Shown piece after piece: positions 1-64,000 of a DNA stretch of 64,000 bases (position 1 is the first letter of the stretch; the number at the start of each line of letters is the position of its first letter). The notes under the pieces are model-generated. The model did no database searches, was not told the origin of the DNA, and saw only the letters and a program-made list of their open reading frames with translations. Position numbers and translations under genes: made by a program. Origin of the DNA: Candidatus Hydrogenedentota bacterium (GTDB lineage Bacteria; Hydrogenedentota; Hydrogenedentia; Hydrogenedentales; JAEUWI01); NCBI GenBank assembly GCA_019637335.1, contig JAHBVV010000011.1, positions 62,001 through 126,000 of the forward strand, read 5' to 3'.

Positions 1-1
1 C

Positions 2-793
2 GAAGCGCACCACGGCCACGCGGACTGGGGGCAGGTCTGTATCGATGGCTACGGCGAACGCCTGATCGTGGATCTGGGCTCGCCGCCGGGCTACCCCAAG
101 GACAGCACCGAGCGCTATTACAACTACCAGCAGTTCGGGCACAACGTCTTCGTGTTCGGCCAGAACGAACTCGGCGGCGTCCACGCCCGCGAGAAGAATC
201 CCGGCGGCGCGACGGTGTACGCGGAGTTCGACGAAGACCGCGGCGCCGCCTGGACCTTCGATCTCGGCGCGGTGTACGGCGAGGGCTACACCGTCACGCG
301 GACCGTCGTCCACCTGCTGCCCCGGACCGTGGTAGTGCTGGACACGGCGAAGTTGCCCGAAGTGCAGCCAATCAGCCTGCGCTGGCATCTGGCGAAGCCA
401 GTCGAGCCCGCGCCGGATGGTTCATTTCGATGCGCGAGTGGTGGCGTGACGTTGATCGGCCGGATGGTGCAGATCGCTGGGAATGGAAGTCTATCCAACG
501 GACAGCATGCCTATGAGCCCCCCTACAACAAACACAGACTCGGGGAAGAATTCGCGCAACGGTATGAGCCGTATATCGAAGCAAGATCGGAAGCGGATCA
601 ATGTCGGGTCATTTCGATGTTCTCGGTCACTGAATCTAACGAGTCGCATCCGGTGTGGCAGGATACACCTGCCAGGGACATATGGTCGATCCAAACGCCG
701 GAGGGACTGGTTTCAGTTGACTTGGAGGAGGCGGGATTGACGGTGGCGCTGGATGACACAGCGTTGTGGCAGGTGGCGGTGGGAGGAGAGTAA
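2..793 (+). CDS. Heparinase II/III-like polysaccharide lyase, C-terminal part
   Basis: The frame is open from base 2, so the gene begins upstream of the window; about 263 residues are visible. The first residues, around an H-H-G-H-A-D-W-G motif followed by a G-E-R-L-I-V-D-L-G strand and a Y-x-Y-N-x-H-N stretch, resemble the beta-sandwich C-terminal domain of heparinase II/III lyases. That domain helps cleave uronic-acid polysaccharides in the periplasm or outside the cell. The rest is beta-strand-rich and ends at a TAA. The catalytic alpha-toroid domain and any signal peptide would lie outside the window. The family call is fairly firm. The substrate cannot be inferred. Confidence 0.7.
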   Translation, partial: EAHHGHADWGQVCIDGYGERLIVDLGSPPGYPKDSTERYYNYQQFGHNVFVFGQNELGGVHAREKNPGGATVYAEFDEDRGAAWTFDLGAVYGEGYTVTRTVVHLLPRTVVVLDTAKLPEVQPISLRWHLAKPVEPAPDGSFRCASGGVTLIGRMVQIAGNGSLSNGQHAYEPPYNKHRLGEEFAQRYEPYIEARSEADQCRVISMFSVTESNESHPVWQDTPARDIWSIQTPEGLVSVDLEEAGLTVALDDTALWQVAVGGE

Positions 794-1106
794 ATCTGTT
801 GGATTCTCAGAGGTTTTCTGCAATGACCCGTCGTTTGCGCGGCGCGCGTTGGCGATTCATCGCGCACATGAACCGGGCCGACGTCGGTTTAGGGCGGGTC
901 TCTGGAAACGCCTGGCGGATGCCGCGACATCCATTGTCGGCAAACCCGACGCATATTTTATGGAGAGTTTTTGTTTTTTCGGGTACTATCGAGGTGAGGT
1001 CGACCGTTCGACCTGCTCATGGTTCATTGTGGTGTGCGCAATTAGCGGCCTGCGAATAGCGTAGCGTCAAGAAGGTGTGCAGATAAATCTGGAGTTACCC
1101 CATAAC
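794..1106. other. Intergenic gap, no gene recognised
   Basis: About 310 bases between the lyase and the membrane protein. Short open frames cross it but none has a convincing start, ribosome site or family signature. A T-rich stretch near 967-977 is the only compositional feature. Confidence 0.5.
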
Positions 1107-2009
1107 ATGGCGAGTCATTGGCTCCTGAAACTGTGCGGTCTTTTCCAGACTTTGGTTGGTATCTTTTGCTGCATAGTTTTTCTAAATCTCTGGCCAACTG
1201 CCGACTTCGTGATAGGAATTCTCTTCGGAACCATGGGCCTTTGGCTATGCGCGCTCGGTTTGGGCGTGATGGCGAGTTCACCGTGGGCCTGTTCGCTTTC
1301 CCAAGCGACGGCGTGGCTTTGCTTCGCTTTTGGTGCGTGGCAAGTCTTTGGAGAGAAGCTGATTCGTACGGCGAGAATGACGCACACGGCCGACAACGGT
1401 GACGTATGGGTGGGCCAAGTCTGTGGCCTTATGGCATTTGCAATTCTTGTAAGGCTGCTTCTTTTTGTCCTGATTCCCTTGGGGTTGGCCCTTGCCTATA
1501 GCTTTCTTCAACCCATCGCGAACGCCGGAGAACAAGGGCCGGGAAGGCGCTGGTCGAGGGACCACCCGACATCGGCCCTGGTCCTGTCGGGTCTGTATGC
1601 GGTGTCCGCGTTAATTTTGGGCTGCAACGCCTGGCTGGGGACACCATTCCTTTTCTTTGGCGTAATGCTCCCTGGCCCGATTGGCGCCCAGCTGGCCAGC
1701 CTAGTTGCGCTCGGGATGCTCTTGCTCTCTGTCGCACACGGGCTGCAATGGAAGCGGACGTGGCTCTTCTCCTCAATATTCAGCGTGGTAATCGGCGGGT
1801 CCATCATGACTACGTTGACACGCGTTGATTCCGCTGCACTCTATACTGCCATGGAGTGGTCCGCCGCACCCGGGTATCCACATATCGATGTCGCGCGCTA
1901 TGGCGCCGCCTTTTGGATGTTCGGAATACTCGGACTCAATATGTACGGGCTGATGAAGCCACTGTTGTTCAGACCTGCCGAACCGGATTCGCCATTGGCT
2001 GCAACGTAG
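1107..2009 (+). CDS. Polytopic membrane protein of unknown function
   Basis: A 300-residue protein with roughly eight hydrophobic segments and short polar loops, so it is an integral inner-membrane protein. I recognise no family motif. I prefer ATG 1107 because GGAG lies about 12 bases upstream; an in-frame GTG at 1077 would add ten residues but its ribosome site is too close. GC content and codon choice are less extreme than in the following genes, with more T-ending codons, hinting at a different history from the backbone. It stands alone, with about 280 bases before the heat-shock gene. Confidence that it is a real gene is moderate to good; no function is assigned. Confidence 0.6.
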   Translation: MASHWLLKLCGLFQTLVGIFCCIVFLNLWPTADFVIGILFGTMGLWLCALGLGVMASSPWACSLSQATAWLCFAFGAWQVFGEKLIRTARMTHTADNGDVWVGQVCGLMAFAILVRLLLFVLIPLGLALAYSFLQPIANAGEQGPGRRWSRDHPTSALVLSGLYAVSALILGCNAWLGTPFLFFGVMLPGPIGAQLASLVALGMLLLSVAHGLQWKRTWLFSSIFSVVIGGSIMTTLTRVDSAALYTAMEWSAAPGYPHIDVARYGAAFWMFGILGLNMYGLMKPLLFRPAEPDSPLAAT

Positions 2010-2174
2010 CAGCAGGTCAGCGATAGATTTTGCCTGCCAAACGCATTGGTGTGTGTCATTTTGAAGCGCCCGATGTAAAGTAGAGCATAGCGCGCCAGAC
2101 CCTACAGGGGGGATTTCAAACAGCTTATTTTGTAAGGTGCTTATTTCCAATGCCTTAAAGATTTATATTACTTT

Positions 2175-2190
2175 TGGCACGGCCTTCGCT
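2175..2190 (+). promoter_or_regulatory. Candidate sigma-54 (-24/-12) promoter for the small heat-shock gene
   Basis: TGGCAC, five bases, then TCGCT matches the sigma-54 consensus TGGCAC-N5-TTGCW at all but one position, with the invariant GG and GC correctly spaced. It lies about 100 bases upstream of the ATG at 2291. A TATATT at 2164-2169 could instead be a sigma-70 -10 element, but its -35 is poor. Confidence 0.4.
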
Positions 2191-2290
2191 CTATGCCTGA
2201 CAGAACACGCAGACAGCGCGGCCACCGGATGGTCCGGAGCCGCAGACTACATCAAGTTTCAGGCACTGAGTTAACGAAGGAGTTTGAGTT

Positions 2291-2737
2291 ATGAACGCGA
2301 TGACCTGCAAGTCCAACAGCAACTGCAACGCCCTGTCGCCCTGGGCCGGCTTCCGGGACCTGGAAAACCACCTCGAACGCGTATTCCACGGCCACGCCAA
2401 CCCCGGCGCCTGGATGCCCCCGGTCGACATCTATGAGACCGCGGACGCCTACATCCTCGAGGCCGATCTCCCCGGCATGAAAAAGGAAGACATCGCGGTG
2501 CAGGTCGTGCAGGACCGGGTCTCCATCAAGGGCGCGCGGAAGCGGCCCGAGCGCGTGGCTGAAACGGGCTACCGCCGCTACGAACGCGCCGAGGGCCAGT
2601 TCGAGCGGAACTTCCGGATCAACGGCGGCGTGGATGCGGCGAAGGTCGAGGCCAGATTCGAGAATGGCGTCCTCACGGTGACCCTGCCGAAGCCGGAAAC
2701 CGCGAAGCCCCGGCAGATTGACGTGAAAGTGAGCTAA
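2291..2737 (+). CDS. Small heat-shock protein, Hsp20/alpha-crystallin family
   Basis: A 148-residue ATP-independent holdase that binds unfolding proteins in the cytoplasm. The alpha-crystallin domain runs from about residue 45 (P-V-D-I-Y-E, then L-E-A-D-L-P-G) to the G-V-L-T-V-T-L-P motif near residue 135, the classic A-x-x-x-x-G-V-L pattern. The short C-terminal tail lacks an obvious I-x-I/V motif. The start is clear: GAAGGAG sits about eight bases before ATG. The gene appears monocistronic, with a possible sigma-54 promoter upstream and a strong terminator just after the stop. Length is normal for bacterial Hsp20. Confidence 0.95.
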   Translation: MNAMTCKSNSNCNALSPWAGFRDLENHLERVFHGHANPGAWMPPVDIYETADAYILEADLPGMKKEDIAVQVVQDRVSIKGARKRPERVAETGYRRYERAEGQFERNFRINGGVDAAKVEARFENGVLTVTLPKPETAKPRQIDVKVS

Positions 2738-2767
2738 CAGCCTGCCACACCGGCCATGCGAAGCCTC

Positions 2768-2807
2768 CCGCCGCGCCGCCTCCTCCGGGCGCGGCGGGGG
2801 CGTTTTT
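2768..2807 (+). terminator. Rho-independent terminator after hsp20
   Basis: A ten-base perfect GC stem (CCGCCGCGCC paired with GGCGCGGCGG) around a ten-base loop, followed within six bases by TTTTT. It lies 30 bases after the stop codon. Confidence 0.85.
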
Positions 2808-2930
2808 CGTTCGCCCCTGGATCGCGTGCCATCATGTGCGCTTTGCATCATTACGGGCGCCTTTCGTATGCTGCGGGGAGTTTCACCCAAACCCGTTCGA
2901 TGACACGGCGCGAGACGCGCTGAAGGCCCC

Positions 2931-3887
2931 ATGGAATCTACGCTTCCCACGCTTTCTGTCGTACTGCCCGCCTGCAACGAGGCGGACAATGTGCGCCCCC
3001 TCACCGAGGCGCTTCGCGAAGTCCTCGATGGGCTGGAGACTCCTTGGGAAGTCATCTGGGTAAACGACGGCAGCGCGGACGGCACGGCCGAAGCCATCGA
3101 CGCGCTGGCGGCGGCGGATCCCCGGGTGCGCGCGCTCCATTTCTCCCGAAACTTCGGCCATATGGCCGCGCTCTGCGCCGGTCTGGAGGCCGCCCGGGCC
3201 ACTGGCGCCGTTGTCACCATGGATGCCGACGGCCAGCATCCGCCCGCGCTAATCCCCGATCTGGTGTCGCGCTGGAAGGCCGGCGCCGATATCGTTCAGA
3301 CCCTGCGCGAGCCGTCGAGCCAGGAAGGTTTTCTCAAGCGCCAATCCTCGGCGGGATTCTACCGGGTCCTGGGCTGGCTCGCGGATATCGATCTGCCCGC
3401 GGGCGCGGCGGACTTCCGCCTGATGGATCGCCAGGCCGTGGATGCGCTCAACAGCCTGCCGGAGCGCGTGCGCTTCGTGCGGGGCCTCGTGCACTGGGTC
3501 GGCTTCACCTGCGAGTGCGTCTCGTATGCGTCCGCGCCGCGCCAGCACGGCGAAACGAAGTACAGCTTCTTCAAGATGATGGCCTTCGCGCTCAGTGGCC
3601 TAACGTCCTTCTCCGTGCGCCCCCTGCGCCTTTCCTTCTTGATGGCGCTCATCGTTATCGCGCTCGCCGCGTGCTACAGCGCCTTTGTCCTCTGGGCCTG
3701 GTGGGCCGGTCTCGCCCTCACGCCCGGCTGGGCAAGCATCATCCTGGTCATGATGCTACTCGGCGGCGCCCAGCTCTTCGCCATCGGCATCGCCAGCGAG
3801 TATCTGGCCCGCAGCTACATGGAGCAGAAACAGCGCCCCATCTATATCCTCCGCAAACCCCGGCCACGCGAAACGGATTCGCCATGA
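2931..3887 (+). CDS. Family 2 glycosyltransferase, DPM1/ArnC-like, with two C-terminal membrane segments
   Basis: A 318-residue membrane-anchored transferase likely to load a sugar onto a polyprenyl phosphate carrier on the cytoplasmic face. The GT-A fold begins with L-S-V-V-L-P-A-C-N-E at residues 7-16; a D-A-D-G-Q-H motif near residue 98 is the metal and nucleotide-sugar site. Two hydrophobic helices at about 235-255 and 270-295 match ArnC/GtrB proteins. It opens a three-gene operon: its stop overlaps the next start as ATGA at 3884-3887. A carrier-linked sugar made here could feed the downstream YfhO-like protein, which is inference from order and family. Confidence 0.9.
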   Translation: MESTLPTLSVVLPACNEADNVRPLTEALREVLDGLETPWEVIWVNDGSADGTAEAIDALAAADPRVRALHFSRNFGHMAALCAGLEAARATGAVVTMDADGQHPPALIPDLVSRWKAGADIVQTLREPSSQEGFLKRQSSAGFYRVLGWLADIDLPAGAADFRLMDRQAVDALNSLPERVRFVRGLVHWVGFTCECVSYASAPRQHGETKYSFFKMMAFALSGLTSFSVRPLRLSFLMALIVIALAACYSAFVLWAWWAGLALTPGWASIILVMMLLGGAQLFAIGIASEYLARSYMEQKQRPIYILRKPRPRETDSP

Positions 3888-4729
3888 GCGGCGCCTGCAT
3901 CTGCTGTGAAGGGGCGGACGCCGTCCCGCACCTGCGTGGCCTGCTTCGGTGTCCCGACTGCACCCATGTCTGGGCGGACATGCGCCTGTCGGACGAAGAA
4001 CTCCGCGCACTTTACGCCGAAAACTACTTCCTTGGCGAAGAATACCTCGACTACGAAAAGGAGGCGCCCGCGCTCCGTCGAAACTTCCGGCTGCGCCTCC
4101 GCGAGCTCACGGCCCGCGCCCCGGGCGGCGCCCTCTGGGAAATCGGCTCGGCGTACGGCAATTTCCTCCAGGAGGCGCGGGAATACTACGCCGTGGCCGG
4201 CTGCGACATCTCCGATCACGCCGCCGCCCGCGCCCGCGACGTTTTCGGCCAGCAGGTGACCTGCGGCGACTATCTGACCCTTGATATCCCCATGGGCCAG
4301 GACGTCGTGTGCCTCTGGGATACCATCGAGCACCTCGCCGCCCCCGCGCCCTATCTGGCGCGCGCCGCGGAGCAATTGAGGCCCGGCGGCGTCCTCGCCC
4401 TGAGCACCGGCGACATCGGCGCGTGGCTCGCCCGCGTGCGCGGGGAGAAATGGCGGCTCATTCACCCGCCCACGCACCTCCACTATTTCACCGCCCGTTC
4501 CATGCGGACCCTCCTCGCGCGGCTGGGCTTTGTCGAGGTGGAAGTGCGCCACCACGCCTTCTGGCGGAGCGCGGACGCCGTGGCCTACCGCCTGATCGGC
4601 CATCCCCCGGATCGATGGACCGCGGGCCTCTACCGCCTGCTGAATCGGGCCGGCGCGCTGGACTTTTCCTTTCCGGTGAACACCTTCGACCTGATGACCG
4701 TGTATGCGCGGAAGGGCGCCGCCGAATGA
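3884..4729 (+). CDS. Class I SAM-dependent methyltransferase with N-terminal zinc ribbon
   Basis: A 281-residue methyltransferase. The first 30 residues hold Cys pairs (C-I-C-C and C-P-D-C) that look like a small zinc ribbon, common in methyltransferases of sugar and cell-wall clusters. The SAM-binding motif L-W-E-I-G-S-A-Y-G-N-F is at about residues 84-94, a later acidic residue in the G-C-D-I-S-D segment fits ribose binding, and motif IV is L-W-D-T-I-E-H. ATG overlaps the previous stop and its own TGA overlaps the next ATG at 4726, so it is translationally coupled on both sides. Substrate unknown; a glycan or lipid-linked sugar is the contextual guess. Confidence 0.85.
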   Translation: MSGACICCEGADAVPHLRGLLRCPDCTHVWADMRLSDEELRALYAENYFLGEEYLDYEKEAPALRRNFRLRLRELTARAPGGALWEIGSAYGNFLQEAREYYAVAGCDISDHAAARARDVFGQQVTCGDYLTLDIPMGQDVVCLWDTIEHLAAPAPYLARAAEQLRPGGVLALSTGDIGAWLARVRGEKWRLIHPPTHLHYFTARSMRTLLARLGFVEVEVRHHAFWRSADAVAYRLIGHPPDRWTAGLYRLLNRAGALDFSFPVNTFDLMTVYARKGAAE

Positions 4730-7356
4730 GGGCGTGTTTTTCGCAACATCCCCGGCTGCGCGAGGCCCTGCTGGCCCTGGCGGCGCTCATTATCATCGCC
4801 GGCGCGCTCGCCCTCACCTTCCTGCACGTGCTCCGCTCCGGACCGGAGGACATTGCGGGACGTTACGACATCTTCCGCTACTACGGCCCCATCACCTTCT
4901 ATCTCGATTTTTGCCTCAGCCAGGGCGAACTCCCGCTCTGGAATCCCATGGTCTATTGCGGGCTGCCGAACGCGGCCAACCCGCAGGCCTTCGTTTTCTA
5001 CCCGCTGAACCTGCTGCGGAGCCTGCTCCTGCCGTCCGTGAGTCCGCTCGCGACCAACATCAGCCTCGTAATCTTCGTCGGCCTGCACCTGCTCGCGATG
5101 GGGTGGGGGACCTGGCTCCTGGCGCGCGCGCACCGCCTCAGCTTCCCGGCCGCGCTCGTGGCCGCGCTCGCCTGGGTATGCAGCGCCCTCATCGTGCGGC
5201 GGGCCTGCGAGTACCACTTCCTCTACACCATGGCCTGGCTGCCGTTTCTGCTCATCCTGGTCAAAGCCGCCATCGACGCGCGGGAAGCCCGCCTCAAATT
5301 CGCCATCGCCCTCGCCGCCGGCCTGCTCTTCGGCATGGCCATTCTCGGCGGCTTCCTGCAAATCGTGAACTACCTCGGCGTCACCATTGCCTTCTACGCC
5401 CTCCTCTACCGGGCCTCCCTCGCCGGAGAAGGGCGCGGATGGCGCGCGGCGCTCGCCCGCGTCGGCGTGGAATCCGTCTGCTTCGCCACTATGCTGGCTG
5501 TCGCGGGCCTGATCGCGCTGGTATTGCTCCTTCCCGTGACCGAGCTCGCCCCCTTCTCCACCCGCGACAAGGGCTCGTCGGTCAGCATGTACTCCGACCT
5601 GATGGCCTGGGACATCAAGCGCCTCTACCAGAGCCTCGTGATTTACGCCGGCCCCCAATGGGAAACCGAGACCGCGCGCCTGGCGGGCGTGACGGCCATC
5701 CTCCTCGCCGTAGCCGGATGCTTTCACCGCCGCCGGGGCCTCGTGGCCCTCTTCGGGCTGCTCGCCTACGCCTTAATCGATTGCGGCTTCGGACCGCCCT
5801 TCCCGATTGCCTCACTCGTGAACCTCGTTACCCCGTTCTCCTCCTCGGCCTACTCGCGTGGCTTCGATTTCGCGCTCTTGCCCCTGGGCATGCTCGCGGG
5901 CCTCGGCGTGGACACCCTCCGCGACGCCGCGACCCGGCCCGCTGCGCGGCGTTTTCTCGCGGTCGCCCTGCTTTATGCCGCCGGCGTCACGCTGATCCCG
6001 CTCTGGGGCTGGACCCACCCCCACGGCTACCTGCCGGTGTCGGGCCTGGTGGTCCTGATTCCCGCGCTGGGCCTGCTGCTCATGCTGGCCGCCATCGCGC
6101 TCCGGGGCCGCGCGGCGGGGGCGATCGCCTTTCTACTGCCCTTCGTGTTGCTCGCCGAAACCCTCGCGTGGAACAGCGTCTTCGTGCCCTGGATGATCGC
6201 GCGCCACCTCAACGAAACCCCGCCGCTGCAAGCCGGCCACCAATTCCCCCAGGCCAACCGGCGCGGCACGGATCCGATACCCAACCGCACGCTTTACAGC
6301 ATGCGGCCCGCCATAAACGGCGTGGACCCCCTGCACCTGGCGGACATGCGGGTGCTCGTGAGCGGCCAGTTCCGGGAAAAGCTGAACAAACGCGAAGTGC
6401 GTGACTGGGAACCGACCGCCGAAAATGCGCGGGGGAATCTCTTCCTGAAGCGCTTCTTCTGGCTCGTTCCCGCGTGGGACGATGCCCCGCTGCCCGGGAA
6501 GACCGATCTGTTTCCCCCGACTTCCGTGGTCTACCTCGACGAAGCGCCCGCGCTGGACGTCCCCCGCCACAGCGGACCGGGAGGGACCTGGGCCAGCGTG
6601 TCGGAACGCGCAATCCGGGTCGAAATCCCCGGCGCCGCCGCGCAGGTGAACGACCCCGCGACGCCCCTGCGGTCACGATTCTTGTTTACGGTCCCGGAGA
6701 CCATTGAGGGCGTTTCCGCGGGCTCCTCCGGCGCGCTCCACAGCGCGCTGGTGCTGCACTACGTCGGCGATACCCCCGCACAGGTGGATACCGTTTTCGT
6801 GGACCGGGAAGACGGGGCCCGCACGTGGGGCCTACGGCACCGCCCGGGCCGGGGTGCGGGGGTATTGGAGGTCCCCGTGCCCGATATGCGCGCGGGGACC
6901 GCCGAAGTGACCATCAAGCCGGAGAAGCAGGGCAATTTCCGGCTCACCGACGCCTATCTGGCCGTGGACCCGGAGGATCGCGATCAAAACATTGCGATCC
7001 GGGACTTCTCCGCCAACCGCATGGCGCTGTCGGTCGAAGTGGCGGGGGAGAGGCCGTCCATGCTGGTCTTCCTGGATGCCTGGTATCCCGGTTGGACTGC
7101 CTGGATCAACGGAGAGCCCGCACGGATTCAACGCGCGAACGGTGCTTTCAAGGCGATCGCCCTGCCGCCGGGGACGCACGAGGTCGTCTTCGCGTTTCGG
7201 CCGCGATCGGTCTACATTGGCCTGGCGATCTCGCTCCTCGCCGCGGTGGGCGCCTTCGGAGCCATGGCCGTGCTGCTCATTCGCTACCGGCGGGATCAGC
7301 ATCGCCGCCCGTCGCCGGCGCCGTTGCTGGAGGCGCCGGATTCCGCGCAGCCGTGA
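4726..7356 (+). CDS. YfhO-like polytopic membrane protein (GT-C glycosyltransferase type)
   Basis: An 876-residue membrane protein. One hydrophobic segment near residue 20 is followed by a loop with Y-Y-G-P-I-T and L-P-L-W-N-P-M-V-Y-C-G-L-P, hallmarks of the YfhO family, then about a dozen transmembrane helices to residue 500. A long extracytoplasmic part (about 500-825) precedes a final helix at about 829-850. The end of the soluble part, Y-P-G-W-T-A-W-I-N-G, is also typical of YfhO proteins. YfhO in Gram-positives adds sugars to teichoic acids; here the role is presumably transfer of a lipid-linked sugar outside the membrane. The 3' end overlaps the convergent gene by 80 bases. Confidence 0.8.
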   Translation: MRACFSQHPRLREALLALAALIIIAGALALTFLHVLRSGPEDIAGRYDIFRYYGPITFYLDFCLSQGELPLWNPMVYCGLPNAANPQAFVFYPLNLLRSLLLPSVSPLATNISLVIFVGLHLLAMGWGTWLLARAHRLSFPAALVAALAWVCSALIVRRACEYHFLYTMAWLPFLLILVKAAIDAREARLKFAIALAAGLLFGMAILGGFLQIVNYLGVTIAFYALLYRASLAGEGRGWRAALARVGVESVCFATMLAVAGLIALVLLLPVTELAPFSTRDKGSSVSMYSDLMAWDIKRLYQSLVIYAGPQWETETARLAGVTAILLAVAGCFHRRRGLVALFGLLAYALIDCGFGPPFPIASLVNLVTPFSSSAYSRGFDFALLPLGMLAGLGVDTLRDAATRPAARRFLAVALLYAAGVTLIPLWGWTHPHGYLPVSGLVVLIPALGLLLMLAAIALRGRAAGAIAFLLPFVLLAETLAWNSVFVPWMIARHLNETPPLQAGHQFPQANRRGTDPIPNRTLYSMRPAINGVDPLHLADMRVLVSGQFREKLNKREVRDWEPTAENARGNLFLKRFFWLVPAWDDAPLPGKTDLFPPTSVVYLDEAPALDVPRHSGPGGTWASVSERAIRVEIPGAAAQVNDPATPLRSRFLFTVPETIEGVSAGSSGALHSALVLHYVGDTPAQVDTVFVDREDGARTWGLRHRPGRGAGVLEVPVPDMRAGTAEVTIKPEKQGNFRLTDAYLAVDPEDRDQNIAIRDFSANRMALSVEVAGERPSMLVFLDAWYPGWTAWINGEPARIQRANGAFKAIALPPGTHEVVFAFRPRSVYIGLAISLLAAVGAFGAMAVLLIRYRRDQHRRPSPAPLLEAPDSAQP

Positions 7357-8833
7357 GGCCCGCCCCGATCAGGTAGACGCAATACGCGAGCAACAGCCAT
7401 GAAAGCAGGGCCGACAACGCATACTGCGACTCCAGAAACCCCGTGATGTTGAACGCGTGGAACGCGATGACGACCCCGAAGGAGATTGCGGCCCCAATCA
7501 GGCGCACGGTGCTGTCCAGGCGCGGCAGAAAAAGAAACAGCGGCAGCAGCAGCGCGATTTGGTAGTACGTCGTGGGCGAGCTGAGGATAAACATCGGGAC
7601 ATAGGAAAACGCCACGGCCTCGTAGTCCTCCAGCTTCCGGACACCGAAGAAGGCAAGCAGCAAGCCCACAATCTGGCAGGCGCGCCACGCGATCTGGTGC
7701 TCCCCAAACCACGCTTCCTTCCCCGCGATGCCATCGAAGGCGTGGAGGAAGGCGTATTTGAACCCCGTGCGTTGCGATACCAGGTCCTCGTCGTGCAGTG
7801 CGATCTTTTCGAGGAAATCCCGCCAGTGTTGCAGGCCTCCATCCCAGACCACGCTCGCGGTCACCAGCGCCACGGCCACCGCCGCGAAGGCCCAGAAAAA
7901 CTCCACATAGTGCCGCGCGATCCGACGGTTCGTGTAGATGTCCCAAGCGAAGCGCGCGCCCATCCCGAAGAGAAACACCAGGGGGAACAAACGCGACATC
8001 CCCGCAACCGCCACCAGCGCCCCGGCGCTCTTGAAGTGGCCCAGCCGCAGCAGACAGATCGCGATCCCCAGGCAAGCCAGCCAGTCCCAGCGCAGCAGGG
8101 CGCCCCGGATTTCATTGACCCCGTACATGCCGAAGGCGAAGTGGGCCCCGAAATAGACCAGCACAAGCAGCATGACGCGCGCTCCAAACGCGCTGCGCAC
8201 CGCCCCCAGCATCAACGCGAGCAGCAGCGGGTCCAGCCAGAGGAGCAGCCGCATGTGGAAGGGCTGGGCCGTGTCCGTCGCGTTCGTGATCCAAGCCCCG
8301 AACATATTCCACACCGGCGTCGCGTTGTACCCCTTGTCATGCACCACGCCCGGCCAGCGCCGTGGAATGGTGATCTCCTGAAAATACGCCACGTCCTTCT
8401 TGAACGCGTCCCAGCGCTCCGGGGTGAACAGCGCGCGGTAGCGCTCGGCGTCGCGCATGATGTCCGCGGCGGGTTCCATCGCGTAGGTCCGCATGCTGCG
8501 GACCCGGTCATGCATCAGGCGCCCATTGTTCTCGGTATTGGCCACGACCGTGGCGTTGTAGAGGTCGTCGTAGCCCAGTTCGGCGGAGTACTTGGCCCCC
8601 AGGTAGTAGTGATACCAGCCGTGCGGGTTCATGAAGCGGCCATGCTTGGGGTAATAGCCGAAATCGAGGAAGAAGGCCACCGAGAGGATCGCGAGCACGC
8701 CCAAGGCGATCCCGGCGCGCCGGTCCACATCCGGAAGCCGGTGCTGGCGGGCGATCCGCAGAATAATCAGCAGCCCGATCGCCGCCGCGCAAACGAGGAT
8801 CTTCCCAATGGCGATGAGCGTAAGCAGATTCAC
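7277..8833 (-). CDS. Polytopic membrane protein, DUF2029/GT-C-like
   Basis: A 518-residue protein with about eleven predicted membrane helices. An extracytoplasmic loop after the second helix contains H-Y-Y-L-G-A-K-Y-x-x-E-L-G-Y-D-D-L-Y-N, which resembles loops in DUF2029-type mannosyltransferase-like proteins; membership is tentative. The start is a GTG with GGAGAGG eight bases upstream; the frame stays open about 50 codons further upstream but without a better ribosome site. It converges on, and overlaps by 80 bases, the YfhO-like gene, so both may act in the same surface-glycan pathway, although that is only suggested by position. Confidence 0.65.
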   Translation of the reverse strand: MNLLTLIAIGKILVCAAAIGLLIILRIARQHRLPDVDRRAGIALGVLAILSVAFFLDFGYYPKHGRFMNPHGWYHYYLGAKYSAELGYDDLYNATVVANTENNGRLMHDRVRSMRTYAMEPAADIMRDAERYRALFTPERWDAFKKDVAYFQEITIPRRWPGVVHDKGYNATPVWNMFGAWITNATDTAQPFHMRLLLWLDPLLLALMLGAVRSAFGARVMLLVLVYFGAHFAFGMYGVNEIRGALLRWDWLACLGIAICLLRLGHFKSAGALVAVAGMSRLFPLVFLFGMGARFAWDIYTNRRIARHYVEFFWAFAAVAVALVTASVVWDGGLQHWRDFLEKIALHDEDLVSQRTGFKYAFLHAFDGIAGKEAWFGEHQIAWRACQIVGLLLAFFGVRKLEDYEAVAFSYVPMFILSSPTTYYQIALLLPLFLFLPRLDSTVRLIGAAISFGVVIAFHAFNITGFLESQYALSALLSWLLLAYCVYLIGAGLTAARNPAPPATAPATGGDADPAGSE

Positions 8834-9014
8834 AAGCGCCTCTCCCGGACCGCGGCACAAAGCCCGTATGGTAGGGCGAGCGGGTGTGGAATTCAAGGGC
8901 CGCCCGGGGTGCGCGGATCCGCCCCCCGCCGGGAAGTCCGTCCAGCCGCGTTCCCGGACACAACCGTCCTGCGAACTCTGCAATGCGGCGGAAGGAAACG
9001 GGCGGGGGAGAGGG

Positions 9015-9233
9015 CTACTTGTACCGGTAGGTGATGCGACCCTTGGTCAGGTCGTAGGGGGACATTTCGAGGGTGACGCGGTCACCGGGCAGGATACGGA
9101 TGTAGAACTTGCGCATCTTCCCCGAAATGTGCGCCAGGACCATATGGTCATTCTGGAGCCGCACGCGGAACATGGCGTTGGGCAGCGGTTCTACCACCGT
9201 ACCTTCGACTTGGATGGATTCTTCTTTTTGCAT
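9015..9233 (-). CDS. infA: Translation initiation factor IF-1
   Basis: A 72-residue single OB-fold protein that binds the ribosomal A site during initiation. The whole sequence aligns to IF-1: V-E-G-T-V-V-E-x-L-P-N-A-M-F-R-V near the start, H-I-S-G-K-M-R-K in the middle and the [12 protein letters not shown] ending. Length is exactly that of the family. It stands alone on the minus strand, not in a ribosomal-protein operon, as in many bacteria. Confidence 0.97.
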
Positions 9234-9472
9234 ACGTTGCGATCAATACCTTTTTGCTATGCGTCAGGGTCAATGGATCCAGGAGCGCTCATGCCGCTAC
9301 CGGCTTGTCCCCCGGGCATACTCCTCTGTGAGTATACCACAAAAATGCCCGCCCCTTTCAAGCGCGCTCTTGCGTTTCGTGCGGGCCGTGGCGTACGCTC
9401 CTCTCTTCGGCCTCAATTCGCCACAATGGCGCTCCACGGACCAGCCTTCTGGCCCACGAAAAGGACCCATAA

Positions 9473-10474
9473 ATGACCGGTATTACTTCGTTTTTGTGCC
9501 TCGCGGGTTGCCTCGTCGCCGCAACTCCCTCCGCGGACCTCGCCACCGCCGTGAACGCCTTTCTCGACGGGCTCGACGGCAGCCAGCGCGCCCGCGCGAC
9601 CTTCGCCTTCGATTCCGACGAGCGCTGGAACTGGCATTTCGTCCCCCGCGAGCGCGCCGGCGTCTCCTTTCGCGATTTCAACGAAGCCCAGCGGGATCTC
9701 GCGCTGGCGGTGTTGAAGGCCGGCCTCAGCGAACAGGGCTTTCTGACCGCCGAGACCATTCGCGACCTCGAAAACGTGCTCCGCGAAATCGAAGGCCCCC
9801 AGGCGACCCACCGCGACCCGCTCGCCTACCACTTCCTCGTCTTCGGAACCCCCGAACCCGAGGGGACCTGGGCACTCCGCTACGAAGGCCACCACCTCGC
9901 CCTCAACTGGACCGTGGTAGGCGGAAAGCCCATCGCCACGACCCCACAGTTCCTCGGGAGCAACCCCGGCGACGTCCAGCACGGCCCCCACGCCGGCACG
10001 CGCGCCCTCGGCGATCTCGAGGACCTCGGACGCGCCTTCGTCACGGAATTGGACGAAGCAGCCCGCGCGGCGGCCATCCTGAGCGACACCGCGCCGCGCG
10101 ACATTCTGACCGGAGCCTCGCGCGAGGCCGAACCGCAGGAAGACCGGGGCGTCCGCTATGCCGATCTCGCGCCGGAGTTTCAAGCCCGGATGATTTCCCT
10201 GATCGAGGCCTTCGCCCGTGTCCAGCGCCCCGAAATCGCCGAACAGCGGCTTGCCCGCATACGGCGCGCCGGGCTCGACGATGTGAAGTTCGCCTGGATG
10301 GGCGGCCTCGAAAAAGGACAGGGCCACTACTACCGGATCCAGGGCAAGACCTTCATTCTCGAATACGACAACACCCAGAACAACGCCAACCACGTCCACG
10401 CGGTCTGGCGCGACTTCCACGGCGACTTCGGCCGCGACCTCCTCCGCGACCACTACGCGCGCCACCCCCACTAA
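9473..10474 (+). CDS. DUF3500 family protein, probably exported
   Basis: A 333-residue protein. Its C-terminal part, G-H-Y-Y-R-I-Q-G then E-Y-D-N-T-Q-N-N-A-N-H-V-H and a D-F-G-x-D-L-L ending, is characteristic of DUF3500, whose biochemical function is unknown. The N-terminus is a short hydrophobic stretch with L-A-G-C at residues 10-13, so it may be a lipoprotein or a simply secreted protein; the usual positive charge before the hydrophobic core is missing. AAGGA lies eight bases before the ATG. It is divergent from infA. A hairpin with a TCA loop follows nine bases after the stop. Confidence 0.85.
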   Translation: MTGITSFLCLAGCLVAATPSADLATAVNAFLDGLDGSQRARATFAFDSDERWNWHFVPRERAGVSFRDFNEAQRDLALAVLKAGLSEQGFLTAETIRDLENVLREIEGPQATHRDPLAYHFLVFGTPEPEGTWALRYEGHHLALNWTVVGGKPIATTPQFLGSNPGDVQHGPHAGTRALGDLEDLGRAFVTELDEAARAAAILSDTAPRDILTGASREAEPQEDRGVRYADLAPEFQARMISLIEAFARVQRPEIAEQRLARIRRAGLDDVKFAWMGGLEKGQGHYYRIQGKTFILEYDNTQNNANHVHAVWRDFHGDFGRDLLRDHYARHPH

Positions 10475-10482
10475 CCCACAAG

Positions 10483-10501
10483 AACGCGCCTCAGGCGCGT
10501 T
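10483..10501. repeat. Short hairpin after the DUF3500 gene
   Basis: AACGCGCC and GGCGCGTT form a perfect 8-bp stem around a TCA loop. There is no T tract, so it is not a standard terminator. It matches the general design of the other short-loop hairpins in this window. Confidence 0.6.
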
Positions 10502-10562
10502 CACGTGCCCGGAGCAAGTCGCCCCCATCCCCGCCAAGAACACTCCACCCGAGCGCTTCAAC

Positions 10563-10585
10563 AGGAGGTTGGGCATCCTGCCCGA
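10563..10585. repeat. Interspersed repeat copy (half of the element at 32858-33011)
   Basis: The sequence starting AGGAGGTTGGGCATC is the same as the ends of the element at 32858-33011, with one difference. Its core folds as GGGCA / TGCCC around a TCC loop. No inverted partner lies nearby. Confidence 0.65.
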
Positions 10586-10612
10586 GACAGCGTAAGGCCA
10601 CTACTCTCGAGC

Positions 10613-10650
10613 AGCTGCTCCGAAATATCAAAGGGCGCCACGGGCGCCAC
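10613..10650 (+). repeat. Repeat shared with 13666-13706
   Basis: Begins AGCTGCT, continues with CAAAGGG and ends GCCAC. The same order of blocks recurs just after the RND gene at 13666-13706, so related copies flank the exporter. Confidence 0.5.
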
Positions 10651-10693
10651 ACTGCACCCGCCAATCCCACCCCACACGCCCAGCGAAAAACAT

Positions 10694-10722
10694 TTGCAAA
10701 TCCCCCCACAACGGTGTACAAT
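10694..10722 (+). promoter_or_regulatory. Sigma-70-type promoter of the RND operon
   Basis: TTGCAA (10694-10699), a 17-base spacer and TACAAT (10717-10722). Transcription would start near 10729, inside the putative ArsR operator, which also argues against translation starting at the in-frame ATG at 10741. Confidence 0.6.
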
Positions 10723-10744
10723 ATGTCGTGAGATTGCGATATGT
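10720..10744 (+). promoter_or_regulatory. Candidate ArsR-family operator at the RND promoter
   Basis: The imperfect palindrome ATGTCG-N8-CGATAT overlaps the -10 element and start site. It matches the site in the arsR promoter (16641-16665, read on the minus strand) at about 19 of 25 positions, including an identical ATTGCGATAT half. Binding at the start site would repress transcription. Confidence 0.6.
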
Positions 10745-10785
10745 CCACGTGTGGCCCCACCTATGGGCTCGGAAGGATACCCCCC

Positions 10786-13617
10786 ATGAAAATCAGCGAT
10801 TCGATGACACGCGCCGCCATGGACCACGCGCGCCTCGTCGCCGCCGCCTTGCTCGCGGCCTGCGTCGCCGTTGCGCTCCTCGCCGGACTGCCCAGCGTCT
10901 TTCCCGATGCCCTCCCCGCGCTGAACGGCGTCAAGGTCGACACCGACCCCGAGAACATGCTGAGCCGCGACGAGGCGGTCCGCGTATTCCACAACGACAT
11001 GAAGAGAGTCTTCGCGCTGAACGAAATGGTCGTGCTCGGCGTGGTCAATGAATCCCACCCCGATGGCGTATTCAACCCCGAATCCCTGCGCAAGATATAC
11101 GAGCTCACCGAATACGCGCAGACGCTGCGAGGCGAGGCCATCGGCCAAACCGATCCCCAGGCCGGCGTCATCCGCGCGGATGTCATCGCCCCGTCAACGG
11201 TCGACAATATCGAGCAGGGCGGCCCGGGCGTCGTGAAGTTCGAGTGGCTCATGCCCGGGCCCCCCGCCACCGAGTCTGACGCCATCGCCGTGCGCGACAA
11301 GGCCCGCCGGATCCCCTTCCTCGACGGCACCCTGCTCTCGGAGAGTGGGGGGGCGCTCTGTCTCTACCTGCCCCTGACCTCGAAGGATCTGAGCTACAAC
11401 GTCTACTCCAGTCTCCGCGACCGGATCGCCACTTTCGAGGGGGACGAGCGCTACTTCATCACCGGGTTGCCCGTGGCCAACGACACCTTCGGCCATGAGA
11501 TGTTCGTTCAGATGGCGATTTCGGCCCCGACGGCCATGGTCGTCATCTTCCTCCTGATGCTCTTTTTCTTCCGGAAGCTCACTCTGATCATATCGCCGAT
11601 GCTGATTGCGCTGGCCTCCGTCATCCTCACGATGGGGACGCTGGTTATCACCGGCAACACGATTCACATCATGAGCTCGATGATCCCTATTTTCATCATG
11701 CCCATCGCTGTGCTCGATTCGATCCACATCCTGTCGGAATTCTTCGACCGCTACCAGCAGACGCGCAACCGCCGCGAGACCATGTTGCAGGTCATGGACA
11801 ACCTCTTCACACCCATGCTCTACACCTCGCTGACTTCGTCGGCGGGTTTCGCATCCCTGGCGCTCACCCCGATCCCGCCGGTACAGGTTTTCGGGCTCTT
11901 TGTCGCCATGGGCATCATGCTGGCCTGGTTCCTCACCATCACCTTCATTCCCGCGTATATCATGTTCATCCCGGAAAAGCGCCTGGAGAACTTCGGGCTT
12001 GTGCATGAGCCCGGTGCGGAGGAGGCCATCGAAAAGGGGCCGATCGCGCGCTTCCTGCACTGGATCGGCTATTTCGCCTTCCACCACGCCAAAGGCGTCG
12101 TGGCCGCCGCCGTCCTCCTGCTGGCGGTCGCGGCTTACGGCATCGCGAATATCGAAATCAACGACAACCCCACCAAGTGGTTCAAACAGTCGCACCCCAT
12201 CCGCGTGGCCGATAAGGTCCTCAACGAGCACTTCGGCGGCACCTACATGGCCTACCTCGTACTGCGCGCGCCCGGCGAGTCCGCCGAAACCGCCCTCGCG
12301 GGGACCAGCCAGCCCGAAGCCGAGGAAACGCCCGACGCGCCCGCCCTGCCCGCTGGACTGGGGGGCGACAGCGCGCCCGCCCTGCCCGCCGGCCTGGGGG
12401 GCGACCGTGCGCCGGCCCTGCCCGCCGGCCTGGGGGGTGCGCCGGTGGAAGAAGCAGCGCCCGCCCGGGCGGCGGATTCCGGAAAACCGGAAACCTTCAA
12501 GGATCCCGAAGTGCTCCGCTATATGCGCGGCCTCCAAGACCATCTGCAAACGACCGGCGTCGTCGGCAAATCAAATTCCGTCGCCGATATCGTGCGCACG
12601 GTCCACCGGGAACTGATCGATGGCAGCGAGGAGAATTTCCGTATCCCGGACAGCCCCGCCGCCGTCGCGCAGTGCCTCATGCAGTTCCAGAGCAGCCACC
12701 GGCCCGACGACCTGTGGAAGCTGGTCACCCCCGACTACCGCCAGACCAGCCTCTGGGTGCAGCTTCGCAGCGGCGACAACGTGGATATGACCCACGTCGT
12801 GGATGAAGTGGCCCGCTACATGGTGGAGAACCCCCCGCCCGTCCCCCTGGAACACGAGTGGTTCGGCCTCTCCTACATCAACGTGGTCTGGCAGGAGAAG
12901 ATGGTCGCCGGCATGCTCGAGGCCTTCCTCGGGAGCTTCCTGGTCGTCCTCTTCATGATGGTCATCCTCTTCCGGTCGGCGCTCTGGGGCCTGCTCTCCA
13001 TGATCCCGCTGACCCTGACCATCGCGCTGATCTACGGTGTTGTCGGCATCATCGGCAAAGACTACGACATGCCCGTGGCCGTGCTCTCGTCCCTCACCCT
13101 CGGCCTCGCGGTCGACTTCGCGATCCACTTCCTCGCCCGATCCCGCGCCCTGTATGCAACCTACGGATCCTGGGACGCCTGCCACGACCACGTCTTCGGC
13201 GAGCCGGCCCGCGCGATCATGCGCAACGTCGTGGTCATCGCCGTCGGCTTCACACCCCTGCTCCTGGCCCCCTTGCTTCCCTATGTCACCGTCGGCATCT
13301 TCCTGGCCTCGATTCTTCTCGTTTCCGGGCTGGCCACGCTGCTGCTGCTACCTTCGCTGATCCGCCTGCTGGAACCGCTCCTGTTCCCCAAAACCCAGTT
13401 GGTGGCCATGCTATGCCGTTTCGGAACCACCTTTGTCGCAAGCGTAATCGGCATCTTTCTCGTCGCCGTAAACGCGCACCCGTTCCTGGGCGTCACCTGG
13501 GCCACCCTGCTCACCGCCATCGCGCCCCTCGTTCTGGTCGCCGCCGGGATCAGCTGGGTCCTCGCCCGGCGCAGCTCGTGCCGCACCTGGCCAGCCGCCG
13601 AAACGGAGGCGCCATGA
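10786..13617 (+). CDS. RND/MMPL-family exporter with periplasmic PALPAGLGG repeats
   Basis: A 943-residue inner-membrane exporter of the MMPL branch of the RND superfamily, which uses the proton gradient to move lipids or hydrophobic compounds. It has the usual 12-helix plan: one N-terminal helix, a large periplasmic loop, helices 2-6 at about 240-400, helix 7 near 435, a second loop and helices 8-12. Acidic residues occur in I-A-V-L-D-S-I-H and G-L-A-V-D-F-A-I-H, the expected proton-relay positions. Residues about 518-552, in the second loop, carry three A-P-A-L-P-A-G-L-G-G repeats. ATG 10786 has GGAAGGA upstream. It leads an operon-like series with a LolA-like protein and an outer-membrane barrel. 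Confidence 0.9.
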   Translation: MKISDSMTRAAMDHARLVAAALLAACVAVALLAGLPSVFPDALPALNGVKVDTDPENMLSRDEAVRVFHNDMKRVFALNEMVVLGVVNESHPDGVFNPESLRKIYELTEYAQTLRGEAIGQTDPQAGVIRADVIAPSTVDNIEQGGPGVVKFEWLMPGPPATESDAIAVRDKARRIPFLDGTLLSESGGALCLYLPLTSKDLSYNVYSSLRDRIATFEGDERYFITGLPVANDTFGHEMFVQMAISAPTAMVVIFLLMLFFFRKLTLIISPMLIALASVILTMGTLVITGNTIHIMSSMIPIFIMPIAVLDSIHILSEFFDRYQQTRNRRETMLQVMDNLFTPMLYTSLTSSAGFASLALTPIPPVQVFGLFVAMGIMLAWFLTITFIPAYIMFIPEKRLENFGLVHEPGAEEAIEKGPIARFLHWIGYFAFHHAKGVVAAAVLLLAVAAYGIANIEINDNPTKWFKQSHPIRVADKVLNEHFGGTYMAYLVLRAPGESAETALAGTSQPEAEETPDAPALPAGLGGDSAPALPAGLGGDRAPALPAGLGGAPVEEAAPARAADSGKPETFKDPEVLRYMRGLQDHLQTTGVVGKSNSVADIVRTVHRELIDGSEENFRIPDSPAAVAQCLMQFQSSHRPDDLWKLVTPDYRQTSLWVQLRSGDNVDMTHVVDEVARYMVENPPPVPLEHEWFGLSYINVVWQEKMVAGMLEAFLGSFLVVLFMMVILFRSALWGLLSMIPLTLTIALIYGVVGIIGKDYDMPVAVLSSLTLGLAVDFAIHFLARSRALYATYGSWDACHDHVFGEPARAIMRNVVVIAVGFTPLLLAPLLPYVTVGIFLASILLVSGLATLLLLPSLIRLLEPLLFPKTQLVAMLCRFGTTFVASVIGIFLVAVNAHPFLGVTWATLLTAIAPLVLVAAGISWVLARRSSCRTWPAAETEAP

Positions 13618-13826
13618 CACTGCTCAGAAAACTCTCCCGAAAGAAACAGGTTGCAGTATCAACACAGCTGCTGCTCTCAGATTTCAAAGGGAGATACGGG
13701 TGCCACGTTCAAGCTCCGTGGCTCCGCCGCGAAGGCTTGAGCGTGCGAGATTCCAGTAGAGCGCCAACAATCAGAAGCAGCATTTCATCCAAGATGGTTT
13801 GCGCGAAGCGTCATGAAAGCCTGTAA
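13614..13826 (+). CDS. Possible small ORF overlapping the RND stop codon
   Basis: A 70-codon frame whose ATG overlaps the exporter stop as ATGA. It has no recognisable domain and its middle runs through an interspersed repeat (13666-13706), so it may be chance coding. A cationic N-terminus (L-R-K-L-S-R-K-K) is the only feature. I would treat it as doubtful. Confidence 0.2.
   Translation: MTLLRKLSRKKQVAVSTQLLLSDFKGRYGCHVQAPWLRREGLSVRDSSRAPTIRSSISSKMVCAKRHESL
13666..13706 (+). repeat. Repeat shared with 10613-10650
   Basis: Same ordered blocks as the copy upstream of the RND gene: AGCTGCT, TTTCAAAGGG, ACGGGTGCCAC. The copies differ by small insertions and substitutions. Confidence 0.5.
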
Positions 13827-13899
13827 CTCCAGGGCCTTTACGCCCAGTAGCTATTGAAATCCACAGAACGTTGAGACAAATACGTCAAGGAGACCAGCC

Positions 13900-14715
13900 A
13901 TGAAACTCTCTATACGCAACGCCACCCTGGCCCTCGCCCTCGCCGCCTTCCTCGCGGCCCCGGCGCCAGCCCAGGAGACCCCCAGCGTCGACGAGATCGT
14001 CCAGAAAGCCCAGCACATGGCCTACTACCAGGGCCAGGATGGCCGCGCCAAGGTCACTATGACCATCAAGGACAAGCAGGGGCGCACCCGAACCAAGGCC
14101 TTCACCATCCTGCGCATGAACGCGGACGACCAGGACCGCGAGCAGAAGTTTCTCGTCCACTTCTCCGAACCCGCCGACGAGCGCGGCACGGTCTTCATGG
14201 TGCACAAGCACGTCGGCAAGGAGGACGACCGCTGGCTTTACCTGCCCGCCCTCGACCTGGTCAAGCAGATCGCCGCGAGCGATGAGCGCACCAGTTTCGT
14301 GGGTTCCCATTTCTTCTACGAGGACGTCTCCGGACGCGGGATCGAAGAAGATACGCACGAACTCGTGGAGACCACGGCAAACGCCTACGTCTTGAAGAAC
14401 ACGCCGAAGAACCCGGGCGCGGTGGAGTTTGACTCCTTCACGATGTATATTGACAAGAACTTCTTCATTCCATTCGAGATTCGGTTTGAGAAGGGCGGCA
14501 ACGTCTACCGCATCGCCCGCGTCCTCGAAGTCAAGGACATCACGGGAAGCGACGGAACCGTCTACAAGACCGTGACCAAGTCGGAAATGGTGGACGTCGA
14601 GTCCGGCGGTTCGACGCGGCTGGATTACGAAAGCGTCGAATACGGCGTCGGCCTGAGCGACGATCTCTTCACGGAGCGCTACCTGCGCAAGCCGCCCCAG
14701 CAGTTCCTGAGGTAG
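13900..14715 (+). CDS. Outer membrane lipoprotein-sorting (LolA/DUF1329-like) protein of an RND module
   Basis: A 271-residue periplasmic protein. The first 25 residues form a signal peptide ending A-P-A-Q. The mature part has the LolA-like pattern of strands: K-V-T-M-T-I-K-D, then F-S-E-P-A-D-E-R-G-T, then W-L-Y-L-P-A-L, and a late R-I-A-R-V-L-E-V-K-D. This is the COG2834 type repeatedly found beside MMPL/RND exporters and outer-membrane barrels, where it is thought to shuttle a hydrophobic substrate across the periplasm. AAGGAGA precedes the ATG. It lies between the exporter and barrel genes, giving one gene per envelope layer. Confidence 0.85.
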   Translation: MKLSIRNATLALALAAFLAAPAPAQETPSVDEIVQKAQHMAYYQGQDGRAKVTMTIKDKQGRTRTKAFTILRMNADDQDREQKFLVHFSEPADERGTVFMVHKHVGKEDDRWLYLPALDLVKQIAASDERTSFVGSHFFYEDVSGRGIEEDTHELVETTANAYVLKNTPKNPGAVEFDSFTMYIDKNFFIPFEIRFEKGGNVYRIARVLEVKDITGSDGTVYKTVTKSEMVDVESGGSTRLDYESVEYGVGLSDDLFTERYLRKPPQQFLR

Positions 14716-14722
14716 TCCGGTT

Positions 14723-14753
14723 GCGCGCCGCCCCCGGCTGGGCGGCGGCGCGC
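14723..14753 (+). other. GC hairpin between the LolA-like and barrel genes
   Basis: GCGCGCCGCCC is followed by a GGGCGGCGGCGCGC arm with one three-base bulge. No T tract follows, so it is more likely an mRNA-stabilising or attenuating intercistronic hairpin than a terminator. Confidence 0.4.
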
Positions 14754-14779
14754 CCATTGGTTATGACAGGGCATACATC

Positions 14780-16273
14780 ATGATACACACGCGTCTCCCG
14801 CGCACGATTTCCCTGCTGGCATGCGGCCTGATCCTGCTCGTCGGCCTCCCCTTCAATCCCGCCGCCGCCCAGGACGAACCCGCGTTGCCCCCCGGCCTCG
14901 GCGGGCCAGAACCGGACGACGCCCCCGCGCTCCCGCCCGGCCTCGGCGGGGGGGAGGCCCCGGGCTTGCCACCGGGCCTGGGCGGGCCGGAAACCGGCGA
15001 TGCGCCCGCACTGCCGCCCGGCCTGGGCGATGCGCCGGAAGATTCCGCCGCGCCCGAAGCCGGGTCCGGCGATACGCGCTTGATCGATCGCCTGCCGCCA
15101 TGGCTCCACGGCTTCTGGGAAACCCGCGCGGGGATGCGGACCCACAACGATCCGGAACAGCCGGGGGATATCAGCATCGGCGAAACCCGCCTGCAACTCG
15201 AAGGCAAGAAGTTCTGGGACGCCGCCAGCCTCGAAGTCACCGCCGATTTCGTGGGGGACGCCGTGGATGAGGAGGGCCATTTCGACCTCCGCCAGCTACG
15301 CCTCAGTTTCTCGCCGCTCGATACCGTCGACATCCGCATCGGGCGGCAGGTGCTCACCTGGGGTACGGGCGATATGCTCTTCATCAACGATCTCTTCCCC
15401 AAGGACTGGCCGTCCTACTTCCTCGGCCGCGATCAGGAATACCTCAAGGCCCCCTCCGACGCCCTTCGCGTCGGCTGGTACCCCGGCCCCGTTAACATCG
15501 AAGTGGTGTACACGCCCCGATTCGATCGCGACCGTTTCATCCGCGGCGCCCGCGTCACCTACCACAACCCGCTCTTCGGGCCCTCGGGGCGCGACAGCCA
15601 GGTGCAGAGCAGCCCCCCGAATGACTGGTTTCAGGACGACGAAATCGCCCTCCGCATCTACCGCCGCGTCAACCGCTTCGAACTCGCGTTCTACGCCTAC
15701 GACGGCTTCTGGAAAAGCCCCGGCGGCCAGTCCTTCATTCCCTTCGAAGCCACCCACCCGCGGTTGCGCGTCTATGGGGCGAGCGCGCGCGGCCCGCTGG
15801 GCAAGGGGATATTCAACGTGGAAGCCGGTTACTACGACTCGCGGGACGACCGGAGCGGTGCGGATTTCGCCGTGAACAACAGCGAGTTCCGCTTTCTCAT
15901 CGGGTACGAACAGGAGCTCGCGAAAGAGTTCACCGGCGCCGTCCAGTACTACCTCGAACACATGATGGACTACGACGCCTACGCCAATTCCCCCTTCTTC
16001 CTGTTCCTCCCGAAGCGCGACGAGGACCGACACGTCTTCACCGCGCGCCTCACCAGACTCCTCATGAACCAGAACCTCACCCTCAGCTTCTTCGCATACT
16101 ACAGCCCCACCGACAAGGACGCCTACCTGCGGCCCAAAGCCACCTACAAGGTAAACGACCACTGGACCGTGGAAGCAGGGGGGAACGTGTTCCTCGGGCA
16201 GGACGACCACACCTTCTTCGGGCAGTTCGAAGCAACCACCAACGTCTACGCGTCGATGCGCTTCTCTTTCTGA
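14780..16273 (+). CDS. Outer-membrane beta-barrel protein with N-terminal PALPPGLGG repeats
   Basis: A 497-residue protein with a signal peptide ending near A-A-A-Q (residue 31), then about 55 residues containing four P-x-L-P-P-G-L-G repeats, and from about residue 100 a long barrel-like region of alternating strands ending in a C-terminal aromatic (M-R-F-S-F). The barrel resembles DUF1302/alginate-export-type proteins that accompany RND and LolA/DUF1329-like partners. The low-complexity tail would lie in the periplasm, and its motif also occurs in the exporter's second periplasmic loop. The role is inferred to be the exit pore or acceptor for the exported compound. The substrate is unknown. 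Confidence 0.8.
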   Translation: MIHTRLPRTISLLACGLILLVGLPFNPAAAQDEPALPPGLGGPEPDDAPALPPGLGGGEAPGLPPGLGGPETGDAPALPPGLGDAPEDSAAPEAGSGDTRLIDRLPPWLHGFWETRAGMRTHNDPEQPGDISIGETRLQLEGKKFWDAASLEVTADFVGDAVDEEGHFDLRQLRLSFSPLDTVDIRIGRQVLTWGTGDMLFINDLFPKDWPSYFLGRDQEYLKAPSDALRVGWYPGPVNIEVVYTPRFDRDRFIRGARVTYHNPLFGPSGRDSQVQSSPPNDWFQDDEIALRIYRRVNRFELAFYAYDGFWKSPGGQSFIPFEATHPRLRVYGASARGPLGKGIFNVEAGYYDSRDDRSGADFAVNNSEFRFLIGYEQELAKEFTGAVQYYLEHMMDYDAYANSPFFLFLPKRDEDRHVFTARLTRLLMNQNLTLSFFAYYSPTDKDAYLRPKATYKVNDHWTVEAGGNVFLGQDDHTFFGQFEATTNVYASMRFSF

Positions 16274-16296
16274 GGGGATCAGATGCGGAAGCCGCG

Positions 16297-16605
16297 CTAC
16301 TTGAAGCGCTCGCCCACACACGCCATGATGTTATTCAGGTGCGGCTCATTGATCTGGTAGAAGATCTGGCGCCCACGCCGTTCCGCGCGAAGCAGCCCGC
16401 GGTCCTTCATCTTACCCAGATGTTCAGACGCCATATGGCTCGGAATGTCGCACGCCTCCGCCAGCTCGCCCACCGGGTACTCCCCCTGGATCAGCATCTG
16501 CACCATCCGCAGGCGGTGCGGGTGCGCCAGCGTGCGCAGGCATTCGGCCGCCTTCTCCAATCCCTCCAGGGACGTCAGCGGACATACTTTGTTTCGCGTG
16601 GTCAT
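16297..16605 (-). CDS. ArsR/SmtB-family transcriptional regulator
   Basis: A 102-residue winged-helix repressor. L-A-H-P-H-R-L-R-M-V-Q-M-L opens the first helices; G-E-L-A-E-A-C-D-I-P then H-M-A-S-E-H-L-G-K-M is the recognition helix-turn-helix; G-R-Q-I-F-Y-Q-I is the wing. Cys8, Cys22 and Cys52 could sense a metal, thiol or oxidant; the classical E-L-C-V-C-D motif is absent. I chose ATG 16605, 11 bases after GGAG; the in-frame GTG at 16614 is only two bases from that site. It converges on the barrel gene, and its promoter carries an operator matched at the exporter promoter, so it probably controls the export module and itself. Confidence 0.9.
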   Translation of the reverse strand: MTTRNKVCPLTSLEGLEKAAECLRTLAHPHRLRMVQMLIQGEYPVGELAEACDIPSHMASEHLGKMKDRGLLRAERRGRQIFYQINEPHLNNIMACVGERFK

Positions 16606-16640
16606 GGTTCGCACTGCTCCGTCTCTACCCAGACATACGT

Positions 16641-16670
16641 ATTATATATCGCAATATGACGATATGTCAA
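16641..16670 (-). promoter_or_regulatory. arsR promoter with embedded palindromic operator
   Basis: On the minus strand: TTGACA (16665-16670), an 18-base spacer and TATAAT (16641-16646), a consensus promoter. The perfect inverted repeat ATATCG-N8-CGATAT (16646-16665) fills the spacer, so the bound regulator would block polymerase. This suits autorepression. Confidence 0.75.
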
Positions 16671-16755
16671 CCCAGAAAAAACACGCAAACAGCCAAGACA
16701 AATGCTCCGCACCCCGCGACCACAACACCGCACCCTCCTCAATGCATCCCAGACC

Positions 16756-17828
16756 AACGCGTCAACCCGTGCCACGCGATCGCGCCCCCGAAGGATCGCG
16801 GGCATTCCTGCCCGCGACAACGACCGCCCCCGCCAGCACAACACCGCACCCTCCTCAACGCACCCCAGCCCCGCGCGTCATCCCGTGCCACGCGATCGCG
16901 CCCCAGCGCGTTCGTGTGCCAGGAGCAACGCCCGCCCACCACCGCCAAGCACCACCCCACACGAGCGGCTCCACACCCCACACGAGCGGCGAAAAGGCCC
17001 CCCCTCCCGGCGTGCCACGGACAAGCCCCCGCCCGTCATCCCGTGCCACGCGATGGCGCACCAGCGCCTTCGTGTGCCAGGAGCAACGCCCGCCCACCAC
17101 CGCCAAGCACCACCCCACACGAGCGGCTCCACACCCCACACGAGCGGCGAAAAGGCCCCCCTCCCGGCGTGCCACCGACAAGCCCGCAAGGGCTTGCCCG
17201 TGCCAGTCCCCAGGGACTGACGCGCCAAAACCACACCAACCACCAAAATCAGCCCACACGTCCAACAGAGCACAAACCCCCATCCCAGCCACCCCAACCG
17301 GCGGGTCTGTCCCGTCGCCGTCCACCCCAGCCCCGCGCGTCAACCCGTGCCACGCGATCGCGCCCCAGCGCGTTCGTGTGCCAGGAGCAACGCCCGCCCA
17401 CCACCGCCAAGCACCACCCCACGGCAAACCACACCCCGCTCCACACCCCCCTCCCGGCGTGCCACGGACAAGCCCCCGCGCGTCAACCCGTGCCACGCGA
17501 TCGCGCCCCAGCGCGTTCGTGTGCCAGGAGCAACGCCCGCCCACCACCGTCAACACCACCCCACACGAGCGGCTCCACACCCCACACGCTCCACACCCCC
17601 CTCCCGGCGTGCCACGGACAAGCCCCCGCGCGTCAACCCGTGCCACGCGATCGCGCCCCAGCGCGTTCGTGTGCCAGGAGCAACGCCCGCCCACCACCGT
17701 CAACACCACCCCACACGAGCGGCTCCACACCCCCCACGCTCCAGCCGTCCCCCCTCCCGGCGTGCCACGGACAAGCCCGCAAGGGCTTGCCCGTGCCAGT
17801 CCCCCCAGGCGCGCCCTGGCAGCCAATG
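16756..17828. repeat. C-rich long-period repeat array
   Basis: A unit of about 150 bases recurs with related starts near 16757, 16877, 17035, 17340, 17482 and 17633. Blocks recur in fixed order: GTGCCACGCGATCGCGCC, GCGTTCGTGTGCCAGGAG, CACACGAGCGGCTCCACAC and CCCGGCGTGCCACGGAC. Spacing varies because some units are truncated. Embedded hairpins include an 8-bp stem with a TTCC loop at 16796-16815 and CAAGCCC / GGGCTTG around GCAA at 17179-17196 and 17772-17789. The plus strand is strongly C-rich and G-poor. Long open frames on both strands are by-products of this composition. I do not consider it coding, and periods of 150 bases rule out CRISPR. Confidence 0.7.
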
Positions 17829-17884
17829 CTGCTCCGAAAACACAACGACGAGCGCGCAAAGAACGTGGCACAGCCGTCCCGGCC
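17829..17884. repeat. Internally deleted copy of the 57.7-kb inverted-hairpin element
   Basis: It starts TGCTCCGAAAA like position 57733, then jumps to GCAAAGAACGTGGCACAGCC like 57806-57826. The left hairpin of the related element is missing. Confidence 0.55.
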
Positions 17885-17960
17885 AGGGCAATCTCATTTA
17901 AACTCGATCTCGGTATATGGACGTAAACTTGAATCGATTTGGAACCTTGAATCAACGATA

Positions 17961-18026
17961 GTGAGCGTTGTGGAGCGCCGGCATCTGTGCCGGCAGGGTC
18001 AGAGATTCGCCGCATGCGAAATGCCA
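17961..18026 (+). repeat. 66-bp interspersed repeat, copy 1
   Basis: Matches 54150-54215 at about 57 of 66 positions. The core hairpin is GCCGGCA / TGCCGGC around TCTG at 17977-17994; the other copy has a TCCC loop. It lies directly upstream of the RHS remnant. Confidence 0.75.
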
Positions 18027-18056
18027 GCGCTCCAACACGCGCCTTTTGTACATTGA

Positions 18057-18634
18057 TGGCTCATGGCCGGCTGGGACGTGCTCAACGAAGAGGACGGCAC
18101 CGGCACGCTGCTGCGCACGCGCTTCGGCGGCCTGGCCATCGCCGCGGGAAGCTCCGCCGCCACGGGAACCTGGGCCTACTATTTCCCGTCCCGGCCGAAG
18201 CTCCGCCGCAGGAGGTATAATTCACCGGCCACACCTGGGTCGCCGCTGCGCGGCTGTACTATACCGCCTACCGGTACTACAGCCCCGACGCTAACCGCTG
18301 GCTCACCCGGGATCCCCTGGGCATGGTCTACGGCCCGAATGTGTATGCGTATGTGGTGAATAATCCGGTGAGTATGTGGGAGACTATAGGAACGTTTGCA
18401 GCTACCGCCTCCTTTAGCATGAGTATCAGCTCTCTCGGAAACCTACAACAGGGAAAGGCAAGAAGCGACTACGCAGCGTTCGGGAGGACCGTGACCCAGC
18501 TGGCGAGTATAGCCAGCCGATTGGAAATGATCGGTGACTTTGCCGATACTCTTGACTTTGAACTTCTCGCGCTGAACAGGGCTATCGGTCAAAATAGCTC
18601 TCGGTCGGTTTGCGGGAAAGCTTTGAGTTGTTGA
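18057..18634 (+). pseudogene. RHS-repeat protein remnant with variable C-terminal tip
   Basis: Two frames carry consecutive pieces of an RHS core. Frame one (from about 18057) reads G-W-D-V-L-N-E-E-D-G, L-L-R-T and A-T-G-T-W-A-Y-Y-F, then loses sense near 18185. Frame two, from about 18220, reads R-L-Y-Y-T-A-Y-R-Y-Y-S-P-D, N-R-W-L-T-R-D-P-L-G and N-V-Y-A-Y-V-V-N-N-P, the canonical end of the RHS core. About 85 non-RHS residues follow up to the stop at 18632-18634, where polymorphic toxins carry their toxin domain. The usual H-D-H-L-G-S segment between the two pieces is missing, so an internal deletion plus frameshift has occurred, and no start is present. The tip is not a recognised toxin. 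Confidence 0.75.
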
Positions 18635-18655
18635 TCGAATAATTTGGAGTCAGTG

Positions 18656-18844
18656 ATGCGCAATGTATTTGTAGTGCGCCAATTGTATCACTACAGCGAA
18701 CGACAGTTTGCCCACACGGAACACGAGGCGGTATTTTCGACGTTCGACGCTGCGCACAAGTTCATGCTGGAACACCTGAGCAATCCAGATGCAAGCGTAG
18801 TTGAATTGCAATGCTTCAGAAATGGTAACACTTTAGCGGAATGA
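18656..18844 (+). CDS. Small protein after the RHS remnant, possible immunity partner
   Basis: A 62-residue ORF beginning ATG-CGC-AAT with GGAG eight to ten bases upstream. It contains F-V-V-R-Q-L-Y-H-Y-S-E and an acidic C-terminal half. Base composition is AT-richer than the backbone. Its position immediately after an RHS variable tip is where immunity genes usually lie, but I recognise no immunity family, and the associated toxin gene is broken. Confidence 0.4.
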   Translation: MRNVFVVRQLYHYSERQFAHTEHEAVFSTFDAAHKFMLEHLSNPDASVVELQCFRNGNTLAE

Positions 18845-18907
18845 AGTTGACTTGATTACTCCACGACACAAACCCGCCCCGCAACGGAAGGGCGGACCAA
18901 TGGGAGC

Positions 18908-19048
18908 GCGGGCGGCCCGCCCGCATCGCGCCGAAGGCGCGAATTTGATCAACGGGGGTGGTCCGGGTCCAGTCTTCCTCCCGATCAAATGTGCCGACAT
19001 TGCGAACACGCTTTGCACCTCCGGTGCATTGCAGGCGGGGACGCCTGC
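18908..19048. repeat. Inverted-hairpin element, 18.9 kb
   Basis: Left hairpin GCGGGCG / CGCCCGC (18908-18924) and right hairpin GCAGGCG / CGCCTGC (19031-19048) lie in opposite orientation with the outer flank GGGAGCGC shared in inverted form. Between them are TCGCGCC / GGCGCGA around GAA (18926-18942) and a small TGCACC / GGTGCA hairpin. It is non-coding and belongs to the hairpin family described in the findings. Confidence 0.5.
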
Positions 19049-19301
19049 GCTCCCAGCCTTGCGCGCTCTCCTCGTAGTGTCGCGGGAAACTAGCAAAAAG
19101 ACTGGCTCAACTTCAGACGGCTAAAGTATTACCAGAAATGAAATTACTGAAATTTGTCTAGACACGCCAAATGATCCTAATCGCTACCTGAAGAGGGTTT
19201 ATCTGCCAACAGGAAAACTTCACATCGATTATACGAGTGAGGAAGGCCGTCAATACCAAGTCGTCGATGGTACCGCGAGTAAATTTGCTGTAGGTGATCT
19301 T

Positions 19302-19673
19302 GTGAAAATTCTTCCAGACTACCTTTTCCCGGGGAGTGTTTTGTTTCAAGGTGGGAGCGGCGTTATTGGAGCGTTGGCCAATAGATCCAGTACCTGTCGG
19401 TGGTGTAATGAGTACGACTATGATGTGTTTGTGTTGACAGAGAGAGGGAGGCTCTGCAGTTTGTCAACGCTGGAAGCAGCGCTTGAGACGTTATCAGATC
19501 CGCTTGAGGTGGAGCTCGAATTCATGGAGAGATTGTCCGATCATTTAAAAGGGAAGAAGTCTCTTTCCAAGGAAATGAGCGATAGGTTAGCCCAATTCCA
19601 ACAGGACCAACCCTTGTATTTGCTCAATACAGAAATCTACGATTTTTCGACGGGGTCCATTTTGCAGGCGTAA
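19302..19673 (+). CDS. Hypothetical protein in RHS-remnant region, possibly 5'-truncated
   Basis: The frame is open from 19125 to the TAA at 19673 with sense-looking codons throughout (for example T-P-N-D-P-N-R-Y-L-K-R-V-Y-L-P-T-G-K), but the only usual start codon is GTG 19302, which leaves 123 residues. A GC content near 45-50 percent differs sharply from the roughly 65 percent backbone, indicating transfer. The C-terminal half is helical and acidic. A C-R-W-C motif is present. No family is recognised. It may be an orphan toxin, an immunity gene or a truncated piece. Confidence 0.4.
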   Translation: MKILPDYLFPGSVLFQGGSGVIGALANRSSTCRWCNEYDYDVFVLTERGRLCSLSTLEAALETLSDPLEVELEFMERLSDHLKGKKSLSKEMSDRLAQFQQDQPLYLLNTEIYDFSTGSILQA

Positions 19674-19744
19674 TATTCAACCTACAATTATTCTGGCGAA
19701 TGTGGAAAGCCGGAACAGCCACCAGTTTTGGGTCTCAAGCAACA

Positions 19745-19964
19745 GCCTGGGCCGCCGCGTGACGGTGACCTTCCCCCAGACAATCGCAACCACATAATAA
19801 CGAGTACGACCTCCTGGCCTTGCCACGAAGCCTATCGACCTCAATCCCGTTGCGGGCGAGGCGCATGGTTAGTTCTTGAACCGCAGAGAACGCAAAGGGA
19901 GCCTTTTTGCGTTCTTTGCGCTCTTTGCGGTTGATAATCCACTCCCCAATTCTCCGGCGCGCGC
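19745..19964 (+). repeat. 220-bp direct repeat, copy 1
   Basis: Nearly identical to 20435-20654, offset by 690 bases. It begins GCCTGGGCCGCCGCG and ends TCTCCGGCGCGCGC. The second half holds an imperfect inverted repeat built from AACCGCAGAGAACGCAAA and its complement (about 19877-19934). One frame reads L-G-R-R-V-T-V-T-F-P-Q-T, which could derive from an RHS YD repeat; that origin is speculative. Confidence 0.85.
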
Positions 19965-20166
19965 GGCTTCTCCCCGATCGCCCCCCCCGAACGCGGTAAC
20001 GCGTCATTTTTTCCTTGCCAGATGCGTCCCCTTGGCCTATACTACCCCAGGCAACGAAATCCCAGGCAGGAGCGGCGAACTTTGGTCACGGCGGCAGACA
20101 AAATCCTACCTCGCAATAGCGCGTGGGTGAGTCTTGCCCGCCCGCACCGGCGGGAGACGGCGAGCC

Positions 20167-20327
20167 AGGAGGATAGGCTTCCAGCCTGTCCCGCGGGCCG
20201 CGTCGGATGCCAACGTTGCCGTAGGCTTTGGGACAACTACCTGCCATCCGGGGCTCACGAGACGAATTTGCCGCTAATCGCGTTGACTCGGGCACAGGTT
20301 GGGACAGGCAGGGATGCCTATCCTCCT
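20167..20327. repeat. Inverted-hairpin element, 20.2 kb
   Basis: AGGAGGATAGGCTTCC... at 20167-20192 and its near inverse at 20301-20327 face each other across about 108 bases. Read in the same sense, the two hairpins are GGATAGGCT / AGCCTGTCC with loop TCC and GGATAGGCA / TGCCTGTCC with loop TCCC. The loop-closing pair changes as a pair and a T.G wobble is kept in both. Non-coding. Confidence 0.65.
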
Positions 20328-20434
20328 GATCTGGACACCGAGACCATCGCCACGGACAGGGACGTGTGGTATGAGTTCTACGTCAAGGGACGAGAAATAT
20401 GGACAGCCAACGATATTGCACCTCAAGTACAAAT

Positions 20435-20654
20435 GCCTGGGCCGCCGCGTGACGGTGACCTTCCCCCAGACAATCGCAACCACATAATAACGAGTACGAC
20501 CTCCTGGCCTTGCCACGAAACCTATCGACCCCAATCCCATTGCCGTCGAGGGGCATGGTTAGTTCTTGAACCGCAGAGAACGCAAAGGAAGCCTTTTTGC
20601 GTTCTTTGCGCTCTTTGCGGTCGATAATCCACTCCCCAATTCTCCGGCGCGCGC
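20435..20654 (+). repeat. 220-bp direct repeat, copy 2
   Basis: Second copy of 19745-19964 with scattered substitutions. It ends 30 bases before the stop codon of the minus-strand epimerase gene. No integrase or transposase is associated with either copy. Confidence 0.85.
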
Positions 20655-20684
20655 AACGGTCCAGCCCGGCGCCGCCAGACACAT

Positions 20685-21689
20685 TCAGCGTCCCCCGAGT
20701 TCCTTCAGGAACCCTTCCGCCCGCGCGGCCAGCGTGTCGACCCAGGGCTTTGCATCCGCGGGCTCGTGGAGGTTGTTCTCGTCCATCCATCGCACCGTGT
20801 CGCGAACACCATCCTCCCACGGCGCCAGGTCGCGGTACGCCGGCACGTCGGCCTTGAGCGCGGCGTTGCTGTAGGCCGCGTGGTACTGGAAATTCTCCCG
20901 CAGCCACTCCGCCTTGCCATCGGGCGTCCCGGCCACAATCTGTTCCGTCGTCAGCGCAACCAGGTTCGCGGCCACCCCGATCGCCTCGGCCATGCGCTCG
21001 TGGAAACGGCGCCAGGTCATGATCTCGTCGCCGACAATATTGTAGGCCTTGCCGAAGGTGACCTCGCGCCCCAGCGCGCCGACGAAGCCCTTCGCCATAT
21101 CGTCCACGTGCCCGGGTTGCCACAGGCCGTGCCCATCCCCCGCGACGAGGACCGGGCGCCCCGCGCGCAGCCGTGTAACCAGGCTGGCGTCGTAGCCCCA
21201 GACGTCGAGCAGGGGTTGCCCGGGGCCGTAGCAATGGGAGGGGCGGAAGAGCGTCACGGGAAACCCGGAGGACGCGTGCGCCGCGACGAACGCGTCCTCC
21301 GCCTCCAGCTTGCCCCGGCCATACGCGCTGACCGGCGTGCGCGGCTCGTCTTCCACCGCCGGAATACGCGAAAGCGGGCCGCCATAGACGCAGACCGTGC
21401 TGCAGAACAGGTAATGCGCCACGCGGCCGCCGAACACGGCGATGTTGTGTTCCGCCGTCGCCCGGTCGTAGGTCAGCATATCGATCACCGCGTCGGCTTC
21501 GATATCCCGAACGGTCCGCGCAAAGCCCTCAAAGTCCTCGCGATCGCCGTGGAGAGTCTGGACTACTCCCTCGAACCGCGCGGCGGTCTGGCCGCGGTTA
21601 AACAAAATCGGCTCGTGCCCCTCGGCCAGGAGACGCCGCACGATGGGGGTGCTGATAAGGCCCGTGCCTCCGATAACAAGAACGCGCAT
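20685..21689 (-). CDS. NAD(P)-dependent epimerase/dehydratase (extended SDR)
   Basis: A 334-residue Rossmann-fold enzyme. V-L-V-I-G-G-T-G-L-I-S-T near residue 3 is the dinucleotide-binding loop (a GxxGxxS variant common in atypical SDRs). D-M-L-T-Y-D is the NNAG-equivalent segment, and S-A-Y-G-R-G-K is the Y-x-x-x-K catalytic pair near residue 122. It acts on a nucleotide sugar or similar alcohol; the substrate is not readable. I chose ATG 21689 with GGAG seven bases upstream, two codons inside an in-frame TTG. Base composition is like the backbone, so this gene is an island of ordinary sequence inside the repeat-rich segment. Confidence 0.85.
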   Translation of the reverse strand: MRVLVIGGTGLISTPIVRRLLAEGHEPILFNRGQTAARFEGVVQTLHGDREDFEGFARTVRDIEADAVIDMLTYDRATAEHNIAVFGGRVAHYLFCSTVCVYGGPLSRIPAVEDEPRTPVSAYGRGKLEAEDAFVAAHASSGFPVTLFRPSHCYGPGQPLLDVWGYDASLVTRLRAGRPVLVAGDGHGLWQPGHVDDMAKGFVGALGREVTFGKAYNIVGDEIMTWRRFHERMAEAIGVAANLVALTTEQIVAGTPDGKAEWLRENFQYHAAYSNAALKADVPAYRDLAPWEDGVRDTVRWMDENNLHEPADAKPWVDTLAARAEGFLKELGGR

Positions 21690-21755
21690 GAACAACTCCA
21701 GGTTGAAAAGTGAAGTTTGGGATGGAATCCGAAACGGTGCGCCAAGGCCATTCCA

Positions 21756-22190
21756 TCCCCGCGTGCGAGGCTGTCAATTTAACGTGTGCGGTGAGCGCAT
21801 TTCCTACCATTCTGTGCTAACGCCCTACAGCGTCATTCCCGCGAAAGCGGGAATCCAGTGGAATCCGGAGGTTTGTGCGATCGCGTTGCTGGATCCCCGC
21901 GTGCAAGGCTGTCATTTTAACGTGTGCGGTGAGCGCATTTCCTGCCATTCTGTGCTAACGCCCTACAGCGTCATTCCCGCGAAAGCGGGAATCCAGTGGA
22001 ATCCGGAGGTTTGTGCGATCGCGTCGCTGGATCCCCGCGTTCGGGGCTGTCGATTTAACGTGTGCGGGGAGCGCATTTCCTACAATTTTGTGCTAACGCC
22101 CTACAGCGTCATTCCCGCGAAAGCGGGAATCCAGTGGAATCCGGAGGTTTGTTCGTTCGCGTCGCTGGATCCCCGCGTTCGCGAGGATGA
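21756..22190. repeat. 138-bp tandem repeat, about three copies
   Basis: CGTCATTCCC recurs at 21831, 21969 and 22107, exactly 138 bases apart. Each unit contains ATTCCCGC-GAAA-GCGGGAAT, the palindrome common in bacterial intergenic repeats, and a GATCCCCGCG block. The array begins 70 bases upstream of the epimerase start. Confidence 0.85.
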
Positions 22191-22318
22191 CGGATCTGCT
22201 CATTCCTTCTATAGTGTAGGGTGAGTTAAGTAAACCGACAGCCCCGTTCGCGGGGATGACGGACCTGCTCATTCCTTCCATAGTGTGGGGTGAGTTAAGT
22301 AAATCGACAACCCCGTGC
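22181..22318. repeat. 69-bp tandem duplication
   Basis: Two adjacent units of 69 bases, each with GGATGACGGA, CTGCTCATTCCTTC, ATAGTGT and GTGAGTTAAGTAAA. It abuts the -10-like TATAAT upstream of the next gene. Confidence 0.75.
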
Positions 22319-22320
22319 GG

Positions 22321-22326
22321 TATAAT
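22321..22326 (+). promoter_or_regulatory. -10-like element upstream of the EF-hand lipoprotein gene
   Basis: A consensus TATAAT 53 bases before the ATG. No good -35 exists at 16-18 bases; the preceding sequence belongs to the 69-bp repeat. Confidence 0.35.
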
Positions 22327-22378
22327 ACCTGCATGCGCCGCGGTGGGTACAGCGGCGCCGCACCCCAGGGAGCCGTTC

Positions 22379-23389
22379 ATGCGCCATCATATTTTCCTGC
22401 CGCTGCTCATCGCCATCCTCGCCGGGGGCTGTCCCGGGGCCTCCGGGGGCGGCCTGACGCTTGCCGAGGCCACGCTCCGCCTGCGCGACGGGTTTGCGGC
22501 GGCGGATGCGGACGGCGACGGCAGGCTTTCCTCGGCCGAGGCCCGCGCGCACCTTACGGCGCTCTCCGCCGCGCAGTTTCGCGCGCTCGATCGGGATGGG
22601 AGCGGCTACCTGGAACCCGTGGAGCTCGGTTTGGCCGCGGCGGAAGGCGAGGGTGAGGGGGAAGGGGAGGAGGAGCCGCGCATACCCGTCTTCTACACCT
22701 ACCAGGTGCGGGAAATGTTCCCGCACGACACCGGCGCATTCACCCAGGGCTTTGTGTATGACGATGGCGCGCTCTACGAGGGCACCGGCCTTGTCGGGCG
22801 CTCGTCTCTTCGGCGCGTGGACCTGCCCTCGGGCGCCATCGAGCAGCAGGTGGACCTGCCGTCTCCCTATTTCGGCGAGGGCGTCGACGTATGGGACGCC
22901 GAAATCGTGCAACTGACCTGGCGGCACGGGCGTGGCTTCGTCTACGCGCGCGATACCTTCACCCCGCTCCGGGAGTTTCGCTATTCGGGCGAGGGGTGGG
23001 GCATCACGCACGACGAGCATGGCTGGATCATGAGCGACGGCACCCACCTGCTCCGCATCCTCGACCGCGAGACCTTTGCGGTCGATCGCCAGCTCGCCGT
23101 GTACGACCGCGGCGAGCCCGTGCGCAATTTGAATGAACTCGAGTACATTCAGGGCGAAATCTGGGCCAACGTCTGGCAGACCGACCTCGTCGCGCGGATT
23201 GATCCGGCCAGCGGCGAGGTCGTGGGCTGGGTGGACTTGAGCGGGCTCCTGACGCCGGAACAGCGGCGGACCGCCGATGTGCTGAACGGCATCGCGTACG
23301 ACGCGGCGAACGACCGCATCCTGGTCACCGGGAAGTTCTGGCCCTTCGTGTTTCACATCACCGTGTTCCCGGCGGGCGATTCCCGCTGA
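22379..23389 (+). CDS. EF-hand-containing glutaminyl-peptide cyclotransferase-like lipoprotein
   Basis: A 336-residue predicted lipoprotein. A signal sequence ends with L-A-G-G-C (Cys about 18). Two calcium-binding EF-hand loops follow: D-A-D-G-D-G-R-L-S-S-A-E near 43-54 and D-R-D-G-S-G-Y-L-E-P-V-E near 72-83. An acidic G-E-G-E-G linker leads to a glutamine cyclotransferase beta-propeller from about residue 105 (F-T-Q-G-F-V-Y-D-D-G, Y-E-G-T-G-L-V-G-R-S, W-A-N-V-W-Q-T-D). Plant-type enzymes of this family form N-terminal pyroglutamate. Activity here is inferred. The start is ATG 22379, with a GGGAG upstream; the frame is open further 5' only through repeats. Confidence 0.85.
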   Translation: MRHHIFLPLLIAILAGGCPGASGGGLTLAEATLRLRDGFAAADADGDGRLSSAEARAHLTALSAAQFRALDRDGSGYLEPVELGLAAAEGEGEGEGEEEPRIPVFYTYQVREMFPHDTGAFTQGFVYDDGALYEGTGLVGRSSLRRVDLPSGAIEQQVDLPSPYFGEGVDVWDAEIVQLTWRHGRGFVYARDTFTPLREFRYSGEGWGITHDEHGWIMSDGTHLLRILDRETFAVDRQLAVYDRGEPVRNLNELEYIQGEIWANVWQTDLVARIDPASGEVVGWVDLSGLLTPEQRRTADVLNGIAYDAANDRILVTGKFWPFVFHITVFPAGDSR

Positions 23390-23485
23390 GCCGGGCGGTT
23401 TAACCCATTCCAGCACAAAAGTTTGCGAAGGAAACCGCCGCTGCGGTATACTTCCGCGATTCCCAGCGCATGACAGGAGTGCCCC

Positions 23486-24364
23486 ATGACCCGCAGCATG
23501 ACCGGCTTCGGCCGCGTGTCGGCCGAAATTGACGGCGAAAACGTCACCATCGAAGTGACCACGGTCAACCACCGCTTCCTGGAATGCAGCTTCCGCATGC
23601 CTAACACCTGGGCCGCGCTGGAGATTCCGCTGCGGAACGTGGCCAAGGACCTCGTTTCGCGGGGAAAGTTGAATGTAAGCATCCGTCGCAGCCGCGGCCC
23701 GATGGGGCGTCCCGTCATCCATTTCGACGCGGAAAACGCCCGGCAGTACATTGAGGCGAGCCGCGAACTGGCGCGCATGATGAGCAGCACCGAGGCGCTT
23801 TCCCTGGACGCCCTCACGCAGCTCGAAGGCGTGTTTTACCAGGAAGAAAACGAGCAGGACCTGGAATCCGTACGCGAACAGCTTTGCGCGGCGTTCCAGG
23901 CGGCGCTCGAACAGTTGAACCAGGCCCGCGCGCAGGAGGGTGAGTCCCTCGCGCGCGATGTCGCCGATCGTATCGCGGCCATGCAGGACGCCGTCTCCAT
24001 CATCGAGGGGCGCCTCCCCGAGCTGGCCGTGGCCTATGCGGATCGCCTGCGCGCGCGCGTCGCGGAGTTGAACGCGGAGGCGGGGATGAAGGAGGAGCGG
24101 CTCGCAATCGAAATCGCGCTCATGGCCGACAAAATGGACGTAAACGAAGAGGTCGTGCGCCTCAACAGCCATTTCGAGCAGGTGCTCGGCCTTTTGAAAC
24201 AGCCGGAGCCGATCGGGCGCGACCTGAATTTCCTGGCGCAGGAGCTCCAGCGCGAAATCAACACGCTGGGCTCGAAATTGCGCGATCTGGACGTCACCCG
24301 CGAGGTGCTCCGGCTGAAGGCGGAACTGGAAAAGCTGCGCGAGCAGGCGCAGAACATCGAATAA
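23486..24364 (+). CDS. yicC: YicC-family endoribonuclease
   Basis: A 292-residue protein of the YicC/YloC family, RNases implicated in small-RNA turnover. The N-terminal signature M-T-R-S-M-T-G-F-G is exact. The N-terminal domain runs to about residue 155, and the C-terminal DUF1732 domain contains E-E-R-L-A-I-E-I-A-L-M-A-D-K-M-D-V-x-E-E and R-D-L-N-F-L-A-Q-E-L-Q-R-E-I-N-T. AGGAG lies eight bases before the ATG. It heads a run with gmk, rpoZ and coaBC, a conserved bacterial gene order. Confidence 0.95.
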   Translation: MTRSMTGFGRVSAEIDGENVTIEVTTVNHRFLECSFRMPNTWAALEIPLRNVAKDLVSRGKLNVSIRRSRGPMGRPVIHFDAENARQYIEASRELARMMSSTEALSLDALTQLEGVFYQEENEQDLESVREQLCAAFQAALEQLNQARAQEGESLARDVADRIAAMQDAVSIIEGRLPELAVAYADRLRARVAELNAEAGMKEERLAIEIALMADKMDVNEEVVRLNSHFEQVLGLLKQPEPIGRDLNFLAQELQREINTLGSKLRDLDVTREVLRLKAELEKLREQAQNIE

Positions 24365-24374
24365 GGCGTCGGGC

Positions 24375-24971
24375 GTGGCGAACTCGGGTATCCTGCTGGT
24401 CATTTCCGCGCCATCGGGCGCGGGAAAGCTCACCTTGCTCAACGAGGTGCGGCAACGCGCCGTCGATCGGTTTGTGACCACCATCTCCGCGACGACCCGG
24501 CCCCCACGGCAGGGCGAAGCCGACGGGCGCGAGTACTACTTTCTGGGCCGGGCCGAGTTCGAGGCCCGGCGGGACGCGGGCGCCTTCGTCGAGTGGGCGG
24601 AGGTCCACGACAACCTGTACGGGACGCTTCACAGCGAGTTGGACCGCTGCCTGGCGACCGGCAAGGATGTGATCCTCGAGCTGGACGTCCAGGGCATGAA
24701 AAGCCTCAAGCGCCAGCGCCCGGACATGGTCAGCGTCTTTCTGATGCCGCCCTCGCTCGACGAGTTGGAGCGGCGGCTCCGCAAGCGCGGCTCCGAAAGC
24801 GAGGAGGTCATCGCGCTTCGCGTGCGAAACGCCGCGGGCGAAATCGCCGAGCGCGGGGCTTTCGACTATATTGTGGTAAATGATAAAATTGAAACGGCGG
24901 CCAGCGACCTCGAGGCGATAATACGCGCCGAGCGCTGCCGCGCCTTCAGGCAACTTCAGGAGAATGCATAA
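24375..24971 (+). CDS. gmk: Guanylate kinase
   Basis: A 198-residue enzyme that phosphorylates GMP to GDP. The P-loop is A-P-S-G-A-G-K-L-T-L near residues 12-21; the usual Ser, Thr or Gly after the Lys is Leu, although a Thr follows. T-T-R-P-P-R-x-G-E and Y-Y-F are the GMP-binding residues, and E-L-D-V-Q-G is the later conserved strand. Length is normal. The start is GTG with only a weak ribosome site ten bases after the yicC stop, so coupling is likely. Its TAA overlaps the rpoZ ATG by one base. Confidence 0.95.
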   Translation: MANSGILLVISAPSGAGKLTLLNEVRQRAVDRFVTTISATTRPPRQGEADGREYYFLGRAEFEARRDAGAFVEWAEVHDNLYGTLHSELDRCLATGKDVILELDVQGMKSLKRQRPDMVSVFLMPPSLDELERRLRKRGSESEEVIALRVRNAAGEIAERGAFDYIVVNDKIETAASDLEAIIRAERCRAFRQLQENA

Positions 24972-25198
24972 TGCCTACACCCTTTTCCGTTGACGAATTC
25001 GAGGGCAAGGTCGACAGCCTCTACCGCCTCGTTATCGTGGCCGCCCGGCGCGCCAACCAGATCTCGAAAAACGAATCCCACGGTTTCGGCACGGTGATCC
25101 AGTCCAAGAAATCGACCATCACGGCGCTCGAAGAAGTGCTGGACGACAAGCTCGGGTACTACACCGGCACGCCCGAGGAAGAGAACTACCTGGAGTAG
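24971..25198 (+). CDS. rpoZ: RNA polymerase omega subunit
   Basis: A 75-residue subunit that helps assemble the beta' chain. R-L-V-I-V-A-A-R-R-A-N-Q-I is the conserved core of the family; A-L-E-E-V follows. AGGAGA precedes ATG, and the A of the start is the last base of the gmk stop. Position between gmk and coaBC is the standard arrangement. Confidence 0.9.
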   Translation: MPTPFSVDEFEGKVDSLYRLVIVAARRANQISKNESHGFGTVIQSKKSTITALEEVLDDKLGYYTGTPEEENYLE

Positions 25199-25201
25199 CC
25201 C

Positions 25202-26428
25202 ATGGATGGCGTGTTCGCAAACCGGTGTATCGTCCTGGGCATAACGGGATCCATCGCGGCCTATAAGGCCTGCGATGTCGCCTCCCGCCTGGCCGAGGCC
25301 GGCGCGGACGTGGTCCCCGTCCTCTCCCACGGCGCGCGCGAGTTCGTGGGCGCCGCCAGCCTCGAAGGCATCACCGGGCAGCGCGCCATCACCGGGATGT
25401 TCGAGCCGGCGCACAGCCCGGAAATCGAGCATATCGCCTTGGCCCGGCGCGCCGATCTCTTCCTGATCGCGCCCGCCACCGCGAATATCCTCGCGAAGGC
25501 GGCGCACGGCCTGGCCGACGACTGGCTCACCACCACGCTCCTGGCGACGCGCGCCCCGGTGCTCTTTGCGCCCGCCATGAACACCATGATGTACCAGCAC
25601 CCCGCGACGCAGGAAAACATTCGCATCTTGAAGGCGCGGGGTTGCCGTTTTGTGGGGCCCGGCGACGGCGCGCTTGCCTGTGGCGAAGTCGGCCCCGGCC
25701 GCCTGATCGATACGCCCGCCATTTTGGACGCCGCAGCGATTACGCTCCGCAATGACCGGTCCCTCCGGGGCCGGCATGTGCTGATTACCAGCGGCGCCAA
25801 CCACGAGCCGATCGACCCCGTGCGCTATATCGGCAACCGCAGTAGTGGAAAGATGGGCCACGCCCTCGCGCTGGAGGCGCTGATGCGCGGCGCCGAGGTT
25901 ACGGTCGTCTGCGGCCCCTGTGACACGCCCCCGCCCAACGGTGCGCGCGTTATTTCCGCGCCCACCGCCCGCGCCATGCTGGAAGCCGTGGACGCCTGCC
26001 TGCCGGAGGCCGATATCTTCATCGCCGCCGCCGCCGTCGCGGATTATCGCGTCGAAAATCCCCCGACCGAGAAACAGAAGCGCGCGGAGGGCGGATTGAC
26101 CCTTTCCCTCGCGCCCAACCCCGATATCGCGGCGCACGTGGGGGTGGCGCGCCAGCCGCACCAGATCGCGGTGGGGTTCGCCGCGGAAACGCACGATATT
26201 CTGGCGCATGCCGCGGAGAAACTCCGCAAGAAACACCTCGATCTCATTGTCGCCAACGATGTGCGCGCCGAGGATTCGGGGTTCGGGTCCGACACCACCC
26301 GCGCCTGGTTTCTCACCCCCGACGCGGAGGCCGAGGCCCTGCCCCTCACCACGAAGGCCGAGTTGGCGCGCCGCCTCTTTGACCGGCTGCTCGAAATGCG
26401 CCCCGCGCTTACGGCGGCGATCCGCTGA
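25202..26428 (+). CDS. coaBC: Bifunctional phosphopantothenoylcysteine decarboxylase / phosphopantothenate-cysteine ligase
   Basis: A 408-residue fusion that carries out two successive steps of coenzyme A synthesis. The N-terminal flavin-dependent CoaC half (to about residue 185) shows G-I-T-G-S-I-A-A-Y-K, P-A-M-N-T-M-M-Y and the substrate-flap A-C-G-E-V-G-P-G-R-L. The CoaB half begins with L-I-T-S-G-A-N-H-E-P-I-D-P-V-R and S-S-G-K-M-G and ends with L-D-L-I-V-A-N-D. One distinctive point is N-H in place of the usual T-x-E in the CoaB opening motif. It starts three bases after rpoZ and closes the operon. Confidence 0.95.
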   Translation: MDGVFANRCIVLGITGSIAAYKACDVASRLAEAGADVVPVLSHGAREFVGAASLEGITGQRAITGMFEPAHSPEIEHIALARRADLFLIAPATANILAKAAHGLADDWLTTTLLATRAPVLFAPAMNTMMYQHPATQENIRILKARGCRFVGPGDGALACGEVGPGRLIDTPAILDAAAITLRNDRSLRGRHVLITSGANHEPIDPVRYIGNRSSGKMGHALALEALMRGAEVTVVCGPCDTPPPNGARVISAPTARAMLEAVDACLPEADIFIAAAAVADYRVENPPTEKQKRAEGGLTLSLAPNPDIAAHVGVARQPHQIAVGFAAETHDILAHAAEKLRKKHLDLIVANDVRAEDSGFGSDTTRAWFLTPDAEAEALPLTTKAELARRLFDRLLEMRPALTAAIR

Positions 26429-26432
26429 GCGT

Positions 26433-27422
26433 TCAGCGCGCCTCCCGCCGCTCGCGCTCGGCCTGTTTCACGCCCCGACGCCAGCCCCGGTAGTAGGAGA
26501 GCCGCTCCACAATGCGAAGCCCCATCAGCTGGAGCCGCCGGACGGATCTCACGCCATACGGCGCGCATTGGCCGTGGAACCACCGCAGATCCCAAAAGAA
26601 GGACCGCACGCCGGTGACCGTGGGCCGCACGGACTGCACGCCCCAATAGTTCTCCCCGCCGTGCCGCCCCCATTCGGGATGCAGCTCCTCCTGCGTGAGC
26701 AGGCGGTGCGTCACCAGCCCGCAGCCGTACCCGTAGTTGGTCCAGGTGCGGACAAAACTCCGCCAGGTGTCGCGGTAGTCATGGTGGATCAGCGCCGATT
26801 CCGCATAGGCGAAGCGCAGGCCGCGCTTGTACAGCGCGATGCTCGCGGCCACATCCTCGCCGCCGGGCGTCCCGATATCCGCCGTGAAGCCGCCCGCCTC
26901 CAGCAGGGCGTCGCGCCGGTAGAGGCAGTTGCACGTCACCAGATACGGTATGGGATGATCCTCGAATACGATCGGCGTCAGCGTGGCGTTCACCGTGTTG
27001 TAGATCGCATAGAGGTTGTCGCGGTTATGCGGTTTCACCGGCCCTCCGGCGCCCACGGCTTCGGGATTGGCCCGCACCGCCGCATACAGCCCGGCCAGCC
27101 AGCGGAGATCCGCCACGCAGTCCGTATCCGTAAACGCCACCCATCGTCCCCGCGCGGCTTCCGCGCCCCGGTTGCGCGCGCTGCCGGGGCCCTGGTTAAC
27201 GTCCTGGCGCACGTAGCGGCACGCAATCTCGGGGTGAGCCGCCGCCCACGTGGCGACCGTAGTCTCCGTGGCGTCCGTGGACGCGTCGTCGACCACGATG
27301 ACCTCCCACGGCGGCGCGCCTTTCTGCCCGGCCAGCGAATCCAGCAGGCGCGAAAGCAACGCCGCGCGGTTGTAGGCGGGTACGATCACCGAGATCTCGA
27401 TCGGCGCCGGGCTACCGGACAT
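26433..27422 (-). CDS. Family 2 glycosyltransferase of the polysaccharide export cluster
   Basis: A 329-residue GT-A glycosyltransferase: I-S-V-I-V-P-A-Y-N-R at residues 9-18, V-V-D-D-A-S-T-D near 42 and F-T-D-T-D-C (the DxD-like site) near 97, followed by a G-G-E-D-V-A-A acceptor motif. A basic tail ends the protein. The ATG overlaps the last 11 bases of the ABC ATPase gene (ATG at 27422, its TAG at 27412), so the two are coupled. It probably adds a sugar to the glycan exported by the adjacent transporter. It converges on coaBC with four bases between stops. Confidence 0.85.
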   Translation of the reverse strand: MSGSPAPIEISVIVPAYNRAALLSRLLDSLAGQKGAPPWEVIVVDDASTDATETTVATWAAAHPEIACRYVRQDVNQGPGSARNRGAEAARGRWVAFTDTDCVADLRWLAGLYAAVRANPEAVGAGGPVKPHNRDNLYAIYNTVNATLTPIVFEDHPIPYLVTCNCLYRRDALLEAGGFTADIGTPGGEDVAASIALYKRGLRFAYAESALIHHDYRDTWRSFVRTWTNYGYGCGLVTHRLLTQEELHPEWGRHGGENYWGVQSVRPTVTGVRSFFWDLRWFHGQCAPYGVRSVRRLQLMGLRIVERLSYYRGWRRGVKQAERERREAR

Positions 27423-29496
27423 CGCGCGGTTCCGTTTCGAATCGCACAAGGGCATGCAAGAGCTCGTGCGAGCCGGGTCCCAGCTCAAAGGCCCCGGCGG
27501 GACCCGGATTACACATCAGCTGTATCACGCGGCCGGCGTCCGGACCGCCTGTGGATATCGCCGTCGGATGACCGGCGCCAAGCTGGGACTCCAATTCGAA
27601 GATCAGCGCCGGGAAGGTGTCCGAGTGGGCGCGAATCCAGCCGCCGTCCCCATAGCGCGTATTCAGGTGCCTCCAGGAGCCGTCCGGCTGCGGATCGACA
27701 TCAAATTCGCCGGACTCCCGCGCGGTCTCCCAGCGTGTATAGGCGGCCCCAAGTTCGAGCGAGAGATTGGCGTCTTCCAACCGGATTGGGTCATCGCAGG
27801 CAATCGAAAGGCGGAGGCGGAGCAGCGCGCCATCGGGCTCCAATGACCACGTCACGCGGAACGGCGCACGCGGGGAATCGCCGGTGAGGAGAATGCGCGC
27901 GCCCTCGCGCCGGGGCGGATCCCAGCGCATGGCCTGTCCGACGATCCAGAGTCCATTCACGCGAAATTGCGGGTGTAGATGACGTTCCCGCGACACTATC
28001 GCGTCACCGGCGGACAGGATGGCGAAGCCCCGCTCAAGCCGCGCGGACCAGCCATCGCCCGCGACCGTGGAAGCGGCTTCGGCGGCCGACCGGGCGTCGT
28101 GTACGGCTTCTGAACTGGCGAATGCGATCCGCAGCGCAGCCTGGCGTCGGCGTCCCGGCGGAAGAGGCCGCTCGGCCCCCGGAATGGCCTCGGTCACGTG
28201 CGCCACCCGCGCCTGCGCGAGGTAGTCGGTATTATCCAGCTGGACGGGCGTCCGGGTAGCGTCCGAATCCAGGGCGATACGGATGGGGGGGAGGCTCCCG
28301 GCGTCTGGAAGCAGGTAAGCGGGCCCGCTCCCGGCGCGCGCGGGAATTACATTCGCCCAGTGCAGGGCGGTGGGCTCAATCGCCGGCAGCGGCTGGGTGT
28401 AGCCATCCTGAAACCAGGCCGTGTAAGTTGCGGGGAAGAAGGCCTGCACCGCGACATAGTCGATGTCGGCGTGCTGGTGGTTTTCCCACGACACGAGGAG
28501 TTCCAGACCGTTCTCGTCGAGCGACGCCTCCAGGTGGAGCGTTATCGGAAGCCGCGGCATGACCCCGGTCGCCAGGAAATGATCCGGGCCGGTACGCGAT
28601 ACGGTCCAGGCCGCCGAGGTGGATTCGTGGTAGCTGCCCAGGCTGAAAAACTGCGCCTTGATACCCGCGGGCGCCGTGATCTCCTTCTGATCGCGGTATA
28701 GTGAGAGACGCCCGTTGTTGAACAGGACTTCGTCGCGATCATGGGTCAGGCGCGCAATGCCCGCTTCACCGCCGGTCTGGCGCAGGTAATAGTCAATCGT
28801 CTCCTGCGCTCCGCCGCGCGAAAGCACGCGCCCGCGTTCCAGCAGGATCACGCGGTCGCAGAGCGCGCTCACGGTCCCGAGGTCGTGGGAAACGAACAGG
28901 ATGGTCTTGCCCGAGGCGCGCAATTCCTGGATGCGCGCTCGGCACTTCCGCTGGAAGGCCTCGTCGCCGACGGAAAGCACTTCGTCGACCAGGAAGATGT
29001 CGGGATCGCTGTGGACCGCCACGGAAAAGGCAAGCCGCACATACATCCCGCTGCTGTAGGTGTCGACGGTCCGGTCGATGAACTCGCCCAGGTCCGCAAA
29101 GGCTGCGATCGCGTCGAAACAGGCGTCGGTTTCCGCGTGGCGCATGCCGAGCAGGCCCGCGTTGAGGTACACGTTCTCGCGCCCGGTGAGCATGGGGTGG
29201 AACCCCGCGCCCAGCTCCAGCAGACTGGCAACGCGTCCCCGCACCGAAAGCGATCCGGAGGTCGGCGCGGTAACCCCCGCGATCAGTTTCAGCAGCGTGC
29301 TCTTGCCGGATCCGTTGCGCCCGATAATGCCCACGGCCTCGCCCGAGTCGATGGCCAGCGTCACGCCATCCAGCGCGGGCGGCGGCGCGGCGGTGCGCGA
29401 AAACCAGGACGAAAGGCCGCCCCTCCCGAGTAACGCCCGCTTGCCGCCCGTTGCCGGGTAGGCCTTCGTCAGGTCGTGCGCCTCGATGATCGCCAT
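27412..29496 (-). CDS. Wzt-like O-antigen/teichoic-acid ABC exporter ATPase with long C-terminal domain
   Basis: A 694-residue protein. Residues about 1-245 are a polysaccharide-export ATPase: G-R-N-G-S-G-K-S-T (Walker A), Y-S-S-G-M-Y-V-R-L (signature), F-L-V-D-E-V-L-S-V-G-D (Walker B) and F-V-S-H-D. The remaining roughly 440 residues are beta-rich and about three times longer than the usual Wzt carbohydrate-binding domain. They may hold two sugar-binding domains; an aldose-epimerase-like fold is my guess for the second. Such domains recognise the chain end before export. It is coupled to the permease upstream (ATGA at 29493-29496) and to the transferase downstream. Confidence 0.85.
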   Translation of the reverse strand: MAIIEAHDLTKAYPATGGKRALLGRGGLSSWFSRTAAPPPALDGVTLAIDSGEAVGIIGRNGSGKSTLLKLIAGVTAPTSGSLSVRGRVASLLELGAGFHPMLTGRENVYLNAGLLGMRHAETDACFDAIAAFADLGEFIDRTVDTYSSGMYVRLAFSVAVHSDPDIFLVDEVLSVGDEAFQRKCRARIQELRASGKTILFVSHDLGTVSALCDRVILLERGRVLSRGGAQETIDYYLRQTGGEAGIARLTHDRDEVLFNNGRLSLYRDQKEITAPAGIKAQFFSLGSYHESTSAAWTVSRTGPDHFLATGVMPRLPITLHLEASLDENGLELLVSWENHQHADIDYVAVQAFFPATYTAWFQDGYTQPLPAIEPTALHWANVIPARAGSGPAYLLPDAGSLPPIRIALDSDATRTPVQLDNTDYLAQARVAHVTEAIPGAERPLPPGRRRQAALRIAFASSEAVHDARSAAEAASTVAGDGWSARLERGFAILSAGDAIVSRERHLHPQFRVNGLWIVGQAMRWDPPRREGARILLTGDSPRAPFRVTWSLEPDGALLRLRLSIACDDPIRLEDANLSLELGAAYTRWETARESGEFDVDPQPDGSWRHLNTRYGDGGWIRAHSDTFPALIFELESQLGAGHPTAISTGGPDAGRVIQLMCNPGPAGAFELGPGSHELLHALVRFETEPRDVR

Positions 29497-30362
29497 CAGA
29501 CGTAGTCCGCCAGCGTGGGCGCGGCGCGCCGGAAGGTCCACGCGCCGGCAACGAGCGCGATCACCGCGAATGCGGATGGCCACACGAAGAGCCAGCCGTC
29601 CGGGGTGCGCCCTTCGAGCAGGGCCTGCCGGTACGCCTCCAGAAGCTCCGCCATCGGATTGGCGAGATACAGTGCGGCAATCCCCTCGGGAATGCGCCCC
29701 GCATGCGCCGCGCCGAGCACCCAGTCCAGATCATAAAAAACCGGGGAGGCGTAGAAGCCGAGGATTAGCCCGACATTCACCAGGTAGCCCACATCACGAA
29801 AGCGCGCGTGCCCGGCCGCGGCCATCAGAGCGATCCCCACCGTGCCAACCGCCTGAATCAGGAAGATCACCGGCGTCCACGCGATCCCCGGCCCGAGGCT
29901 TCCGCCGAGTCCCAGGTGTACGCCAATCAGGAGCAGCAGCCCGACCCCCAGGGCGATCAGCGGATAGCCGAACGCCGCCAGCGGGACCACCTCGCGCGTG
30001 AAATTGACCTTGGTGACCAGGTGGGCGGCGTTCGTGAGCGACGGCGTCGCGGCGGCCAGGGCATTCGCGGTGAATTGCCAGAACACGAGGCCGCAGAGCA
30101 GGCCCACCGCATAGGGCACGCCCGCGCCGAACATTACTTCGCCCGCCCGCGGCGCGAGAATCCACTGGAAGATCACGGTCAGCACCGCCGTGTACGCCAA
30201 CGGCTCCAGGGCGGCCCACAGAAAGCCCGCCGCCGCGTACCGGTAGCGGACGCGGAGGTCTTTCCAGATTAAGTCGCGCAACAGTTCTCGCGACCGGATC
30301 AGGTCGCGCGGCAGCGCCCGGAGCCGGGCGTTGTTCAGGTGCGTGGAAGGGCCGGATTGCAT
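29493..30362 (-). CDS. ABC-2 type polysaccharide export permease (Wzm-like)
   Basis: A 288-residue integral membrane protein with six helices. The cytoplasmic N-terminus (R-E-L-L-R-D-L-I-W-K-D-L-R-V-R-Y) is the typical coupling segment of Wzm/TagG permeases, followed by helices from about residue 40 and the L-V-T-K-V-N-F-x-R-E-V-V-P motif. The coding region effectively ends at the TGA overlapping the ATPase start (positions 29496-29498 on the minus strand). It pairs with the ATPase to flip a lipid-linked glycan. I chose ATG 30362, which gives the usual length; no clear Shine-Dalgarno precedes it. Confidence 0.88.
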
Positions 30363-30414
30363 GGGGGAGATGGTAGCACCCCGCATGCGGGGCTTCAAAC
30401 GGCGGAAAATGGCC

Positions 30415-31434
30415 TCAGGCGTTCTCGAGTATCTCGGCGAGCGCCGCCATATAATCCGGATCCGCACCCTTGAGCTTGCCCGAGCGCGCGAGACGGAGGT
30501 AGGTCCCGATCCATTGGGCGGCCGTTTCCCGATCCGTCGCCGCGGCGATCGCGTCCACAAACGCCTCGGGATCCTCCGGCGCCAATGGGCTTTCTACCCC
30601 GCGGAACTTCCACGTGTCCGTGAGCAGGAAGCCGACGACCTTGGCCGGGCTGAGCCGCGTCTGCATGTGCACGCAATTCACCAGCTTCAGCCCCGGCATA
30701 CCCTTCCCGCCGCGATGCACCTGAAAGGTCGACGGCTCGATCTGGTGCGTGTCAATGCCGTCCCGCTTGATCGGGTGAAACGCCGACGCGATCAGGGTGA
30801 CCATGCGCGCGCGGAGGTGTTCGGTCTCCCGTTTCGTAAACGTGTGGGGCACGCCGCCGGCCGTCATGTACTGGCCGTTCCGGTGGATACCCAACGGCTC
30901 GTAGCCGGAATGCACGGTGGTGATGTACGCGCCAATATCCCGGTTTTTCGCCTCGCGGCGGTACCGGTCGGGCAGGAATATCGCGCCGGACCGGATCGGA
31001 ACCGCCATGGCGTCGGGGATCCGCTCCGCTAGAATTTTCAGGTGCTTGTACTCCAGCGCAACCCGCCGCGTCGCCTCTTCCGCGTTTTTCGCCACGATCA
31101 GCGCGAACGACGCCCGCTTCCGGCTCGCGTAGGCCGCGCTGACGTGGAAAATGAAGCGGAGCGCGTCCTCGTCGGCCAGTGTGAACACGATCTGGCTCAG
31201 CCGCCCGGGCGCGCCGATCAATTGCTCAATGGCGGGCTGCAGGAAGCGATCGCCTTCGTGAACCAGCTTGTCGATGGCGCTCGCGAGCGTCTCCAGCTTG
31301 TAAAAGCGCCGCCACGATTTTCCGCGGAAATCCGTGAGTTCGACAAGGTTCTGCCACTTGGAGACGGCCACCAGCTCCCGGCGGGGCTGGTTGCGGCCGG
31401 TGAATTCCTTGGGTTTTCTTCGGGGTCGGGGCAC
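30415..31434 (-). CDS. Protein of unknown function, 339 residues
   Basis: A soluble, mildly basic protein starting at GTG 31434, 13 bases after the preceding stop, so it is in an operon with the small membrane protein upstream. It has no signal peptide or membrane helix. Features include a very basic N-terminus (R-P-R-R-K-P-K), a segment A-L-I-V-A-K-N-A-E-E-A-T-x-x-V-A-L-E-Y-K-H that loosely resembles a kinase N-lobe, and a conserved-looking H-S-G-Y-E-P-L-G-I-H-R-N-G-Q-Y. I cannot place it in a family with confidence. The kinase resemblance is weak and should not be taken as an assignment. Confidence 0.55.
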   Translation of the reverse strand: MPRPRRKPKEFTGRNQPRRELVAVSKWQNLVELTDFRGKSWRRFYKLETLASAIDKLVHEGDRFLQPAIEQLIGAPGRLSQIVFTLADEDALRFIFHVSAAYASRKRASFALIVAKNAEEATRRVALEYKHLKILAERIPDAMAVPIRSGAIFLPDRYRREAKNRDIGAYITTVHSGYEPLGIHRNGQYMTAGGVPHTFTKRETEHLRARMVTLIASAFHPIKRDGIDTHQIEPSTFQVHRGGKGMPGLKLVNCVHMQTRLSPAKVVGFLLTDTWKFRGVESPLAPEDPEAFVDAIAAATDRETAAQWIGTYLRLARSGKLKGADPDYMAALAEILENA

Positions 31435-31447
31435 GGCTTATCTGTTT

Positions 31448-31900
31448 CTAGACGCGGTGATTATCCGCTTGCCAGTTCTGGATGCGTTTCTTGATGGCGT
31501 CCGCCTTGTGGATGTGCTCGTCGAGCACCGCGCGAACCAGGTCCGGAAGTTCCTCGTCCGATGCGAAGCGCAGCCCAACCAGTTGCTGGACCGTCAGCTG
31601 CCGCGACGCCGTCCGCAACTCGGCCGGCAGCACCTCCGCCAGGCGCGCGCGCATCTCGGCGCGGATAATCCGGTCCTGGAGCTTCGTGGCGTAGTGCCGC
31701 ATCAGCAACAGCGCGTAAATCGACGCAATCGCGTGGATCAAGACTGCCGTGCCCACCAGGCAGGTTCCAGCGGTCGTGTTCGGCATGAACAGGCCCGCGG
31801 TCGCGAGGATCGCCGCAAGCAGGAGCACAACGGAAAGTACGATCAACTTGACGGGGACAACAACATGGTTCTCGTAATTCTGCGGTGCGGGGTCGGCCAT
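31448..31900 (-). CDS. Small membrane protein, DUF6526-like
   Basis: A 150-residue protein with an N-terminal N-Y-E-N-H motif, two hydrophobic helices at about 17-37 and 45-67, then a cytoplasmic helical tail: K-L-Q-D-R-I-I-R-A-E-M-R-x-R-L, Q-L-V-G-L-R-F-A-S-D-E-E-L and the ending I-K-K-R-I-Q-N-W-Q-A-D-x-x-R-V. This pattern fits what I recall of the DUF6526 family (tentative name); function unknown. GAAAGGA lies eight bases before the ATG. It is the first gene of a two-gene minus-strand unit, divergent from the dioxygenase. Confidence 0.75.
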   Translation of the reverse strand: MADPAPQNYENHVVVPVKLIVLSVVLLLAAILATAGLFMPNTTAGTCLVGTAVLIHAIASIYALLLMRHYATKLQDRIIRAEMRARLAEVLPAELRTASRQLTVQQLVGLRFASDEELPDLVRAVLDEHIHKADAIKKRIQNWQADNHRV

Positions 31901-32028
31901 GGAAGAGTCCTTTCTCGCCGGAGAGGCATCGCCGGCAATGGCGGTATGAATCGAACGATTCGGGCTGATACTATAGCACAGGCGGCGCCCGAAACAGGAA
32001 CGGGCGCATTTTAACAGGAAACCACACG

Positions 32029-32826
32029 ATGTTGTCGCAGGCCCAACGCGAGTTTTACGAAGAGCACGGCTACCTCCACGTACCCGGGGTCTTTTCCAGC
32101 GAGGAGATCGGCGCCATGGAAGAGCACCTGCACGTCCTCCTCAAGGACTGGGCCCAGACCGATATCGGCTGGACCGGCCCCTGGCGCAAGGCCTACATGG
32201 ACGAGGAAACCGAAAAGCAGTCGAAACTCACCCACCTGCACGATCTGCACTTCTACTCCGACGCCTGGAGCCGCGCCATGCACAATCCGCGTCTCGTGGG
32301 GACGCTCTTGGACCTGCTCGGCCCCAACGTCGAGCTGCACCACACCACGCTCCACCTCAAGCCGCCGGAGACGGGGCACCCCTTCCCGCTCCACCAGGAC
32401 GACGCCTTCTACCCGCACGAGGATGGGCGCTACATTGACGTGCTGGTGCACCTCGACGATACCCGCCACGAGAACGGGGAGATCCGGTTCACCGCCGGCA
32501 GCCACAAGGCGGGCCGCCTCCCGCACATCACGGAGACCCCCGAAGGCCCCTGCACCCCGCACCTCCCCGTGGACCGGTATCGCCTTGAGGACACCGTCCC
32601 CGTGCCCGCGAAGCGCGGCGACATCGTTCTCTTCAATATCTTCACCATCCATGGGAGCCACATCAACCAGACCGATCGCATGCGCCGGCTTGTGCGCTGC
32701 GGGTTCCGCGATCCCGCGAACCGGCAACTTGACGGCCAGAGTGTCGGGCGTCCCGGAATCATGGTCCACGGCCTGCGCCCCTGCGCCCCCGGACAGAAAC
32801 CCTTCCCGGAAGAAGCGATAGCCTGA
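32029..32826 (+). CDS. Phytanoyl-CoA dioxygenase (PhyH) family protein
   Basis: A 265-residue Fe(II)/2-oxoglutarate-dependent oxygenase. The iron site is visible as H122-x-D124 in L-H-Q-D-D-A-F and a distal His208 in F-T-I-H-G-S-H, with Arg residues about ten later for 2-oxoglutarate. The segment E-N-G-E-I-R-F-T-A-G-S-H is the usual G-x-L-x-x-x-P-G-S-H equivalent. The substrate is unknown; these enzymes are abundant in planctomycete-like genomes and hydroxylate diverse small molecules. Single-gene unit, followed by a repeat element. Confidence 0.9.
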   Translation: MLSQAQREFYEEHGYLHVPGVFSSEEIGAMEEHLHVLLKDWAQTDIGWTGPWRKAYMDEETEKQSKLTHLHDLHFYSDAWSRAMHNPRLVGTLLDLLGPNVELHHTTLHLKPPETGHPFPLHQDDAFYPHEDGRYIDVLVHLDDTRHENGEIRFTAGSHKAGRLPHITETPEGPCTPHLPVDRYRLEDTVPVPAKRGDIVLFNIFTIHGSHINQTDRMRRLVRCGFRDPANRQLDGQSVGRPGIMVHGLRPCAPGQKPFPEEAIA

Positions 32827-32857
32827 TTCACGCGCCGGCCCGCACGAGCGGCGTCAA

Positions 32858-33011
32858 AGGAGGTTGGGCATCTTGCCCGACGCAAGGTGAGCCCCAGGAC
32901 AGAAAACGGCTGTCGCGTTTCGCTCTGTGGACCCGCGCTTCCTGTTCGGCCAATGTCGCGGTCGTGTTGGCGTGTCGCGTTTGCTGTGTCGGGCAAGATG
33001 CCCAACCTCCT
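32858..33011. repeat. Inverted-repeat element with 24-bp perfect ends
   Basis: The 24 bases at 32858-32881 recur perfectly as the inverse at 32988-33011, around 106 bases. Each end contains the hairpin GGGCA / TGCCC with a TCT loop. The right end runs to one base beyond the end of the phosphatase stop region. A single copy of the same end lies at 10563-10585. Neither transposase nor an obvious target duplication is visible. Confidence 0.75.
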
Positions 33012-34197
33012 ACGCGTTCCCGTTGTAGCGCACCCCCAGCGTCGTAATATCGTCATGCTGCGGGTAATTCCGGGTAAAGCGCTCGATGACATCCGCAAGC
33101 CCGCGCGTGATCTCTTCCAGCGGCGCGCCGTGATGATTGGCCAGATGCTCGCCGAGCCGCGTGTCGCAAAACATCGCGTGGTCCTGATCCATCGCCTCGG
33201 TCACTCCGTCAGTGTAAAGAAACAGGCTCTCGCCGGGGGCCAGCGTCAACGTCGACCGTGTGTAGCAGGCGTCGGGCATGACGCCCAGCACGACCCCGCC
33301 CTGATTCGCGAGCGCTTCGGGTGGCGCGCCGTTGTTGCGCAGCCAGTAGGGCGGATTATGACCGGCATTCGTGTAACTTACCTCGCCCGTCCGCGTGTCG
33401 AGCACCGCGTAAAACACCGTCACGAACAGTCCCGCCGAATTGTCCCCGCAAAGGATTCCGTTAACGCCATTCAGGCAGTCGTCCGTGCCATCGCCATGCA
33501 GCGCCGTGGCCTTGATCAGCGTGCGGCAGACCGCCATGAACAGCGCCGCGGGCACCCCCTTGCCGGAGACATCGCCAATCACGAATGCGAGCCGGTGCTC
33601 GTCAATGAAGAAGAAATCGTAGAAATCGCCGCCCACCTGGCGGGCGGGCGTCATGGCGGCGTAAATCTCAATCTCGCCGCGCTCCGGAAAGGGGGGGAAA
33701 GTTTTCGGGAGAATCGCCTCCTGAATCCGCGCCGCTACCGCGAGCTCCTGCTGCACCGAGATCAGGCTGCGCGTGGCCTCCAGGCCCTGCCGCAGTTTCG
33801 CGACCTCGCCGATTGTCTTCTCGATCGTGATCTCCAGATCCGCAAAGTCGATCGGTTTCGTCACGAAGTCGAATGCCCCCCGGTTCATCGCCAGGCGGAT
33901 GTTGTCCAGATCGCCGTAGGCCGAAATCACCACCGCCTTGTACATGCCCTCCCGCTCGGCCAGGCGCGCGAGCAGCGTGAGCCCGTCCATCACCGGCATG
34001 TTGATATCCGTAACGATGACGTCGACATTCTCTTCGCGGTCGAGCAGGTCGAGCGCCTGCTGGCCATTGCCGGCGAAGGAAATGGTGTACGCGCCCTCGT
34101 TGATCTTCTTACGGAACTTCTGCCGGATCAACGACTCCAGATCCGGCTCGTCGTCCACCACCAGCAGGTGTACCGGTTTGCGCTGCGCCGCGATCAC
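33010..34197 (-). CDS. Response regulator with PP2C-type (RsbU/SpoIIE) phosphatase output
   Basis: A 395-residue protein. The receiver domain (about 8-130) has the V-V-D-D-E acidic pocket, phospho-acceptor Asp in V-T-D-I-N-M-P and Lys in V-T-K-P-I-D-F. A short coiled linker leads to a PPM/PP2C serine phosphatase (about 160-390): Q-V-G-G-D-F-Y-D, V-I-G-D-V-S-G-K-G-V-P-A-A-L, N-A-G-H-N-P and H-D-D-I-T. Such outputs dephosphorylate anti-anti-sigma factors, so the kinase operon may feed a partner-switch pathway; no STAS or RsbW gene lies in the window. GTG overlaps the preceding stop (GTGA). Confidence 0.92.
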   Translation of the reverse strand: MIAAQRKPVHLLVVDDEPDLESLIRQKFRKKINEGAYTISFAGNGQQALDLLDREENVDVIVTDINMPVMDGLTLLARLAEREGMYKAVVISAYGDLDNIRLAMNRGAFDFVTKPIDFADLEITIEKTIGEVAKLRQGLEATRSLISVQQELAVAARIQEAILPKTFPPFPERGEIEIYAAMTPARQVGGDFYDFFFIDEHRLAFVIGDVSGKGVPAALFMAVCRTLIKATALHGDGTDDCLNGVNGILCGDNSAGLFVTVFYAVLDTRTGEVSYTNAGHNPPYWLRNNGAPPEALANQGGVVLGVMPDACYTRSTLTLAPGESLFLYTDGVTEAMDQDHAMFCDTRLGEHLANHHGAPLEEITRGLADVIERFTRNYPQHDDITTLGVRYNGNA

Positions 34198-34574
34198 GAT
34201 TTTTTCCCCACGGCGATCATCGTCTCCTTCAACTCCGCGAAGTCAATGGGCTTGTGGATATAGCCGTCGGCCCCGCGCGACAGGGCGTCTTCCTGGTTCG
34301 CCTGATCGCCAAAGGCGGTGATCATGATTACCGGAAGCTTAGGGCGGCGCTGGCGGATTTCGTGGAGCAAATCGAGCCCGCTCATCCCGGGCATATGGAT
34401 GTCGGAAAGGATTAACACCAGATCGGCCCCGCCCTCGCCGTCGATTACGCCCAGCGCCTCCTGGCCCGAGAATGCGAATCGAAAGTGCATCTCGCCGCGC
34501 TTGATCTCCTTGCGGAAGCGCTGCTCAAAGAGGATCTGGATGTCCGGCTCGTCGTCTACGACCATGATATGCAT
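34194..34574 (-). CDS. Single-domain response regulator (CheY-like)
   Basis: A 126-residue stand-alone receiver: V-V-D-D-E-P-D-I acidic pocket, phospho-acceptor in L-S-D-I-H-M-P-G-M, a T-A-F switch Thr and Lys in H-K-P-I-D-F. It is strikingly like the receiver of the next gene (shared F-R-K-x-I and P-I-D-F-A-x-L), suggesting duplication. ATG shares one base with the kinase stop; its TGA overlaps the next GTG. A kinase with two receivers allows branched phosphotransfer. Confidence 0.92.
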   Translation of the reverse strand: MHIMVVDDEPDIQILFEQRFRKEIKRGEMHFRFAFSGQEALGVIDGEGGADLVLILSDIHMPGMSGLDLLHEIRQRRPKLPVIMITAFGDQANQEDALSRGADGYIHKPIDFAELKETMIAVGKKS

Positions 34575-37390
34575 CAGTTGGCGGCCTTCTGTGACGGCGT
34601 CGTCACGGGCAGTCTAAGGATAAACTCGGTGTACTCGCCGGGAGTCGATTCCACCCGGAGCTCCCCATGATGTTCCTGAACCACGATATCGAAGCTGATC
34701 GAAAGCCCCAGCCCGGTTCCCTTACCCGCCGGTTTCGTCGTGAAAAACGGTGTAAATATCTTGTCCCGGATCGCATCCGGAATCCCGTCGCCGTTGTCCC
34801 GGATGCGCACCGTTACCATATCAGATTCATGCGAGGTCGCGACAGTCAGCTCGGGCCGGAAGCCATCGCCCTCGCGCAATTTTCGCTGGTGCGCCGCGAA
34901 GCAGCCGTTGTTCAATATATTCAGGAACACCCGGGCCAGATCCTGCGGAACGGCTTCGACCTCCGGCAGCGATGGATCGAATTCAAGGTTCAGCGTGATG
35001 TTAAACGCCGCGTCCTGCGCGCGCATCCCGTGGTAGGACAGCTGCACATATTCATCGAGCAACGCGTTCACGTCGACTTTCTGTTTCTCGTCTTTCTTGC
35101 CGCGCGAGTGGAGCAGCATCGCCCGGACAATGTTGTCCGCGCGTTTGCCATGCTCCTGGATCTTGCGGGTGTTCTGTTCGATGGCGGCGAGCAATTCCTC
35201 CAGCTGTTCCCGGCGCTCCGCCGCGATGGCCGTGCCCAGCCCGCCGATCTCCTCCCGCAACTCGGCGGTAAGTTCCGACGTAAGTTCCGCGAAATTGGTC
35301 ACGAAATTCAGTGGGTTCTTGATCTCGTGCGCAATACCCGCGGTCAGCGCGCCCAGCGACGCCATCTTTTCATTCAGGACAAGCTGATTCTGCGTCGCCT
35401 GCAGCTCTTCCAGCGCCCGCGCGAGTTCATCGCGATTCCGCTCAAGCTGGAGTGTGCGCTCCGCCACGTCCCGCTCCAAGGTCGCGCTGTATTCCCGGAG
35501 GATCCGTTCCGCCTCCTTCGTTTTCGTCACATCGCGCAGGTTGATTACGGTGCCCGCAATGTTCTCGTCCTCCAGGCGGCTCGTGCCGATCGCCGCAACG
35601 TCCACCCACCGGCCGTCCTTATGCTGAAACCGGTATTCGATAAGCGTCGGTTCCCCGGGCTGCTCAATGGCTTCCCGGGCCGCGCGCTGCACCCGGGCGC
35701 GATCATCCGGATGGACCTTGCCGAACAGGTCCGTTCCCACGAACTCCCCGGGCGCGTAGCCAAGCGTGCGCTCGAAGGAAGGGCTTACGAAGCGGGTAGA
35801 CTGGTTCCGATCCAGCACCACAATTACGTCCGGCGCGTATTCAATCAGCGCCTTGTAATACTGCTGGCGCCGTTCCACTTCCTCCTGCGCCCGCTTGCGC
35901 TCCCGCACCTCGCTCTCGAGCGACCCGTAAAGCATCTGCACCTTGTCCATGAAGCGGTTGAACGAGCTCGCGAGCTCCGCGACCTCGTCCTTGCCCCGCA
36001 CCACCAGCCGCTGGTTCAGCGCATCCTCCCCCTGCAGCATGCCCTTGAGAATCGCCACGGTGGATCGCAGCGGCCGCACAATCGGCTTGGCCAGGTAGTC
36101 GGCAACGAAGCAGAGAACAAGAATAGCCGCCAGCACAATGGCGTCACTCATGTACAGCATGCGCCGGACCGTGCGCCGGGAGGTTTCCTCCATCTGCCGG
36201 ACCGCGGCAAAGGCCTCGGCGGGATCCACCTGCGCCACCAGGGCCCAGGTCGTGCCCAGAATCTCGATCGGCGTGAACGCGATGAGCGCCGGATTCCCGT
36301 TCAGGTCGTTGTACACGCCACAACCCTGCTGGCCCAGGTGAAACACGGTGCGCACCGGGCCAATATCGATGCGGACCGGATTCGGACCCGGCGGGCGCGC
36401 CTCCTCCAGCAGCGCGGCGGCGACCCCGCCCCGCGGCTGGTAGTCCGGCCCCACGAGATAAACGCGCCCCCGGCCCTGCAGCACCGACATCGTGCCGAGA
36501 ATCGCGTCGAAGCGCTCGATCCCGAACGCAAACAGCACCACGCCCTTTTTCTCGCCCTGCACAAAGACCGGCGCCGCCACGAAACAGACATTGGCGCCGC
36601 CCGCGGGAAAGTACGGCGCGACATCCTTGAACACCACGGTCCGCGGGTGGCCCTCCCACGCCTCGCGGTAGGCATCCGCCGCGTGCGTGCCGGCCAGCGG
36701 GCCGCGCACCAGGGAGGCCCCGAAATCCACATTCTTCGCGGCGGAATAGACCACGTCGCCCCGCTCGCCGTCCACCAGCAAGATGTCCACATAGCCAAGC
36801 TGCTGGAGCATCTCCATCCAGAAGGCGTGCATCCGCCCGTGTACATCGGCGTAGGGCATGGCATCCGGCCCGCGAGCGGGAGGCGGCGGCGGTGGGGGCG
36901 CCGGTTCCGTTCGGGTGGCGACAAGGTAGTGGTATTGCAATACGACACCGGCGGGGGAGAGGGCGTCGACAAAGGTCTCGGCGTCCGGCGCGACGCCATT
37001 CGGCCCCGCGGGCGGAACTTGCGGCGGATTGGCGCGGTACCAGTTGATCAGGGCTTCGCGGCGCGACGCCATGGTGCCCGGCAACGCCGAAAGCGCCGCC
37101 GCGGCTTCGTAGAACTCGTCCCGCTCCAGCAGGGTTTTGAGGTGATGGGATTGGCTCAGAAGCCGCGTTTCATTCTCCAGCCCGCGAACGAAGGTGTCGA
37201 GATGCAGCTTCTCCGCCGTCACGATGGCCGCGATGTAGTCCTCGGCCTGGGATTCCAGCGCTTCCCGGGCCAGGGATCCCGTGTCCTCGAGCGCGCGCTT
37301 CGTGATCGTGTGGGTGAAGAGCGTCCCCAGCAGCAGCGGGGCCAGGCCGCAGACGAGAAGTGCGAGCGTAAACTTACCGAGTAGATTCAT
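34574..37390 (-). CDS. Membrane sensor histidine kinase with Cache-like, HAMP and PAS domains
   Basis: A 938-residue kinase. A transmembrane helix at 7-27 precedes a large periplasmic sensor (about 30-400) of Cache type, with an unusual proline run near residue 168. A second helix near 415-435 is followed by HAMP (about 435-490), coiled coil, PAS (about 510-630), another coiled coil, HisKA with the phospho-acceptor His in [10 protein letters not shown] and HATPase_c with N-I-L-N-N, D-N-G-D-G-I and G-K-G-T-G-L-G-L. It heads a three-gene unit with two receiver proteins and is divergent from the GGDEF-EAL gene. Confidence 0.92.
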
Positions 37391-37590
37391 GGCGGCCCTG
37401 ATCCAGGTTCTTGTTTCCGCGGCCTATGGTAGCGCAAATTGCGCCCGGATGGCATGCCGCGCGAACTGGAAGTCTTCTCCGCCGTGATGTACCATACCGC
37501 GGGATGGGCGGCCAGGGTTGTTTCTGTGCTTGATGGTGGCGAATTCGGGGGAGCGCGCAACGCGCGGGACATTCAAAAGGGGTAATGGCG

Positions 37591-40380
37591 ATGTCGCTCA
37601 GGGTCAAGGTCGAACTCATCCTCTTCATTACGTTCGCGCTCGTGATCGGGCTGGGCTACGGCATACAGCGCTTTGTCGTCATTCCGCAGCTCGTTCCCGT
37701 CGAGCGGGAAGCAGCCGGCCGCGACATGGAACGTTGCATTGGTGTGCTGGAGCGCCAGCGCCTCGCCCTGCGCAAGGCCTGCGCCGAGCTGGCGGACGCC
37801 CCCCTCCTTCGGGGGGAAGCCCCGACCGGAGAAACCGCCCGGGCGCTGGCCGGCGCAGCCCGGGAGCTGGACCTCAACGCGGTGGTCCTGCTGGACGTCG
37901 GGTTCAATCCCATCGCGGCCCACTACTCGTCCTCGGATGGCGCGTCCGCCTCCGCCTACGATTCCGACGCCTGGATCGCAAGGAGCGAGCTGCTTCAGGC
38001 CACGGCCGTGGGGCAGGGCGCGGGGGTTGATCTGACGGGCCTGGGGCCCGCCCTGGTCGCGGTCAGCGCACTCTCCGGCGCGGCGGAATCCCCCCTGGGC
38101 TACCTTGTGATATACCGGCTCATAACTCCGGAGCACATTCAGGAAATGCAGCGACAGGCGGCGACTTCGTTCCAGCTATGGCCCGTCACCGATCCCGTGC
38201 TTTCGCCGGAAGAGCGGAGTATCGTTCAGGAATTCCTGGCGGGAAAAAAACTGCACATTGAAGAGACCGGCTCGGACCTCTTCCGGGTCTACGCGGCGTA
38301 CCCCGGGCTGACCGGCCGGCCGGTGCTCTTGCTGCGCTCCGACCTCCAGCGAAACCTCCTCGCCCGCGCCCGCGCGACCATGCAAACCGGCCTCCTCGCC
38401 AATGTCGGTGTCGGACTCGCCGCGCTCGTGCTCCTCATCATTCTGTTCCGCCGCACCGTCATGGATTCACTCTCCCTCCTCACGCGCCATGCCGCGCACA
38501 TCGGCAAGACCGGCGATCTCTCGCTCCGGCTCGTCATGGATCGCGGGGACGAGCTCGGGACACTGAGCCACGAGTTTAATCGCATGGTCGAGCAGCTGGA
38601 GGCCGACCGCGCGTACCAGCTCGAAGTGAAAGAGCAGCTGCGGGAAAGCGAGGAGCGCTACGCGCGGGCCGTGCGCGGCGCCAACGATGGCCTCTGGGAT
38701 TGGAATCTGGGCACGGACGAAATCCACTTCTCCGAACGCTGGAAGAACATGCTCGGCTTCGAAGGCGGCGAAATTGGCCCGTCACCGGACGAATGGCTCG
38801 ACCGTATACATCCCGATGACCGTGAGAACGTCCTCGCCGCACTAGAGGCGCACCGGCTTCAGAAAACCGCCCACTTCGAGTCCGAGCACCGGATCCGCCA
38901 CAAGAGCGGGACCTACCTCTGGGTGCTGTGCCGCGGACTCGCCGTCTGGAACCCCGACGGCGAGCCCACGCAAATGGCCGGCTCGCAGACGGATATCACG
39001 CTCCGGAAGATCTTTGAAGAGCAACTGCGGCACCAGGCGCTGCACGACTCCCTCACCAGCCTGCCCAACCGCGCCCTGTTTCTCGACCGGCTCACCCAGG
39101 CAATTAAAATGGGGACGAGGCATGCCGGCTACCAGTTCGCCGTGCTATTCCTCGACCTCGACCGCTTCAAAGTAATCAACGATGGTCTCGGCCATGTCAT
39201 CGGCGACGCGCTTCTCGGCCTGTTTGCGGAAAAGCTGCGCGGCATTCTTCGGGCTGTGGACTCGGTTTGCCGCCACTCCGGCACCCTCGCGCGATTCGGA
39301 GGCGATGAGTTCGTGGTGCTGCTGGACAATATCAGCAGCGTGGCCGACGCAACCCTGGTGGCGCGCCGTGTCGAACGGGCGCTCGAAGAGCCGTTTCGAA
39401 TCGACAGCCACGAGGTCTACACCACCTGCAGCATCGGGATTGCAATGAGCAATCCGGGGTACACCAGCGCGGAGGAACTGATTCGCAACGCGGACACCGC
39501 CATGTACCGCGCCAAGGCCCAGGGCAAGGCCTGCTTCGAAATCTTCGATTCGGATATGCACTCGAAGGCCATGGAACGCCTCCAGCTCGAAAACGATATG
39601 CGGCGCGCGATCGATCGCGGCGAGTTCATCGTCCACTACCAGCCCATTATCTCGCTGGAATCCGGGCGCATAACCGCCTTTGAGGCCCTTATCCGGTGGC
39701 GGAGCCCCGAGCGCGGTCTCGTGTCGCCCGCGGAATTCATACCCATCGCCGAAGAAACCGGGATGATCGTCGCCCTGGGAGAATTCGTCCTGCGAACCGC
39801 ATGCGCCCAGGCGCGCGCCTGGCACGAGGAACTGCCACGGTACGCAGATCTCAAGATCAGCGTCAACCTCTCGGTAAAAGAATTCGGGAAACCCGATCTC
39901 ATCGGGAGCATCACCGATATTTTGACGGAAACCCGGCTCGATCCCCGCCTCCTCAAGCTGGAGATCACCGAGAGCGCCCTTATGGACAGCGTCGAGTTCG
40001 TTACCCGGACTTTGCGCCAGTTGCGCGACATGGGAATAGAACTCTTGATCGACGATTTCGGCACCGGCTACTCTTCCCTCAGTTATCTGCATCGCTTTCC
40101 AACCCATACCCTCAAAATCGACCAGTCCTTCATCCGGGACATGCAGGGAAGCCACGAAAGCGCCCAGATCGTGCGCACCGTTGTCCTGCTGGCCAGGGCC
40201 CTCTCCATGGGCACGATCGCCGAGGGGATCGAGGAGGAGTCTCAGGCCCGGCGCCTGCGCGATCTCGAGTGCGGCGCGGGGCAGGGCTATTTCTTCTCGC
40301 GCCCCCTGCCCGTGGAGGAGGCCACCGCCCTGCTGAAAAGCGATCCCGTCTGGTTCGCGCCGCCTCCGGACAACGGCTGA
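37591..40380 (+). CDS. Membrane HAMP-PAS-GGDEF-EAL protein (cyclic di-GMP turnover)
   Basis: A 929-residue protein. An N-terminal helix, a periplasmic sensor (about 35-265), a second helix near 270-290, HAMP (about 295-345), PAS/PAC (about 355-480, with the W-N-L-G-T and D-I-T-x-R-K motifs), then GGDEF (about 490-655) with intact R-F-G-G-D-E-F, and EAL (about 665-920) with F-E-A-L-I-R-W and D-D-F-G-T-G-Y-S-S. Both active sites look intact, so it may make or break down cyclic di-GMP. I chose ATG 37591, eight bases after AAAAGGGG; ATG 37585 is too close. It is divergent from the kinase operon, about 200 bases apart. Confidence 0.92.
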   Translation: MSLRVKVELILFITFALVIGLGYGIQRFVVIPQLVPVEREAAGRDMERCIGVLERQRLALRKACAELADAPLLRGEAPTGETARALAGAARELDLNAVVLLDVGFNPIAAHYSSSDGASASAYDSDAWIARSELLQATAVGQGAGVDLTGLGPALVAVSALSGAAESPLGYLVIYRLITPEHIQEMQRQAATSFQLWPVTDPVLSPEERSIVQEFLAGKKLHIEETGSDLFRVYAAYPGLTGRPVLLLRSDLQRNLLARARATMQTGLLANVGVGLAALVLLIILFRRTVMDSLSLLTRHAAHIGKTGDLSLRLVMDRGDELGTLSHEFNRMVEQLEADRAYQLEVKEQLRESEERYARAVRGANDGLWDWNLGTDEIHFSERWKNMLGFEGGEIGPSPDEWLDRIHPDDRENVLAALEAHRLQKTAHFESEHRIRHKSGTYLWVLCRGLAVWNPDGEPTQMAGSQTDITLRKIFEEQLRHQALHDSLTSLPNRALFLDRLTQAIKMGTRHAGYQFAVLFLDLDRFKVINDGLGHVIGDALLGLFAEKLRGILRAVDSVCRHSGTLARFGGDEFVVLLDNISSVADATLVARRVERALEEPFRIDSHEVYTTCSIGIAMSNPGYTSAEELIRNADTAMYRAKAQGKACFEIFDSDMHSKAMERLQLENDMRRAIDRGEFIVHYQPIISLESGRITAFEALIRWRSPERGLVSPAEFIPIAEETGMIVALGEFVLRTACAQARAWHEELPRYADLKISVNLSVKEFGKPDLIGSITDILTETRLDPRLLKLEITESALMDSVEFVTRTLRQLRDMGIELLIDDFGTGYSSLSYLHRFPTHTLKIDQSFIRDMQGSHESAQIVRTVVLLARALSMGTIAEGIEEESQARRLRDLECGAGQGYFFSRPLPVEEATALLKSDPVWFAPPPDNG

Positions 40381-40408
40381 ACCCGGCCTGTGCGCAAGCG
40401 TCCACCCT

Positions 40409-41305
40409 ATGCTGCCTGAACAAACCGTACAGATTATCGCGAACCCCGTCGCGGGCGGCGGGCGAGGCGCCACGTTGGCCCGCGCCCTGGAGGATTGTCT
40501 CCGCGCCGGCGGTTACGAGGTAACCCGATTCGAGACCCTGAAAGCCGGTGACGCGCGCGGCGAAGCGGCGCGCGCCCGAGCGGAATGCGTGGCGGTCGTC
40601 GGGGGCGATGGCACGCTCAATGAAGTCCTCAACGGATTACCGGAGGGAACCGGCGCGCGCCTGGCCATCGTCCCCGCGGGCACCGCAAACGTCGTTGCGC
40701 GCGAGCTCGGCATGCGCCCGGATGCCGCCCGCGCCGCGCGCGCCATCGCGGGCGGGAACACCATTTCGATGGATGTCGGCCAGGCCAACGGGCGCCGTTT
40801 CCTCCTCGGGGCCGGCGCGGGGCTCGACGCGGCCGTGGTCCGCGGCGTGCACGAAGCCCGCGGCATGCGTTCCAGCGTCTTGCGCTGGTTCGGCCCCGGA
40901 TGGCGCGTGGTCGGGGCCGCGCGATTCCCCGGGATCGCCGTGGAAGTCGACGGGGAGCCGCTGGCCTCCGAAGCGAACTACGTCGTCATCGGGAACTGCC
41001 GCTATTCCGCGGGCATCTTCCCAGCCACGCCGCACGCCCGGGTCGACGACGGCCTGCTCGACATCTGCGCCTTCTCCGGGCTTACCCGCGCGCGCCTGGC
41101 TTGGCTGGCCCTCAATGTCTGGTGGCCCGGATACACCGACCGCCCCTGGATCGCGTGCAGGCAGGGAAGGGTCGTGGCGTTGCGCCCGGCATCGGAGGAG
41201 CCGGTGGACTTCCAAATCGACGGCGACCCCGCCGGGATCCTGCCAGCCCGCGTGGAACTGGCGGGCTGGAGCCTGCGCATGGTCGTCCCGCCCCCGAAGG
41301 CGTAG
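40409..41305 (+). CDS. Diacylglycerol/sphingosine kinase-like lipid kinase
   Basis: A 298-residue protein of the YegS/DgkB family. N-P-V-A-G-G-G-R-G at residues 12-20 and V-V-G-G-D-G-T-L-N-E-V near 63-73 form the ATP site, and V-P-A-G-T-A-N-V-V-A-R is the later conserved G-T-x-N-x-x-A-R motif. It phosphorylates a lipid alcohol, probably diacylglycerol in phospholipid recycling. It begins 28 bases after the GGDEF-EAL gene and may be cotranscribed. Confidence 0.92.
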   Translation: MLPEQTVQIIANPVAGGGRGATLARALEDCLRAGGYEVTRFETLKAGDARGEAARARAECVAVVGGDGTLNEVLNGLPEGTGARLAIVPAGTANVVARELGMRPDAARAARAIAGGNTISMDVGQANGRRFLLGAGAGLDAAVVRGVHEARGMRSSVLRWFGPGWRVVGAARFPGIAVEVDGEPLASEANYVVIGNCRYSAGIFPATPHARVDDGLLDICAFSGLTRARLAWLALNVWWPGYTDRPWIACRQGRVVALRPASEEPVDFQIDGDPAGILPARVELAGWSLRMVVPPPKA

Positions 41306-41486
41306 CGCCACCAGGGCCTCCGCCAGGCCCGGCCGCGTTGCACCCACCAGGCTCAAGAAGGTATCATACGGGCCTGCGCACACGGTATTGCGCCGCTTCC
41401 CGCGGCCGCGCTCCGGCCCCGCCTCACGCTCTTTGTCCAATCGGGGCCGCAATGGCCGCCCCAATCCATACGAGGGTGTACGAAGT

Positions 41487-42581
41487 ATGTCCAGCAACCC
41501 AACATCCCCCGAACCCGCCGCCTCTTCCCATCTGCGCCGATTCGCCCTGGCGCTCTGCCTGGCCACCCTGCTCCTGATATTCTTCGGCGGGCAGGTGAAG
41601 AGCCATGAGGCCGGCCTGGCCGTCCCCGACTGGCCCCTGACCTACGGCGAAAACCCGATCACCTTCGGCATTTCAAAATGGCAGGGCGGTATCTTCCACG
41701 AGCATTTTCACCGACTCTATGCCGGTGTCGTCGCCCTGATGACGGTTGCGCTCGCTATCTGGCTCTACCTGCGCGACAACCGTGTCTGGATGGTCGCGCT
41801 GGGTTTTGGGGCGGTCATGGCGGTCATGCTGCAAGCCTTCCTCGGCGGCCTGACCGTTTGGTACCAGCTCCCCGTGCTCGTTTCTAGCGCGCACGCCATC
41901 CTCGCGCAGACATTCTTCGTGATCGCGGTAATCATCTGGTACGGGCTGTCACGAGAGCGCGCAAAACGCGCCGAAGCCGTGCAAGCGACCGGCCCCGAAA
42001 CCGCCACGCCCCTCAAAATCGGAGCCATCGTACTGATTGTCGCGGTGTATCTTCAGCTTTTCCTGGGCGCGGTTATGCGGCACACCGAATCCGGCCTCGC
42101 TATCCATGATTTTCCCACCACGGGCGGAAACATCCTGCCCTGGGTTAACGAAAATACCCTGATCGCCATCAACGACTGGCGTTTTAACAACACCGACTAC
42201 TTCGGCGCCGTATTGCCCGACGTCACGCGGGGGCAGGTGCTCCTTCACCTGTCGCACCGCGCGGGAGCCGTACTGGTTAGCGCCATTGCCGGTCTCCTCG
42301 CATGGATGGCGTGGCGTCGGCGCGCCACCCACCCGCTCCTCTGGCGAGGCGCACTTGGGCTCGCCGTGGCCGTGGTCATTCAGGTCGCCTTCGGAGCCAT
42401 CACCATCTGGACCGTCAAACACCCCTACGTGACCAGTGTCCATGTCGCGCTCGGAGCCGGCATTCTAGGCCTGAGCGCCCTGCTCGCCCTCCGCGCCTGG
42501 CCCCTCGAAGCGAAAGAAGTCGCCGCCGTGACCCGGGAGCCGCGGACCGCCGCGCCGGGACTCAAGACCGCGACATCCTAG
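41487..42581 (+). CDS. ctaA: Heme A synthase (COX15/CtaA)
   Basis: A 364-residue membrane enzyme that oxidises heme O to heme A for cytochrome oxidase. Eight helices are predicted, with paired histidines in F-H-E-H-F-H-R (near residue 75), S-A-H-A-I-L-A-Q, L-H-L-S-H-R (near 255) and V-H-V-A. The E-A-G-L-x-x-P-D-W-P and E-S-G-L-A-I-H-D-F-P motifs are family hallmarks. ATG 41487 is chosen over the long upstream frame, which is a shadow of the lipid-kinase gene. The downstream heme O synthase starts 16 bases after the stop. Confidence 0.93.
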   Translation: MSSNPTSPEPAASSHLRRFALALCLATLLLIFFGGQVKSHEAGLAVPDWPLTYGENPITFGISKWQGGIFHEHFHRLYAGVVALMTVALAIWLYLRDNRVWMVALGFGAVMAVMLQAFLGGLTVWYQLPVLVSSAHAILAQTFFVIAVIIWYGLSRERAKRAEAVQATGPETATPLKIGAIVLIVAVYLQLFLGAVMRHTESGLAIHDFPTTGGNILPWVNENTLIAINDWRFNNTDYFGAVLPDVTRGQVLLHLSHRAGAVLVSAIAGLLAWMAWRRRATHPLLWRGALGLAVAVVIQVAFGAITIWTVKHPYVTSVHVALGAGILGLSALLALRAWPLEAKEVAAVTREPRTAAPGLKTATS

Positions 42582-42596
42582 TTGCCGGGCCGCCTG

Positions 42597-43463
42597 ATGG
42601 GGACGAGCACCTGGAAATCGTACCTGGAGTTGACCAAGCCCGGAATCGTTCGGCTGGTCCTCGTCACCGCAACGATCGGGTTTGCGCTCGGCGGAAGCGG
42701 CCTCGGACGCTGGCCCCTGCTCGTCATCATGCTGATTGGCACCGCGCTCGGTTCCGCCGGGGCCTTCGTGCTGAATCATTACTTCGAGCGCGAGCCAGAC
42801 GCCCTGATGGACCGCACGCGGAATCGACCGCTCCCCGCCGGAACCGTTTCCCCGCGCGCGGCATTGATTTTCGGGCTCATACTCTTGTTCGCCGGCACGC
42901 TCATTCTCTACTGGGGCGTGAACCTCTTGTCGGCCGCCCTCGTCTTCGGCACCAGCGTCCTCTATGTGCTTGTATACACCCCCCTGAAGCGGCTTTCCTG
43001 GTGGAATACCCCCATCGGCGCAATCCCCGGCGCCGTGCCGCCACTCGTCGGATGGGCCGCATCCAATGGACGCCTCGACACGGGCGCCTGGGTACTCTTC
43101 CTGATCCTCTTCCTCTGGCAACATCCCCATTTTTACGCGCTCGCCTGGATGTATCGAGAAGACTACGAACGCGGCGGATTCAAAATGTTGCCCGTCGTGG
43201 ATCCCGATGGGAAGAGCACCTTCCGGCACAGCCTCGTCGCGGTAATCCTGCTGGTGCCGGTGAGCATGTGGCCCTTCTTTGTGAAGATGTCCGGCCCCAT
43301 CTACCTGGCGAGCGCCTTGGTTCTTGGCGTTTTGTTTTTGTTGGTTTGTATCCGTTGGCGACTGAGCCAGTCGATACGTGATGCCCGCCTCGTTTTCATC
43401 TATTCCATCCTTTACTGGATGTTACTGTTTGTTTTTATCCTTATCGACGCGTACGTGTTTTAG
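42597..43463 (+). CDS. ctaB: Protoheme IX farnesyltransferase (heme O synthase)
   Basis: A 288-residue UbiA-type prenyltransferase that farnesylates heme B. The first Asp-rich motif is N-H-Y-F-E-R-E-P-D-A-L-M-D-R-T; next come R-N-R-P-L-P, Y-T-P-L-K-R and W-Q-H-P-H-F-Y-A-L-A-W-M-Y-R-E-D-Y, the classic loop. About eight helices. The start at ATG 42597 gives the family length; a TTG directly after the ctaA stop is a weaker alternative. Product and substrate order with ctaA make this a heme A pathway. Confidence 0.95.
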   Translation: MGTSTWKSYLELTKPGIVRLVLVTATIGFALGGSGLGRWPLLVIMLIGTALGSAGAFVLNHYFEREPDALMDRTRNRPLPAGTVSPRAALIFGLILLFAGTLILYWGVNLLSAALVFGTSVLYVLVYTPLKRLSWWNTPIGAIPGAVPPLVGWAASNGRLDTGAWVLFLILFLWQHPHFYALAWMYREDYERGGFKMLPVVDPDGKSTFRHSLVAVILLVPVSMWPFFVKMSGPIYLASALVLGVLFLLVCIRWRLSQSIRDARLVFIYSILYWMLLFVFILIDAYVF

Positions 43464-43483
43464 CCGCCGGAGAAATTGTTCCC

Positions 43484-44092
43484 ATGAGCACACGCATGCT
43501 GATCGCGACCGGACTCGCGCTCTTCCTACTTCTGAATGTCTCTCTGATGTCACTCTACGTCCTCGTCCGGCACGAGGGACGAAACGCGCCCCAACAAACC
43601 CATAACCTCCCCGTCATCAAGTCACTCGAGCCTTTTGCGCTTACCAGCGAAAAAAACAAACCATTCTCCTCGGCAAGCCTGCTGGGCAAAGTCTGGGTGG
43701 CGGACTTCTTCTTCACGTCCTGCCCGAACCCCTGTCCCACCATGACCCGAAACATGGCCGGCGTCGCGGAGACCCTCAAGGACTTCGACGACGTCGCTTT
43801 TGTCTCGATCAGCGTCGATCCGGACACGGACACGCCCCAGGTGCTCGCCAGCTATGGCAAGAAGTACGGCGCCGACCCCGAGCGTTGGAACTTCCTGACG
43901 GGCCCCGAAGAAGCCATCAAGGCCATCGCGGTCGAGGGCTTTCTCGTGGGCTCCGTGGACGATCCGATTATCCACAGCCCCAAGTTCTGCCTCGTGGACA
44001 AGCGGGGCCGGATTCGCGGCTACTATACCGGCACCGAGGATGCGGAAATGGACCGCCTTGTTACCGATATCCATCAACTTCGGAAGGAATAG
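43484..44092 (+). CDS. SCO1/SenC-family copper chaperone
   Basis: A 202-residue membrane-anchored thioredoxin-fold protein: a helix at about 5-27, then F-F-F-T-S-C-P-N-P-C-P-T-M-T with the copper-binding C-x3-C, and the distal His in I-H-S-P-K-F-C-L-V-D. SCO proteins deliver copper or reduce the CuA site of cytochrome c oxidase. It lies between heme O synthase and DUF420, a common cytochrome-oxidase assembly context. Length and motifs are complete. Confidence 0.95.
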   Translation: MSTRMLIATGLALFLLLNVSLMSLYVLVRHEGRNAPQQTHNLPVIKSLEPFALTSEKNKPFSSASLLGKVWVADFFFTSCPNPCPTMTRNMAGVAETLKDFDDVAFVSISVDPDTDTPQVLASYGKKYGADPERWNFLTGPEEAIKAIAVEGFLVGSVDDPIIHSPKFCLVDKRGRIRGYYTGTEDAEMDRLVTDIHQLRKE

Positions 44093-44098
44093 GCTCCG

Positions 44099-44518
44099 AT
44101 GAACGTCGATTCGCTGCCCGCCATTAACGCCAGCCTCAACGGGGTGGCCACTCTCCTCCTGATCGGCGGGTTCTGGGCCATCAAATTCCGGAACGACCGC
44201 GATCTGCACAAGAAATTTATGGCGGCGGCGCTTGTCTGCTCCGCGCTCTTTCTCTCGTGCTACCTCTACTACCACTACAACGCCGGCGCGATGACGCCCT
44301 TCGAGAAGCAGGGGGCCATCCGCGTGGTGTATTTCACCATTCTGATAACCCACATCCCGCTGGCGGCGCTGATGACCCCCTTTATCCTCGCCGCCGTGTG
44401 GTTCGCGTTGCGCGGCCAGTTTGATCGGCACAAAATGATCGTGAAGTGGGTGTGGCCCGTCTGGATCTACGTTTCCATTACCGGCGTGCTCATTTATCTG
44501 ATGCTGTATCGGATGTAG
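44099..44518 (+). CDS. DUF420 membrane protein (CtaM/YozB-like)
   Basis: A 139-residue protein with four helices, starting L-P-A-I-N-A-S-L-N-G and containing H-K-K-F-M-x-A-A and the conserved histidines of H-I-P-L-A and D-R-H-K. Members such as CtaM are needed for heme-copper oxidase maturation in Gram-positive bacteria; the same role is inferred here. It begins six bases after the SCO gene. The 3' end overlaps the convergent reductase by 29 bases. Confidence 0.9.
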   Translation: MNVDSLPAINASLNGVATLLLIGGFWAIKFRNDRDLHKKFMAAALVCSALFLSCYLYYHYNAGAMTPFEKQGAIRVVYFTILITHIPLAALMTPFILAAVWFALRGQFDRHKMIVKWVWPVWIYVSITGVLIYLMLYRM

Positions 44519-45896
44519 CGCCCGGGCCGTCCAGGACCGCGAGCATATCCGCGACGCGGGTGAAGCGCTCGCGCGGTTTGCCGGACGCCGCCCCCGCCGC
44601 CTGTTCCGCCGCGTCGATCTGACGCCAGTCCGCCATCGTCACGTAGCGAACCCCGCGCGACGCGAGCAACGCGGGAATAGCCTCCGGATCCGGCCTTGGG
44701 CACGGCGGCAGGGCCTCCCGATCCTCCCAGATCCGCTCCACCGTTTCGAGGCTGTCGGGCTTGTTGGTCCCGATAATTCCCGACGGCCCGCGCTTGATCC
44801 ATCCGGCGGCATAGAGCCCCGGCACGATGCCGTTCGAATCCGTCACGCGCCCGGCGACATTCGGCACGACGCCGCGCTTCTGGTCGAAAGGTATACCCGG
44901 AATGCCGATGCCCCGGTAGCCGATGCTGCGGAACACCAGCCCGCAAGGCAGATCGAACGTTTCACCCGTCGGCTCGGCCCATTGCTTGAACGGCTCATTG
45001 CCTTCCAGGCGGTTCCTGCCCAGCCGGAGCGACTCCACCCGCCCGTTGCCTTCGAGGGCGACCGGGCTCTCCAGAAAGCGGAAATACAGCCGGCGCGGCG
45101 CGTTCCGGTCCGGCGCGGCGGCGAACTCGCGCAACAATTCCAGGTTGCGCGCGCGGTTGTTGTCGGAAAGCTCTTCCTCGCAACGCGGGCCCAGCGCCAG
45201 CGCCGCCGGGTCCACAATCGGCTGGCAGGCCACGAGGCGGCCCATTTCCTTCAGCTCCAGGGCCGTGAACGCGGCCTGCGCGGGTCCGCGCCGCCCAATC
45301 AGGTGGATCTCGCGTACCTTGCTTTCCGCCAGCGCCTCCAGCGCGTGCGTCGCGATATCGGTCGTTCGCAGTTCGTCCACGGTCTTGGCCAGAATCCGCG
45401 CCACGTCCATCGCCACATTGCCCACCCCCACGATGGCCGCGGCCTCCTGCTGCAAGTCAAAAACAGCGTCACGATAGTCCGGATGCCCGTTGTACCAGCC
45501 CACAAACGAGGTCGCCGTGTAGCTGCCGGGCAAGTCCTCGCCCGGGACCCCCATCGCGCGGTCGGTTTCCGCGCCGTACGCCAGGATGATCGCGTCGTAA
45601 TGTTGCCGGAGATCCGCCAGATCAAGATCGCGCCCGATGGTGACGTTGCCGAAGAATCGAAAACCCGGCCGGTCCGCGATGCGCTCGTAGACCCGCGTGA
45701 CATTGCGGATCTTCTCGTGGTCCGGCGCCACGCCGCCGCGCACCAGCCCGAAAGGCGTCGGCAGGCGATCGAACATGTCCACCGCCGCCGGGCGCTCGGA
45801 TTTGAGAAGCGGATCGGCGGCGTAGAAGCCGCTGGGGCCGCTGCCAACAATAGCGACGCGAAGGGGACGCTCGAAAATGCCGGAATCAAGTGTCAA
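44490..45896 (-). CDS. Ferredoxin-NADP reductase, adrenodoxin-reductase/FprA type
   Basis: A 468-residue flavoenzyme moving electrons between NADPH and ferredoxin. V-A-I-V-G-S-G-P-S-G-F-Y-A-A near 14-27 binds FAD; G-L-V-R-G-G-V-A-P-D-H is the family motif; V-G-V-G-N-V-A-M-D-V-A-R-I-L binds NADP; G-W-I-K-R-G-P-S-G-I-I-G-T-N-K is the C-terminal FAD motif. The start is a TTG with GGAGGAGAG upstream; no better ATG is available. Converges on DUF420. Confidence 0.93.
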   Translation of the reverse strand: MTLDSGIFERPLRVAIVGSGPSGFYAADPLLKSERPAAVDMFDRLPTPFGLVRGGVAPDHEKIRNVTRVYERIADRPGFRFFGNVTIGRDLDLADLRQHYDAIILAYGAETDRAMGVPGEDLPGSYTATSFVGWYNGHPDYRDAVFDLQQEAAAIVGVGNVAMDVARILAKTVDELRTTDIATHALEALAESKVREIHLIGRRGPAQAAFTALELKEMGRLVACQPIVDPAALALGPRCEEELSDNNRARNLELLREFAAAPDRNAPRRLYFRFLESPVALEGNGRVESLRLGRNRLEGNEPFKQWAEPTGETFDLPCGLVFRSIGYRGIGIPGIPFDQKRGVVPNVAGRVTDSNGIVPGLYAAGWIKRGPSGIIGTNKPDSLETVERIWEDREALPPCPRPDPEAIPALLASRGVRYVTMADWRQIDAAEQAAGAASGKPRERFTRVADMLAVLDGPGATSDTASDK

Positions 45897-46059
45897 AAGG
45901 GGCTCTCCTCCCGGGGGCTCGACCGCTCCAACAAGCCATCCCGTATGCAGTACTATCGTGCATGCGTACCCGGATTGGCAAATCGATTCGCGTCATACGC
46001 TTTGCCGCTTGCGCCGGAGTATACCGTCGTTTACACTGAGCGGGCTGTGAGTAGAAACC

Positions 46060-46285
46060 GGTAACACTTCAGCCGCTTGAGTAAGGCGGTCGCCAATACG
46101 AGATTCCTTACTTACACTGGATGAATTCGTCATTCCCGCGAAGGCGGGAATCCAGAGGGTTTGCGAGGTTATCGTTGCATGGTCTCTGGGTCCCCACGTT
46201 CGTGGGGATGGCGGTGTTAGATCACCGAGAGCCGCCACCGTTGGATGGGACGAGAGTGACCAATTCAGTCGGCTGAAGAGTTACC
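46060..46285. mobile_element. MITE-like element with 16-bp terminal inverted repeats and 6-bp target duplication
   Basis: The ends are GGTAACACTTCAGCCG (46060-46075) and its inverse at 46270-46285, matching at 15 of 16 positions. GAAACC flanks both sides (46054-46059 and 46286-46291), a convincing target-site duplication. The 226-bp body has no coding capacity; it contains ATTCCCGC / GCGGGAAT around GAAG (46132-46151) and CCCCAC / GTGGGG hairpins. It ends 19 bases before the ATG of the next gene, just upstream of its ribosome site. Confidence 0.8.
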
Positions 46286-46304
46286 GAAACCGGAAGTCCC
46301 CGCT

Positions 46305-48716
46305 ATGTTCAGTTATAGACTGCTCTCGCGCCTCGCGCGCCCGTCCGCCATGCTCGTGGCCGCGTCCATCTTCGCGGCCGCCGCGGCCCCGGGCGAGCCC
46401 GCGCTCTCCTTCAACCGCGACATTCGCCCCATACTCTCCGAGCGTTGCCTCACCTGCCACGGATTCGATGGGGCCGCGCGCAAGGCCGGTCTCCGCCTCG
46501 ATACCGTGGAAGGCGCAACGTCCACACTCAAGTCCGGCGCGGTCGCCGTGGTCCCGGGGGACACACACGCCAGCACACTGCTGGCCCGGGTCAGCGCATC
46601 GGACCCGAACGACCGGATGCCGCCGCCGGAAGCGGGGGAGGCGCTCGACGCCGCCGAAATCGAACGGCTCCGCGCCTGGATAGCGCAGGGCGCCCCCTTT
46701 GAGCCGCACTGGGCCTATGTCGCGCCGCAAAAGCCCGCCATCCCCGCCGTACAGCTTGCCGCCTGGCCGAAAAACGCCATCGACCACTTCGTGCTCGCGC
46801 GGCTGGAGGCGGAGGGAATCGCGACGGCGCCCCCGGCGGACCGCTACACCCTGCTTCGACGGCTCAGCTTCGATCTGACGGGCCTGCCCCCTTCGCTCGA
46901 GGAGGCGGACGCCTTCGCCGCGGACGAGCGCCCCGACGCGCTGGATTGGGTGCTCGATCGGCTCTTCGCGAGTCCGCACTATGGCGAACACCGCGCGCGC
47001 TACTGGCTCGACCTGGCGCGCTATGCGGACAGCAACGGCTACCACGTGGATGCGCCGCGGTCCATGTGGCCCTATCGCGAATGGGTCATCCGCGCCTACA
47101 ACCAGAACATGCCGTTCGACCAGTTCACCATGGAGCAGATCGCCGGCGACCTGCTGCCCGACACGACGCTGGAGCAGCGCATCGCCACGGGCTTCCATCG
47201 CAACACGCTCTTTAACGAGGAAGGCGGTATTGATCAGGAGGAATTCCGGACCAAGGCCGTAATGGACCGGGTCGACACGACGATGACCGTGTGGATGGGC
47301 ACGACCATGAACTGCGCCCAGTGCCACGACCATAAGTACGACCCTTTTACGCAGGCGGAGTACTACCAGCTCTACGCCTTCTTCAACAAAGTCCCGGAAC
47401 TCGGCGGGGGGACCTTTCAGAGCCGCGCGCCGCTCGTGGAACTGCCGCCGGACCCGACCCTTCAGGCGGAATTGGACGGACTGGCCTCGGTCATCGCGAA
47501 ACTGGAAGCTGAATCGCCGCCGGATGGGGGAGGGGAGGCGGCCGAAAAACCGAAGGACGCCCCGCCGACCCGCCTCGAAGCCCTGAAAAAGCAATACGAA
47601 GAGGCGCGCAAAAGAATTGTGACCTCGCTCATAATGGAGGAAATGCCGGAGCCCAGAACGACCCACATACTACGGCGCGGAAACTTCCTGGATCACGGCG
47701 ACCAGGTTACGGCAAACACGCCGGCGGCCTGGCCGCCCGTCGCCGCGCGCAACGGCGCAGAACCGGACCGGCTCGACCTGGCGAACTGGCTCGTCGCGCC
47801 GGAAAACCCCCTGGCCGCGCGCGTCACCGTCAACCGCCTCTGGCAACAACTATTCGGACGTGGCCTCGTCGCCACCCCGGAAGACTGGGGGAGCCGCGCC
47901 GCGCCCCCGTCTCACCCGGAATTACTCGACTATCTCGCCGTGACTTTCGTGGAAAGCGGCTGGGACGTCAAGGCGCTCCTGCGGATGATCGTCTCCTCCG
48001 CCACCTACCAGCAGTCCGCCAGCGCCGGTCCCGACGCCTATGCGCGCGACCCGAAGAACGTGCTGCTCGCGCGCGGACCGCGCTTCCGCCTCGACGCCGA
48101 GGCGATTCGCGACAACGCCCTCACCATCAGCGGGCTGCTCAACCCCGAAGTAGGCGGTCCCAGCGTCTACCCCTACCAACCGCCCGGACTCTGGGAGGAA
48201 AAAGCGCTCACCGGCTACGGCGCCGGCATCTGGCCCGACACCACCGGCCCGAACCTCTACCGCCGCGGCATGTACACCTTCCGCCGGCGATCGGTGCCCT
48301 ATCCCACCTTCCAGGCCTTCGACGCGCCCGGCTTCGAGTTCTGCACCATGGAACGCCCGCGTACCAACACGCCCCTGCAGGCGCTGACGACCATGAACGA
48401 CCCGCAGTTCGTCGAGGCGGCCCGGGTGTTCGGTCAGCGCATCCTCCGGGAAGGCGGCGACGATCTGGACGCCCGGGTGATCTTCGCCCTGCGCCAGGCG
48501 CTCGCCCGACCGCCAAGGGAAGAAGAGCGCGCGCTGTTTCTCCATATCTACAACGAGCAGCACGCGGCCTTCTCGACCGACCCGGAAGCGGCCCAGGCCA
48601 TCATCACGCAGGGCCGCGCACCGGTAGCGTCGGATATGGAGCCAGCCGCCCTGGCCGCCTGGACCACGATTGCGAACGTGTTGCTGAACCTGGACGAGAC
48701 CGTGACGAAGGGGTAG
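46305..48716 (+). CDS. Planctomycete-type cytochrome c / DUF1549 / DUF1553 protein
   Basis: An 803-residue exported protein. A signal peptide is followed by the PSCyt1 heme-binding segment with C-L-T-C-H near residue 49 and M-P-P later. DUF1549 covers about 160-365 (L-R-R-L-S-F-D-L-T-G-L-P-P, H-Y-G-E-H-R-A-R-Y-W-L-D-L-A-R-Y-A-D), with C-A-Q-C-H-D-H-K-Y-D-P-F-T as a second CxxCH. DUF1553 covers about 480-790 (R-V-T-V-N-R-L-W-Q-Q-L-F-G-R-G-L). These proteins are characteristic of planctomycetes and relatives, of unproven function, usually followed directly by a DUF1501 gene. Here the pair is split by a toxin-antitoxin insertion. Confidence 0.92.
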   Translation: MFSYRLLSRLARPSAMLVAASIFAAAAAPGEPALSFNRDIRPILSERCLTCHGFDGAARKAGLRLDTVEGATSTLKSGAVAVVPGDTHASTLLARVSASDPNDRMPPPEAGEALDAAEIERLRAWIAQGAPFEPHWAYVAPQKPAIPAVQLAAWPKNAIDHFVLARLEAEGIATAPPADRYTLLRRLSFDLTGLPPSLEEADAFAADERPDALDWVLDRLFASPHYGEHRARYWLDLARYADSNGYHVDAPRSMWPYREWVIRAYNQNMPFDQFTMEQIAGDLLPDTTLEQRIATGFHRNTLFNEEGGIDQEEFRTKAVMDRVDTTMTVWMGTTMNCAQCHDHKYDPFTQAEYYQLYAFFNKVPELGGGTFQSRAPLVELPPDPTLQAELDGLASVIAKLEAESPPDGGGEAAEKPKDAPPTRLEALKKQYEEARKRIVTSLIMEEMPEPRTTHILRRGNFLDHGDQVTANTPAAWPPVAARNGAEPDRLDLANWLVAPENPLAARVTVNRLWQQLFGRGLVATPEDWGSRAAPPSHPELLDYLAVTFVESGWDVKALLRMIVSSATYQQSASAGPDAYARDPKNVLLARGPRFRLDAEAIRDNALTISGLLNPEVGGPSVYPYQPPGLWEEKALTGYGAGIWPDTTGPNLYRRGMYTFRRRSVPYPTFQAFDAPGFEFCTMERPRTNTPLQALTTMNDPQFVEAARVFGQRILREGGDDLDARVIFALRQALARPPREEERALFLHIYNEQHAAFSTDPEAAQAIITQGRAPVASDMEPAALAAWTTIANVLLNLDETVTKG

Positions 48717-48919
48717 GGGTGAGCACTCAAGCGTTGCACGGAGTTATGCGACGGATGGGGTCGTAATAAGCTTCGGCAAGGCCGGTGTTTTCAGGTCAAT
48801 GATAACTTGGTCCCTGTCGTCCCTGAAGTCCCTGTCGTCCCTTATGTCCCCCGCCGTGGATGGCCCCGGACCACGATGGAGTAATTGACAAAGATTGCCA
48901 ATCATGCGAGAATTCAAGC

Positions 48920-49234
48920 ATGCCAACACAAAACGTAAACATCACCGAGGCCCAGGCCGAGTTTATCCGCAACTGCGTGGAATCGGGCGACTACAACAAC
49001 GCCAGCGAGCTGGTGCGGGAGGCCCTGCGCCTCTTGAAGGAACAGAAGGACGAACACCAGGCGCGGGTGGAGTATCTGCGGGCGGAGTTGCAAGTAGCAT
49101 ATGACGCCCGCGGGCGTGGTGAATATATCGATCTCCACAGCAAGGAGGACATACGGGCGTTGCGCGCACAAATGCGACGTGAGCGGCTCGACAAACTGGC
49201 ACAGCTAAGTAATGCGTCGCCTTCGACTAAGTGA
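48920..49234 (+). CDS. parD: ParD-family antitoxin
   Basis: A 104-residue protein: N-terminal ribbon-helix-helix (N-V-N-I-T-E-A-Q-A-E-F-I-R, then S-G-D-Y-N-N-A-S-E-L-V-R-E-A-L-R-L-L) that binds DNA, and an acidic/basic helical tail that wraps the toxin. It overlaps the toxin gene by 23 bases, typical of type II modules. Start ATG 48920 is the family-type start; the frame is open earlier. The tail is longer than in most ParD proteins. Confidence 0.88.
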   Translation: MPTQNVNITEAQAEFIRNCVESGDYNNASELVREALRLLKEQKDEHQARVEYLRAELQVAYDARGRGEYIDLHSKEDIRALRAQMRRERLDKLAQLSNASPSTK

Positions 49235-49559
49235 GCCCGCAAGTAGTGATATTGACCGTATCTGGTGGTACACGTACGACCGGTATGGAATGGAACAGGC
49301 GGATGACTACGACACGTTGATCTGGCAAGCGCTTGAGGACATCGAAGAGAATCCCGACCGACCAACGAGTCGTCCGGAACCCGGGATCGGTCCCAACGTT
49401 CGAAGTTACCATATCTCGCTCAGTAAGAAACGCAGTGGAACGCACATCAGAAAGCCACGGCATGTCGTCTTCTACACACTGGTATACGAAGATGAGATAT
49501 TCGTAATGCGAATCATTAAGGATGATATGGATGTCCAACGTCACCTTTTCGATGCGTGA
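49212..49559 (+). CDS. parE: ParE/RelE-superfamily toxin
   Basis: A 115-residue toxin: L-S-E-P-A-S-S-D-I-D-R-I-W-W-Y-T at the N-terminus, P-D-R-P-T-S-R-P-E-P-G in the middle and F-Y-T-L-V-Y-E-D-E-I-F-V-M-R-I-I-K-D-D-M-D near the end match ParE. ParE toxins poison DNA gyrase; the RelE branch cleaves mRNA, and sequence alone favours ParE. Codon use is AT-richer than the flanking backbone genes, consistent with transfer as a cassette. Confidence 0.85.
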   Translation: MRRLRLSEPASSDIDRIWWYTYDRYGMEQADDYDTLIWQALEDIEENPDRPTSRPEPGIGPNVRSYHISLSKKRSGTHIRKPRHVVFYTLVYEDEIFVMRIIKDDMDVQRHLFDA

Positions 49560-49622
49560 GCGAGTTTCTGCCTGGATAGCAGCGGACTTGAACCAGGTAT
49601 TGGGCAGAAAGGCGGAATTCTT

Positions 49623-49940
49623 ATGAAACTGCACGACGTTTTTCTGATTCCGTCCCGGGCTCAGTTTGTCCGCAAGTGTGTCGAGACTGGCAATTTTGAT
49701 AGCGAGAATGAGGTCATTCACGAAGCGCTCGGGTTGTTGAAACTGTGTTTGGAAAACGACGAAGTTCGTTTGTGCGTTTTGCGCGCTGAACTGGAAAAAG
49801 GGATTGATGACTATGAGGCGGGTCGCTACATCTCCTTCGAATCCCGCGAAGAGCGGGAGGAGTACTTTAAAGATCGGCGACGGAAACTCATGGAGCAGTA
49901 TGAAGCAGAGCAGGACGAAGCTGCGGGACCGCCCCCTTAG
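49623..49940 (+). CDS. Second ParD-like antitoxin without an adjacent toxin
   Basis: A 105-residue protein with the same plan as the antitoxin 700 bases upstream: S-R-A-Q-F-V-R-K-C-V-E-T-G-N-F-D-S-E-N-E-V-I-H-E-A-L-G-L-L, then an acidic tail with Y-I-S-F-E-S-R-E-E-R. The first ribbon strand is less conserved. No toxin follows; the next gene is DUF1501. It may be a decayed second module, a cross-neutralising antitoxin or a third component. Confidence 0.7.
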   Translation: MKLHDVFLIPSRAQFVRKCVETGNFDSENEVIHEALGLLKLCLENDEVRLCVLRAELEKGIDDYEAGRYISFESREEREEYFKDRRRKLMEQYEAEQDEAAGPPP

Positions 49941-49958
49941 GGATTTCGATTGAGAGCC

Positions 49959-51386
49959 ATGAACCCCAACCTCGCCCACAGCAAAGCCATCACCCGCCGT
50001 CAATTCTTCAGCCGCTCGGCCACGGGCGTCGGCGTGGCCGCGCTCGCGTCCCTCCTCGGCGCGAAGAGCGAGGCCGCTGTCTCCGCCAGGCTCTCGCACA
50101 TGGCCCCGCGGGCGAAGCGCGTCATCTATATGTTCATGTCCGGCGGCCCGAGCCACCTGGACCTCTACGACTACAAGCCCTACCTCGTCCAGCACGACGG
50201 CGAGCCCGTCCCCGAGTCCTTCATGGAGCAGCAGCGCTTCGCCTTCATCAAGGGCGTCCCCAATATCGGCGGCACGCGCTGGAAGTTCAACCAGCACGGC
50301 CAGAGTGGCGCGTGGTTCAGCGAATTACTGCCGCACATCGCCTCCATCTCCGACGATATCGCCGTCATCCGCTCCATGCATACCGAACAATTCAACCACG
50401 ATCCCGCGGTCACGTTTCTGAACAGCGGTTCGCCCCTTACGGGACGCCCCTGCATGGGCGCGTGGGCGAGCTACGGGCTTGGCAGCGAGAATTCGGACCT
50501 GCCCGCCTTCGTTGTGCTTACCTCCGGCGAGGGCACCCAGCCGCTCCAGTCCCGCTATTGGGGCAACGGCTTCCTGCCCTCCACGCACCAGGGCGTTCAG
50601 TTCCGCAGCCAGGGCGACCCCGTCCTCTTCGTGAACAATCCCGGCGGCATCGACCGCGACCGGCGCCGCGCCACCATCGACGCCATCAACCAGATGAACC
50701 AATGGCAGTATGAGCACGTGGGGGACCCCGAAATCCTCACCCGCATCGAGGCCTTCGAACTCGCCTACCGCATGCAGACCAGCGTCCCCGAACTCATGGA
50801 CATCGCCAGCGAGCCCGAATCCGTTCGCGCGCTCTATGGCGTGGAGCCCGGGAAGACCTCCTTCGCGAACAACGCCCTCCTCGCACGGCGGCTGGTCGAG
50901 CGCGGCGTCCGCTTTGTCCAGCTCTTCCACACCGGCTGGGACCACCACGGCGGCAAGGGCAAGCAGAACCTCATCGGCGATCTACCGGTGACCGCCGGAC
51001 AGATAGACCGCCCCGCCGCCGCCCTGGTGAAGGATCTGAAGCAGCGCGGCCTGCTGGAAGAAACTCTGGTAATCTGGGGCGGCGAATTCGGACGCACCCC
51101 CATGGTCCAGGGCGAAGTCACCGCCGAAAGCATGGGGCGCGATCACAACCCCCGCGCCTTCACCATCTGGATGGCCGGCGGCGGCATCAAGCCGGGCATC
51201 GTCCACGGCCTGACCGACGATTTCGGCTATAACGTCGTCGAAAAGCCGGTCCATGTGCACGATTTCCAGGCCACCGTGCTCCACTGCCTTGGCATGGAGC
51301 ACGAAAAGCTCACCTACCGCTTCCAGGGCCGCGACTTCCGCCTGACCGACGTCCACGGCAACGTCGTGCGCGATCTCTTGGCCTGA
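49959..51386 (+). CDS. DUF1501 family protein, Tat-exported
   Basis: A 475-residue alkaline-phosphatase-fold relative. A twin-arginine signal (T-R-R-Q-F-F then a hydrophobic stretch to A-A-V) opens the protein; F-M-S-G-G-P-S-H-L-D-L-Y-D is the family's metal-site motif, and W-G-G-E-F-G-R-T-P, D-H-N-P and G-R-D-F are conserved later. DUF1501 proteins are sulfatase-like in fold, of unproven activity, and normally the second gene of the DUF1549/1553 pair. I chose ATG 49959 over TTG 49950. Confidence 0.92.
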   Translation: MNPNLAHSKAITRRQFFSRSATGVGVAALASLLGAKSEAAVSARLSHMAPRAKRVIYMFMSGGPSHLDLYDYKPYLVQHDGEPVPESFMEQQRFAFIKGVPNIGGTRWKFNQHGQSGAWFSELLPHIASISDDIAVIRSMHTEQFNHDPAVTFLNSGSPLTGRPCMGAWASYGLGSENSDLPAFVVLTSGEGTQPLQSRYWGNGFLPSTHQGVQFRSQGDPVLFVNNPGGIDRDRRRATIDAINQMNQWQYEHVGDPEILTRIEAFELAYRMQTSVPELMDIASEPESVRALYGVEPGKTSFANNALLARRLVERGVRFVQLFHTGWDHHGGKGKQNLIGDLPVTAGQIDRPAAALVKDLKQRGLLEETLVIWGGEFGRTPMVQGEVTAESMGRDHNPRAFTIWMAGGGIKPGIVHGLTDDFGYNVVEKPVHVHDFQATVLHCLGMEHEKLTYRFQGRDFRLTDVHGNVVRDLLA

Positions 51387-51510
51387 GCTCTGGGAAAGGA
51401 CGGTGCTCTGGCGGGGAAATGGCGCTATTGACCGGCCCGTTCCTCATCCGGTAATGTTCCCAGAACCAGCAGTGAGAGGACGTTCGGGATACAGGAGAAA
51501 GGGGTTGAGT

Positions 51511-52494
51511 ATGTTGCAGCGAATACTGCCCGGGCTCGCCGTGGCATTGGTTGTTGCGGCCGCCGTTAATGCGCAGGATGTCGACGGAAGCGAAGACCAC
51601 CCCGTCATATCCCGCTACCCTGGCTCGGTCATCCAGCAGTACATCGTGGAGAATTACCGGGCCTACAAAGTGCCCATCGGGCCCGTGACCGGCTATCGCA
51701 CCATCGCCGATTGGATCGAGACCGAAGGCCGCCTCACGCGCATCTATTATGGCCTCGACGGCGGTGAACGAAGCCACAGCGAGGTCTATAAGAACTATGT
51801 GGAGGCCTTGAAAACCGCCGGGTTCGAGATGCTCGCCGAAGGGCTCTATACCGAGAGCAGCCGCAAACCCGAGGTGGGGAGCCGGGCATGGCAGGCGGTA
51901 TTCTTTGGCGCCAACCCGTGGGAGCCCAGTGGCCCGATCCGGAATATGGTTTCGGGTACGGCGACATCCGGCGGCAGCGGAACCGTCATCGCCCGCAAGG
52001 AGCGGGCGGCGGGCACGGTTTACGTCTGCGTATCTGTGGTTCACTTCAGCAACGAACACATCGGCACACTCGTCGATGTGCTGGAAGTCGAGGGCGCCGA
52101 AACCGGCCTCATCGTCGTGGACGCCGAGGCCATCGGTAAGGGCATCGAGGAATATGGACGCGTGGTGTTGGACGGCATCCTTTTCGACTACGACAAGGCC
52201 ACGCTCCAGGCAGAGTCAAAGGCCGCCCTGGAGCAGATCGCCATCTATCTCAAGGCCAATCCCGACAAGCCCTTCTATGTCGTGGGCCACACCGACGCCA
52301 GGGGCTCGCTGGAATACAATCAAAAACTCTCCAGCGACCGGGCCAGGGCGGTGGTCGCCGCGCTCGTAAAGGAGTACGGCATTGACGCTGGCCGTCTCGA
52401 AGGCCACGGCGTTGGCCCGCTGGCGCCCGTGTTTACCAATGAGTCGGACGCAGGTCGCGAGAAAAACCGCCGCGTCGAACTGGTGGAACGATAG
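51511..52494 (+). CDS. OmpA-family protein with N-terminal DUF4892-like domain
   Basis: A 327-residue envelope protein. A signal peptide ends near A-V-N-A-Q (residue 22). The N-terminal domain begins D-H-P-V-I-S-R-Y-P-G-S-V-I, resembling DUF4892. The C-terminal peptidoglycan-binding domain (about 215-325) has F-D-Y-D-K-A-T-L, V-V-G-H-T-D-A-R-G-S and the late N-R-R-V-E-L-V. It should link the outer membrane to the cell wall. ATG 51511 follows a GGAGAAAGG stretch; the longer frame upstream lacks a signal peptide. Confidence 0.88.
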   Translation: MLQRILPGLAVALVVAAAVNAQDVDGSEDHPVISRYPGSVIQQYIVENYRAYKVPIGPVTGYRTIADWIETEGRLTRIYYGLDGGERSHSEVYKNYVEALKTAGFEMLAEGLYTESSRKPEVGSRAWQAVFFGANPWEPSGPIRNMVSGTATSGGSGTVIARKERAAGTVYVCVSVVHFSNEHIGTLVDVLEVEGAETGLIVVDAEAIGKGIEEYGRVVLDGILFDYDKATLQAESKAALEQIAIYLKANPDKPFYVVGHTDARGSLEYNQKLSSDRARAVVAALVKEYGIDAGRLEGHGVGPLAPVFTNESDAGREKNRRVELVER

Positions 52495-52524
52495 CCGGAA
52501 GCGAATCGGCCTGTCGGGCGGTCC

Positions 52525-53178
52525 CTATTCCGCCGGCGCCGGCAGCTTCCGGATCTCGATGTCCTTGTACCACGCTTCCGCCGGCTTGCCGCTGTGGATC
52601 TGGAGCGCAATGACGCCCGTCTGCGGGATGCCCGGCTCTTCCTCGGTGTAGTCCACGGTCTGCTCGCCGTTCAGCCAGAGCTGGATGCGGTTCCCCTCGC
52701 AGCGAATCCGGTAGTCGTTCCAATCGTCCGGCTTCAGAATCCGCGCCACCAGCGCCGGATCCGGCTGCTGCAGGATCTTGTTCCGCCGCGACTCGTCGTA
52801 CAGGCAGCCCCAATAGTGCTGGCCCATGTCCGCCTGGTATCCGGAAACCTCGGTATTGTCCGGAATGCGCTCCGTCCGCAGCTGGATGCCCGCGTTGGCG
52901 TCTTCCCCCGCCAGTTTCACCTTCAGCCGCAGTTCAAAGTGGTCGTAGCGCTCCGTCGTGCAAAGGAAGTAGTTGTGCGCCAGGGAATCCCGCAGATTCC
53001 CGCCCACAATCGCGCCCTCCTCAATGCGGAACTTCGTCAGGTCGCCCTCCCAGCCCGTAAACGTTTCGCCATCGAACAGGCGTACCCAGCCCGCCGCCGG
53101 CGCCTTCTCCGCGCCCTCGGCGGCGGCGGGCAGCGCCGCCAACGCGGCAACCCAGGCAATGAAGCTTATTCTTGTCAT
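52525..53178 (-). CDS. DUF1080 (3-keto-disaccharide hydrolase-like) protein
   Basis: A 217-residue secreted protein: a signal peptide with A-A-A-E-G-A at about residue 22, then the concanavalin-like jelly-roll W-V-R-L-F-D-G-E-T-F-T-G-W, E-E-G-A-I-V-G, N-A-G-I-Q-L-R and the ending G-x-I-A-L-Q-I-H-S-G. Some members hydrolyse 3-keto-glycosides; others only bind glycans. ATG 53178 has GGAG nine bases upstream. The gene is on the opposite strand to its neighbours. Confidence 0.9.
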   Translation of the reverse strand: MTRISFIAWVAALAALPAAAEGAEKAPAAGWVRLFDGETFTGWEGDLTKFRIEEGAIVGGNLRDSLAHNYFLCTTERYDHFELRLKVKLAGEDANAGIQLRTERIPDNTEVSGYQADMGQHYWGCLYDESRRNKILQQPDPALVARILKPDDWNDYRIRCEGNRIQLWLNGEQTVDYTEEEPGIPQTGVIALQIHSGKPAEAWYKDIEIRKLPAPAE

Positions 53179-53387
53179 GACTACAATCTCCGCAGGTTCG
53201 TCTCGATTTCCAATGGTGATCCTACAGCCGGCCCCCTTCACATTTCCATAATCAGGAGATGCGTCCGGGAATACTGGACCACGAAAGTTCGTTGTGGCAG
53301 TATCACGATAGGTTGAGCGCGGCCTCCATGACCCGACGCGAAGCCGCATGTTGGGTAATCGGCCCGTCCAACCAGGAGAGCAAACAC

Positions 53388-54041
53388 GTGCGCTGGCTGC
53401 AACTCGACCCCGAAAGCGTCGCCCGCCGGGCGGAGGCCTATGGCGTTTCCCTTCCCGAGCCACGCCTCGGCCGGTTCGTCCTGCGCGGCGCACTCGGCTT
53501 TCTCCTCGTGAGTCTCGCGGGCTTCGCCCCGTGGACCCTCGCCGGAAGTTGGTTCTACCAGCGCATCGGCGAGGCCGGGCTCTACGCCGTCTGCGCCCTC
53601 GTATTCATCGCGGCTTCCGGACCCCTGTTGCACCGGCTAATCCTCGGCCCGGGCTCCCTGCCCCGTTTCTATTGCCTGTTCGGTGTGGCCTTCGCGGGCT
53701 ACTCCGTCGCCTGGACCGCCGCCTGGCTGCTCATGCCCAGCCACACCGGCAGCGTCATCGGCCTGGCCGCCGGGACCGCCTTCATGGGCTGGGTGATCGC
53801 CCGCGCATTCGCCGCCGCCGCCGCCACGTTGCCCGTCGTGCTCGCGCTCTTCCTGTTCAACGCCGCCGGTTATTTCCTCGGCGGCGTGCTCGACTCGGTC
53901 CTCTGGAACCTGGATCCCTTCCCCTTCCCCCGGGATGTCCAGGTCATCCTCGCCCGCTCCAGCTGGGCCGTGCTCTATGGCCTCGGCTTCGGCGCCGGGC
54001 TCGGTTACGCCTTCTGCCGCGTCCAGACCCCGCGCCGCTGA
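53388..54041 (+). CDS. Integral membrane protein of unknown function
   Basis: A 217-residue protein. A short soluble N-terminus (L-D-P-E-S-V-A-R-R-A-E-A) is followed by six helices, many Ala/Gly-rich. The GTG start at 53388 is supported by AGGAGAG seven bases upstream; the frame extends upstream without a ribosome site. No family is recognised. Confidence 0.65.
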   Translation: MRWLQLDPESVARRAEAYGVSLPEPRLGRFVLRGALGFLLVSLAGFAPWTLAGSWFYQRIGEAGLYAVCALVFIAASGPLLHRLILGPGSLPRFYCLFGVAFAGYSVAWTAAWLLMPSHTGSVIGLAAGTAFMGWVIARAFAAAAATLPVVLALFLFNAAGYFLGGVLDSVLWNLDPFPFPRDVQVILARSSWAVLYGLGFGAGLGYAFCRVQTPRR

Positions 54042-54149
54042 AGCGGGGGGGAGGGGGCCGTGCAGGGGCACTCGGCGCGCTCGCATCCAAACGGGATCGA
54101 GATGGATGGGTGTTCAGTCGCGACGATTTGGAGCACCGATTCAAAGAAA

Positions 54150-54215
54150 GTGAGCGTGATGGAGCGCCGGCATCCCTGCCGGCACGGTCAGGGATACTCC
54201 ACATGCGAAATGCCA
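54150..54215 (+). repeat. 66-bp interspersed repeat, copy 2
   Basis: Matches 17961-18026 at about 57 of 66 positions. The hairpin GCCGGCA / TGCCGGC here encloses TCCC (54166-54183). The surrounding stretch 54042-54399 has no gene. Confidence 0.75.
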
Positions 54216-54399
54216 CCACCCAGACGGGCCCCGGTTTCTGAGTTTGCGCTGATTCAAATAGCGACCATCTCGTACACGCCTTCGAAACGCGATGGCCCCG
54301 CACACGCCACTGGACGAATGCGCATACCCTGTGGCATAATGAAACAAGCTCGGGGTCGGGTTGCGGCCCCGGGTGACCGATGCTTTTGCCGGTCTTCGT

Positions 54400-54759
54400 G
54401 GGGGCGACATGGTCTCGACGAGGGTGGATGAAGCGTTGGCTGCGTGTCGAGGACTCCGGTGGCCTCGTAAAAAACCGGAACCTAATTAACTGCGAACGAT
54501 CAACACGAATTCGCACTGGCCGCTTAGTTAAGCAGCCGCGTCTTGCGCTCGACCGCCTGCTAGGGCGATAAGACGTCAACCAGCGGGCCTCGCGCCGGAA
54601 CGGCGGTGAAACGTCCGGCAGAGTAGCTTTTCACCTGGCGGCCCCAGGTAGCGCGCCTGACGCGACCCGGGGTGGCGAGACTTAAAGGACAGGCTACACA
54701 CGTAGACGCCTTCGTGGACGCACTTTCGGACGCGGGTTCGATTCCCGCCGCCTCCACCA
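54400..54759 (+). ncRNA. ssrA: Transfer-messenger RNA (tmRNA)
   Basis: A 360-base one-piece tmRNA that rescues stalled ribosomes. The 5' end GGGGGCGACATGGT pairs its first seven bases with CGCCTCC before the encoded ACCA at 54756-54759. The T arm GGGTTCGATTCCC is intact. The tag open frame at 54492-54527 reads ANDQHEFALAA then TAG, with the standard A-L-A-A protease signal. The gene follows the DUF1080-side membrane protein and a repeat. Its 3' end is a common integration site in other genomes. Confidence 0.97.
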
Positions 54760-55118
54760 TTATTTAAGTTGTACTGCAGTTGTCTCTTTCCCAAGCCCGT
54801 ATGACTTGACGCCGCGCTCCCGGCATGGACGATTTTGATTGCCATTCCTGCGCTCGACCTGTAATCTGCCGAAGTCGTGCATCACGCCGAGTGAGGGCCC
54901 ATGGACCTGCCCTCAGATCCGGCAAAAGGAATTGGTCCACCAAGGGACCACGCCATCCGCTCCGCTCCGCAAGTAACACGACACCCGCCCCGCCGCTGAT
55001 TGGTGAGCGGAAGAAATAGACTTCTGTGCGTTCTCGGTGGCAGGGTTTTGCTGCACTACCAAGCAATGCGAACCTACCGGCGTGAAGACCGCTACGGTCG
55101 TGACTAACGGAGGAGAGC
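54760..55118. other. Intergenic region downstream of tmRNA
   Basis: About 360 bases without a recognisable gene, integrase or duplicated tmRNA end. The last bases carry GGAGGAGAG-like purines that serve as the ribosome site of the next gene (ATG 55119). Confidence 0.5.
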
Positions 55119-57356
55119 ATGGCAACTCAACTGGACCACGAGTTAGCGAGACTTCGCCAAGGCGATCACCTCTGCCCGGTTCACGACAACTTGGTGGAAC
55201 AGACCAGCAGCGCCGTGGCGTTCATCGCCGCCGGGTTGCGGAGTGGTGATCGCTGCCTCTATGTCGCCAACGATTCGCCGTTCGAGGAACTCGTCCGGCG
55301 ATTTGCTGCCCTGGGCGTGAATGTTGCCCAAGAAACCGACAAGGGCTCGCTCAAGATCCTGACCAAACGCGAGGTCTACCTGCGAGAGGGAAAGTTCGAC
55401 GCCCGCAAGATGCTCGACTACCTGGCGGAGTGCGAGTCCGCGGCGGTTGCCGACGGCTACGCTGGCTTGCGGTTCCAGGGGGAGATGACCTGGGCGCTCG
55501 ACGCGAACGTGGAAGGCGATCGCCTGATCGAATATGAGGCCATGCTCAACGAGTTCCTGGCCACGCACCGGGCGGTTATCGCGTGCCACTACTTGCGGCC
55601 GCGCTTCGATCCCGCGCTCATCCATGACATGCTCGTCACCCACCCGTTAGTGGCCATCGGCGATCTGGTCTGTCCCAATCCCTACTACCAACCGCCGGAA
55701 CTCATCCTCCGGCCCGAACCGATGTCGGTTTTGGATTTCAAACGGAAACGGCTCGATTGGTGGCTCGAGCGTCTGCGCGCGGCGATGGCGGGCGAGTCAG
55801 AGCGCAAGCAGGCCATGCAAGTGGCCCGTGAGCGGGAAGAACTCGTCCAGTTGCTGCTCGATTCCACGGCCGAGGCTATTTACGGAATCGACCTCCACGG
55901 CAACTGTATGTTGGCCAACCCCACGTGCGCCCGGCTCCTCGGCTATGCCGACCCCGAGCAACTGAATGGCCGGAACATGCACACCCTGATCCACCACCAT
56001 CGTCCGGATGGCCGTCCGTATCCAGAGGAAGAATGCCCGATCGTTAAGGCGATGCACTCACGGCAAGGGATTCACGTCAAGGACGAGGTGTTCTGGCGCG
56101 CCGACGGGAGCAAGTTCGACGCAGAGTATTGCTCATACCCGATGTGGCGGGGCACGGAGCTAATCGGTGCGGTGGTAACATTCATCGACATCACTCACGA
56201 GAAAAAGCTGGAGGAGCAATTACGGCAGGCGCAGAGGATGGATGCCATCGGGCAGTTGGCCGGCGGCGTGGCGCACGACTTCAACAATCTGCTGACCATT
56301 ATCACCGGATACAGCGAACTCTTGCTTCAATCGACCCCCACGGATGATCCCAACTGGGAGTTGCTGGAGGAGATCCGGAAGGCCGGGTATCGGTCGGCAT
56401 CGTTAACTCGGCAGTTGTTGGCGTTTAGCCGGAAGCAGGTTCTGGCCCCCGAGGTGTTGGACCTGAACGACGTGGTTCGGGATACGGAGAAAATGCTTCG
56501 TCGCGTCATCGGCGAGGACATCCACTTGGCCACCGTGTTGCACCCTGAACTCGGAAGGGTGAAAGCCGATCCGGGACAACTGGAACAAGTCCTTCTCAAC
56601 CTCGCGGTGAATGCCCGCGACGCTATGCCGCAAGGCGGTAAACTCACTATCGAAACCAACAACGTCATCCTTGGCGAGGACTACGCCCGGTCCCACGCGG
56701 ACGTACAGCCGGGTCGGTACGTGATGTTGGCGCTCTCGGACACGGGAATCGGCATGACCGAGGAAGTCAAACGTCGCCTGTTCGAACCGTTCTTCACCAC
56801 CAAGGAGGCCGGAAGGGGTACAGGTCTGGGACTGGCGGTGGTTCACGGTATCGTCAAGCAGAGCGAAGGCTCGATCGAGGTATACAGCGAACCGGGCGTG
56901 GGGACCTCGTTCAAGATCTACCTCCCGCGCGTGGATCAAGCCGCGCCGACCGGGAAGTCCTGGGCCGGCCTCAGTTCCGCCCCACGCGGGACGGAAACCC
57001 TGCTGCTGGTCGAGGACGAGGACGCTGTTCGGGCACTGACCCGCTTCACCCTGCAACAGTGCGGCTACACCGTCCTCGAAGCGAGCCACGGCGAAGAAGC
57101 CATACGAGTCGCTAAGAACCACCGGGAGAAGATTCACCTGCTCGTCACAGACGTCGTGATGCCCGGTATGGGGGGGCGAATCCTCGCCGAGCGGTTGCTG
57201 AGCCTCCATCCCGAGATGAAAGTACTCTATCTTTCTGGCTACACCGACGACGCGGTCGTTCGCCACGGCATTCTCCATGAGGAAGTGAACTTCCTGCAAA
57301 AGCCGTTTTCCCCGAGCGCACTGGCTCACAGAGTCCGGGAGGTTCTTGAGAATTGA
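55119..57356 (+). CDS. Hybrid histidine kinase with MEDS sensor, PAS and C-terminal receiver
   Basis: A 745-residue cytoplasmic kinase. The MEDS (DcmR-type) domain occupies about 10-190: G-D-H-L-C, G-L-R-S-G-D-R-C-L-Y-V, G-L-R-F-Q-G-E-M-T-W. PAS lies at about 240-365. HisKA has the phospho-acceptor in G-G-V-A-H-D-F-N-N-L-L, and HATPase_c shows N-x-A-V-N-A-R-D, D-T-G-I-G-M and G-R-G-T-G-L-G-L. The receiver (about 630-745) keeps E-D-E-D and T-D-V-V-M-P-G-M. MEDS domains are linked to sensing of C1 or hydrocarbon-like signals. No membrane helix. Codon use is less C-ending than in the kinase at 34.5 kb, suggesting separate origin. Confidence 0.92.
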   Translation: MATQLDHELARLRQGDHLCPVHDNLVEQTSSAVAFIAAGLRSGDRCLYVANDSPFEELVRRFAALGVNVAQETDKGSLKILTKREVYLREGKFDARKMLDYLAECESAAVADGYAGLRFQGEMTWALDANVEGDRLIEYEAMLNEFLATHRAVIACHYLRPRFDPALIHDMLVTHPLVAIGDLVCPNPYYQPPELILRPEPMSVLDFKRKRLDWWLERLRAAMAGESERKQAMQVAREREELVQLLLDSTAEAIYGIDLHGNCMLANPTCARLLGYADPEQLNGRNMHTLIHHHRPDGRPYPEEECPIVKAMHSRQGIHVKDEVFWRADGSKFDAEYCSYPMWRGTELIGAVVTFIDITHEKKLEEQLRQAQRMDAIGQLAGGVAHDFNNLLTIITGYSELLLQSTPTDDPNWELLEEIRKAGYRSASLTRQLLAFSRKQVLAPEVLDLNDVVRDTEKMLRRVIGEDIHLATVLHPELGRVKADPGQLEQVLLNLAVNARDAMPQGGKLTIETNNVILGEDYARSHADVQPGRYVMLALSDTGIGMTEEVKRRLFEPFFTTKEAGRGTGLGLAVVHGIVKQSEGSIEVYSEPGVGTSFKIYLPRVDQAAPTGKSWAGLSSAPRGTETLLLVEDEDAVRALTRFTLQQCGYTVLEASHGEEAIRVAKNHREKIHLLVTDVVMPGMGGRILAERLLSLHPEMKVLYLSGYTDDAVVRHGILHEEVNFLQKPFSPSALAHRVREVLEN

Positions 57357-57457
57357 AAAGATTTCAATGTCCAATCACGGATGCCAACCTATGGCGTAAT
57401 TCATTTGCAGAGTTGGAACGCAATTGGGAAGCGTAAGATTTACTAGACTAGAACTCC

Positions 57458-57555
57458 GTGATGCACGCACTAATCGCCGATTCCGAATCGGAATTGCGCC
57501 GGATACTCGCGTCCGCCCTGGTCCGTGTCGGATTCACCTGTCACACCGCGGCTGG
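57458..57555 (+). pseudogene. Fragment of a response-regulator receiver
   Basis: M-H-A-L-I-A-D-S-E-S-E-L-R-R-I-L-A-S-A-L and G-F-T-C-H-T-A-A look like the first 35 residues of a receiver domain (beta-1, the acidic pocket and helix 1), but the sequence then changes abruptly and the phosphorylation site is missing. It follows the hybrid kinase by 100 bases, so it may be the remnant of its partner. Confidence 0.5.
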
Positions 57556-57590
57556 CGGTTGCGGAAAGGGCCCCACGCGCGCCCCGCACA

Positions 57591-57717
57591 ATGACGGTCA
57601 TATTCGACAACCTCGCCGAGCCCTACGACCGCTGGTACGATCAGCCGGCGGGACGCGCCATTTTTCGCGCAGAACAGGATTGCCTGCGGGGCCAGTGTCC
57701 CGGCGCGGTCTACGGTC
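57591..57717 (+). pseudogene. N-terminal fragment of a SAM methyltransferase
   Basis: From ATG 57591, about 40 residues read F-D-N-L-A-E-P-Y-D-R-W-Y-D and G-R-A-I-F-R-A-E, the usual opening of class I (UbiE-like) methyltransferases. The sequence then enters the repeat element at about 57730 and never reaches the SAM-binding loop. It is a truncated gene. Confidence 0.6.
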
Positions 57718-57745
57718 GTGACCCACCTTCACTGCTCCGAAAATG

Positions 57746-57839
57746 CACAGGCGGGACGCCTGTGCCACATTCCTTCAAAGGTACTCTTACGAACCAAGGT
57801 GAAGCGTGCAAAGAACGTGGCACAGCCGTCCCGGCTGTG
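57746..57839. repeat. Inverted-hairpin element, 57.7 kb
   Basis: Left: CACAGGCG / CGCCTGTG around GGA, followed by CCACATTCC. Right: GAACGTGG, then CACAGCCG / CGGCTGTG around TCC. The two are near inverses across about 40 bases, differing by paired changes in the stem. The element has replaced the rest of the methyltransferase fragment upstream. An internally deleted relative lies at 17829-17884. Confidence 0.7.
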
Positions 57840-58003
57840 TACCGGTTGCGAAGCAGCCGGTTTTCATCCTTAATGGGTTACACAACGCGTCATGCCCCCC
57901 ATCCACATCGCTTACTGAAAACCGCACATGCTGCCGCGTGCCGTGCGACCCGTGAACCGCATTCGCGCGGCCAGGCCCTCGCAGTGTCCACATCAAGACT
58001 TTC

Positions 58004-58033
58004 TTGACAGTGCGGATTCCAACTGCGTATATT
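58004..58033 (+). promoter_or_regulatory. Sigma-70-type promoter of the AAA ATPase gene
   Basis: TTGACA (58004-58009), an 18-base spacer and TATATT (58028-58033). It lies about 50 bases before the GTG start at 58084. Confidence 0.6.
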
Positions 58034-58083
58034 TATTCTCAGTTGGGGTTGTAACTGGCCATTTATGGAGCAGGATTGGTTCC

Positions 58084-59397
58084 GTGCTGGACTCGATAAA
58101 GCGTATCCTTCTCGACTTCCAGGAGTCTTCACTGGAAACCGGGGCGCCCCGACGCTTGCGGGTAGAGCCGGTCCGCGGGAAGGCAACCGTGTTGATTGGG
58201 GTGCGCCGGTGTGGGAAGTCCACCTTTCTGTTTCAACGTATTCAGAGCCTGCTGGACCGCGGCGTTTCGCCTCAGAACATACTGTATGTGAATTTTTTCG
58301 ACGACCGCCTTCACAGTCTACGGCATGAGAGCCTCGCCCTCATCACCGAAGCGTACTATGCGCTATACCCGGTGAAGAAGGGTGAAGAGATGGTCTACTG
58401 CTTTTTCGATGAGATACAGGCCGTTCCGGGGTGGGAACCCTTTGTTGATCGCATCATGCGCACGGAGAAATGCGAGGTCTATCTCACGGGCTCGTCGGCG
58501 AGGATGCTATCGAAGGAGATCGCGACGCAGATGCGCGGGCGCGCGATGTCCTGGGAACTATTCCCATTCTCATTCCAGGAGTTTTTGGATGCCAGGGGCA
58601 TCGGCAGCGAAAAAGCCCTTTCAACGAAGACGCGGTTACTCGTCCAGAAGGCCTTTGAAGAATATTGGGCAACCGGCGGTTTTCCCGAAGTCATCGGCCT
58701 TCAGGAGAGCCTGAGGATCAAGACCCACCAGGAGTACTTCCAGGCGGTCCTGTTCCGTGACCTGGTAGAGCGACACGATATTTCGCACCCGAGGGCGGTG
58801 AGCGATCTGGCCCATCGGCTGGTGGACAACACGGGATCTCTCTACTCCGTCAACCGCCTGACAGCCTATCTGCGATCGATTGGACATCACGCGCCGCGCG
58901 CTGCCGTTTCGGATTACCTGGATTGGTTCGAGGATGCGTATTTTCTCTTCACCGTGCAGGTGTTCGACGCTTCGCTTGCGCGCCGCAACACGAATCCCAA
59001 GAAGGTCTATTGCATCGATCACGCTCTGGTTGCCTCGGTGGCGTCGGGCGTGCTTGTCAATGCCGGCCATCTATTGGAGAATCTCGTGTTTACGGCGTTA
59101 CGGCGAGTGTATCCCGAGATCTACTATTACAAGACCAGGACGGGTAAGGAGGTCGATTTCATCGTTCCATTGCGCGGCGGTTCCCGGCTCCTGGCGCAGG
59201 TGTGCGCGTCGCTCGCCGAGGAGCAGACGCGAACCCGGGAAGTCGCGGCCTTGAGCGAAGCCATGGCGGAAACCGGCGTCACGTCTGGGGTCATAGTGAC
59301 CCGTAATGAGGAGTCGCAAATCGAAACCCGAAGCGGTACGATCAATGTCGTGCCGGCCTGGCGTTTTCTGCTCGACATGCCCGTGTCGGGATTGTAG
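58084..59397 (+). CDS. AAA ATPase with C-terminal DUF4143 domain
   Basis: A 437-residue protein. The P-loop is G-V-R-R-C-G-K-S-T near residue 41, Walker B is Y-C-F-F-D-E-I-Q near 105, sensor I is L-T-G-S-S-A-R and F-P-F-S-F-Q-E-F-L follows; these are standard for the AAA_14/DUF4143 group. The C-terminal half contains G-K-E-V-D-F-I-V, a restriction-nuclease-like strand. Function is unproven; these genes are frequently laterally transferred. The GTG at 58084 fits the family start (short leader, then I-K-R-I-L-L-D-F-Q); longer frames upstream cross the promoter. Confidence 0.88.
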   Translation: MLDSIKRILLDFQESSLETGAPRRLRVEPVRGKATVLIGVRRCGKSTFLFQRIQSLLDRGVSPQNILYVNFFDDRLHSLRHESLALITEAYYALYPVKKGEEMVYCFFDEIQAVPGWEPFVDRIMRTEKCEVYLTGSSARMLSKEIATQMRGRAMSWELFPFSFQEFLDARGIGSEKALSTKTRLLVQKAFEEYWATGGFPEVIGLQESLRIKTHQEYFQAVLFRDLVERHDISHPRAVSDLAHRLVDNTGSLYSVNRLTAYLRSIGHHAPRAAVSDYLDWFEDAYFLFTVQVFDASLARRNTNPKKVYCIDHALVASVASGVLVNAGHLLENLVFTALRRVYPEIYYYKTRTGKEVDFIVPLRGGSRLLAQVCASLAEEQTRTREVAALSEAMAETGVTSGVIVTRNEESQIETRSGTINVVPAWRFLLDMPVSGL

Positions 59398-59488
59398 TGC
59401 ATCGACGGACCTGACATGCGGCGTCCAACTTCGTCCGCCATGCCCCCCGAACGGGCCACCGGATATGCATGGAGCCCGTCTGATGCCG

Positions 59489-59494
59489 TATAAT
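59489..59494 (+). promoter_or_regulatory. -10-like TATAAT in the gap before the HAD-Sua5 gene
   Basis: A consensus TATAAT about 220 bases before the proposed TTG start. The -35 region is poor. The rest of the 59398-59715 gap shows no gene. Confidence 0.3.
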
Positions 59495-59715
59495 CCGGCC
59501 ACGTAACGCCCGGGGGATTTACGCACGATTTGACGCCCGAAAGAGGTGCGTGTGCCGGTAGACATCCCATACCACGGGCGCGCCACGGTCGAAGCGGCGC
59601 CACGAACCCCTGCCGCATCCAGATACGAATCATCCGGGCGAGTAGCGCCCCCGGCCACGTGTGGCGCTTTGTAGGGCCATCGAAGGCCATCCACGCATTG
59701 ATAAGGGACGACGAC

Positions 59716-61266
59716 TTGCAGCGCAATCCACAGCGCCCCGATTTCACAACGCCCCGCCCCGCCGTCTTTTTGGACCGGGACGGAACGCTTGTCGAGGACG
59801 TCGGCGTCATTCGCGGCGCCGATCAGATCCGGCTTTATTCGGATACGATCGAAGCTTTGCGGTTACTGCAAGAAAAGTATTTGCTGTTCGTCATCACCAA
59901 CCAATCCGGCATCGCTGCGGGCGAGGTGACGGAAGAAGAGGTCAGCCGGGTCAACGACCACTTGAACGAGATCTTACGGGGGGAAGGCATCTTCATTCGG
60001 GAATGGTATGTCTGCCCGCACCAGCGGGAAGACGGCTGCGCCTGCATGAAGCCCGGTCCGGAATTCGTACTGCGGGCCCAGCGGGACTATCGGCTCGATC
60101 TGGGCCGATCCTTCGTCATCGGGGACCATCCACACGACACCGTCACCGGGAACGAGCACGGCGTGTTCGGGCTGTATCTCCTGACCGGCCACGGGGGACG
60201 CCACCTCGCGGACCTGCCGATCGAGAAGCCGGTGTTCCATCGCATCCGGGACGCCGCCGAATGGATTCTGAGCCACCCCGATCCCGGGAGAGACCTGGCA
60301 CGGCAGATCGAGGAAGGCGCAGCCGCCATCCGCGCCGGTGGGGTCGCCGCCTTCCCGACCGAGACGGTCTATGGGCTCGGGGCCGATGTCTTTCAGCCGG
60401 AGGCGGTGAAGAAGATCTTCGAAATCAAGGGGCGACCGCACTACAACCCGCTAATCGCACACATCGCCGATCCGGAGCAATTGAAGCGCCTCGCCACAGC
60501 GGTTCCCGAAAAGGCGTCGCGGCTTATCGACGCGTTCTGGCCCGGGCCACTTACCGTGGTGCTTCCCAAGCGCTCGGAAGTCCCGGATATCGTGACCGGC
60601 GGACACAACACGGTCGCGGTCCGCATGCCCGCCCACCCGATCGCGCTCGAAATCATACGCCAGTGCGGCTCCCCGCTGGCCGCGCCCAGCGCCAACCGCT
60701 TCACCTGCACGAGCCCAACGACCGCCCGCCATGTAAGGGACCAACTGGGCGTTCAATGCCCGGTCATCATTGACGGGGGCGCATGCCGCGTCGGCGTGGA
60801 GTCCACGGTAATCTCGTTCACGGGACCCGTCCCTGTGATCCTGCGCCCCGGAGGCCTGCCCGTCGAGGAGATCGAACGCCTGATCGGCCCGGTGGCCATC
60901 CGCGCGGCCACTTCCGAGAACACGAGCGATATGGAAAGCCCGGGGATGATGCCCAACCACTACGCCCCGGCCACGAAGCTGACCGCCTACGTGTGTATTC
61001 CTGCGACCTATGCGAATCAGCCGGATATCGGGTTGCTCCTGTTCAAGACCCCGGAAACAACCTACGCGGGCGCGGTCGAAGTGCTCAGCAAAGCCGGAGA
61101 CACCCGGGAGGCGGCCGCCAACTTCTTCGCCGCGCTTCGCCGTTTGGATGCGTTGGGCCTGCGAGAGATCATCGCGGAGTATGCCCCCGAAGAGGGGCTG
61201 GGTCACGCGATTAACAACCGGCTTGCGAAGGCCGCCATGGGCAGGGTAGTACACGATGAACAATAG
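59716..61266 (+). CDS. Fusion of HAD-IIIA phosphatase (GmhB-like) and Sua5/YrdC threonylcarbamoyl-AMP synthase
   Basis: A 516-residue two-domain protein. N-terminal HAD (about 12-180): F-L-D-R-D-G-T-L-V nucleophile loop, I-T-N-Q-S-G, zinc-type C-P-H...C-A-C-M-K-P and I-G-D-H-P-H-D. This looks like heptose-bisphosphate phosphatase GmhB. C-terminal Sua5 (about 195-516): A-F-P-T-E-T-V-Y-G-L-G, K-G-R-P-x-x-N-P-L-I, A-P-S-A-N and, in the Sua5-only extension, P-G-M-M-P-N-H-Y-A-P. Sua5 makes the precursor for the tRNA t6A modification. The TTG 59716 start has AAGGGA seven bases upstream; an upstream frame extends to 59530. It overlaps the MFS gene by 11 bases. Confidence 0.88.
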   Translation: MQRNPQRPDFTTPRPAVFLDRDGTLVEDVGVIRGADQIRLYSDTIEALRLLQEKYLLFVITNQSGIAAGEVTEEEVSRVNDHLNEILRGEGIFIREWYVCPHQREDGCACMKPGPEFVLRAQRDYRLDLGRSFVIGDHPHDTVTGNEHGVFGLYLLTGHGGRHLADLPIEKPVFHRIRDAAEWILSHPDPGRDLARQIEEGAAAIRAGGVAAFPTETVYGLGADVFQPEAVKKIFEIKGRPHYNPLIAHIADPEQLKRLATAVPEKASRLIDAFWPGPLTVVLPKRSEVPDIVTGGHNTVAVRMPAHPIALEIIRQCGSPLAAPSANRFTCTSPTTARHVRDQLGVQCPVIIDGGACRVGVESTVISFTGPVPVILRPGGLPVEEIERLIGPVAIRAATSENTSDMESPGMMPNHYAPATKLTAYVCIPATYANQPDIGLLLFKTPETTYAGAVEVLSKAGDTREAAANFFAALRRLDALGLREIIAEYAPEEGLGHAINNRLAKAAMGRVVHDEQ

Positions 61267-62425
61267 ATGGGTCGTTCTGGCCGCGGGTTGCCTTATGCAG
61301 ACCGTGTTGGGGGGTATCTATGCCTGGAGCACGTTTGTCCCATATCTGACGAAGGCTTTCGGCCTCACCTCCGGCCAATGCGGCCTGATATTCGGATTGT
61401 CGATTCTGATCTTCACTTCCGTGATGATTCTGGCCGGACGCATCCTGGTCAGAAAAGGTCCCCGTTTTACCGCGCTCATTTCGGCCCTCCTGTTCGCCCT
61501 CGGCTATCTGCTGGCGTCGTTCTCCGGCGGCGCCTTCATGCCGCTCCTCCTGAGCCTCGGCGTCATCACGGGATGCGGTATCGGCTTTGGCTATGTCTGC
61601 CCCGTTTCCGTGGGCATGCAATGGTTTCCCGAAAGAAAAGGGCTGGTAACCGGTGTGGCGGTGGCCGGGTTCGGCTCCGGAGCCATTGTCCTCTCCTCGA
61701 TCGCGGAGTACCTCCTCCTCAGCGGGGTGGATGTGCTCACGTTCTTCCGCTGGTATGGCGTGTGCGCCGGGCTGGTGCTCTTTTCCGCAGCATTGCTCCT
61801 GCGCGATCCTCCGGGAACCCGCTACAACACCGCAAACAACGGCGAGAAGTCCGAGGTCTTCACCTGGCCGTTCTACCTGTGCTCGATCGGAATCTTCGCC
61901 GGAACCTTCGCCGGGTTGCTCATTATCGGCAACCTGACCCCCATCATTATCAAGACAGGGTTGACCGAACGGCAGGCCGCCCTGGCCGTCTCCATATTCG
62001 CGGTTGGAAATGGGGCGGGGCGCATCATCTGGGGCAGGCTGTTCGACCAGTGGAACTACCGCTGTATTCCCCTGTCGCTGGGAAGCTTCGCCCTGGCGGC
62101 GGGGCTGCTCCTCGTTCCGCTTCCCGCCCCGGCGCGCATGCTGACGGTCGTGCTGATCGGATTCTGTTTCGGGGCGAACTTCGTGCTCTACGCCTCCGCC
62201 ATTTCACGCTACTTTGGAACGGGCGCCTTTCCACGCCTCTACCCGATCTGCTTCATGGCCTATGGCGTTGCGGGGGTGATCGGCCCGGGCCTGGGCGGAT
62301 GGCTCGCCGATCAGACGGGGACCTACCACACCGCGATCTACATCTGCATCACCCTCGTAGCGCTGGCGAGCGTCTTCACGCTTATCAGACTGCCCGTTTT
62401 TTACAGCAACCCAAGGCCTGAATAG
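61256..62425 (+). CDS. MFS transporter, OFA (oxalate/formate antiporter-like) family
   Basis: A 389-residue carrier with twelve helices. G-G-I-Y-A-W-S-T-F at 19-27, G-x-G-x-G-F-G-Y-V-C-P-V near 105 and W-F-P-E-R-K-G-L-V-T-G near 122 are OFA signatures. Substrates of the family are small carboxylates; which one cannot be read here. The ATG lies inside the end of the HAD-Sua5 gene, so the two are coupled although functionally unrelated. Confidence 0.88.
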   Translation: MNNRWVVLAAGCLMQTVLGGIYAWSTFVPYLTKAFGLTSGQCGLIFGLSILIFTSVMILAGRILVRKGPRFTALISALLFALGYLLASFSGGAFMPLLLSLGVITGCGIGFGYVCPVSVGMQWFPERKGLVTGVAVAGFGSGAIVLSSIAEYLLLSGVDVLTFFRWYGVCAGLVLFSAALLLRDPPGTRYNTANNGEKSEVFTWPFYLCSIGIFAGTFAGLLIIGNLTPIIIKTGLTERQAALAVSIFAVGNGAGRIIWGRLFDQWNYRCIPLSLGSFALAAGLLLVPLPAPARMLTVVLIGFCFGANFVLYASAISRYFGTGAFPRLYPICFMAYGVAGVIGPGLGGWLADQTGTYHTAIYICITLVALASVFTLIRLPVFYSNPRPE

Positions 62426-62597
62426 CGGGGCCCCTCGGATTTGAACGCGCTGCCTTGCCATAGCCGATAATCTCTCTTCAATCGCAAGGGGCGTCTGGAG
62501 TATCATTCAAAGGTGCGGCGTGCGGGGAGCGCCCGTACTCGGGGGAGTGTCGGCGCGAATACCCCGCAAGCCCCTAACCCGCCAGCGGAGGTGCGCA

Positions 62598-64000
62598 ATG
62601 CTTTCTCTCTCCCTGCTTCTCGCCCAATTCACAAACGTTCTGTCGCTGGCGGCGCCACCCTTTCCCGGGGCGCTCGATCGGGCGGCGATTGCCGTGGAAA
62701 CCCTCGACAATATCGTCGAACATGGCCTCCTCCTGGGCAATGGGGACATGAACGCTCTCGTACATGCCGAGGGCGATGACCTGATTGTGCGCCTCACGAA
62801 AAACGACGTATGGGACGCCCGAATCCCCACCGAACTGGACCCGCCCCTGCCGCGCTTCGCCGAGATCCTGAAATTGGATGCGCCGGACGGTCCCGTCCGC
62901 TCGGAAGGTGGGCCCAATTCCGGGTTTATCCTCCCGCGGGGCTATTCGTTTGAGGGGCCCGATTCCTACCACGCCAACGCCTATCCCTGTCCTCGCGCGT
63001 GTGCCGTCGTGCGCATTCCCGATGCCGCGCGGCCACCGCTCACGGCCACGCTCGACCTCCGCCGCGCCGTGCTGACCGTGGCCGCCGCCGGGGTACGAAC
63101 GACGCTGCACATAGACGCCCGCGCCAACCGGTTGATCGTGGAGACGACGTCCGCATCGCCCAGCCGACTGGAACCGGTTGTTTCGGATGATCTCGATCCG
63201 CCGGACACGGGCGCGCGCGACGATCTTTCCTGGGTCGCTCAGGACATTCCGGGCGATGCCGACTGGCCCGGGATGCGTTTCCGTGTGGTTCTGGCTCAGG
63301 AAGGGGGCCGCACCGCCGTTTCAATCGGCACGTCGCTGGATGGCGCGAATCCGGAAGATATCGTCCGCGCTGCCTTCCCGGCCACGGGCATGGAGGCGCA
63401 CGAGCGGGCCTGGTCGGAATTCTGGAGCCGGAGCGGGATCAAACTGGATGACGCCCTGCTGGAGCAAACCTGGTACCGCAATCTGTATTTTCTGCGCTGT
63501 GTCAGCCGCCCCGGGGTGCAGGCGCCCGGTCTCTTTGCTGGCCTCATCAACGATAAACCCGCCTGGCATGGCGACTACCACACGAACTACAACATCCAGC
63601 AGACCTTCTGGGGCGCGTACATCAGCAACCACGACGAACTCGCGGAGCCCTACGCGCGCCTCATCCGGGAGTACCTCCCCCGGGCGCAATGGCTCTGCAG
63701 GACGGTCTTCGAATGGGATGGCGCCTTCTTCCCGCACGTGCTCTACGCCTACGAGCCGCCCCACCCCGAACAGTGCAAGGCGCCCAATGGCCGCCAGTAC
63801 CTCCACCACGTATGGGGCTTCACCATGGGCGTCACGCCCTTTACGGTCCAACCGGTTTGGTGGCACTACCAGTACTACCCGGATCGCCGTTTTCTGGAGG
63901 AAACTGCGTATCCCCTCGTTCGAGAAGCGGCCAATTTCTGCGCGGGTTTCGTTGAACGCTGCGCAAGAAGTGCCGACGGCGCCATCGACTTCGGTCCCTC
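62598..64000 (+). CDS. GH95-like glycoside hydrolase (six-hairpin type), 3'-truncated by the window
   Basis: The frame stays open from ATG 62598 to the end of the window (467 codons). A short signal-like N-terminus precedes a beta-sandwich domain (G-L-L-L-G-N-G-D-M-N-A-L-V and T-K-N-D-V-W-D-A-R) and, from about residue 295, an alpha-toroid with W-H-G-D-Y-H-T-N-Y-N-I-Q-Q-T-F-W, the hallmark of GH95-type fucosidases/galactosidases and relatives. AGCGGAGG ends seven bases before the ATG. Linkage specificity is unknown. The general role, trimming plant or algal glycans, fits the lyase at the other end of the window. Confidence 0.8.
   Translation, partial: MLSLSLLLAQFTNVLSLAAPPFPGALDRAAIAVETLDNIVEHGLLLGNGDMNALVHAEGDDLIVRLTKNDVWDARIPTELDPPLPRFAEILKLDAPDGPVRSEGGPNSGFILPRGYSFEGPDSYHANAYPCPRACAVVRIPDAARPPLTATLDLRRAVLTVAAAGVRTTLHIDARANRLIVETTSASPSRLEPVVSDDLDPPDTGARDDLSWVAQDIPGDADWPGMRFRVVLAQEGGRTAVSIGTSLDGANPEDIVRAAFPATGMEAHERAWSEFWSRSGIKLDDALLEQTWYRNLYFLRCVSRPGVQAPGLFAGLINDKPAWHGDYHTNYNIQQTFWGAYISNHDELAEPYARLIREYLPRAQWLCRTVFEWDGAFFPHVLYAYEPPHPEQCKAPNGRQYLHHVWGFTMGVTPFTVQPVWWHYQYYPDRRFLEETAYPLVREAANFCAGFVERCARSADGAIDFGP

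Follow-up and report, generated by a model that had tools for sequence, protein, structure and literature searches.

It is an open question how pumps of the MMPL/HAE3 type, without a classical adaptor protein, hand their hydrophobic cargo over to the outer membrane. A system of closely related composition is AmeABCD of Castellaniella defragrans, which comprises a HAE3 RND pump, a DUF1302 barrel, a LolA/DUF1329 protein, and a COG4447 protein, and has been proposed to export monoterpenes (PMC6394551). In the LolCDE system of E. coli, the Hook of LolC recruits LolA (PMC10865981). LolA3 of Porphyromonas gingivalis does not pair with the LolB of its own species (PMC13103446).

The window analyzed here is a stretch of 64,000 nucleotides from a Candidatus Hydrogenedentota bacterium (GCA_019637335.1, contig JAHBVV010000011.1). 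On its plus strand, three consecutive genes encode, in this order, an RND pump, a LolA-like protein, and a barrel (Table 1). The locus resembles AmeABCD in gathering a HAE3-type pump, a LolA-superfamily periplasmic protein, and an outer-membrane barrel in one cassette. However, AmeABCD has a fourth protein, AmeC, and none is seen between the three genes of the window, where the flanking genes encode a DUF3500 protein and an ArsR-type regulator; moreover, the barrel of the window is only a weak, below-cut-off match to DUF1302. The DUF3500 gene lies 5' of the pump (9473-10471, PF12006 at 2.5e-85), while the ArsR/SmtB-type regulator (16297-16614, minus strand) is convergent with the barrel gene. 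In an intergenic region downstream of this regulator (16869-17778), a 150-base unit is repeated in tandem about six times (77% match). With LolCDE the locus has in common a short element of an inner-membrane transporter and a LolA-fold carrier, but the LolC element is a folded hairpin, in one copy, within an ABC transporter, whereas the window has an RND pump and a barrel with repeated peptides in segments predicted to be disordered, and their binding is a prediction. LolA-like folds bind peptides in RseB-RseA and MucB-MucA. In these pairs the fold is bound to a periplasmic segment of its partner, as we propose here, and 3m4w, 6in9, and 6jau are among the Foldseek matches; yet they serve stress signalling, not transport, and the structural similarity is distant.

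Table 1. Positions in the window of the three genes and of the features discussed in the text.
Feature	Positions	Strand	Remarks
RND/MMPL (HAE3-like) inner-membrane pump	10741..13617	+	PF03176 at 1.6e-22; likely true start ATG 10789
Three PALPAGLGG units	12340..12438	+	Pump periplasmic loop 2, ORF residues 534-566
LolA-like periplasmic protein	13900..14715	+	PF17131 at 1.6e-48
Codon of LolA-like residue 185	14452..14454	+	Asp in the window
Outer-membrane beta-barrel with N-terminal tether	14780..16273	+	AF2 barrel, AlgE/MOMP/porin-like fold
Four P-x-L-P-P-G-L-G tether units	14879..15031	+	Start just past the barrel signal peptide

The assignment of the three proteins relies on profiles and predicted structures. 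In the pump, PF03176 matches in two stretches, one for each half, and the hydrophobic segments are interrupted by two long gaps, which correspond to two large periplasmic loops. Among NCBIfam families it matches TIGR00921 (HAE3) best, at 175 bits, below the cut-off of 352. The LolA-like protein matches PF17131 (LolA_like) over its full length (profile positions 2-184 of 184) at 165 bits, against a gathering score of 30, and the fold of one of its relatives matches 9tp6, 4z48, and 3bk5 in Foldseek. The first of these, LolA3 of P. gingivalis (PMC13103446), is the nearest solved relative in both sequence and fold. The barrel has no Pfam family above cut-off: DUF1302 (PF06980) reaches 13.3 bits, against a gathering score of 23.2, over 19 residues only, and a search by sequence found no solved relative. 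AF2 models it with about 16-18 long strands, with a pLDDT mostly above 90 (about 50 in the N-terminal tail), and the fold resembles AlgE, MOMP, and porins. This model and the signal peptide, judged by eye, identify an outer-membrane beta-barrel.

Two of the three proteins carry the same short repeat. The P-A-L-P-A-G-L-G-G units of the pump start at 12340, 12376, and 12412, with a period of 36 bases. They lie between the hydrophobic segments at residues 453-471 and 726-744, which, given the topology of RND pumps, places them in the second periplasmic loop. The units of the barrel, P-x-L-P-P-G-L followed by GG or GD, start at 14879, 14924, 14960, and 15005. Shuffles preserving composition gave 0.004 units in the pump loop (maximum 1) against 3 observed, and 0.012 units in the barrel tail (maximum 1) against 4 observed. 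Coordinates and shuffles thus agree with the initial annotation, which had reported three units in the pump loop and four after the signal peptide of the barrel. It had also stated that the units are not a recent DNA copy, and the codons bear this out: pump and barrel units differ in codon at 70% of shared residues, where independent draws from the codon usage would give 56%, so that no copy between the genes is detectable and we rejected a recent one. Among themselves, the pump units differ at 30% of codons and form a tandem repeat at 92% match. In the organism's own genome (7.16 Mb), the tandem motif is found only in the pump and barrel genes.

We searched for relatives of the barrel in the order of the window, in named genomes of other phyla (by their record labels, Planctomycetota, Thermodesulfobacteriota, Nitrospirota, Kiritimatiellota, Lentisphaerota, Omnitrophota, Myxococcota, Pseudomonadota, and others), and in further samples. 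The 65 motif-bearing barrels have 233 units, with the first proline present in 232, the first leucine in 231, and the last leucine in 225. The core conserved among relatives is [EAG]-P-x-L-P-x-G-L, and a scan with the leucines left unfixed gave the same core. It excludes the GG that the initial annotation had included in its motif, PALPxGLGG: the repeat stands, whereas its GG is not conserved. The flanks are free and the spacing varies from 8 to 32 residues. These relatives come from about ten phyla, and each has 1-6 copies at the mature N-terminus of the barrel. The first unit is mostly located 0-3 residues past a signal-peptidase-like site, at a median of 71 residues from the barrel. Composition shuffles of these barrels gave 0.28 units against 230 observed. 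Three barrels with a single strict unit (L278, L287, and L302) were scored by eye as motif-bearing, and three with pattern matches in upstream sequence (L270, L271, and L305) as motif-less.

The tandem motif is not a commonplace of these genomes. A search of 68 genomes of Hydrogenedentota and 35 of other phyla found it essentially only in the barrel and, for one lineage, in the pump; the few weak matches in other proteins (E above 0.008) look like chance. A random occurrence in unrelated proteins, named at the outset as the observation that would overturn the idea of a shared motif, is therefore not what we see. There is also a large sister group of barrels without the motif, as are about a third of the barrels from named genomes, and the presence or absence of the motif requires four changes on the barrel tree. 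We found no paper naming the motif in an open-access literature search. The repeats might be a passive flexible linker that arose by repeat slippage, in which case any correlated residue elsewhere would merely mark an operon subfamily. The 36-base repeat of the pump units and the different number of units among relatives fit this reading. But the core is near-invariant in both GC-rich and AT-rich genomes while the spacers are free, the units far exceed those of the shuffles, and those of the window's barrel share no codon pattern with those of its pump, and we consider a passive linker very unlikely.

A comparison of alignment columns between motif-bearing and motif-less operons singled out residue 185 of the LolA-like protein and the residue seven positions further on, as well as an LPSxWP segment of the pump after TM1. 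Residue 185 is His in 70 of the 72 motif-bearing operons and in none of the 85 motif-less ones (139 operons plus 18 more). Fisher's test on the 139 operons gives p = 5e-38, a value that ignores shared descent and cannot be read as a probability. The two exceptions are the window itself and its nearest relative, L060, which have the motif with Asp185; L062, L063, L091, L092, and L116 have a pump copy of the motif and yet retain His185. Distant motif-less relatives have Asp or Glu at this position, so Asp185 looks ancestral. Since several column scans preceded the choice of residue 185, its ranking is post hoc, and L157, from a Nitrospirota MAG, was then used as a check. The barrel and LolA trees both nest this operon within a clade of motif-bearing ones, which makes it a loss of the motif, and its LolA-like protein has Asp185 and Met seven residues further on. 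Among about 500 columns at least 90% conserved in motif-bearing operons, L157 differs at nine of those where it has sequence, and of these nine residue 185 alone separates motif-bearing from motif-less operons. In Desulfonema magnum, one of two paralogous operons has the motif and His185, the other lacks the motif and has Asp185. The LolA tree is deeply divided into two subfamilies, as a passive linker would allow, and common ancestry within each of two operon subfamilies could account for most of the association. With very few independent events, the independent-pairs test lacks power on residue 185. However, the nested loss in L157 accompanies the change H185D, which argues against the linker.

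The motif in the pump is a local feature. It is found in eight pumps (those of the window, L060, L062, L063, L091, L092, L116, and L257), all from Hydrogenedentota, and with so few a general co-occurrence in pump and barrel was rejected. All eight genomes also have a motif-bearing barrel, but the partner pump of most motif-bearing barrels is without the motif. The sharing of the motif by exporter and barrel, as initially proposed, therefore holds in the window and wherever the pump has it, not as a general property of the operon, and the expected correlation between orthologous partners runs in one direction only, from pump to barrel. At the motif site, the other pumps of the family almost all have an insert that looks helical from its sequence, whatever the motif state of the barrel, so the motif of the pump is a derived replacement. 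The motif thus belongs first of all to the barrel, and its acquisition by some pumps came later. The best pump tree requires three changes, and a single origin of the pump copies is compatible with the data (p-AU 0.142). The pump of L257/L259 (G303:C648) has several LPxGL units in loop 2; its match falls in two separate places, one of which contains a TGA, possibly due to a frameshift or an assembly error. In L186 (Planctomycetota), loop 2 of the pump has neither helical insert nor motif, and the barrel retains two units.

The peptide could also dock on the RND pump, at the helical insert or at the LPSxWP segment, and tie barrel and pump directly. Such a link between membranes would suit a pump. 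The segment, in full A-x-L-P-S-x-W/F-P, at RND residues about 50-64 (about 10888-10932 in the window), marks the motif-bearing operon subfamily: every motif-bearing pump examined at this site has it, and most motif-less ones do not. Its coupling to the motif, nearly perfect at first, was rejected when L157 (whose pump, L262, has LPSLWP) and L163 turned out to retain it without the motif, which indicates that this part of the pump is not tightly coupled to the peptide. The insert was rejected as the sole receptor: it persists alongside motif-less barrels, while L186 and the window's lineage lack it and still have the motif in the barrel. Pumps with the peptide would, in addition, have to bind their own kind. 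We regard docking on the pump as unlikely.

The reader of the motif is probably the LolA-like protein, a view we hold with moderate confidence: the motif is near-invariant and near-exclusive to the barrel, the tail is predicted to be disordered, residue 185 tracks the presence of the motif, and the LolC Hook offers a precedent. The operon may encode an envelope export line that runs from the RND/MMPL pump of the inner membrane, through a LolA-like carrier whose hydrophobic groove would hold the cargo in the periplasm, to the barrel of the outer membrane. The mature N-terminus of the barrel would be a disordered periplasmic tether of about 70 residues, with 1-6 copies of the eight-residue peptide [EAG]-P-x-L-P-x-G-L, whose avidity would hold loaded carriers close to the barrel. 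The lineage of the window has exchanged the helical insert of pump loop 2 for the peptide, so that docking of the carrier would be possible where it is loaded as well as where it is unloaded. The repeated units, their conservation, their almost exclusive presence in this barrel, the exchange in the pump, and the link to residue 185 are observations; binding of the carrier by the motif, a role of this binding in hand-over, and a lipid or another hydrophobic molecule as cargo are what we infer. The chances seem to us evenly balanced that the barrel has a disordered tether of multivalent docking peptides, read by the LolA-like carrier, and that the pump copy allows the carrier to dock at both ends. 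Slightly less probable, in our opinion, is the broader proposal that an exit barrel, and in one lineage also the pump, presents the same peptide arrays to a LolA-type shuttle; through avidity, the tether could bridge the periplasm in place of the adaptor channel of other RND systems. A near-invariant motif that occurs on the barrel in about ten phyla, and on the pump in one lineage, and tracks one residue of the LolA-like protein makes such a hand-over testable with a peptide and a point mutant.

Instead, the target of the tail might be its own barrel, whose lumen it would plug or gate, or a further periplasmic protein with its gene at another locus. It is attached to the barrel, always at the mature N-terminus, as this reading would have it. 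Yet the reading leaves both the identical peptide in pump loops and the tracking of residue 185 unexplained, and no barrel column moved to the motif-less state in L157, which argues against an action on the barrel itself; we hold it doubtful. Against the LolA-like protein as reader stand the two exceptions, which break the residue-185 rule in precisely the lineage of the window, the few independent events, and a structure prediction. For the latter, the LolA and barrel genes of L142 were joined in one chain by reading the stop codon that separates them as a residue. AF2 found no confident docking of the tail in this joined chain, in which the joined signal peptide may confound the result. The prediction of the carrier with the repeat, proposed initially as a check, thus gave no support for stable docking; the residue-185 association lends indirect support to the idea that this protein reads the motif. 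The more general idea of a docking or bridging element is partly supported: the motif is conserved and near-exclusive, but it belongs first to the barrel and only locally to the pump. In the model, the LolA half-barrel is confident and the tail units have a pLDDT of 44-54; residue 185, position 163 of this chain, lies where a strand ends, ahead of a hairpin turn.
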